From the NCBI GenBank assembly GCA_905480225.1, contig CAJQPO010000012.1:1-33226 (forward strand): a stretch of 33,226 nucleotides of DNA. The letters run 5' to 3'. A program made the translations under genes and the position numbers. Shown here piece by piece: positions 1 through 33,226 of this stretch. Source of the stretch: an uncultured Flavobacteriales bacterium. Its GTDB lineage: Bacteria > Bacteroidota > Bacteroidia > Flavobacteriales_D > Parvicellaceae. The notes beneath the pieces were generated by a model. That model made no database searches. It was not told the origin of the DNA and saw nothing but the letters and a program-made list of their open reading frames with translations. Position 1 is the stretch's first letter. Every line of letters begins with the position of its first letter.

Positions 1-17
1 CTGGAGGTACCACACTT

Positions 18-48
18 AAAAGAGGTTGTCAATAGCAACCTCTTTTTT
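18..48 (+). terminator. Rho-independent terminator of a gene upstream of the window
   Basis: An 11-bp perfect stem (18-28 with 36-46, AAAAGAGGTTG / CAACCTCTTTT) closes a 7-nt loop and runs into a T-run to about 48. It would end a rightward transcript that begins before the window. A stop codon in frame 2 (17-19) lies just before the stem and may be the end of that gene, but too little is visible to name it. The opposite strand has only a short T stretch after the stem, so termination of the leftward gene ending at 54 is possible but weaker. Confidence 0.8.
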
Positions 49-53
49 ATTTT

Positions 54-1316
54 TTAATCCCCAACTTTAATTATTCGTTCTATCATTTCTGTGTTATTAT
101 TTGACAACTTAAGAACATAAATGCCTTTTGGCAGAAAAGAAAGATCTAGAATCGTGTTGTTTGATTGGATATTGGTAATGTGTCGAACCAGTTTTCCATT
201 TTGATTATATAGAAAAAGATCATGCAGCTGTTCTTGAGATTGGATGGTAATTTGATTTCCCGAAGGATTAGGGTAAATATTTAGTTCGGTCAACGAATTG
301 TCTATTTGCACCGATGTGGTAATGGCGTTCACCGTTTGCACCAGCGTATCCGACATACAGCCATTTGACGCAATCATTTGAACCTGAAACACGCCCGCAG
401 ATAAATAACTATGAAGCACTGTATCTCCTGTTCCTATATTACCATCCCCAAAATCCCAACTAATGGACGTTGAATTATTGGTAGAACTAACCAATTCAAA
501 CGTTAATCCTGATAACTGCGAAATAGACCAATCGGCAACTACATCATTATGGCCGATTCTCCAAGTCGATATACTGTCCAAAACAACCCTTTCCGCTAAT
601 ACCTGAATAGCACGGGCATCAGCAGCCGACAAAGTACTGAGATAAGATGAGCCAATAGGAGATTTTCGCCAAATAGCAGCATAAAAAGTACAAGCAGCGA
701 CATAGGTTCCTGCTACACTTGGATGACTTTCGTCCGGCGAATACAATTCCAGCGCTGGCAGCGAGTCTCGAACTTGCTTCCAAACGGCACCAACTGGTGA
801 AACCGAAGCATCATTGTCATGGGCCATTTCCAAATAACTTTCCCTCAATCTATTCTGCATGCCATCATACGTGCAGATGGGAGGATAAAACGGGCAATTC
901 GAGGCATCACCATTCTTTCTGCCCCAAGTCATGAAAAAAAGTGGTTCCACGCATTGATCTGCGGCCCGAATTGAATCACAAATAATTGCAGCGTATGGAT
1001 AAACATCTGTAGCTACCTGCGAAGGAGAAAATGAAGGTTCCTGACTCTGACTTTGTATTGCAACAAAATCCCAACCACCTACCGCAATCTTTCCCAGCGA
1101 AGTCGCATTGGTTGAATGCCCTTGCATGTTCTGTCCACCGGGCGTATTCTGGTCATGAGTCAAGGAGTCTCCAAAAGAGTTGGCCAGCAGTTCTAAGGTA
1201 TTAGGCAAATTATTTACATACGTATAACTATTGCCTAGAAAAAGTACATTTTTAGATTGCGCGTTGGACCCAACCACTATCAAAACAAACAAAAGCAACA
1301 CGATTAATTTATTCAT
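54..1316 (-). CDS. Secreted SGNH-hydrolase-like protein with PKD domain and T9SS type A sorting domain
   Basis: 420 aa. Residues 1-19 form a signal peptide ending SNA-Q. Residues about 23-245 resemble the SGNH/GDSL hydrolase fold (DUF4886-like): GNSYT carries the candidate nucleophile Ser30, and DESHPS supplies Asp195 and His198 of a block V. A WDFVAIQSQSQEPSF stretch near residue 82 is typical of that subfamily, but the classical block III Asn is not obvious. A PKD domain follows (about 262-332, WDFGDG). The C-terminus (about 340-420, with IYPNPS and LPKGIYVLKL) is a type A T9SS sorting domain, so the product should be exported and cell-surface attached or released. An ester or carbohydrate-ester substrate is inferred only from the fold. 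It is transcribed divergently from the histidine kinase at 1416, and the 99-nt gap must hold both promoters. Confidence 0.82.
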   Translation of the reverse strand: MNKLIVLLLFVLIVVGSNAQSKNVLFLGNSYTYVNNLPNTLELLANSFGDSLTHDQNTPGGQNMQGHSTNATSLGKIAVGGWDFVAIQSQSQEPSFSPSQVATDVYPYAAIICDSIRAADQCVEPLFFMTWGRKNGDASNCPFYPPICTYDGMQNRLRESYLEMAHDNDASVSPVGAVWKQVRDSLPALELYSPDESHPSVAGTYVAACTFYAAIWRKSPIGSSYLSTLSAADARAIQVLAERVVLDSISTWRIGHNDVVADWSISQLSGLTFELVSSTNNSTSISWDFGDGNIGTGDTVLHSYLSAGVFQVQMIASNGCMSDTLVQTVNAITTSVQIDNSLTELNIYPNPSGNQITIQSQEQLHDLFLYNQNGKLVRHITNIQSNNTILDLSFLPKGIYVLKLSNNNTEMIERIIKVGD

Positions 1317-1403
1317 TTCTAATTAAATTATTTACTTAATGCACTAAGCTAGGAAATTACATTCATTTTTTTAAGTCCGCAGAAGGTATAATGAACCAAT
1401 TAT

Positions 1404-1411
1404 TACCTTTG
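1404..1411 (+). promoter_or_regulatory. Bacteroidota -7 box (TACCTTTG) just before the histidine kinase
   Basis: TACCTTTG matches the Bacteroidota -7 consensus TAnnTTTG exactly and ends 4 nt before the ATG at 1416. No TTG/TTTG -33 element is visible at the usual spacing. If used, transcription would start at about the A of the ATG, giving a leaderless mRNA. Confidence 0.45.
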
Positions 1412-1415
1412 CAGC

Positions 1416-2327
1416 ATGCAAGCAGGAAGAGGTAGCCTTCGTATCATTTATGTATTAGCTGTTTATGTAGTATTACAACTAATCTGGTGGGGGTATCACA
1501 TCATTCAATTAACCAAAGAAGTTGAACCTTCTGAATCTTTTAATAGTAAAGTTTGGATGATCATTGGGGAAGGGTTCGTCTTCATTTTAATCCTATCCAT
1601 TGGGTTATTTAAATTAAGACAATTGCAAAAAAGAGATGATGCCTCTAAGGAAAAAGAAAAGAACTTTCTGCTGGCTGTTACACATGAATTAAAAACACCA
1701 ATAGCGAGTAATCGGCTCGCATTAGAAACCATTCAAACCCGAGATTTAACGTCAGCTATTAATCAAAAATTAATTGTCAGCGCACTTCAATCCAATAATC
1801 GGTTGGAAGAACTCGTAAATAAGATATTACTATCCACACATTTAAGCGCTAATAGCCAAGAAAGCGCGAGTTCAGTTTTTAATGCGAATGATTCGCTTAA
1901 AAGAATTGTGAAAGACAATTTTGAGTCATTGGATTCATTGATTGAAATCGAAGAAAAATATGGAGAGGAGTGCCAATTAAAAATGAGCCTTTTGGAATTC
2001 GAAACTGTTGTTAGTAATTTGATTCAAAATGCCATAAAATACCAAGCCAAAGGAGATCGTATATTAATCACAACTACTGTAAAGGCAGGCAATTTAAACA
2101 TACAACTTTCGGATAGTGGTCCAGGGATTCCGGATGCTGAAAAAAATAAAGTATTTGAGAAATTTTATCGAATTGGAGATGAAATGACCCGATCAAACAA
2201 AGGAACCGGACTGGGATTGTACTTGGTAAAAGAAATCATGACTCGAAACCAAGGAACTATTTCAATAGCAGACAATAAGCCAAAAGGCGCCATATTTAAT
2301 GTTTCATTTTCAATTTATTCAAAATGA
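1416..2327 (+). CDS. Membrane sensor histidine kinase (orphan)
   Basis: 303 aa inner-membrane kinase of a two-component system. Two hydrophobic helices (about 9-30 and 48-65) bracket a very short external loop, so there is no sizeable sensor domain. The HisKA dimerisation helix contains VTHELKTP with phospho-acceptor His90. The HATPase domain follows with an N box (NLIQNAIKYQ, about 203), G1 (DSGPGIP) and G2 (GTGLGLYLV). No response regulator gene lies nearby, so the partner is unknown. The stop overlaps the gpmI start by 4 nt (ATGA at 2324-2327), which suggests translational coupling. With so small an external loop the stimulus is probably sensed in the membrane or through a partner; that is inference. 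Confidence 0.88.
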   Translation: MQAGRGSLRIIYVLAVYVVLQLIWWGYHIIQLTKEVEPSESFNSKVWMIIGEGFVFILILSIGLFKLRQLQKRDDASKEKEKNFLLAVTHELKTPIASNRLALETIQTRDLTSAINQKLIVSALQSNNRLEELVNKILLSTHLSANSQESASSVFNANDSLKRIVKDNFESLDSLIEIEEKYGEECQLKMSLLEFETVVSNLIQNAIKYQAKGDRILITTTVKAGNLNIQLSDSGPGIPDAEKNKVFEKFYRIGDEMTRSNKGTGLGLYLVKEIMTRNQGTISIADNKPKGAIFNVSFSIYSK

Positions 2328-3874
2328 CCAACAAAAAGGTAGCTCTCATTATTTTAGACGGTTGGGGCCAGGGTGCCCAAGACGAATCTGACGGGATTTT
2401 CAGGGCGAATACTCCTTTTATCGACAGTTTATACACCAATTGGGCCAACGCTCAGCTAGTTACCTTTGGCAAAGACGTGGGACTTCCAAGTTCTCAAATG
2501 GGCAATTCAGAAGTAGGACACCTCAACATAGGTGCCGGAAGGATTGTATTTCAAGATTTACTTAAAATTGATAACGCGATAGCAGACCGCTCTTTTCACA
2601 ACCATCCACAAATTCTAGGTGCATTTCAAAAAGCAAAAAAGACGAATAAGAAAGTTCATTTTTTTGGTTTAGTTTCTGACGGTGGGGTTCACAGTTCGAT
2701 CGAACATTTAATCGCGTTGTGTGATGTAGCTGAAAAACAAGGTTTAGTTGACGTGTTTATCCATGCAATTACGGATGGAAGAGATTGTGGACCAGAAACC
2801 GGAATAAACCATTTAGAAAAACTCGAAAAACACATTGAAAAATCAAATGCTAAAGTAGCTTCTGTAATCGGTAGATACTATGCGATGGATAGAGACAAGC
2901 GCTGGGGTCGAATCAAGAAAGCCTATGATCTTTTAGTTCGTGGTGTTGGAAATCAATATCATAATGCTACTCAAGGCATACGAGCTTCCTATGATTCAGG
3001 TGTAACAGACGAATTTATTGAACCCATTACAATTACAAATGAATCAGGCCAACCGATAGCGCTGATTGAAGAGGATGATCTTGTTATTTGTTTCAATTTC
3101 AGAACAGACAGATGTCGTGAAATAACCATTGCCCTTACTCAGGAAGAATTTCAAGATCAAAAGATGCGCCCGCTAAAATTGGATTATTATACCATGACCA
3201 ATTACGATGACTCTTTTCAAAATATTAATGTCATCTACAAAAAAGATCATTTATCCAATACACTTGGAGAGGTCATCTCTAACGCAGGCAAAAAGCAAAT
3301 TAGAATTGCAGAAACTGAAAAATATCCACACGTGACCTTCTTCTTTTCTGGAGGCAGAGAGGCTGAATTTGAAGGAGAAAAAAGAATCATTGTGAGTTCA
3401 CCTAATGTAGCGACATACGATTTACAACCCGAAATGAGCGCTCCAGAAGTGACGTCTAAAATTTGTCATGAGTTAAACACAGGTGAATCCGATTTTATTT
3501 GTTTGAATTTTGCAAATCCTGACATGGTCGGACATACAGGAATTCCAACAGCCATTATTTCGGCAATTGAAACCATTGACCAATGTACCCAGAAAGTAGT
3601 TGAAACTGGGTTAAACAATAACTATTCATTTGTAATTATTGCTGACCACGGCAATGCAGATAAGATGTTTAACAGTGATGGTTCACCCCATACTGCACAT
3701 ACAACCAATATGGTTCCTGTCTTTGTACTAAATAATGAAGTAAATGCATTGAAAAATGGAATTCTTGCAGATGTCGCCCCTACTATACTTGATTTATTAG
3801 GTATTGAACAACCTTTGGAAATGACTGGATGCAGCTTAATCAAAAAAACACAGCAAAGTTTACCAAAAAAGTAA
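2324..3874 (+). CDS. gpmI: 2,3-bisphosphoglycerate-independent phosphoglycerate mutase
   Basis: 516 aa, the normal length for iPGM. It interconverts 3- and 2-phosphoglycerate in glycolysis and gluconeogenesis in the cytoplasm, using two Mn ions and a phosphoserine intermediate. Visible family motifs are LDGWG with metal ligand Asp12, the catalytic Ser62 in MGNSEVGHLNIGAGR, the substrate-binding DGRD and RYYAMDRDKRWGR segments, NFANPDMVGHTG, and the C-terminal metal site ADHGNADKM. All key residues appear intact. It overlaps the upstream histidine kinase by 4 nt and ends 7 nt from the stop of the convergent gene at 3882, with no evident terminator between them. Confidence 0.97.
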   Translation: MTNKKVALIILDGWGQGAQDESDGIFRANTPFIDSLYTNWANAQLVTFGKDVGLPSSQMGNSEVGHLNIGAGRIVFQDLLKIDNAIADRSFHNHPQILGAFQKAKKTNKKVHFFGLVSDGGVHSSIEHLIALCDVAEKQGLVDVFIHAITDGRDCGPETGINHLEKLEKHIEKSNAKVASVIGRYYAMDRDKRWGRIKKAYDLLVRGVGNQYHNATQGIRASYDSGVTDEFIEPITITNESGQPIALIEEDDLVICFNFRTDRCREITIALTQEEFQDQKMRPLKLDYYTMTNYDDSFQNINVIYKKDHLSNTLGEVISNAGKKQIRIAETEKYPHVTFFFSGGREAEFEGEKRIIVSSPNVATYDLQPEMSAPEVTSKICHELNTGESDFICLNFANPDMVGHTGIPTAIISAIETIDQCTQKVVETGLNNNYSFVIIADHGNADKMFNSDGSPHTAHTTNMVPVFVLNNEVNALKNGILADVAPTILDLLGIEQPLEMTGCSLIKKTQQSLPKK

Positions 3875-3881
3875 ATTTCGG

Positions 3882-6140
3882 CTATCTCAATAAATGAATG
3901 TATCCTGTCTTTAATTGTTCATTTTCTTCGGAACACTGGTCCTGATAAATTAATTCGTAATAATACAATCCTTCATCTAATGCATTACCATTGGACTTAA
4001 GTCCTTTCCAATTTTCGGATGGGTTTTCTGATTCGTAAACAATTAACCCCCATCGATTCCAAACCGTTACGTGAAAAATTCCATCCGGATCTGCATCTTC
4101 AAATTTTACTTCATCATTCACTTGATCACCATTTGGCGTAATTACATTGGGCACAATTACTTCAAAAAGCTGTGGACCTAAAAAGGAAACCTCTTGGGTC
4201 GTTTGTTCAGATTTATCGCACAGTAAATCGTAAGCTTCCATTGTTATCGTATAGGTTCCAGGAATTGTATAAAAGTGATTAACGGTATCGGTGGAGAATG
4301 TCGTACCATCACCCATCGTCCAAACCAATGAATCAGCACCCGTACCTGTGAAAGCCATGTCTACAAAAAGTGTGTCCACTCCACAAGGAGGAGGAGGAGT
4401 AAAAGCCAATTCAGACGCAAAAGTTTCGGCTTGAGCAATATTAACAGTTAATGTTGCGGTATCTGCAATATTACACGTGCTCGAATCAATTGCGATATAA
4501 GTTACAATGTAAGTCCCTGTGTCTGAATAAGTATAAGACGGGTTAATATCTGTTGAGGTGCCCGAAACATCCCCAAAATCCCAAAATGCCATAGGAGGAG
4601 CTGGTGCTCCCGCATTAAAATCAACCACAAATGGAGGATCACATAAAAGCATATCAGGAGGCGGAATGGCATTAGACTGTGTATAGTTAGCAATGTAGAC
4701 TACCGAATCTACAATCGTTGCAAAATTCCCACATACATCCTCCGCATACATTGTAATGTAATACACTCCCTGCGTTGTATAGTAGTAATTAACAATGGTA
4801 TCGTTAATAAAAACATCGCCATTTCCCATGTCCCAGTGAATAGTGTCGGCTCCTTGCCCCGTAAATTCTAATTGGACTAGCAAGCTATCTGGTGCTGCAC
4901 AAGGATCTACTGGAGGTATATCCATGGTTGCTGTTAATGGTATGAAGTCATTTATAATAAGTGATGCTGAAATGGTGTCGAAGCCACCCAAACAATTCAA
5001 ATAATAAATTTCAATGGTAACTGTCTCCGCAGGCTCAATGATTGTATCAATATTTGGATAAAGAAAAATAGTGTCAGATAAGGTACCAGCGGTCATTACT
5101 AAGCTATCCGGAATAGCTGAATAATCATCACCCATAGTTGCCGTTCCCGTAACATTAAAATAAACGGTAAAATCAACCGTAGTATCGGGCCGTGAAAAAG
5201 CGAAATATGCTTCGTTACATCCCTCCCAAAGAATGGTGTCTCCGTTGGCAATTTCTGCAGCAACACTTACCGCATTGGATGTAAATGATCCTTTTTCTAA
5301 GAATACACCTGAATCAAATGCGGAATCTCCACCATCGCCAATCGCTAATTTAATGTGATAGGTCTGTCCACAAATCACAGGTACTCTAACAGGCATTACG
5401 ATGGTTCTACCATCGTATTCGTAATTAGTTCCTAAGTTTTGTGTGTAAAAAATATTATACGTTGTCCAAGCCGGATCTATAGCGGCACATGTGGCAGCAG
5501 TACCTGAAAAACCAGCTACACCAAGATTAACTGTATTAATAGAAACCGGCGTACTGGTATAGGCAATTGTTGGCCAGACCGTCGGATCTGGAATCAAAGC
5601 AATATTTTGCGCAACATAACTACCACCTAATGGATTCGGACCTGATAAGAAAAAGCCAAAAGCATCGTTAACAGAACCACACACGTACTCATCATATTCC
5701 TCTGACGCAAAAACATAATTGAAGTTGATCGAATCTCCGTCTGGAACGAAATCAAACTCGACTATACATTCATCATAAATTTGATTTAAAGTAATCGATT
5801 GCAAGTCAGCGTCTGATCCAGAATTTCCCGTTCCACCTAATGCACTTCCGCCACTTGTGTTTGGTTGAGAAGCTAACGTTATGTCTCCAGAACCTAAAAT
5901 CATTCCTTCTGCCAATCCTACATCCGCACCTGAAGGCAAATTATCAAATTGCCCAACCTGAGGCATTGCAACAGCGGCAGACCCCCCATTATATTGCACA
6001 TTGGTAATTGCAACACCCGCCCCTACTAGCACATTCTGCACATACCATTCTACTGTTTGTGTATTATCCGTATTGACTTGTGAGCATATAAAAAAGGGCA
6101 ACATGGCAATTGCCAAAACGAGCGTAATTTTAGTTTTCAT
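3882..6140 (-). CDS. Secreted choice-of-anchor L / PKD protein with gliding-motility (CHU_C, T9SS type B) C-terminus
   Basis: 752 aa from the ATG at 6140, chosen because it starts a clean signal peptide (MKTKITLVLAIAMLPFFICSQ); a longer open frame reaches 6281 but adds an unlikely 47-residue hydrophobic leader. Domains in order: a choice-of-anchor L region (about 20-290, with the FASEEYDEYVCG signature), a Calx-beta-like segment (about 303-403), three PKD repeats (about 415-490, 500-570 and 580-655, with DMGNGD, WDFGD and TMGDGT), and a CHU_C domain (about 658-752, VPNVITPNGDQVND ... WNRWG ... GYIHLLR) that directs export through the T9SS. It is probably a cell-surface adhesin or matrix protein; no catalytic domain is visible. 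A 330-nt non-coding stretch lies upstream. Confidence 0.85.
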   Translation of the reverse strand: MKTKITLVLAIAMLPFFICSQVNTDNTQTVEWYVQNVLVGAGVAITNVQYNGGSAAVAMPQVGQFDNLPSGADVGLAEGMILGSGDITLASQPNTSGGSALGGTGNSGSDADLQSITLNQIYDECIVEFDFVPDGDSINFNYVFASEEYDEYVCGSVNDAFGFFLSGPNPLGGSYVAQNIALIPDPTVWPTIAYTSTPVSINTVNLGVAGFSGTAATCAAIDPAWTTYNIFYTQNLGTNYEYDGRTIVMPVRVPVICGQTYHIKLAIGDGGDSAFDSGVFLEKGSFTSNAVSVAAEIANGDTILWEGCNEAYFAFSRPDTTVDFTVYFNVTGTATMGDDYSAIPDSLVMTAGTLSDTIFLYPNIDTIIEPAETVTIEIYYLNCLGGFDTISASLIINDFIPLTATMDIPPVDPCAAPDSLLVQLEFTGQGADTIHWDMGNGDVFINDTIVNYYYTTQGVYYITMYAEDVCGNFATIVDSVVYIANYTQSNAIPPPDMLLCDPPFVVDFNAGAPAPPMAFWDFGDVSGTSTDINPSYTYSDTGTYIVTYIAIDSSTCNIADTATLTVNIAQAETFASELAFTPPPPCGVDTLFVDMAFTGTGADSLVWTMGDGTTFSTDTVNHFYTIPGTYTITMEAYDLLCDKSEQTTQEVSFLGPQLFEVIVPNVITPNGDQVNDEVKFEDADPDGIFHVTVWNRWGLIVYESENPSENWKGLKSNGNALDEGLYYYELIYQDQCSEENEQLKTGYIHLLR

Positions 6141-6470
6141 AGCGATTCTAGTAACATTAATCCATGCAGACAATCCAAAATGTAAAATGCAGACTACATA
6201 AAAGAACGACTTAATAAATGCTAAAATAGTTGCTTTAATTGATAAGAAAAAATAACATTCCGTTTTCTGTTGGATTATCATTTAATCGAAATTACCTGAA
6301 ACAGAAGTTATTGCACCATTAAAACTCATTTCTTCCTTAAATGAAGTTGTGTATTCAATACGCACATTCCTGTACGTTGCGTTAGAGGCATTCTTTAATA
6401 TTCAATGCGTAATGCATCATTTACTATTCTTAAAAACTGTTTAAAATTATTGAGGGTATATCTATCCTAT
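6141..6470. other. 330-nt intergenic stretch, no gene recognised
   Basis: This AT-rich stretch lies between two leftward genes. It should hold the promoter of the gene starting at 6140 and the 3' end region of the gene ending at 6471. I found no exact TAnnTTTG box on the minus strand (TACATTTT near 6177-6184 is the nearest), no U-tailed hairpin and no tRNA-like fold. A weak inverted repeat near 6353-6370 is too imperfect to interpret. Confidence 0.4.
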
Positions 6471-7562
6471 TTATTCCAGCAGAATAACTTTGGTCATTAG
6501 GGGATTGGCATCGCAACCTATAATTCTAGCATAGTAATGTCCTTTTCGAAACTTTGAAATGTTAATCAAATGGTCTGAACTGACTAAGACAAGCGCACCT
6601 TGAGAATTATAAATTTCCAATTTTTCGCAAGAATTATGATTGCTATTAATCACAGTGCTCGCTGGATTTGGATATATCTTAAACTTTGAAAAATACTCAT
6701 TGATAACATTTGAAACCGATAGAAAATTTAAACTGAAAATGGCAGCATTATTAACCCCGTTTTCTTCAACAGTAACAAAATACAAGTCCCCACCAAGATG
6801 AGCAATTGCTTCCATTTGGACACTCCCCATTAAGTCTACTGGATTTCTAGTTATAACACCATTAGAAAATTGATTTCCAATAAAGTCAGTTAGCTCAATA
6901 ACAAAGGGATAAGATATGGTGTATCCCGTAAGAACTACTTTGTTTAAATGTACGTTGTATACTCCTCCCGTTACTAATCCTTGTGCGTCAACACTGTCAA
7001 TTTTTGAAATAGAATAGTCTCCTGGATGTTTTGGAATAGCATAAATATTTGTTTTATAATCACTCCAGTTTTTAGTAAAAACCCATAAGCTATCGCCAAT
7101 TGACAAGAGTGTTTCAGCATCAAAATTAGTGGAGAATGTGGATGGAGTAAAATCCGTTTGATCGGCATAATTGAAAAGAATCGTATCGACATAGACCGTA
7201 TCATTAATGGAAGTAAAATAATCAGAAATCAATAAGCGGTATATACACAAGTTCAATCTGGAACCACTATTATTGCCAAAATCTCCTATATAAATGTAAT
7301 TGCTATCGTAACAAATATCTTCCCAATCTATATTATTGGCATTTGCAATAATGGTCTCCCTCAAAATACCACCGGAATTCGTGTCAATTTCATAGAGTGC
7401 AGCAGCACCACCTGAATCATTGTGGGTAATTAGATGTCCGTCAAGGTAAATCAAGCCCGATGTTTCTTTTACAGAATCATTTAGGTTGGTAATTAAATCA
7501 GTTTGTTGAGCATTGAAAATAACTGGGATCATCCAACAACAAATCATCAAGCATCTAAGCAT
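6471..7562 (-). CDS. Secreted T9SS type A sorting-domain protein of unknown function
   Basis: 363 aa. An N-terminal signal peptide (about 1-18, ending FNAQQ) is followed by a region of about 270 residues rich in beta-strand motifs (for example DWEDICYDSNYIYIGDFGNN). That pattern recurs in Bacteroidota secreted proteins predicted to form beta-propellers, but I cannot assign a named domain. The C-terminal 70 residues (FKIYPNPAS, ISKFRKGHYYARI) are a type A sorting domain, so the product should be exported through the T9SS and surface-exposed. No catalytic motif is recognised. The upstream gap to 7741 is shared with the divergent M20 peptidase. Confidence 0.75.
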   Translation of the reverse strand: MLRCLMICCWMIPVIFNAQQTDLITNLNDSVKETSGLIYLDGHLITHNDSGGAAALYEIDTNSGGILRETIIANANNIDWEDICYDSNYIYIGDFGNNSGSRLNLCIYRLLISDYFTSINDTVYVDTILFNYADQTDFTPSTFSTNFDAETLLSIGDSLWVFTKNWSDYKTNIYAIPKHPGDYSISKIDSVDAQGLVTGGVYNVHLNKVVLTGYTISYPFVIELTDFIGNQFSNGVITRNPVDLMGSVQMEAIAHLGGDLYFVTVEENGVNNAAIFSLNFLSVSNVINEYFSKFKIYPNPASTVINSNHNSCEKLEIYNSQGALVLVSSDHLINISKFRKGHYYARIIGCDANPLMTKVILLE

Positions 7563-7740
7563 TTTATCGAAGTTTAAAAACTCATTATTGTCTATAAATT
7601 TATAAAATACCTAACAAAAAAAGTGGACACAAAAATTAATAAACTGCAAAACATTTCTGCACCCATACTGTCGTTAGAAAGACAAGTTATACTGACAATT
7701 ATTTTATCTTTAGCGACTTTAAATTACAAACGTTATCATA

Positions 7741-9132
7741 ATGACTGACATTCAGAACTACATTGAAAAAAATAAAACTCGCTTTATAGACGAATTGAGT
7801 GAATTATTAAAAATTCCTTCAGTAAGTGCAGATCCCAATTTTAAAGATAGCGTAAGGGTAGCAGCTGAAGCTGTAAAATCCAGACTGATTGAGGCTGGTG
7901 CAGAAGATGTAAAGCTATGCGAAACGAAAGGACATCCTGTAGTGTTTGGATCCAAATTAATTAATCCAGAACTTCCCACAATCATGGTTTATGGACACTA
8001 TGATGTGCAGCCAGCCGACCCAGTTGAACTATGGGATTCACCACCTTTCGAGCCGGTAATCAAATCAACACCCATTCATCCTGATGGTGCAATTTTTGCA
8101 CGTGGCGCTTGTGATGATAAGGGTCAAATGTACATGACTATTAAAGCATTCGAATATATGATGAATGCCAATGATTTACCTTGTAATGTCAAATTCATGA
8201 TTGAAGGTGAAGAAGAAATAGGTTCTGCCCACCTTGGAGATTTTATTGCGGAATACAAAAAGGATTTGGACTGTGACATTATTCTAATTTGTGACACGGG
8301 AATCATAAGTAACGATACACCCTCTATTACTGTTGGATTGAGAGGAATGAGCTATGTGGAGGTAGAAGTTACCGGACCTAACAGAGACTTACACTCCGGA
8401 TTATATGGAGGAGCAGTTGCCAATCCAATTAATATATTGTGTGAAATGATAGCCTCTCTTACAGATGCCAATAACCACATTACGATTCCGGGATTCTACG
8501 AAAAAGTGAAAGAACTGACAACCAATGAGCGGAGGGAAATGGCTAAAGCACCTTTTTCAAAATCAGCCTACATGTCTGACCTTGAAATAGATGATGTACA
8601 TGGTGAACGTGGGTATACTACGCTGGAAAGAAATTCGGTAAGACCGACATTAGACGTAAACGGCATTTGGGGAGGTTATATAGGCAAAGGTGCAAAAACA
8701 GTTCTTCCATCTAAAGCATACGCAAAAATATCTATGCGTTTAGTCCCGGATCAAACTTCTTCAGAAATTACCGATTTATTTACAGCTCATTTTGAGAAAA
8801 TAGCCCCCGCAGGAGTTAAAGTAAAAGTAAATCCCCACCACTCGGGAGAACCTTTTGCTACGCCAACCGATTTTACTGGATATGCTGCTGCAAGTCAAGC
8901 CATGGAGCTTACTTATGGTAAAAAGCCCATTCCGATGAGAAGCGGCGGAAGCATCCCTATTGTAGCCATGTTTGAAAAAGAACTCGGGGTAAAATCTATT
9001 TTGATGGGATTTGGATTAGATTCAGATAAAATTCATTCTCCCAATGAACATTATGGTCTTTTCAACTACTTCAAAGGAATTGAAACGATTCCTTATTTTT
9101 TTAAAAATTTCACAGACTTGAATGCTCTATAA
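7741..9132 (+). CDS. M20 family dipeptidase
   Basis: 463 aa, full length for the M20 (CNDP-like) dinuclear zinc dipeptidases. The visible zinc-site motifs are YGHYDVQPADP (His86, Asp88), GACDDKGQ (bridging Asp near 125), the catalytic GEEEIGS (Glu157/158), an Asp in ICDTG, and the C-terminal His in DKIHSPNEH. The lid-domain signature RDLHSGLYGGAV is also present. There is no signal peptide, so the enzyme is cytoplasmic and likely hydrolyses imported dipeptides. A near-consensus TATCTTTA box lies at 7705-7712, about 29 nt before the ATG. The next gene starts 43 nt downstream in the same direction. The exact substrate cannot be told from sequence. Confidence 0.92.
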   Translation: MTDIQNYIEKNKTRFIDELSELLKIPSVSADPNFKDSVRVAAEAVKSRLIEAGAEDVKLCETKGHPVVFGSKLINPELPTIMVYGHYDVQPADPVELWDSPPFEPVIKSTPIHPDGAIFARGACDDKGQMYMTIKAFEYMMNANDLPCNVKFMIEGEEEIGSAHLGDFIAEYKKDLDCDIILICDTGIISNDTPSITVGLRGMSYVEVEVTGPNRDLHSGLYGGAVANPINILCEMIASLTDANNHITIPGFYEKVKELTTNERREMAKAPFSKSAYMSDLEIDDVHGERGYTTLERNSVRPTLDVNGIWGGYIGKGAKTVLPSKAYAKISMRLVPDQTSSEITDLFTAHFEKIAPAGVKVKVNPHHSGEPFATPTDFTGYAAASQAMELTYGKKPIPMRSGGSIPIVAMFEKELGVKSILMGFGLDSDKIHSPNEHYGLFNYFKGIETIPYFFKNFTDLNAL

Positions 9133-9175
9133 ATTAGGGTTCTAAAGTTGGACTAATCATTGTATTACAATTAAT

Positions 9176-9649
9176 ATGATTTTATCATTAAAGCCTTTGA
9201 TTATTGGATTCGTTCTTTTGTATACCATGACTTCTTGCATTGAATACAAAGATGTGGAATTCATGGGTATAACGGATTATTCCATGACAAAACTCAATGC
9301 TAATGAGGTGAAAATTTCATTAAATATGAAGATTAAAAACCCCAACAATTATACTATTAAAATCAAAAAAAGTGTATTTGATTTATTCTTAAATGATAAG
9401 GAATTGGGGCAAACAAGCATGCTCAATGATCTCAAATTAGAAAAAAACAGATCACAAATACACGATGTTGTCTTTGAGAGCAATCTAAAAGATATTAGTA
9501 GTGGTATTTTTTCAAGCCTGGGAATCTTATTTGGTGGTAAAGCTACACTAAGAATTAAGGGTAAATTGAAAGCCAAAGCTTTTGGAGTTGGCAAAAAGTT
9601 TGATGTAGATTTTGCTCAAGATATTAAAGCAAGTGATCTTAAATTTTAA
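9176..9649 (+). CDS. LEA type 2-like lipoprotein
   Basis: 157 aa. The start MILSLKPLIIGFVLLYTMTSC is a lipoprotein signal with a lipobox ending in a Cys near residue 21, so the product should be lipidated and membrane-anchored. The rest reads as a single LEA type 2 (WHy-like) beta domain: MKIKNPNNYTIKIKKSVFDLFLNDKELG has the NPN motif typical of the family, followed by an L-K-N-R segment. Proteins of this kind are common in Bacteroidota and have no established biochemical role. It sits 43 nt after the dipeptidase and 3 nt before the YyaL-like gene, so it is probably in one transcription unit with both. Confidence 0.75.
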   Translation: MILSLKPLIIGFVLLYTMTSCIEYKDVEFMGITDYSMTKLNANEVKISLNMKIKNPNNYTIKIKKSVFDLFLNDKELGQTSMLNDLKLEKNRSQIHDVVFESNLKDISSGIFSSLGILFGGKATLRIKGKLKAKAFGVGKKFDVDFAQDIKASDLKF

Positions 9650-9652
9650 CTA

Positions 9653-11614
9653 TTGAATCGTTTAGCAAAAGAATCCAGTCCGTATTTACTGCAACACAAA
9701 AATAATCCTGTTGACTGGTTTCCTTGGGGTGAAGAAGCACTGAGTAAAGCAAAAAAAGAGGATAAACTTGTCCTGGTCAGTATTGGTTATTCAGCATGTC
9801 ATTGGTGCCATGTAATGGAGCATGAAGCATTTGAAGATGCGTCTATTGCTGCTTATATGAATCAAAACTTCGTAAATATAAAAGTTGACCGAGAAGAACG
9901 TCCAGATATCGATCAAATTTATATGCACGCTGTACAATTAATGACACAACGAGGTGGATGGCCCTTGAATTGTTTTGTTCTGCCAAATGGAAAACCATTT
10001 TATGGCGGCACTTATTTCCCAAAAGACCAGTGGTTACATATTTTAAAACAATTGGTTCATATTCAACAAACAACACCTGAAAAACTCACAGAATATGCAG
10101 AAAAACTAACCGAAGGAATTAAAGTAGCTGAACACATTAATAGTGTCGAAATGGAATCCTTTCAGCTCAATTATTTAAAAGAAACCATGGATAATTGGTC
10201 GCACCAATTCGATTGGCAAGAAGGCGGGATGAATCGAGCTCCGAAATTTCCCATGCCGACTAATTATTCTTTTATTCAAAACTACCTGGAAAGTCAGGAA
10301 GATGAAAAACTTTTAGCATTCCTAGAATTGACATTAAAAAAAATGGCGAGAGGTGGCATCTATGATCAGCTCGGTGGTGGATTCTGCAGGTATAGTGTTG
10401 ATGGATTGTGGAAAGTGCCTCATTTTGAGAAAATGCTTTATGACAATGGCCAACTATTATCTCTTTACGCCAAGGCATACCACAGAACAAAGGATTTAGA
10501 ATACCTGCAAGTAATCACTGAAATTATCCATTTTTTAAACCGAGACTTAATGGACCACAAGGGTGGTTTTTACTCTGCTCTCGATGCAGATTCAGAAGGC
10601 ATAGAAGGTAAATTCTATGTTTGGACCAAACAAGAATTAAAAAGCCACCTTAGTGAGAAAGATTATTTGCTCACTTCGAATTATTACAACATCAATGAAA
10701 AAGGCTTGTGGGAACATGAAAACTACATTTTTCTTCGTACCGAATATCAACAATCAGATCAAATTAGTAAGATTCAAAAAATATTGTTAGAGGTTCGTGA
10801 TCAAAGAATTAAGCCTGGATTGGATGACAAAATATTGACTTCCTGGAATGCAATAACAATCTCTGGTTTCGCTGATGCTTACTGGGCGACACAAAATATA
10901 GATTACCTTAAATCCGCCATAAAATGTGCTCATTTTTTAAGACAGCAACTCGGCAAAAATGAATTTGGCTTGTTCCATTCATTTCAAAAAGGTCACTCAA
11001 AAATTAATGGCTTTTTAGAAGATTATGCTTTTACCTCATCAGCGTTCATTCGATTATTCGAAGTAACATCCGACGAATCGTATTTAATGTATGCTAATGG
11101 ATTGATTCAATATGCCATCGATCACTTCTTTGATAAAGAAAATGGACTGTTTAATTTTACAGACAAGCAAAGTGAGCAACTCATTGCAACCAAACAAGAA
11201 ATTTCCGACAATGTAATTCCTTCATCCAATTCTGAGATGGCACATGTACTTCTTTCTTGTGGTAATTACACAGCCAATCCCGATTTTATTTCAATGGCTA
11301 AACAAATGTTAAGTAACCTTTGGAGTTTCATCAAGGATCACCCTTCTGCATACTCGAATTGGGGGCAATTGGGTTTAAAATTATGCACAGCGCATAAAGA
11401 AATTGTCGTAGCTGGACCAAAGGCAAAGGACTATATAGAGTTGTTGAAACCAATTATTACTGGTTCAACAGTTCTTCTCCATTGTTCAAAAGAAAGTGAA
11501 TTATCCATTTTTAAAGAGAAACACCACGCTTCAGAAACACGTATTTTCGTATGCAATAATGGCGCTTGTAGCGCACCTGTTTCAACCATTGACGAAGCTA
11601 TAAAATTGATTTAA
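9653..11614 (+). CDS. Thioredoxin-domain protein of the YyaL/SSP411 (DUF255) family
   Basis: 653 aa starting with TTG at 9653; no better start lies nearby, and the first residues ([25 protein letters not shown]) are the conserved N-terminus of the family. Residues 1-170 are a thioredoxin-like domain with a [12 protein letters not shown] active site (CxxC) and the [10 protein letters not shown] motif. The remainder resembles an (alpha/alpha)6 barrel related to sugar epimerases and glycosidases ([44 protein letters not shown]). The function is unestablished; the human homologue is spermatogenesis-associated protein 20. Its TAA overlaps the next ATG by 1 nt (TAATG at 11612-11616), indicating coupled translation. 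Confidence 0.9.
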
Positions 11615-12507
11615 TGCGGATTACATTGATTCTTCTTCTTGTCTCCAATGTTATCACTGCGCAACAAATCGACAATCGCCAATGTGGTGCTTACACCGAC
11701 TTACCGTTTTTTAATGTCTCTTTTATCAAGGCCAATCAGATAAAATCGATGAAAGGAGCCATTTCGTTTAAAAAAGAACTCGACATTATTCGGCCTCAAT
11801 ACCTCATCGAAATATTTGAATTTGATGTTGATGGAAAGCAAACCTCCAGCTTAAGAACGACTAAGAATAGCACAGGAAAAAAAGATACTTCCGTTGTTTA
11901 TTTTTCCTATGATGACGATTACTTAATTTGTAAAAGGAAGAGTGATACCTATGGATTTTTCTCGGACAATTATGCTTACGACTCTTTGGGCAGAGTAATT
12001 CAAAAAACATATAATAGAGACGACAATGCAGGGCCTAACAAATTCAATTTCGAATTAAAAAAGACCTTTAGAATTGTATCGGAAGAATACCGATACCAAG
12101 AAGTATCACCTCAACAGCTTAAAAAGTTGCATTACAACAATTACAAACGGCCCTTTATGGAAGAAGTGCTAATCTGGGATAAAAATGGCTATTTAATAGA
12201 AATAACATCGAAGACAGTTATAGGCAACAGAAGGAGTAAAACTACCTTTGAATATGATGAACAAGGTCAAGTGATGAAAAAAACAGAATGGCCAAACCTT
12301 GACAAAATCACCAAATACGAAAACGATTACATTTACGATAAGTTGGGTAATCTAATTGAACACAACTTTCACAAAAACAGTGCGCATAAATTGCATCGGA
12401 AACTACTCTATAACGGTGCGACAATGCTTTTAGAAAGCCAGCTTGCTAAGGAAATGTCAACAGGCACCATTACCATTACGAAATACAAATACACATTTTA
12501 CGATTGA
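11614..12507 (+). CDS. Secreted protein with YD/RHS-like repeats, unknown function
   Basis: 297 aa. Residues 1-17 are a signal peptide (ending ITAQQ). The mature part contains at least four repeats of the form Y/WDxxGxxxxxT: YDSLGRVIQKTYN, WDKNGYLIEITSK, YDEQGQVMKKTEW and YDKLGNLIEHNF. These resemble single YD (RHS) repeats as seen in many short Bacteroidota periplasmic or outer-membrane proteins. No toxin or polymorphic C-terminus is present, and there is no sorting domain, so it is probably periplasmic. The start overlaps the yyaL-like stop by 1 nt, and the 3' end overlaps convergent tsaB by 10 nt. Confidence 0.65.
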   Translation: MRITLILLLVSNVITAQQIDNRQCGAYTDLPFFNVSFIKANQIKSMKGAISFKKELDIIRPQYLIEIFEFDVDGKQTSSLRTTKNSTGKKDTSVVYFSYDDDYLICKRKSDTYGFFSDNYAYDSLGRVIQKTYNRDDNAGPNKFNFELKKTFRIVSEEYRYQEVSPQQLKKLHYNNYKRPFMEEVLIWDKNGYLIEITSKTVIGNRRSKTTFEYDEQGQVMKKTEWPNLDKITKYENDYIYDKLGNLIEHNFHKNSAHKLHRKLLYNGATMLLESQLAKEMSTGTITITKYKYTFYD

Positions 12508-13205
12508 GTGCTGTTTTTTGAAATTTTCGTTTGAGTCTTTTTACCAGCTACAAAATCTTTCAAATAAAAAGGTTCAAAATAGGCAACATCTTCAAATTCT
12601 TGATTTTGATACTTTGCAATGCAAGTAGGAATCAAACCAGAAACACTTGGTATTACTTCTTGGAAATATGCATTTTCATGCGTTAAATAATCTTTTGTTT
12701 TGGCCGAACCATCACCAAAAAAAAGACATTTACCCTTTGACAAATAGTCTAAATACGCGGAATCATCAACAATGAGGGCCTCAATTGCATTCATTGAATC
12801 AGAATTCGAGGCAAATACTTGTGTGAACACTTCCATCCTTCTAGCGTCTATCATAGGTATATAATAATCGTAGCCAGGAAAGGAAGCAGTTGCTTGGTTT
12901 GTTAAACTCTGCAGGGTTGTTACACCGATTAGTTTTGCATCTGTACCAAAACAAAATCCTTTAGCCGCTGAGACACCAATTCTTAATCCCGTGTAAGAGC
13001 CAGGCCCCATGGATACACATACTGCATCAAGTTCCTCCCATTCCATTTTGGATTCCTCCATAATGTCATCTATATAAACGTGCACTAATTCTGCATGCTT
13101 GTAGTCGGCTCCCGTGTATTCTTTTGCAGCAATGCACTCCTTCCCATCGGCGATACCGACGGAACATGTTTTAGTTGCTGTTTCAATTAAAAGTATTTTA
13201 GCCAT
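12498..13205 (-). CDS. tsaB: tRNA threonylcarbamoyladenosine biosynthesis protein TsaB
   Basis: 235 aa, the usual TsaB length. TsaB is the non-catalytic partner of TsaD in the complex that makes t6A37 in ANN-decoding tRNAs. The ASKHA-fold N-terminus ILLIETATKTCSVGIAD and the diagnostic CVSMGPGSYTGLRIGVSAAKGFCFG motif (about 65-90) are intact. Its ATG overlaps the stop of the upstream OmpA-family gene by 1 nt (TAATG), so it is translationally coupled. It ends tail-to-tail in a 10-nt overlap with the gene on the plus strand. Confidence 0.95.
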   Translation of the reverse strand: MAKILLIETATKTCSVGIADGKECIAAKEYTGADYKHAELVHVYIDDIMEESKMEWEELDAVCVSMGPGSYTGLRIGVSAAKGFCFGTDAKLIGVTTLQSLTNQATASFPGYDYYIPMIDARRMEVFTQVFASNSDSMNAIEALIVDDSAYLDYLSKGKCLFFGDGSAKTKDYLTHENAYFQEVIPSVSGLIPTCIAKYQNQEFEDVAYFEPFYLKDFVAGKKTQTKISKNSTQS

Positions 13206-14452
13206 TATATCTTTGTTACTTTCACTTCTACACGTCTGTTTATTCGGGCCTCATTGTCATTTTGCGGATCGCTGTATATCAATTGATCCGCACCGTATCC
13301 TGCGTATGTAAGTCGACCTTCTCCAATCCCCTCTTCAATCAGGTAATTGTAAATTGATCTTGCTCTTTCTTTGGAAAGATTCTTATATACTTTTTTCTTA
13401 TTTCCCAAGCCATTTACATGTCCCATTATCTCCACATTTATGCTGGGGTTTGCAATCAAAAAGTTTTTGATTCTTCTTAAATCTAAATACGAAGATTCAA
13501 CAATAACTGCCTTGTCTGGCACAAACAATATATTTTGAAACTGTAACTTACTACCAATTTTTAATTTTTCAATTTGAAGTATTAGGGTGTCATTTTCTAA
13601 CGCGTCTGTACTGTATTTTTGTATTAAATTAAGATAGTTTCGTTTTTCTATTTGGATCGTGTAATTTCTGTAACGACGAATTCTGCTAAGGACAAAAAGA
13701 TTTTCTGATTGAAACACAGAGTCCCCTTTTGGAACATTCCTTATGTTTAAATCAACCCCATTGACAATCTCACCTCTCTCATCTACAATCTTAATAAGCA
13801 GGGTCGGAATGATGGGTTTTATTTCAGTTTTCAATTCAGGTTTAACCAATGAGGCATCTATCGACTTGTCGTAAATGAAATCGGCAACAAATTTACCTTT
13901 AGCACCATAAGGCGCATCAATAAGGATAATTAACGCATCGTTCTCATTCACTTTTATGGAATTTGAAAACGAGGGACCTTCGCCAGCCCTTGCAAAATCT
14001 CTTCCTGCATTCTTCTTTAACCCAGTTAAGCTTCCTTTTTTCGGGTTTCGCTTTGCAAGATTAGACCGAACAGGTAAAATTCCATTCGAAATTGAATCAC
14101 AAAAATGTGCGCCTTTTACTTTCCATATGGTAAAATCTAAATCATCGGTACCAACCGTCGGTTTCAATAATAACTCAAAATCAGTGGCCACGGAAAACTT
14201 AATTTTAATCCACAAAGAATTGTGCTCTTCCGTTGGAAAATAAGGATTTGATATCTCATTATCAGCTATTTCCAATTGTTTACCGTATCCCTTTGGCATT
14301 GAAAATTCATCCAACACGCCATCTTCTATAATCCAGGCATTATTACAATCACAATGCTGATCCAAATTTTTCACTTCCTCATTTTGAGAATACAAAAAAA
14401 CAGGTGCAACGATTATTGCTATAAACCAAAAAAAATTAAATAGTTTACACAT
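13205..14452 (-). CDS. OmpA-family outer-membrane/peptidoglycan-associated protein
   Basis: 415 aa from the ATG at 14452, chosen because it opens a signal peptide (MCKLFNFFWFIAIIVAPVFLYSQ); an upstream TTG at 14470 adds six residues and is less likely. The N-terminal 200 residues look like a Bacteroidota extracellular beta domain (LDFTIWKVKGAHFCDS, then GRDFARAGEGPSFS). A short carboxypeptidase-regulatory-like segment follows near 215-290. The C-terminus (about 305-415) is an OmpA domain that binds peptidoglycan, with the NPSINVEIMGHVNG, SKERARSIYNYLIEEGI and NRRVEV signatures. It is probably in the same transcription unit as tsaB (1-nt overlap) and lies 79 nt after metH. Confidence 0.85.
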   Translation of the reverse strand: MCKLFNFFWFIAIIVAPVFLYSQNEEVKNLDQHCDCNNAWIIEDGVLDEFSMPKGYGKQLEIADNEISNPYFPTEEHNSLWIKIKFSVATDFELLLKPTVGTDDLDFTIWKVKGAHFCDSISNGILPVRSNLAKRNPKKGSLTGLKKNAGRDFARAGEGPSFSNSIKVNENDALIILIDAPYGAKGKFVADFIYDKSIDASLVKPELKTEIKPIIPTLLIKIVDERGEIVNGVDLNIRNVPKGDSVFQSENLFVLSRIRRYRNYTIQIEKRNYLNLIQKYSTDALENDTLILQIEKLKIGSKLQFQNILFVPDKAVIVESSYLDLRRIKNFLIANPSINVEIMGHVNGLGNKKKVYKNLSKERARSIYNYLIEEGIGEGRLTYAGYGADQLIYSDPQNDNEARINRRVEVKVTKI

Positions 14453-14531
14453 AGACTTGATTGGAAGCAAGATAATTATTCAGAATGGAATCACCATAAT
14501 ATTCTTCATCCACAATGCAACCAGGCAGAGC

Positions 14532-17249
14532 TTAATCAGCCAGATTCGTGGAAAGCCAAGTAGACATGTCTTCTAATTCCAAACCTTTTCGTAATGCAAT
14601 GTCAGCTACTTGATCTTTTTGGATTTTCCCTAATCCAAAATATTTAGCTTCAGGATGTGCAAAATACCATCCACTAACTGATGCTGCTGGATACATAGCT
14701 AATGACTCTGTTAATTTGACACTGGTATGCTTTTCTGCATCCAGCAATTCAAATAGCGTTATTTTCTCTGTATGATCAGGACATGCTGGATAGCCAGGAG
14801 CTGGTCTTATGCCTCGGTAAGCTTCTTTAATTAAATCGGCATTACTCAAAGCTTCATTGCTTCCATATCCCCATATTTCTGTACGTACTTTTTGATGTAA
14901 CCTCTCTGCAAACGCTTCAGCAAAACGATCGGCCAAGGCCTTCAACATGATAGAACTATAATCGTCGTGGTCCGCTTCAAATCGTTTTACGTGTTCCTCA
15001 ATACCACCTCCCGCAGTTACCACAAATCCACCGATGTAATCTTCCAATCCTGAGTCCTTTGGAGCAATGAAATCTGCCAATGATAAATTTGGAATTCCTG
15101 GTGCTTTCTTTAATTGTTGACGCAGATGTTGGGTGTTTGCCAATAATTCTGTTCTGGAATTGTCTGTATAGATTTCAATCTCGTCTGGTCCACATGTATT
15201 GGCTGGCCAAATTCCGATTACAGCATTCGCTGTAATCCAGTTTTCCTTTATAATCAGGTCAAGCATGGCATTCGCATCAGCAAATAGTTTGGTCGCCTCA
15301 ATGCCAACTACGTCATCTTCTAGTATTTTTGGGAATCGTCCATGTAGCTCCCAGGTTTGAAAAAATGGTGTCCAATCAATATAATCGCGCAGCTCAGAAA
15401 GACTATACGATGGCAAGCTGGTTATGCCAGTAGTTAAGGGCGTGAAAAGTTGGTCCTTATTCCAAGAAATTTGTTTTTTATTAGCCACCGCATCCGTATA
15501 GCTTAAATACGATTTTTGATCTTTTTTCTTAGCATAGTTAACACGCACTTTTTCGTACTCATTATGCAGATTTTCTATATACGATTCTTTATTAGATCCA
15601 AGCAAATTTTGGACAACGGTAACTGATCTCGAGGCATCCAAAACATGTACCGTAGAACCGGTATATTTCTCTTCAATCTTAACCGCTGTATGCACTCTGG
15701 AAGTCGTTGCTCCGCCAATGAGTAAAGGGATTTTGAAATTGGACCGCTCCATTTCTTTTGCCACATGAACCATTTCATCCAAGGACGGTGTTATTAATCC
15801 AGATAATCCAATAGCATCGACTTGTTCTTCTACCGCTTTTTTTAGAATATCATTTGCCGAAACCATCACACCAAGATCAATAATTTCGTAATTATTGCAA
15901 CCCAATACTACACCCACAATGTTTTTACCTATATCGTGTACATCACCTTTTACTGTTGCGAGCAAAATTTTACCAGCAGCAGCAAGTTCTCCCTCTTTTC
16001 CCTCTTCAATGAATGGAAGTAAATAAGCCACTGCTTTTTTCATGACTCTGGCTGACTTAACAACCTGTGGTAAAAACATTTTACCTGCTCCAAATAGATC
16101 ACCCACAATATTCATCCCGTCCATCAATGGACCTTCGATTACTTGAATAGGACGATCAAAAAGATGTCTACATTCTTCTACATCTTCCTCCACATAATCA
16201 GCGATTCCTTTTACAAGCGCATGAGCAAGTCTTTCAGCAACTTCACTTTTTCTCCATTCCAGATTTACTTCTCGCTTTTTACCATCGCCCTTAACCGTCT
16301 CCGCCAATTCGAGTAATCGTTCAGTCGCATCTGGCTTTCTATTTAACAAAACATCTTCAACGTGATCTAGTAAATTTTTCGGAATGTTATCGTAAACTTC
16401 CAGCATTGCCGGATTAACTATTCCCATATCCATGCCTTCTTTAATCGCATGATATAGAAAGGCAGAGTGCATGGCTTCTCTCACTAAATTATTTCCTCTA
16501 AACGAAAATGAAACGTTACTGACTCCGCCACTCACATGAGCGCCTGGTAAATTTTCCCTAATCCACCTTGTTGCCCGAAAGAAATCTAAGGCATTGTTAT
16601 TGTGCTCTTCCATTCCTGTGGCCACGGGAAAAATATTAGGATCAAAAATGATATCTTGGGGAGGAAATCCTACTTTTTCAACTAAAACTTCATACGATCT
16701 TTTGCAAATTTCTATTCTTCTTTCATAATTGTCAGCTTGACCTTTTTCATCAAATGCCATGACAATAGTTGCGGCTCCGAAGGCCTTTATTCTTCGAGCA
16801 TGATTGACAAAAACATCCTCTCCTTCTTTTAATGAAATTGAATTCACTATGCTTTTACCCTGAACACATTTCAATCCTGCTTCAATGATTTCCCACTTCG
16901 ATGAATCAATCATTATTGGAACTCTGGAAATATCGGGCTCTGATGCGATTAGATGAAGAAATTTCGTCATGCTTTGCACGCCGTCGAGTAAGCCCTCATC
17001 CATGTTAATATCTATGACTTGAGCGCCCCCTTCTACTTGGTCCCTCGCAACCGAAAGCGCCTCTTCAAGATGTCCTTCCTTAATTAATCTAAGAAACTTC
17101 CTCGATCCGGTAACATTGGTTCGTTCGCCAACATTAATAAAATTCGATTCTGGTGTAATCACCAATGGTTCTAAACCACTTAGCTTTAGAAAAGGCAAGT
17201 CATGCCACTTGTAGTTATAATCTCCCTCGTAATCTTTGTGTAAACTCAT
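14532..17249 (-). CDS. metH: Cobalamin-dependent methionine synthase, folate/B12/reactivation part
   Basis: 905 aa, equivalent to MetH without its first domain. Order: pterin-binding domain (about 30-290; [33 protein letters not shown]), B12 cap (about 310-400), B12-binding Rossmann domain with the [11 protein letters not shown] motif whose His ligates cobalt (about 435-560; [25 protein letters not shown]), and the SAM-binding reactivation domain (about 600-905; [28 protein letters not shown]). It transfers methyl from methyl-tetrahydrofolate to cobalamin and on to homocysteine held by the separate N-terminal protein. It starts 13 nt after that gene's stop, in a different frame, so the split is real and not a sequencing frameshift at one base. 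Confidence 0.95.
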
Positions 17250-17262
17250 CTAATTACAATTA

Positions 17263-18264
17263 TTAAGCAACTGATCCTACTTTTCTTGGTTTGTATTCTG
17301 TCACTAATCTGGCAATTTCTGTAATGTGTTCTGGTGTAGTTCCACAGCACCCGCCTATTATGTTCAATAAACCTTCATCCAGAAATTCTTTTATTTGATC
17401 TGCCATCATAGATGGGCTTTGATCGTATTCACCCATTTCATTAGGTAAACCTGCATTGGGGTGGGCACTCACATTAAAAGAGGAATTCTTATTGAGAATT
17501 TGAAGATATGGCCTCAATTCCTTGGCTCCCAAAGCACAATTCAAACCAATACTAAGCAATGGCATGTGTTCTAGAGAAATCAAAAATGCTTTTGTCGTTT
17601 GACCACTCAAAGTTCTACCGGATGCGTCTGTAATGGTTCCTGAAACCATGATTGGAACGGTTACTTGCAGTTTCTGAAAAACTTGATCTATAGCAAATAA
17701 AGCAGCTTTAGCATTCAAGGTGTCAAAAACCGTTTCAACTAGCAAACAATCAACACCACCTTTTATTAAAGCGTTCACTTGTTCGCTGTAAGCTTCCACC
17801 AATTCATCAAATGTTATGGCTCGAAATCCGGGGTCATTAACATCAGGCGACAAGGAAGCCGTTCGATTAGTCGGACCGATAGATCCCGCTACAAACCTTG
17901 GTTTTTCTGGCTCCAATTCAGAAAATTCCTGCGCTACTTCTTTGGCTATTTTAGCAGAATAATAATTAATATCATGAACCGCATTTTCCAGATTATAATC
18001 TGCTTGAGCAATCCACGTTCCGGAAAATGTATTGGTTTCAACAATATCCGCACCTGAAGCAAAATATTGCCGATGAATGTCCTTAATAATCTCAGGTCTG
18101 GTTAAAGAAAGTAAATCGTTGTTTCCTTTTAAAGGAGACGAATGATTTTCAAACCATCCTGTTCTAAAATCTTCTTCTTCTAATTTATGGCGCTGAATCA
18201 TCGTTCCCATTGCACCGTCAAGGACCAAAATCCTTTTTTTAATTTCTTCAAGTATTGTACTCAT
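17263..18264 (-). CDS. metH: Homocysteine S-methyltransferase subunit of split methionine synthase
   Basis: 333 aa, corresponding to the first domain of full-length MetH. It binds and activates homocysteine through zinc. The N-terminal [13 protein letters not shown] motif, Cys in [11 protein letters not shown] and the Cys pair in [10 protein letters not shown] provide the three zinc ligands. Together with the 905-aa partner 13 nt downstream it adds up to 1238 aa, close to the usual single-chain MetH. The leader carries a SAM-I riboswitch and terminator (18292-18478), so expression is expected to fall when S-adenosylmethionine is plentiful. Confidence 0.93.
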
Positions 18265-18291
18265 TCAACTGTTTATTTTGGCAATATTAGA

Positions 18292-18328
18292 GCAAAAAAA
18301 AATCTCATCTATAAGCTAGAAGAGATTT
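18292..18328 (-). terminator. Riboswitch-controlled intrinsic terminator before metH
   Basis: On the minus strand an AAATCTC/GAGATTT 7-bp stem, an A-A mismatch and an inner TCTA/TAGA 4-bp stem close a 5-nt loop, followed by nine T residues (18300 down to 18292 overlapping the stem end). It lies 28 nt before the metH ATG. The 5' arm and loop (18311-18319) can pair instead with the 3' strand of riboswitch helix P1, which makes it a regulated terminator. It would also end transcripts of the cox operon that read through. Confidence 0.85.
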
Positions 18329-18346
18329 GTATTTCGTTATCCATTC

Positions 18347-18478
18347 TAACTCATCTTTATTTGCTCCAAACCAATTGGAACAAAACAGGATTTAGCACCT
18401 TTCTTTTAAATTGATCGTTTAATTGCGGTTGCCAAGGTATTTTCGGGCCTGATCCCTACACCTTTCTTTATAAGTTAA
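18347..18478 (-). promoter_or_regulatory. SAM-I (S-box) riboswitch aptamer upstream of metH
   Basis: The minus-strand RNA carries all the S-box landmarks in order: P1 5' strand UAACUUAU (18477-18470), AAGG U opening P2, the conserved AGGGAUCAGGCCC, P2 closing ACCUU followed by GGCAACC, then GGUGCUAAAUCC, a 7-bp P4 hairpin (GUUCCAA/UUGGAGC), and AGAUGAG ending in P1 3' strand AUGAGUUA (18354-18347). Spacing matches the RF00162 family. SAM binding would stabilise P1, freeing the terminator and switching metH off. Without SAM, AUGAGUUAG pairs over 9 bp with CUAGCUUAU (18319-18311) to form an antiterminator. Confidence 0.93.
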
Positions 18479-18491
18479 TTGCAAAGAACGC

Positions 18492-18710
18492 TTAATGTAT
18501 TCGCTTAAATTCTCGGAAAAACGCAAATATTTTCTTCCGGAAAAGAATAAAGAGCAACACATAAGGTACAATGATTAAAAAGATAATTCCTGAGTTGATA
18601 TCCATTCCTGAACCTTTCGCATTTTCTTTGCACATAGCACACTGCGATTGAGATTCAACCGTTATAAAAACTAAAATCAACAATGAAATGAAATACCTCA
18701 ACTTAATCAC
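18492..18710 (-). CDS. Small CxxC membrane protein of the cytochrome oxidase cluster
   Basis: 72 aa with a GTG start. A signal-like hydrophobic segment (about 5-22) is followed at once by QSQCAMCKEN (Cys24, Cys27), a short linker, and a transmembrane helix (about 41-58) with a basic tail (FRKKIFAFFREFKR). The CxxC pair would sit at the outer face of the inner membrane. I recognise similar small QCAMC proteins next to cytochrome oxidase genes in other Flavobacteriia, but know of no assigned function; a role in copper handling or thiol redox for oxidase assembly is inference from position. It begins 50 nt after the DUF420 stop and ends 13 nt before the SAM riboswitch. Confidence 0.75.
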   Translation of the reverse strand: MIKLRYFISLLILVFITVESQSQCAMCKENAKGSGMDINSGIIFLIIVPYVLLFILFRKKIFAFFREFKRIH

Positions 18711-18759
18711 GGCACAAAAATAAACAATAGATATCGATTTGCAGACTGTTTTATAAAAT

Positions 18760-19284
18760 TTATCCGTAATAAGGATATATCATCGCATAAACAACCACAC
18801 CAGTAATGGCCACATAGAGCCAAATCGGAAAAGTAATTCTGGCTAATTTCTTATGACTTGTAAAATTACCTGCTATTCCTTTTACATATGTAAAAAGCAC
18901 CAACGGAATGACAGCAATTGACAGGACAATGTGAGATATAAGAATAAAATAATAAATGTATTTAGATACGCCTTGTGCCCCATATTCTGTCGTTTCACTG
19001 GTTATGTGATAGGCAACGTACATCAGCAGAAACATACAAGATAATCCGATTGCTGTCTTCATTAATTTTTCGTGAAGCTTTCGTTTTCCAGATTTAATTG
19101 CAAGGACCGCCGACACCAATACAATGGCTGTTAACCCATTAATCAATGCGTAAATCGGTGGTAAGACAGAAAGGTCAACTCCTTCAATTTTGATTCCAAA
19201 TAAAGCAGCCACTGCCAGAGGCAGGATGATCGACAATGCAACAATAAGCTTCTTGTATTTTTTTTCTTTATCAATGTTCTTCAT
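18760..19284 (-). CDS. DUF420 membrane protein, probable cytochrome oxidase assembly factor
   Basis: 174 aa with about five transmembrane helices (near 13-31, 42-62, 77-96, 108-131 and 150-170). DUF420 includes CtaM/YozB, needed for aa3/caa3 oxidase maturation in Firmicutes. The family's conserved histidines are visible in RKLHEKLMK, YVAYHITSE, ISHIVLS and SHKKLARITFP. The ATG overlaps the end of the second Sco gene by 14 nt, so it is translated from the same mRNA. The assembly role is inferred from family and neighbours. Confidence 0.85.
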   Translation of the reverse strand: MKNIDKEKKYKKLIVALSIILPLAVAALFGIKIEGVDLSVLPPIYALINGLTAIVLVSAVLAIKSGKRKLHEKLMKTAIGLSCMFLLMYVAYHITSETTEYGAQGVSKYIYYFILISHIVLSIAVIPLVLFTYVKGIAGNFTSHKKLARITFPIWLYVAITGVVVYAMIYPYYG

Positions 19285-19900
19285 TAGAATAGCTATTAAT
19301 TAGTCTTTTAGCATCAACAATTAATTGATCCACTTGTACCGTATTTGTGCCATCATACATACCTCTCACTCTGTGGGATCGATCAATAATCGCAAAATAA
19401 GGCGAATGCATAAAGCCTCCTGGTGCAAGTATATCTTCGTCCGTTGTCATCATGTAACTGTAAAAACCATGGGCATACAAGTCTTCTTTGTTCCCGGTTA
19501 AAAAATGCCAATTTTCTGTGTCAATGCCTCTTTTTTCAACATACCTTTTTAATTGTTCTGCTGAATCTCGCTTGGGATCGCATGTATGGGTAAGAATGGT
19601 AATTGCAGGAAGTGCCTTTCTAACCCGTTTCATTTGTCCCGTCATAGCAGGACACATTGTTGGACAATGGGTGAAGAAATAATCAGCAACGTATACTTCT
19701 CCATGTGTTGACTCCTTAGAAATCAACACTCCATCCTGATTGGTAAATTCAAATTCTTCCACCGTATGGTAAATCGTATCTCCATTGATGTCTATTTCTT
19801 TATGGCCATAGATAGGGAGAATAGCGTCAGGAGTAGATTTTTCTTCGCATCCTAATACGGAGACAAGAATAAAAAATAACACATTAATTTCTTTTCGCAT
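19271..19900 (-). CDS. Sco1/SenC-family copper chaperone, lipoprotein
   Basis: 209 aa from the ATG at 19900, chosen because it opens a lipoprotein signal with lipobox VLGC (Cys18); a longer frame to 19933 would bury it. The thioredoxin-like Sco domain has the copper-binding pair in HCPTMCP (Cys79, Cys83) and the third ligand His165 in GGFMHSPYFAIID. All three Cu ligands are thus present, consistent with delivering copper to the CuA centre of oxidase subunit II on the outer face of the inner membrane. It overlaps the upstream Sco paralogue by 17 nt and the downstream DUF420 gene by 14 nt. Confidence 0.92.
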   Translation of the reverse strand: MRKEINVLFFILVSVLGCEEKSTPDAILPIYGHKEIDINGDTIYHTVEEFEFTNQDGVLISKESTHGEVYVADYFFTHCPTMCPAMTGQMKRVRKALPAITILTHTCDPKRDSAEQLKRYVEKRGIDTENWHFLTGNKEDLYAHGFYSYMMTTDEDILAPGGFMHSPYFAIIDRSHRVRGMYDGTNTVQVDQLIVDAKRLINSYSNEEH

Positions 19901-20594
19901 CACTTCTTTTTTCAATACACAACAGCGTAGCAAGACGCTCTGCTTCCATAATGGCAGGATTCGAGATGCCTGGAAAGAATCCTCTTATATGTCCCTTGTA
20001 ATCCACTAAGAAAATCAATGAATTAGATGCGCGACCACCAATTACATCTTGTCGTAAATCTTGATATGGATTGCCCCAACCTTCTATGAAAACATCATAT
20101 ATCGGATTGGTTTCTCCATATATAAATTTCCATCTTTCAAAGTCAATGTCTGTCCCGTTTTGATAAGGCAAATCATTGATTACAAAAGTTGCATCAGGAG
20201 CAATCGAATCATTGCTAACTACATGTGTTAATAAAACAACATCTTCTGTTTCTTTCGAACCCTTAATTTTTTCGTACACATATTTATAAATCTGATTAAT
20301 CTCAATAGGGCAACTTTCAGGACAAGAAGGCATTGCCGTTGTTACTAACAGTACTTTTCCTTCTAATGATTCATTGGTTACCTCATTCCCCAAATGATCT
20401 GTAAAGTGAAAGGGGGGTACTTTATGATAAACGGTATCCCCATTAACTACTTCCTTAGGGCCAAAAAAAGGTAAACGCTCGAATTTTTGCCGGGAACCAT
20501 AGGCCAACAGAACAATAAAAAATGCCGGAACCCCAAGGATTCCGGCAAATACTAAAATTTTTTTTCTTCGGTTTTTGTTCTGAACATTTACCAT
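19884..20594 (-). CDS. Sco1/SenC-family paralogue lacking the third copper ligand
   Basis: 236 aa. An N-terminal membrane anchor (about 13-31) is followed by a Sco domain with a CPESCP motif (Cys91, Cys95). Both Sco proteins share the GPKEV/GHKEI ... NGDTVYH N-terminal motif. Anchored on the conserved Asp198 of FLVDYKGHIRG, the position 8 residues upstream that should be His is Ser190 (followed by Asn191), so the third copper ligand is missing. It may act as a thiol reductase or partner for the intact paralogue, not as a full Cu chaperone; this is inference. The start overlaps the subunit IV gene by 7 nt. Confidence 0.88.
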   Translation of the reverse strand: MVNVQNKNRRKKILVFAGILGVPAFFIVLLAYGSRQKFERLPFFGPKEVVNGDTVYHKVPPFHFTDHLGNEVTNESLEGKVLLVTTAMPSCPESCPIEINQIYKYVYEKIKGSKETEDVVLLTHVVSNDSIAPDATFVINDLPYQNGTDIDFERWKFIYGETNPIYDVFIEGWGNPYQDLRQDVIGGRASNSLIFLVDYKGHIRGFFPGISNPAIMEAERLATLLCIEKRSDAKRN

Positions 20595-20977
20595 GAAGCT
20601 CGCATTACCTCTGAAATATAGGAGGACTCAGTAATGCAAATGAAAAGCAAATACAAAATGAACAAAATGTATGGTCCAAGAATCATCCACTTGAAATTTT
20701 TCTTTTCATCACCTAAATGCATAAATACAAGAACAATGTATCCTGCTTTTACAATTGTTAGAATTATATAAAATAATTTTATTCCTAACCAGGACATCGA
20801 TTCTCCTCCTAGTACTGGTCTAGACCAAACAATACCTACGGCAACTTCTAAAATAGTAATCAGTGTAAGTATAATGGTAACCTTGTAAATCTTTTTGCGA
20901 ATAGCAACTCCATGCTCTTCATCGTGGCTAGCGCTTCTTGCGTACTCTGCATCTTTGTTAAGATCGTCCCGAATCAT
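20588..20977 (-). CDS. Cytochrome c oxidase subunit IV (prokaryotic type)
   Basis: 129 aa with a hydrophilic, charged N-terminus (about 1-30) and three transmembrane helices (about 32-51, 65-86 and 95-115). The VKAGYIVLVFMHLGDEKKNFKWMI segment is typical of the small subunit IV of bacterial aa3/caa3 oxidases (COX4_pro, CtaF-like). It lies 18 nt after the second subunit III gene and overlaps the first Sco gene by 7 nt, which places it firmly in the oxidase operon. It stabilises the complex and carries no cofactor. Confidence 0.88.
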   Translation of the reverse strand: MIRDDLNKDAEYARSASHDEEHGVAIRKKIYKVTIILTLITILEVAVGIVWSRPVLGGESMSWLGIKLFYIILTIVKAGYIVLVFMHLGDEKKNFKWMILGPYILFILYLLFICITESSYISEVMRASW

Positions 20978-20995
20978 AATTTCTTGTGCTTAAAA

Positions 20996-22045
20996 TTAAA
21001 TTAAATAGAAGAAGGTGAATACAAATACCCAGACCAAATCCACAAAGTGCCAATACAGCCCGGACTTTTCTACCATTTCAAAATGACCCCTACTATCGTA
21101 TGTTCCTTTGACTACTTGAATCAAAATTAACAAGTTAATGACTACTCCCGAAAAGACATGAAACCCATGGAAACCAGTAATAAAAAAGAAGAAATCTGCA
21201 TACGCAGGTGCGTTCGGTGCATATTCGTTTTCTGTTAAGTTAGCCCCTTGTATTTGAGCAGTCGATCCTTCGTAAAGTGCAACCAATTCATTCCAGTTAT
21301 CTGATCCTACAGCACCTTCTAATTCTCTGTATATTTTCCCTTCAACTACAATATCTAAAGCACTCACATTATCACCATCAGACACCACATTTAAAGGAAC
21401 ACCTAACCCATCGGCTAAAAGCAATTTTCCTTCTTCATTTTTTTCTGCAGTTTGATATGAAGCCAACGCCTCAGCACCAGTCAACATGTACTTGCCACCA
21501 TCTATAAATTGCAACTTAATACTTGCTAGTTCGGGATGATGTCCATTCATTATTACATGCCCCTCATCATCGTATTGATAATCCAAATGCGCAACGTAGG
21601 CCCATCCTTGTTCCGTTAGAACTGCTCCGTGATGCGAACCGTGAATAAAATGCGACCATTCCCAAGCCTGAGAACCAACAAAAATCGCCCCACCTAATAC
21701 CGTTAGTAACAACCAATTGACGACACCCTTTTTATGTTTCCGGTGACCGGCCTCGACAGCAAGCACCATAGTTACAGAGGATATGATGAGAATGAAAGTC
21801 ATTAAAGCAACATAAATCAATGGAAAATCACCATCTGTAAAAGGCAATGCTCTAAAGACCTTTTCTGCAACAGGCCAAGATTCAACTGAGTGCCTTGCAA
21901 AACCATATGCCGTTAACAATCCACCAAACGATAATGCATCCGACACCAGGAAAAACCACATCATTTGCTTTCCATAAGATAAACGGAAAGGCGAATTTCC
22001 TCCCGACCATACTAGCGACTTGTCAACCTCTTCTACTTGTGCCAT
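20996..22045 (-). CDS. Cytochrome c oxidase subunit III with large external insert
   Basis: 349 aa. Five helices are visible (about 27-49, 75-98, 109-128, 282-312 and 330-348) with the canonical signatures FFLVSDALSFGG, SQAWEWSHFIHG, FFFFITGFHGFHVFSG and YWHFVDLVWVFVFTFFYL. Helices III and IV are separated by about 150 hydrophilic residues (131-280), whereas a five-helix subunit III is normally near 200 aa in total. By the usual topology this loop faces the periplasm. It is rich in acidic residues and has no recognised domain. The gene is 31 nt downstream of the first subunit III gene. Confidence 0.93.
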   Translation of the reverse strand: MAQVEEVDKSLVWSGGNSPFRLSYGKQMMWFFLVSDALSFGGLLTAYGFARHSVESWPVAEKVFRALPFTDGDFPLIYVALMTFILIISSVTMVLAVEAGHRKHKKGVVNWLLLTVLGGAIFVGSQAWEWSHFIHGSHHGAVLTEQGWAYVAHLDYQYDDEGHVIMNGHHPELASIKLQFIDGGKYMLTGAEALASYQTAEKNEEGKLLLADGLGVPLNVVSDGDNVSALDIVVEGKIYRELEGAVGSDNWNELVALYEGSTAQIQGANLTENEYAPNAPAYADFFFFITGFHGFHVFSGVVINLLILIQVVKGTYDSRGHFEMVEKSGLYWHFVDLVWVFVFTFFYLI

Positions 22046-22076
22046 ATTCTGAAATTGAAATTAATTCGTTGCAAGT

Positions 22077-23351
22077 TTAATGATAATATTGAAAAAATAA
22101 GAACAAAAACACCCACAATCCTCCTAAAACATGCCAGTAAATATTAGCAAGTCTTATTTTAACCTTATTGTATGAGACAATTTGCTTATTTAGAGCTAAT
22201 ATAAATAAGCTAAGTAAATAAATTATTCCTCCAATAATGTGCAAAAAATGGACAATTGAAACCACCCAGAGATAAGAACTTGCTGTATTACCCCTGTTTT
22301 TTATCGCTGCATAATCGTCCCCACTTATTTCACTTCTTAGTCTTGTCCAAACTCCGTTCTCAATAACGATAGAAAAATCCACCTTTCCTGCTCGATAATC
22401 AAAATCCCAATAGCCATTTGACACATCGATGATTTCGCCATTCTCCGCAGTTAGCATTCCGTCCTTAATTTTGATTTCTTTGCCTTCGTCAAAGTCAGAA
22501 CCTTCTACTCCTAAAATTTCTTCTTCCGTTAAAATCAACTCTTTGTAAAAGAACCGACGATTGTCAAATTCTAATTCTTCTTGGTTTAGAAGCAATGTGA
22601 AGTCAGTACCATAAGTGCCTGTTAATTTAAAGTACTCCATTTTTAAATGCACGGCGAGTGCAAAATTAAACAGATCTTGTTTTTCGGAGTAATTTAAAAT
22701 AGAATCATTTTGCCAAGAAATACTTGTATCGCCAAATTGAACCGTACTATTCCCTGAAGAAACAATAGTGAAAGGTTCCCAACTTTCTTCTAAACTCATT
22801 ACTTGATTTACCAGCTGGTATTTATTTTCACAAATATCATGGGCAAACTGTCGCAATTTTGTCACATCCGTCTGATCAAGATTCTCCCCCGACATGAAGT
22901 AATTTTGACCATCATGGTCTATTCGTTGGCCGTTTTTTTCAAAATGAAATTTGCTATCGTATTGTCCAATAGAATTAACAATGTGTACCGAAACTAAATT
23001 TCCTCCCGAAATGAGCTGTCCCCAACCTTTGTATTGGTAATAACAAAATGATGAGCCAGATAAAAGTGCTAAAACAAGAAGCCCCGTCACCACTTTATTC
23101 GCTCCTTTTTTAACGCTAATCAGCGCAGCTATTAGAAAAGCGGAAGTTAGAAGAACACAAATTGTACTGTATAAAAAAGCTTCTGGAGGAGACAGTTTTA
23201 CCCATACCTTATCGCTACTTTGAACAATGTAAGCCGAAATAAAGCCTGCAAAAATCATCACAATTGCAAAACAAAAAATGGTTAGCGTTTGCACTTTAAC
23301 CTTTTCGTAAATTCCCTCAGGAAGTTCCTCTTTGAATTTTTGAACACTCAC
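22077..23351 (-). CDS. Divergent cytochrome c oxidase subunit III-like protein with very large external insert
   Basis: 424 aa, GTG start, 5 nt after ctaB. Five helices lie at about 22-44, 58-80, 87-105, 357-387 and 402-421; the last carries WHVLGGLWVFLFLFF, a form of the subunit III signature in which the usual Asp after WHF(L/V) is Gly. Between helix III (KGWGQL) and helix IV (NTASSYLWVVSIVHFLHIIGG) lie about 240 hydrophilic residues, predicted periplasmic and with no recognised domain. The usual Flavobacteriia homologue has a short loop at this point and is near 190-200 aa. It is probably a real subunit of the oxidase, given position and helix pattern. Confidence 0.85.
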   Translation of the reverse strand: MSVQKFKEELPEGIYEKVKVQTLTIFCFAIVMIFAGFISAYIVQSSDKVWVKLSPPEAFLYSTICVLLTSAFLIAALISVKKGANKVVTGLLVLALLSGSSFCYYQYKGWGQLISGGNLVSVHIVNSIGQYDSKFHFEKNGQRIDHDGQNYFMSGENLDQTDVTKLRQFAHDICENKYQLVNQVMSLEESWEPFTIVSSGNSTVQFGDTSISWQNDSILNYSEKQDLFNFALAVHLKMEYFKLTGTYGTDFTLLLNQEELEFDNRRFFYKELILTEEEILGVEGSDFDEGKEIKIKDGMLTAENGEIIDVSNGYWDFDYRAGKVDFSIVIENGVWTRLRSEISGDDYAAIKNRGNTASSYLWVVSIVHFLHIIGGIIYLLSLFILALNKQIVSYNKVKIRLANIYWHVLGGLWVFLFLFFQYYH

Positions 23352-23356
23352 CTATT

Positions 23357-24256
23357 TTATATTTTATCAATTATATATGCTATCTGTACGATGGGCAAAT
23401 AGAAAAAAGAAACAAACATGAGTCGCGTGGCCTCTTTCATTTCACTCGTTCGATACAATTTATATGCTGGCCAGATAAAAGCAAAAGTCGCAACACTGGC
23501 AATGACGATAGTAATAATACCATTGGTCATGTCAAAAGCCCATGGTAATAACGAAACGGGCAACATAAACATGGCGAATAGCAAAATTAACCACGAACTT
23601 CCCTTCACTCTACCTTCTATTAAAGGCAACATTTTAAAGCCTGCTTTCAAATAATCATCATTCGCTCTCCATGCAATGGCCCAAAAATGAGGGAATTGCC
23701 AAAAAAACTGTACTAAAAATAAAATTCCCGCCTCTAAGCCAAAAGTGTTTGAAGCAGCCACGTATCCTAGTAGTGGCGGTACACTTCCCGGAAAGGCCCC
23801 TATTAACACGACTAAGGGTGTTTTTGTTTTTAAAGGCGTATAAATAGCTACATATGAGAATAATGCGAGGAAACCCAATATACAGCTGGAAGGGTTAATC
23901 ATCCAAAGTAAAATTAACCCAACTATTCCAAAGACGGACGATACGAAAAGGGCTTCTTTCACCCCCAATCTCCCGGCCGGGATTGGCCTATTCTTCGTTC
24001 TATTCATCAACTTATCAAGGTCTCTTTCGATTACTTGATTAAAGCCATTAGAAGACCCCGTGACTAAAAACCCGCCAAGAATTAAGAACACAAATTCTTT
24101 CCAGTTAAAGAAATCCATAGCCATAAAGTAACCCGTCGCCGCAGAGAAAACAACCAATGCCGCAAGCCTAAACTTGGTCAGTGCTATGTAGTCTGAAACT
24201 TTAGCAGTAAATCCGGTTTTGTTGACCGTATGTATTTCGGATTTTTTTTGATTCAA
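23357..24256 (-). CDS. ctaB: Protoheme IX farnesyltransferase (heme O synthase)
   Basis: About 299 aa. This polytopic UbiA-family enzyme attaches farnesyl to heme b to make heme O, the precursor of heme A in the oxidase. Signatures are NGFNQVIERDLDKLMNRTKNRPIPAG (Mg/diphosphate site), YTPLKTKTPLVVLIGAFPGSVPPLLGY and FFWQFPHFWAIAW. There is no ATG before the first helix. TTG codons at 24277 and 24256 are the choices; I take 24256 because a TACTTTTG promoter box overlaps the 24277 codon, but this is uncertain by seven residues. It is the first gene of the leftward oxidase accessory operon. Confidence 0.94.
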   Translation of the reverse strand: MNQKKSEIHTVNKTGFTAKVSDYIALTKFRLAALVVFSAATGYFMAMDFFNWKEFVFLILGGFLVTGSSNGFNQVIERDLDKLMNRTKNRPIPAGRLGVKEALFVSSVFGIVGLILLWMINPSSCILGFLALFSYVAIYTPLKTKTPLVVLIGAFPGSVPPLLGYVAASNTFGLEAGILFLVQFFWQFPHFWAIAWRANDDYLKAGFKMLPLIEGRVKGSSWLILLFAMFMLPVSLLPWAFDMTNGIITIVIASVATFAFIWPAYKLYRTSEMKEATRLMFVSFFYLPIVQIAYIIDKI

Positions 24257-24274
24257 CTCTTTGCTTTTCAGGCG

Positions 24275-24282
24275 CAAAAGTA
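24275..24282 (-). promoter_or_regulatory. Candidate -7 box (TACTTTTG) for the ctaB-cox operon
   Basis: The minus strand reads TACTTTTGCGCC, an exact TAnnTTTG box in the common Flavobacteriia context, 35-42 nt after the stop of the giant surface-protein gene. No clear -33 TTG is present at the expected distance. If real, transcription starts near 24269 and the operon is independent of the upstream gene. Confidence 0.4.
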
Positions 24283-24316
24283 ATCATTATCCAATAGATA
24301 AAAGGAATAAAATTGG

Positions 24317-27300
24317 TTATCGTAATAAGCTTACGTGTCCAACTTTAGAATTTACTTGAATCTGACCAGGAATCTGGTAGATTAATTTCCAAACATATAC
24401 ATCTTCCAAAGCGAGTCCAATTCCACTTGCCAGTGAAACGGTCCCATCCCAAAGACGATCGGGCACTTGAGAATACCAAATCATTTCTCCCCATCGATTG
24501 AAAATCATAAATTCAAAATTTACCGGTTCAAAACCATAGATACTCGGTCCAAAATAATCATTGGTACCGTCGTCATCCGGAGTAAAAGAATTCGGCACGT
24601 ACACAGCTGGCATATTTTCTATTTCAATTTTTTGACAAAGCGTATCTATACAACCTATTTCATTTTCAGCAATTAGACACGTCCAATAATTATCAGCCGC
24701 ACTGAAAACATGTGTTACATCAGTGCTCGTATACAACACATTTTCTATCTCCCATTGATAATTAACCGCATTAATACTTAAATTGTTAAAATCAACACTT
24801 GGCATTAGCTCATTAATCTGTCCCGGTGCAAATTCGAAATTGGCTATCGGCGCATCTACAACGCAAATTTGATTAGAATAGGAAATCGTTTGTGAACAAC
24901 CCTCATTATCAGTGATAAAAAGACTTAGATCAACACATCCCGCAATGTCAAATGAAAATTCTGCTGGACCGCACCCATTTACGATTGTACCATCAGACAA
25001 TGACCAAAAGCAATCAACCAAGGTTGATGAAGTTGTATAATCCACTTGAACCTCCAAAATTGGGCAACCTATTGTATCTGATACAGCAATAACAGCGATA
25101 GGTAAAGCATTCACGTTTACTAGGACTGTGTCTGATCCTGCACAAGCTCCAGAAATGGTATAAACAATTTCGTTTCCTCCAACAACGGCCGTTGCAGGGT
25201 CAAAAGAGCCAATGGTTGAATCTACTATTCCCAATCCACTCCAAACACCTCCGCCAATATCTGCAATCAAGGAATCCATTGGAGTATCTTCACAATAGTT
25301 AACAACTGGCGAAATGACAGGTAACAAGTCTGGTAGCACATTAAAAAATAAGGTGTCCGCTGTTGGACAGAATCCAGGAATAGCATAAATAACAGCATAA
25401 TTATTTGGTCCAAACAACGATGGATCAAAAGAGCCTGTAACCGGATTAACAATACCATCACCATCCCAGAGACCGCCTGGATTAATTGCAGACAAAACCA
25501 ACGCTCCATCAGACAAACACAAATCTGGCTGAGGGTTAATGGTGGGGTCTATTTCTGGGTTTACAATGACTAACTCCGTATCAAATGAACCACAGCTTCC
25601 GCCAATGGTATAAGAAATGGTGTGAATCCCCACTCCAGCTAATGCAGGGTCAAACGTACCTGCAAGTGGATCGATAATTCCTGTGCCACTCCATGTTCCA
25701 CCAGTTGTTGTAGCGGATAAATTAAATGGAGAATCACTTGGGCAAAAAGGCCCAGCAATTGAAATACTTGCATCAGCAAGAGGAGCAATTAAAACGTCAA
25801 CTGACCCCGTATCGTTAGGGCATGCTCCTGGTCCTGATATTATATATTGATAGACCGAGGATAGGTCAACTAATGGGTCTAAAATTCCACCACCAGTTGC
25901 CAATATCGGTATCCAAACCCCTCCAGGATCTGCAGGAGCAATAAGAGTAGCCAAATCGATGGCAGGATCTGTAATGCAAATATTCAAGGCCGTATCTGAA
26001 CCTGCATTTACACCATTGTGAACAGTGATGAAAACCGTATCAGCGCTACCACAAGCTCCGTTGATGGTATAAATTACCTCATGGCTTCCAGCAAAAGCAA
26101 CACTTGGGTCGAAAATTCCTAGAGCAGTATCGACAATTCCGGCACCCGACCAAACACCGCCTGCACTTACGGCATTTAGCGTGTATGGAGAATCCGTTAT
26201 GCAAAATCCAGGTACAGGATCAATGGTCGCAGATGTTAACCCATTAAGCGAAACATCTATAGAAGCATTCGCATCGGGGCAAATAGAAGCGCCAGAAACC
26301 GTATATGTATAAACACCTGCCATATCAATTGCTGGATTAAATAACCCCGTTCCACTAGCTAATCCTGGAAGCCAATTACCACCTGCATCTGCCATTCCTC
26401 CTAACAAACCAAATAAGTCGATGGGTGGGTCCGTTGGACAAACATTTAAAACGTTGTCTAATCCAGCGTTAGGAGGCGGCTGATAAAAAACTTCAATGGA
26501 ATCTAAAGAAATGCAAATTGGAGCAAAGAAAATATCATCAATCATAAAGTCATTGCCACCACCTGAAGTATTTTGATTTGAAATACAAATGGTAACTGAA
26601 TTAGAGGTTCCAGAATTCCAAATTGCTGAAAACTCTTGCCATAAACAGCCGGTGGCCGAAGTTGAAAAAATTCCACCTAGTGGAATGCCATCGATAGAAA
26701 ATTGAAGTTGTGCAACATTAGGATCATTAATAGCATTTGAAATCCAGGTTGAAAATTCGTAGTCTGTTCCTGGTGTTACAACAATATTTTGACACCAGAC
26801 ATTGGTTCCCGAAAGGTTAGAGCCATTAACAACCATCATTTGTCCGGAACCCGATGTGTGATCACTACATGACATAAAATTAATATGCTCTAATTGTGGG
26901 TTGGTAGAAACTTCATAAGTACCCGCTGAAGATAATGGACCCCATGCCCCACCTAACCCATTCGTATATCCAGACGAAAAGAAATTATCTCCAAGTTCAA
27001 AATCTCCATTTTGAACTTGGTTAGATCCCAGAATACTGACTTCACATGCATATGTTCCAGCACTTGACACCGAAAATGTTTGTCCGATTGAGCCATCGTG
27101 CCATAAATAGGAATCGAATCCCGCACCTGCGTCAAGAAGCATTGTTTGCCCATCACAAAGTGTGGTATCATTACCCAATTCTAAAGCAGATGAAGAAATA
27201 AATACATTAAAAACCACTTCACTAAAACAAGGAGATAGCGGTGAACCTCCGTCATAAGCATACAAGGCTATTGAGGAAGAAAGCACTTGCCCTGGTAAAT

Positions 27301-29650
27301 ATTGGGTTCCTGTCCCTCCTGGATTATCATAATAAGCCTGATTACCTGTTAAATTAGAGCCGGTTATAACGGGCAATTGGTAACCGTTACAGGTACTAAC
27401 ATCTGCGATAATATCTATTTGCGGCGAAGCAATAACAACGATTTCTATTGTGGCAATACTATCGGGACAAGCCCCTATCCCAGCAATCGTGTAGGTATAC
27501 GTTCCTCCCAAGTTCAATGCGGGATCAAAAGTACCTAAATGGCCACCTATTAAACTTGAAGGTCCTGACCACGACCCGCCATTTCCTATGGGGATGAGTA
27601 AATAATCATACAAATCCGTTGTAGCATCCGTTGTGCAAAAAGATCCAGCATTGGCATTATTAGCAGGCAAAGAACAACGCTCTAAAACAAGATCATCCAT
27701 AGAGCAGTCGTTGTTTCCAACACCTCCAGCAATGTTGTTGATCAGTTCAAAACGTATGGTATTTGTATTTGCTACAAACTGCCCAGTATTGAACTCAACC
27801 CAAGGTCCACCTACAATAAGACTAGAAACCTGATAAATTATGGCTCCCAATCCATCATAAACAGTAAGGCTAAGATCCACATCGGGTACGCCACCCCATG
27901 TATTCGTAAACCATGCTGAGAATTGATATGTTTGGCCGATGCAAACATCATATGTTCTATCATAAACCAGACCCTGGAATCCATTTTGAAAATTCATATA
28001 AACCGAAGAGGCACCTGTTCGAACCGCCCAATTCTGCGGCGTTGTATGAAAAGTAGATCCAGGAAGAATGTCTGGAATTGCTGAACTGTATTCAAAACTG
28101 TCGTAATCAACTGTGTCCATTAAATGGCAACAATTGTTAACAGCCACATCCACTGTGGCACTAATCGCTGGACAGCTCATTGTAGCGGGTATGGTATACG
28201 TATAAACACCAGCAGGATCCAATACTGGGTCGAATAATCCTGTTCCGCTGGTTAAAGCAGGAGACCAAGACCCTCCGACAGCCGGTGTGCCATTTAAAGC
28301 TAAAAATAAGTCAGTTGACGGGTCTCCGAAACACATTGTTAACGTTCCGTTTACGCCTGCACTACCTGATGATTCAAGAGTAATTCCAACAGAAGTACTG
28401 TCTTGACATGGTGGAAGACCAACAGTGTAGGTATATGCACCTGCCACGTTAATTGCTGGATCAAAATCACCTAGATAGCCGCCAGTTAATACGGAAGGGC
28501 CAGACCACACCCCACCTGTATCTGGAAAACCACCCAAAAGACTAAATAAGGAAATCGAACTGGCTGAAGAACATAAAATAGTTACTACCGCAATACCAGG
28601 GTTGACAGGAGCAATTGCATTCAAAACTACGGTCGCTGTATCTGAGCATCCAATAGAAGAAGTGGCAATAACGTGATGTGTTCCTGGGCATAAATTGGTA
28701 GCACTTGATGTCGATTGCCCCAAAGGGACAAACACATTATCATACCATTCAAAACTATAACCAGGAATTGATCCAATTGCAGTAGCATCAGCAGAACCAG
28801 TGCATCCACACCCATCCACTGAAGAAGCACTAACCACAACAGGTGATATCGGTAAACAACCATTATTAAACTGTGCAATGTATGCAGCATTTAAAGCATT
28901 ATTTGGTAGCCCAGGAGTTTGGTCTTGCTGACCGCAAGCTCCTGCGTCTGCACATCCTATTGCCCAATTTGCCTGAGAGGATGGGTCTGTGCCATTAAAA
29001 TAATACACCGTATTCGCAGCAGAAACGCCAGAAGTTGCTCCTCCAGGGAAATAAATAAGGTTGTTTAAGCTGTCTGAATCCCAACACAATGAAAAAACTT
29101 CGCATCCAGCCAAGTCTACTAAACGAAAGCAGTCTCCACCATTGGCCATCACAATATTCGTCCAGGTTCCACCCGGAATCCATCCAGTTGTCGGATATGA
29201 ACAGGCAGCTGCCCCTGGTGTTGTAGCATTCGTTTCAAATAGAGCTGTATGACTGATTGGTGCGACAATTACGCAATTTCCATCTGAAAGTGAAACATCA
29301 TCTACCGGTAACTCGAGGTTAGGATCAGCATCATTATAAACTACTATAATCGTTCCTAATGGAACACACGACCACAATAAGTCATTAGAAAAACGACAAG
29401 CACCACTGGCGATTCCTGCTGTTCCATGATACCCACTATTGTCATCAATAATCCAGCCCCTTATATCAATACACGGGGGCTCTATCCCGGCACAATTATA
29501 TACCGCAGAAGAGTCAACAACAACAAATTCGACATATTCCTGGCCTCCAGATTCGCCTTGCGAAACTTCATTCATTATCAGTGTTTGGGACTTTACCCCA
29601 GAAACAAGGACACTAAGAAGCAAAATAAGTGCAACTCTGTACGGTAGCAT
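24317..29650 (-). CDS. Giant modular surface protein with CHU_C (T9SS type B) C-terminus
   Basis: 1777 aa from the ATG at 29650, which opens the signal peptide MLPYRVALILLLSVLVSGVKS; an in-frame ATG at 29692 adds 14 residues. Order: lamin-tail-like domain (about 22-250, NEVSQGESGGQEYVEF), two GG-W-SG modules (about 367-502), a carbohydrate-binding-like jelly-roll (507-660), one module (677-737), an Ig/PKD-like stretch (742-873), a second jelly-roll (878-1047, NGDFELGDNFF ... FMIDDIFF), six modules (1073-1508), two PKD-like domains (1513-1678), and CHU_C (1682-1777, VPNSFTPDDDGTNDYFGP ... FNRWGE ... GHVSLLR). No catalytic residues are recognised; an adhesin or matrix role is inferred. Confidence 0.85.
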   Translation of the reverse strand: MLPYRVALILLLSVLVSGVKSQTLIMNEVSQGESGGQEYVEFVVVDSSAVYNCAGIEPPCIDIRGWIIDDNSGYHGTAGIASGACRFSNDLLWSCVPLGTIIVVYNDADPNLELPVDDVSLSDGNCVIVAPISHTALFETNATTPGAAACSYPTTGWIPGGTWTNIVMANGGDCFRLVDLAGCEVFSLCWDSDSLNNLIYFPGGATSGVSAANTVYYFNGTDPSSQANWAIGCADAGACGQQDQTPGLPNNALNAAYIAQFNNGCLPISPVVVSASSVDGCGCTGSADATAIGSIPGYSFEWYDNVFVPLGQSTSSATNLCPGTHHVIATSSIGCSDTATVVLNAIAPVNPGIAVVTILCSSASSISLFSLLGGFPDTGGVWSGPSVLTGGYLGDFDPAINVAGAYTYTVGLPPCQDSTSVGITLESSGSAGVNGTLTMCFGDPSTDLFLALNGTPAVGGSWSPALTSGTGLFDPVLDPAGVYTYTIPATMSCPAISATVDVAVNNCCHLMDTVDYDSFEYSSAIPDILPGSTFHTTPQNWAVRTGASSVYMNFQNGFQGLVYDRTYDVCIGQTYQFSAWFTNTWGGVPDVDLSLTVYDGLGAIIYQVSSLIVGGPWVEFNTGQFVANTNTIRFELINNIAGGVGNNDCSMDDLVLERCSLPANNANAGSFCTTDATTDLYDYLLIPIGNGGSWSGPSSLIGGHLGTFDPALNLGGTYTYTIAGIGACPDSIATIEIVVIASPQIDIIADVSTCNGYQLPVITGSNLTGNQAYYDNPGGTGTQYLPGQVLSSSIALYAYDGGSPLSPCFSEVVFNVFISSSALELGNDTTLCDGQTMLLDAGAGFDSYLWHDGSIGQTFSVSSAGTYACEVSILGSNQVQNGDFELGDNFFSSGYTNGLGGAWGPLSSAGTYEVSTNPQLEHINFMSCSDHTSGSGQMMVVNGSNLSGTNVWCQNIVVTPGTDYEFSTWISNAINDPNVAQLQFSIDGIPLGGIFSTSATGCLWQEFSAIWNSGTSNSVTICISNQNTSGGGNDFMIDDIFFAPICISLDSIEVFYQPPPNAGLDNVLNVCPTDPPIDLFGLLGGMADAGGNWLPGLASGTGLFNPAIDMAGVYTYTVSGASICPDANASIDVSLNGLTSATIDPVPGFCITDSPYTLNAVSAGGVWSGAGIVDTALGIFDPSVAFAGSHEVIYTINGACGSADTVFITVHNGVNAGSDTALNICITDPAIDLATLIAPADPGGVWIPILATGGGILDPLVDLSSVYQYIISGPGACPNDTGSVDVLIAPLADASISIAGPFCPSDSPFNLSATTTGGTWSGTGIIDPLAGTFDPALAGVGIHTISYTIGGSCGSFDTELVIVNPEIDPTINPQPDLCLSDGALVLSAINPGGLWDGDGIVNPVTGSFDPSLFGPNNYAVIYAIPGFCPTADTLFFNVLPDLLPVISPVVNYCEDTPMDSLIADIGGGVWSGLGIVDSTIGSFDPATAVVGGNEIVYTISGACAGSDTVLVNVNALPIAVIAVSDTIGCPILEVQVDYTTSSTLVDCFWSLSDGTIVNGCGPAEFSFDIAGCVDLSLFITDNEGCSQTISYSNQICVVDAPIANFEFAPGQINELMPSVDFNNLSINAVNYQWEIENVLYTSTDVTHVFSAADNYWTCLIAENEIGCIDTLCQKIEIENMPAVYVPNSFTPDDDGTNDYFGPSIYGFEPVNFEFMIFNRWGEMIWYSQVPDRLWDGTVSLASGIGLALEDVYVWKLIYQIPGQIQVNSKVGHVSLLR
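25125..26430 (-). repeat. Array of six tandem GG-W-(SG)-FDP modules inside the giant protein
   Basis: Six protein repeats of about 55-60 residues lie one after another, each with the core GGxW..GxG....GxFDP....G...YTI.G.C...DT. Two sub-types occur: one with WSGxGIVDxxxGxFDP and GACGSADTV, the other with WxPxLxSGTGLxDP and CPxDxxSVDV. Three more copies lie outside the array (27440-27620, 28145-28310 and 28385-28550). The repeats are similar in protein but diverged in DNA. Confidence 0.8.
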
Positions 29651-29715
29651 AATAAAAAGTATTTTATAAGTGCGGTGAAGAGACAAGCTCATCTAGGGTG
29701 TTCGCACTACAAAAG

Positions 29716-29764
29716 ACGCTTATTTATTGGAAGCGTTGCTTAGGGCTAAAGTTAGAACTTTAGC
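29716..29764. other. Two inverted repeats between ettA and the giant-protein gene
   Basis: ACGCTT/AAGCGT (29716-29721 with 29731-29736) and the perfect 9-bp GCTAAAGTT/AACTTTAGC (29745-29753 with 29756-29764) sit back to back just past the ettA stop. Neither has a T-run on either strand, so a classic terminator is not supported. They could stabilise the ettA 3' end or serve as an operator for the downstream gene. Confidence 0.35.
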
Positions 29765-29780
29765 TCAAGATTTCTCAAAA

Positions 29781-31469
29781 TTAACGTGTTAACTTTTTGT
29801 ACTTAATTCGTTGGGGAATAATGTCTGCACCTAGTCTTTTCTTTCTATTTTCTTCGTAATCAGAGTACGACCCTTCGAAAAAGTAAACTTCAGAATCTCC
29901 TTCAAATGCCAAAATATGTGTGCAAATTCGATCTAAAAACCATCGATCATGAGAAATCACAACAGCACATCCAGCAAAGTTTTCAACTCCCTCCTCAAGT
30001 GCCCTGAGCGTATTGACATCAATATCATTTGTAGGCTCATCTAACAAAAGTACGTTGGCCTCTGTTTTTAATGTCATAGCTAGATGCAACCGATTTCGCT
30101 CTCCACCAGACAAAACCCCTACTTTTTTTTGCTGATCACTTCCTGAAAAATTAAATCGCGATACATACGCCCTAGAATTAATCGAATTTCCACCAATCTC
30201 TATAACTTCGTGTCCTCCAGAGATGACTTCATAAATAGACTTATCTGGGTCAATGTCCTTGTGGGTTTGGTCTACATATCCAATCATAACAGTTTCTCCA
30301 ATATTAATTTGACCCTCGCTAGGATTCTCTTCACCCATTATCATTCTGAACAAAGTCGTTTTACCTGCACCATTTGGTCCGATAATCCCAACAATACCTG
30401 CTGGAGGAAGACTAAAATTCAGATCATCTATTAATACACGGTCTCCAAAAGCCTTATTTAATCCAACGGCTTCAATAACCTTATTGCCTAACCTTGGTCC
30501 ATTTGGAATCGGAATTTCTAACTTCGCTTCTTTATCTTGCACATTTTGACTTGCCAGCTGCTCATAATTCTTGAGCCTTGCTTTTCCTTTGGCTTGTCTT
30601 CCTTTTGCTCCCTGTCTAACCCAGTCTAATTCTCTCTCTAACGCTTTTTTACGCTTACTTTCTTGCTTCTCTTCCTGAGCAAGACGTTTTGCTTTTTGAT
30701 CTAACCAGGATGAATAATTCCCTTTCCAAGGAATTCCTTGACCGCGATCCAACTCCAGAATCCATCCCGCCACATTATCCAAAAAATACCTGTCATGGGT
30801 TACGGCTATAACGGTGCCGTTATACTGTTGCAAATGCTGTTCAAGCCAATGCACCGACTCTGCATCCAAGTGGTTTGTTGGCTCATCTAATAATAATACG
30901 TCAGGAGTCTTAAGCAATAAGCGACATAAAGCCACTCTCCTTCTTTCACCACCCGATAAATTTTGAATTAGCGTATCGCCTTCAGGAGTTCTTAACGCAT
31001 CCATGGCTAACTCTAATTTAGAATCTAAATCCCACGCGTCAAGCTGATCGATTTTTTCTTGAACGCGACCTTGTCTTTCAATCAAATCATTCATTTTATC
31101 AGGGTCATTCATGATTTCTTCATCCATGAAACTCTGATTAATCTCCTCATATTCAGCTAAAACATCTACCGTTTCTTGAACACCTTCCTGCACAATCTCT
31201 TTTACTGTTTTGGTATTATCTAGCTGTGGCTCTTGTGGCAAGTAACCAACGGTGTATCCATCAGAAAAAACAACATCTCCCTGAAAGTTTTTATCCTCAC
31301 CAGCAATGATCCTCATCACAGTAGATTTACCCGCACCATTTAAACCAAGAATACCGATTTTAGCACCATAAAAAAAGGAGAGATGTATGTCCTTAATTAT
31401 TTGTTTTCCTTGAGGCGTATTCTTACTAACGCCGACCATTGAAAATATTATTTTCTTTTCGTCTGCCAT
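29781..31469 (-). CDS. ettA: Energy-dependent translational throttle protein EttA (ABC-F ATPase)
   Basis: 562 aa from the ATG at 31469, chosen because MADEKKIIFSMVGVSK is the family N-terminus and E. coli EttA is 555 aa; the open frame to 31601 runs over the promoter. Two ABC domains are fused: Walker A GLNGAGKST (about 42-50) and GPNGAGKTT (about 360), signatures LSGGERRR and LSGGERNR, Walker B LLLDEPTNHLD and LLLDEPTNDID. The linker (SWLDQKAKRLAQEEKQESKRKKALERELDWVRQG) is the P-site-tRNA interaction motif. EttA binds the ribosomal E site and gates the first peptide bond according to ADP/ATP ratio. There is no transmembrane domain. It is divergent from the DUF4476 gene. Confidence 0.96.
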   Translation of the reverse strand: MADEKKIIFSMVGVSKNTPQGKQIIKDIHLSFFYGAKIGILGLNGAGKSTVMRIIAGEDKNFQGDVVFSDGYTVGYLPQEPQLDNTKTVKEIVQEGVQETVDVLAEYEEINQSFMDEEIMNDPDKMNDLIERQGRVQEKIDQLDAWDLDSKLELAMDALRTPEGDTLIQNLSGGERRRVALCRLLLKTPDVLLLDEPTNHLDAESVHWLEQHLQQYNGTVIAVTHDRYFLDNVAGWILELDRGQGIPWKGNYSSWLDQKAKRLAQEEKQESKRKKALERELDWVRQGAKGRQAKGKARLKNYEQLASQNVQDKEAKLEIPIPNGPRLGNKVIEAVGLNKAFGDRVLIDDLNFSLPPAGIVGIIGPNGAGKTTLFRMIMGEENPSEGQINIGETVMIGYVDQTHKDIDPDKSIYEVISGGHEVIEIGGNSINSRAYVSRFNFSGSDQQKKVGVLSGGERNRLHLAMTLKTEANVLLLDEPTNDIDVNTLRALEEGVENFAGCAVVISHDRWFLDRICTHILAFEGDSEVYFFEGSYSDYEENRKKRLGADIIPQRIKYKKLTR

Positions 31470-31526
31470 ATATTTTAGACTTTTATTTGTTGTTGTAAAC
31501 CGTAACCTTTGATGTGAAAATATTTG

Positions 31527-31559
31527 CAAATATACCCTCTTTAATAAAAAATCCACAAA
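31527..31559 (-). promoter_or_regulatory. Candidate promoter of ettA (TTTG-N21-TATATTTG)
   Basis: The minus strand has TTTG (31559-31556), a 21-nt spacer and TATATTTG (31534-31527), close to the Bacteroidota TTTG-N19-21-TAnnTTTG consensus. This gives a leader of roughly 50 nt that ends at the ATG of 31469 and supports that start over the longer frame. Confidence 0.55.
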
Positions 31560-31631
31560 CCGCATCACCAAACAGATTTGGCAAAGAAAGATTAGAATCA
31601 AAGTAGGTTAATAAATTCTTTTGGAATAGTC

Positions 31632-31660
31632 TTTGTTTTCTTAATCGAACATTAACTTTG
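31632..31660 (+). promoter_or_regulatory. Promoter of the DUF4476-DUF423 pair (TTTG-N17-TAACTTTG)
   Basis: TTTG at 31632-31635, a 17-nt spacer and TAACTTTG at 31653-31660 match the Bacteroidota promoter consensus exactly. The -7 box ends 8 nt before the ATG at 31669, so the mRNA leader should be only a few nucleotides. Confidence 0.65.
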
Positions 31661-31668
31661 CGCCTTCA

Positions 31669-32586
31669 ATGAAGCAATTCATTATATACCTGATATTATT
31701 TTGTAATGCCTATTGTATTATAGGCCAATCAAACCTGGGAATAAAAACAGTATTCCCTGATTCGATTCAAATTGAAATTGATTCTGAAAAACAAGCTTAC
31801 TGTTTTCTAACCGAAGCGAAAATTTTAAATTTAAATAGTGGTCCCCATGAAATTCGATTACTTTTTGACAGTCTTCGATTTATCGAAAAATCTATTTATC
31901 TAGAAGACGGTGTAGAGCACTGGTTTGAATTAAAAATTGATTCAGCAAAAAGTAAATTCAAGTTTTACAATACTTTCCCTATTGCACAAAGTGACACCGT
32001 GACTGCCGGGAGGTTAGTTGTAAATCTAAAAGAATCCAAAAAACATGAAAAAAGTAATCCTACAGTAATTAAAGAATTTCAAAAATCATCAAATCAAGCC
32101 ACGGATGACCAACCTTCAACATATCATTATGAGGCGGCAAATAAACCAATAAAAGACACTGCTATCAGCACTCAATCTGCCTCCCCTCAATCGCATAATT
32201 CCTCGTTGTACCCCAACAAAATTATTACTGACTCCATTCTAAAAACAGACAGTTTACTACCACTTTCTTACGATGAAATGTATCAAGGTAAAAGAGGCTG
32301 CGATGCCCCAAGCTTAGAATTTGACAACATATTAGCGCTTATTTCTAAAGAGCCATTCAGCAAAAAAAGGATGGCAATAGTCAATTCCAAATTGCAAAAT
32401 GAATGTTTGAGTATTGCGCAAATTATTGACTTACTTCGTCTATTTGATTTTGAAGATCACAAATTAGAAATTATAATGAGTCTTCAAAAAAACATTTTCG
32501 ATTTGGACAATGTTAAAGAACTTGCATACCAATTTCAACTTACCCGACACAAAGAAAAGTTCATCACCTTTTTTAAGCTCAAATGA
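31669..32586 (+). CDS. Secreted DUF4476 domain protein
   Basis: 305 aa. Residues 1-20 are a signal peptide (MKQFIIYLILFCNAYCIIGQ). A short beta-rich segment (about 22-110), possibly a PEGA-like fold, is followed by a low-complexity, Ser/Thr/Gln-rich linker (about 115-195). The C-terminal 95 residues, beginning RGCDAPSLEFDNILALISKEPF and including LSIAQIIDLLRLFDFEDHKLEIIM, match DUF4476, a Bacteroidota domain of unknown function. Its stop overlaps the next ATG by 4 nt (ATGA at 32583-32586), so both are made from one message. Confidence 0.82.
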   Translation: MKQFIIYLILFCNAYCIIGQSNLGIKTVFPDSIQIEIDSEKQAYCFLTEAKILNLNSGPHEIRLLFDSLRFIEKSIYLEDGVEHWFELKIDSAKSKFKFYNTFPIAQSDTVTAGRLVVNLKESKKHEKSNPTVIKEFQKSSNQATDDQPSTYHYEAANKPIKDTAISTQSASPQSHNSSLYPNKIITDSILKTDSLLPLSYDEMYQGKRGCDAPSLEFDNILALISKEPFSKKRMAIVNSKLQNECLSIAQIIDLLRLFDFEDHKLEIIMSLQKNIFDLDNVKELAYQFQLTRHKEKFITFFKLK

Positions 32587-32978
32587 AGCACAAAAACTCC
32601 CTAATTGGTGCAACTATCTGTATTTTAACCGGAATTTGTTTAGGTGCAATAGGTGCGCATAGTCTAGAACCGATACTATCGAAAACGGCATTAGAGAGTT
32701 TTAAAACGGGTGTCAATTACCAAACTTATCATGGTCTTAGTATTCTGGTTCTAATACTTCTATCAGAAAAATTAAATATCAATTTGATTTGGTCTATTCG
32801 ATTGATGTTTATTGGCCTTATTTGTTTTTCCGGATCTATTTATTTATTAGCCTTAAAGTCTCTTCTTGGTTTAGAATCATTGACCGTAATTTTAGGCCCT
32901 ATTACCCCAATTGGGGGACTCGGTTTAATACTTGCATGGTTCATTTTTCTTGTGGTACTTCTTCGACTCAAGAATTAA
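32583..32978 (+). CDS. DUF423 small membrane protein
   Basis: 131 aa with four hydrophobic helices (about 8-27, 47-62, 68-88 and 105-127). The pattern IGAHSLEPILSKTALESFKTGVNYQTYHGLSIL is the hallmark of DUF423 (YgdD/YwdK-like), an inner-membrane family without a settled function. It overlaps the DUF4476 gene by 4 nt. The 122 nt after it hold no clear terminator before the next gene. Confidence 0.9.
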   Translation: MKHKNSLIGATICILTGICLGAIGAHSLEPILSKTALESFKTGVNYQTYHGLSILVLILLSEKLNINLIWSIRLMFIGLICFSGSIYLLALKSLLGLESLTVILGPITPIGGLGLILAWFIFLVVLLRLKN

Positions 32979-33071
32979 TTCAACTTTAATTTATTATTAA
33001 AACAACTTCACCAAAGTGCAAATAAATCTACCAATTCATCATTTATGTACGGTAAGATTGTTGTAAGTTTG

Positions 33072-33100
33072 TTGACGAATTATACTGAAAAATAACCTTG
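33072..33100 (+). promoter_or_regulatory. Weak promoter candidate before pckA (TTG-N18-TAACCTTG)
   Basis: TTG at 33072-33074, an 18-nt gap and TAACCTTG at 33093-33100 fit the Bacteroidota promoter with one mismatch. The -7 box touches the ATG at 33101, which would put the transcription start inside the coding region, so either the box is coincidental or the true start is further in. Confidence 0.25.
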
Positions 33101-33226
33101 ATGAATGATTATGGATTGAAGTCCAAAGATGCAACCCTAAAAACTTTGGGACTTGGAAATGTTGCAAATGCTTTTTGGAACCTTCCGCCAGCGCAATTAG
33201 TTGAAGAATCGTTAATACTAGGAATG
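33101..33226 (+). CDS. pckA: Phosphoenolpyruvate carboxykinase (ATP), N-terminal fragment
   Basis: 42 codons from the ATG at 33101 to the window edge, open throughout. The segment AFWNLPPAQLVEESLILGM resembles the conserved start of ATP-dependent PEP carboxykinases in Flavobacteriales (consensus like YWNLSPEELVE followed by a K/R-G-x-G), preceded by a short GL-rich lead typical of the group. The enzyme converts oxaloacetate plus ATP to PEP in gluconeogenesis. The catalytic parts lie beyond the window, so the name rests on the N-terminus alone. Confidence 0.65.
   Translation, partial: MNDYGLKSKDATLKTLGLGNVANAFWNLPPAQLVEESLILGM

Follow-up and report, generated by a model that had tools for sequence, protein, structure and literature searches.

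A predicted SAM-I riboswitch whose P2 kink-turn carries neither sheared G·A pair, upstream of a split metH in an uncultured Flavobacteriales bacterium

Introduction

SAM-I (S-box) riboswitches have already been reported in Bacteroidetes, and outside the Firmicutes translation attenuation was described as the commonest mode of control (Barrick and Breaker 2007, PMC2258182). In the SAM-I riboswitch of T. tengcongensis, the P2 kink-turn substitutions A1nC and A1nU abolish SAM binding and G2nA is harmless (Schroeder, Daldrop and Lilley 2011, PMC3651934). Tertiary contacts hold the bend in the double mutant G2nU+G3nU, whose kink-turn alone does not fold, and thereby preserve SAM binding at about 4-fold lower affinity; we found no G1bA in the main text of that report. 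Natural SAM-I kink-turns have A·G at 3b·3n in 60% of cases and C-G or G-C in 0.1% (PMC4382518), and an A·U pair at 2b·2n occurs naturally in the ribosomal Kt-23 of T. thermophilus (PMC4316175). The turn of the SAM-IV riboswitch has four nucleotides, against six in the SAM-I kink-turn (PMC6890682). Our literature search returned no paper on SAM riboswitches with methionine or methionine synthase in flavobacteria or Bacteroidota. Here, we describe a SAM-I locus in a 33,226-nucleotide stretch of DNA from an uncultured Flavobacteriales bacterium (hereafter, the window).

Results

A SAM-I aptamer precedes a split metH

The first-pass annotation of the window had proposed a complete SAM-I riboswitch in front of a split metH and had asked for a covariance-model search of the minus strand. 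The search (cmscan) returned a full-length match to RF00162 over the gathering cut-off of 44.4 bits. The features of the aptamer and its surroundings, all on the minus strand, are as follows.

18348 to 18476, minus strand: SAM-I aptamer (RF00162; cmscan 60.8 bits, E 6.5e-12, model positions 1-108)
18470 to 18477, minus strand: P1 5′ strand, UAACUUAU, partner of 18354-18347
18347 to 18354, minus strand: P1 3′ strand, AUGAGUUA, common to P1 and the antiterminator
17263 to 18264, minus strand: metH part 1, homocysteine S-methyltransferase domain, 333 aa (PF02574, E 6e-100; TIGR02082 positions 2-320)
14532 to 17249, minus strand: metH part 2, pterin-binding, B12-binding and activation domains, 905 aa (PF00809, PF02607, PF02310, PF02965; TIGR02082 positions 327-1181)
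18492 to 18710, minus strand: small upstream ORF, 72 aa with a GTG start, which stops 15 nt short of the aptamer

No other Rfam hit in the window reached the gathering score; RF00162 ranked first within its clan in cmscan, and the 2.76-Mb assembly yielded no second SAM-I. All four helices, P1 to P4, were covered by the model alignment, with non-standard pairs mostly in upper P3; folded freely, the aptamer formed P1, P2 and P4, and P3 in part. P1 consists of eight standard pairs, one of them U·G, just as the first-pass annotation had drawn it. The core blocks AGAA, GCAACC and AGGTGC were invariant in an alignment of 29 sequences including that of the window. Among 56 distinct aptamers, 9 of 22 pairs changed on both sides, a count reached by none of 500 shuffles, the alignment having been fitted to the same structure. 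The aptamers of the two congeneric species, L030 and L031, scored 68.4 and 61.7 bits, respectively. The window RNA is thus best read as a SAM-I riboswitch, which by analogy with the known class would bind SAM. Ligand-switched variants of SAM-I do exist (PMC10853860), but the spermidine variants differ from SAM-I in J1/2 and in the internal loop of P3, blocks that in the window keep the sequence of SAM-I relatives, and the gene downstream encodes methionine synthase; a spermidine-type variant was rejected on the former ground, and sensing of any ligand other than SAM is highly improbable.

The aptamer ends 84 nt before the start codon of metH part 1, and a gap of 13 nt separates the two parts, which jointly cover positions 2-1181 of the 1182 in TIGR02082. 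The split itself was borne out: a separate first part, defined as a first domain that stops within 420 codons, was also found in 54 of 80 named relatives and is therefore not a frameshift of one genome. In the other 26, the first domain runs on or has no stop in the locus. The closest named record was 'Crocinitomicaceae bacterium isolate SI075_bin79' (protein identity 96%), followed by records of which many are labelled Flavobacteriales; the window was placed there accordingly, its genus being Crocinitomicaceae-like. Three metagenome bins labelled Chryseobacterium gleum or Chitinophaga pinensis (L034, L039, L048), labels that may be wrong, carry metH part-1 homologues with 75-80% identity to that of the window. 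No match to PF01717 (MetE-type) was found in the 96%-complete assembly, and its only cobalamin riboswitch lies on another contig (G000:C16:11976-12168, L145).

RF00162 hits occurred in 31 of the 39 family genomes and, with those 39 included, in 217 of 299 genomes sampled across the order. Twenty-nine of the 31 family aptamers sit before a metH part-1 homologue, and an aptamer lies upstream on the same strand in 51 of the 80 named metH loci. As SAM-I had been reported in Bacteroidetes before (PMC2258182) and is usual in the order, its presence alone is no surprise, and novelty of SAM-I in Bacteroidota per se was rejected; a SAM-I riboswitch before metH is ordinary for this lineage. Helix P4 is apparently absent from six SAM-I riboswitches (L013, L015 and L018 of family genus g9, and L076, L272 and L278), which have only a few nucleotides between J3/4 and the P1 3′ strand; the three g9 loci still stand before metH and have a terminator.

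The predicted antiterminator shares the 3′ strand of P1

Downstream of the aptamer, the following elements were identified.

18344 to 18354, minus strand: antiterminator 5′ strand, AUGAGUUAGAA, 11 bp with 18321-18311
18311 to 18321, minus strand: antiterminator 3′ strand, UUCUAGCUUAU, within the 5′ arm and loop of the terminator
18300 to 18328, minus strand: terminator hairpin (-10.4 kcal/mol, z -3.9)
18294 to 18302, minus strand: nine-U run of the terminator, overlapping the foot of the stem

The terminator pairs 18328-18322 with 18306-18300 (7 bp) and, beyond a U·U mismatch, 18320-18317 with 18311-18308 (4 bp), and none of 200 shuffled sequences gave a hairpin as stable. The generic terminator scan, which wants three G-C pairs per stem, did not list this hairpin, whose unbroken stem has two. 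The antiterminator adds four inner pairs to its 11 bp and reaches -13.4 kcal/mol (z -4.1; 0 of 200 shuffles as stable); the duplex by itself has -10.2 kcal/mol, equalled by 0.8% of 500 shuffled arms. The antiterminator of the first-pass annotation is therefore predicted as drawn, with a length of 11 bp instead of the 9 bp given there, and folding and shuffle comparison likewise upheld the terminator and its exclusive alternative.

In partition function calculations for ligand-free RNA ending at 18309, antiterminator pairs had probabilities of 0.76-1.0 and P1 had 0; in the full leader, P1 rose to 0.72-0.90 and the terminator to 0.72-0.92, and the antiterminator fell to 0.06-0.08. As the nascent RNA favors the antiterminator and the full leader favors P1 with the terminator, an OFF switch acting by transcription termination is the best reading. 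The two states of the leader differ by 1.1 kcal/mol, a gap that, together with the order of the states, suits a switch tipped by SAM holding P1 closed, the SAM step being taken from the known class. In these folding models, a mutually exclusive terminator and antiterminator that share the P1 3′ strand are present in the window. The switch logic proposed in the first-pass annotation is hence supported by covariance model, folding and comparison alike.

The platform compared across the family and order

Platforms were compared in 28 of the 29 family loci before metH, L024 being left out for its N's. In all 28, the P1 3′ region pairs into the 5′ arm of the terminator when the 3′ arm is omitted. 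When the aptamer was left out and the 3′ arm kept in, the antiterminator was the best fold in L001, L030 and L010 only (3 of 28), so that elsewhere it must act in nascent RNA. The antiterminator duplex beat shuffled arms, that is, 7% or fewer of the shuffles were as good, in 19 of the 28 platforms including that of the window; the exceptions were L031 (45%), three g4, three g7 and two g9 loci. In a swap test, the window strand paired with its own arm at -10.2 and with six foreign arms at -2.7 to -5.2, and genus g2, which has a different matching strand pair, gave -10.1 with its own arm against -3.2 to -7.9 with foreign ones. For the strands of g3, g5 and g7, every arm offered a near-equal match at its foot (-7.4 to -8.6), and the test is therefore informative only for g1 and g2. 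The strand pairs of the window genus and g2 are distinct and lie in the upper half of the terminator. By these folding comparisons, support for the antiterminator is good in the window and uneven across the family.

A terminator, scored as a hairpin of -7 kcal/mol or lower with a U-run after the aptamer, was found at 28 of 31 family loci, at 1 of 29 loci in the order outside the family and at 9 of 48 named loci; L150 had none. Shuffled sequence gave 1/31, 0/29 and 2/48, respectively, and 0/1 for L150. The 29 order loci, all with a metH homologue within the locus, represent the best-scoring aptamers and not a random sample; the 48 named loci, of whatever family, are what is left of 51 once three duplicates of family genomes are removed. 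A transcriptional platform thus looks like a trait special to the family. The contrast suggests that the same aptamer and target gene were kept while riboswitch output came to differ between families. Within the window genus, L030 has conserved antiterminator arms and no U-run after the hairpin, and L031 has a weak terminator hairpin (-6.9).

Both sheared G·A pairs of the P2 kink-turn are replaced

The first-pass annotation had called the riboswitch complete and had overlooked the kink-turn: the standard P2 kink-turn, with G·A then A·G after a 3-nt bulge, is absent from the window aptamer. The two strands, read from the alignments, are as follows.

18457 to 18459, minus strand: non-bulged strand of the P2 kink-turn, 3n=G, 2n=U, 1n=A (GGA in most relatives)
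18439 to 18444, minus strand: bulged strand of the P2 kink-turn, L1-L3 GAA, 1b=A, 2b=A, 3b=U (NNN-GA-N in most relatives)

Where relatives have G·A at 1b·1n and A·G at 2b·2n, the window has A·A (18441 and 18457) and A-U (18440 and 18458), respectively. The next pair, 3b·3n, is U·G in the window (18439 and 18459) and in L031, and C-G in L030. Both sheared pairs are replaced in all three species of the window genus and in none of the 235 other parsed aptamers. The 238 aptamers parsed comprised 30 from the family (without L024), 29 from the order, 48 named and 131 from family f14, the last being made up of 30, 100 and L150, with the lowest-scoring f14 hits excluded; kink-turn and pseudoknot counts were read from model alignments. 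Within groups, the 238 reduce to 167 distinct combinations of P2 and pseudoknot, 154 standard and 13 not, and the 10 non-standard combinations from outside the window genus replace only one of the two pairs. A pattern requiring 1b=A and a GGG/CCC upper stem hit 3 of 299 order genomes, all of the window genus, and a stricter kink-turn pattern hit only the window's genome among 395 of the phylum. The pattern with non-G at 1b hit 21 of the 395 (23 loci), two of the loci being SAM-I by model R1. A·A at 1b·1n was seen repeatedly (L077, L101, L150, L217, L247, L258, L292, L295 and L298), in loci labelled Cytophagales or Microscillaceae or belonging to family f14; L150 has no metH homologue within its locus.

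A sequencing error was rejected as the source of the change, since three separate genomes share it. Nor is the change recent, as it is kept between the window and L030, whose four-fold sites agree at only 29 of 108 positions; their leaders agree at 137 of 202 aligned bases and their aptamers at 93 of 122, with 45 agreeing among the first 50 aptamer bases, which hold the kink-turn. As the standard kink-turn is a hallmark and not a definition of SAM-I, the window RNA was classed as a variant. A literature search by titles and abstract openings, which is no proof of absence, found no report of a natural SAM-I with both G·A pairs replaced.

How the altered element would bend can be approached from published mutants and from folding. 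The double mutant together with Kt-23 implies that 2n=U alone is tolerable, and the loss of binding in A1nC and A1nU implies that a weakened 1b·1n pair could be harmful; judged by these mutants, SAM binding by the window aptamer would be doubtful unless tertiary contacts rescue it. The chance that the geometry of the kink-turn is unchanged, with A·A at 1b·1n and A·U at 2b·2n making a non-standard k-turn, appears evenly poised. Kt-23 has the latter pair (PMC4316175), the G2nU+G3nU riboswitch tolerates the loss of two guanines at the cost in affinity given above (PMC3651934), and A·A at 1b·1n recurs in family f14, L077 and L101; on the other hand, no example with both changes was seen among the 238 parsed aptamers beyond the window genus itself or in the literature search, and the C-G of L030 at 3b·3n belongs to the class, with G-C, of 0.1% of SAM-I kink-turns (PMC4382518). 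In the minimum-energy fold of the window aptamer, an extended lower helix with a 1 x 4 internal loop takes the place of the kink-turn.

A full pseudoknot accompanies non-standard kink-turns

The P2 loop and J3/4 of the window can form a pseudoknot of 4 bp (CAGG:CCUG), a length found in all three species of the genus.

18448 to 18451, minus strand: P2 loop, CAGG, pseudoknot strand, 4 bp with 18389-18386
18386 to 18389, minus strand: J3/4, CCUG, pairing with the P2 loop

The full 4 bp were found in 13 of 13 non-standard combinations versus 80 of 154 standard ones (Fisher p 6e-4, ignoring relatedness). Within family f1, the counts were 3/3 versus 4/15 (p 0.04), and within f14, where 4-bp pseudoknots are usual, 7/7 versus 57/82, which was not significant (p 0.18). 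The non-standard variants stem from few lineages, and the comparison of aligned sequences suggests a weak link between the non-standard kink-turn and the 4-bp pseudoknot. Tentatively, and at slightly less than even odds, the aptamer of the genus may work without sheared G·A pairs, its lower P2 prolonged by A-U and U·G or C-G, with a SAM-IV-like turn of four nucleotides and a bend held by the 4-bp pseudoknot. If so, evolution would have done what the mutants suggested, a tertiary contact replacing the kink-turn's own stability, and the 4-bp pseudoknot would have been a precondition for the loss of the kink-turn.

Signs of decay and the source of the transcript

The riboswitch of the genus might instead be decaying and no longer regulate, given that both G·A pairs are lost, that L030 has no U-run and that L031 has a weaker antiterminator. 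Moreover, TAnnTTTG, which we take to be the Bacteroidota -7 motif, was present in the 45 nt upstream of P1 at 25 of the 28 other family loci and in none of the three species of the genus, where the upstream stop is 14-15 nt away, compared with 40-70 nt in the other 28. Such decay is improbable, however. Aptamers of the window and L030 are far better conserved than four-fold sites (93/122 against 29/108), the exchange of U·G for C-G at 3b·3n retains a pair, the 4-bp pseudoknot is present in all three species, and both the antiterminator and the terminator of the window are stable. Of the two bodies of evidence, aptamer conservation appears the stronger and would outweigh the signs against a working switch in the genus.

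With an ORF ending 14-15 nt before P1 and the motif gone, metH may be read from upstream genes, and a functional switch could then act mainly on a transcript from upstream, as an internal attenuator before metH and not as a leader with its own promoter. The same-strand ORF ending 15 nt before P1 in the window and the absence of the promoter-like motif of its relatives fit such an arrangement, but a degenerate promoter inside that ORF is possible and the promoter scan covered the sigma-70 type only; on balance, we regard this arrangement as unlikely.

Discussion

We put the probability at roughly 0.85 that the window carries a SAM-I OFF switch acting by termination before metH, with a P2 bend that forms without sheared G·A pairs. 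When SAM is scarce, the P1 3′ strand would be captured by the 5′ arm of the terminator as soon as that arm is transcribed, forming the 11-bp antiterminator, and polymerase would continue into metH. SAM bound in the four-way junction would keep P1 closed, so that the terminator forms and transcription ends near 18294. In the window genus, the P2 bend would be made without either sheared G·A pair, most likely held by the CAGG:CCUG pseudoknot. Our computations show the aptamer itself, both of the exclusive structures, the substitutions in the kink-turn with their conservation, and the pairing of the pseudoknot. That SAM binds, that termination depends on it and that the pseudoknot rescues the bend we infer; by analogy with the class, metH transcription in this organism is probably stopped when SAM is plentiful. 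A conserved natural aptamer without both G·A pairs offers a test of whether tertiary contacts replace the kink-turn in evolution, and of which bend results.

Compared with known systems, the locus is closest to the SAM-I (S-box, RF00162) OFF switch, with which it has in common the four-helix junction, the core sequence, the pseudoknot between the P2 loop and J3/4, a P1 3′ strand shared with the antiterminator, and a target in methionine synthesis. It differs from standard SAM-I in replacing both G·A pairs of the P2 kink-turn, and its antiterminator reaches into the upper half of the terminator and its loop, whereas those of g3, g5 and g7 (15 of 28 family loci) pair with the foot. With the engineered G2nU,G3nU riboswitch of T. 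tengcongensis (PMC3651934), it shares 2n=U and a third pair other than A·G; unlike that mutant, the window RNA also has 1b=A and keeps 3n=G. With SAM-IV, it shares the ligand core, and the four-nucleotide turn of SAM-IV resembles the predicted 1 x 4 loop at the level of secondary structure only. SAM-IV has no P4 and a second pseudoknot, whereas the window RNA keeps P4 and is called SAM-I by Rfam.
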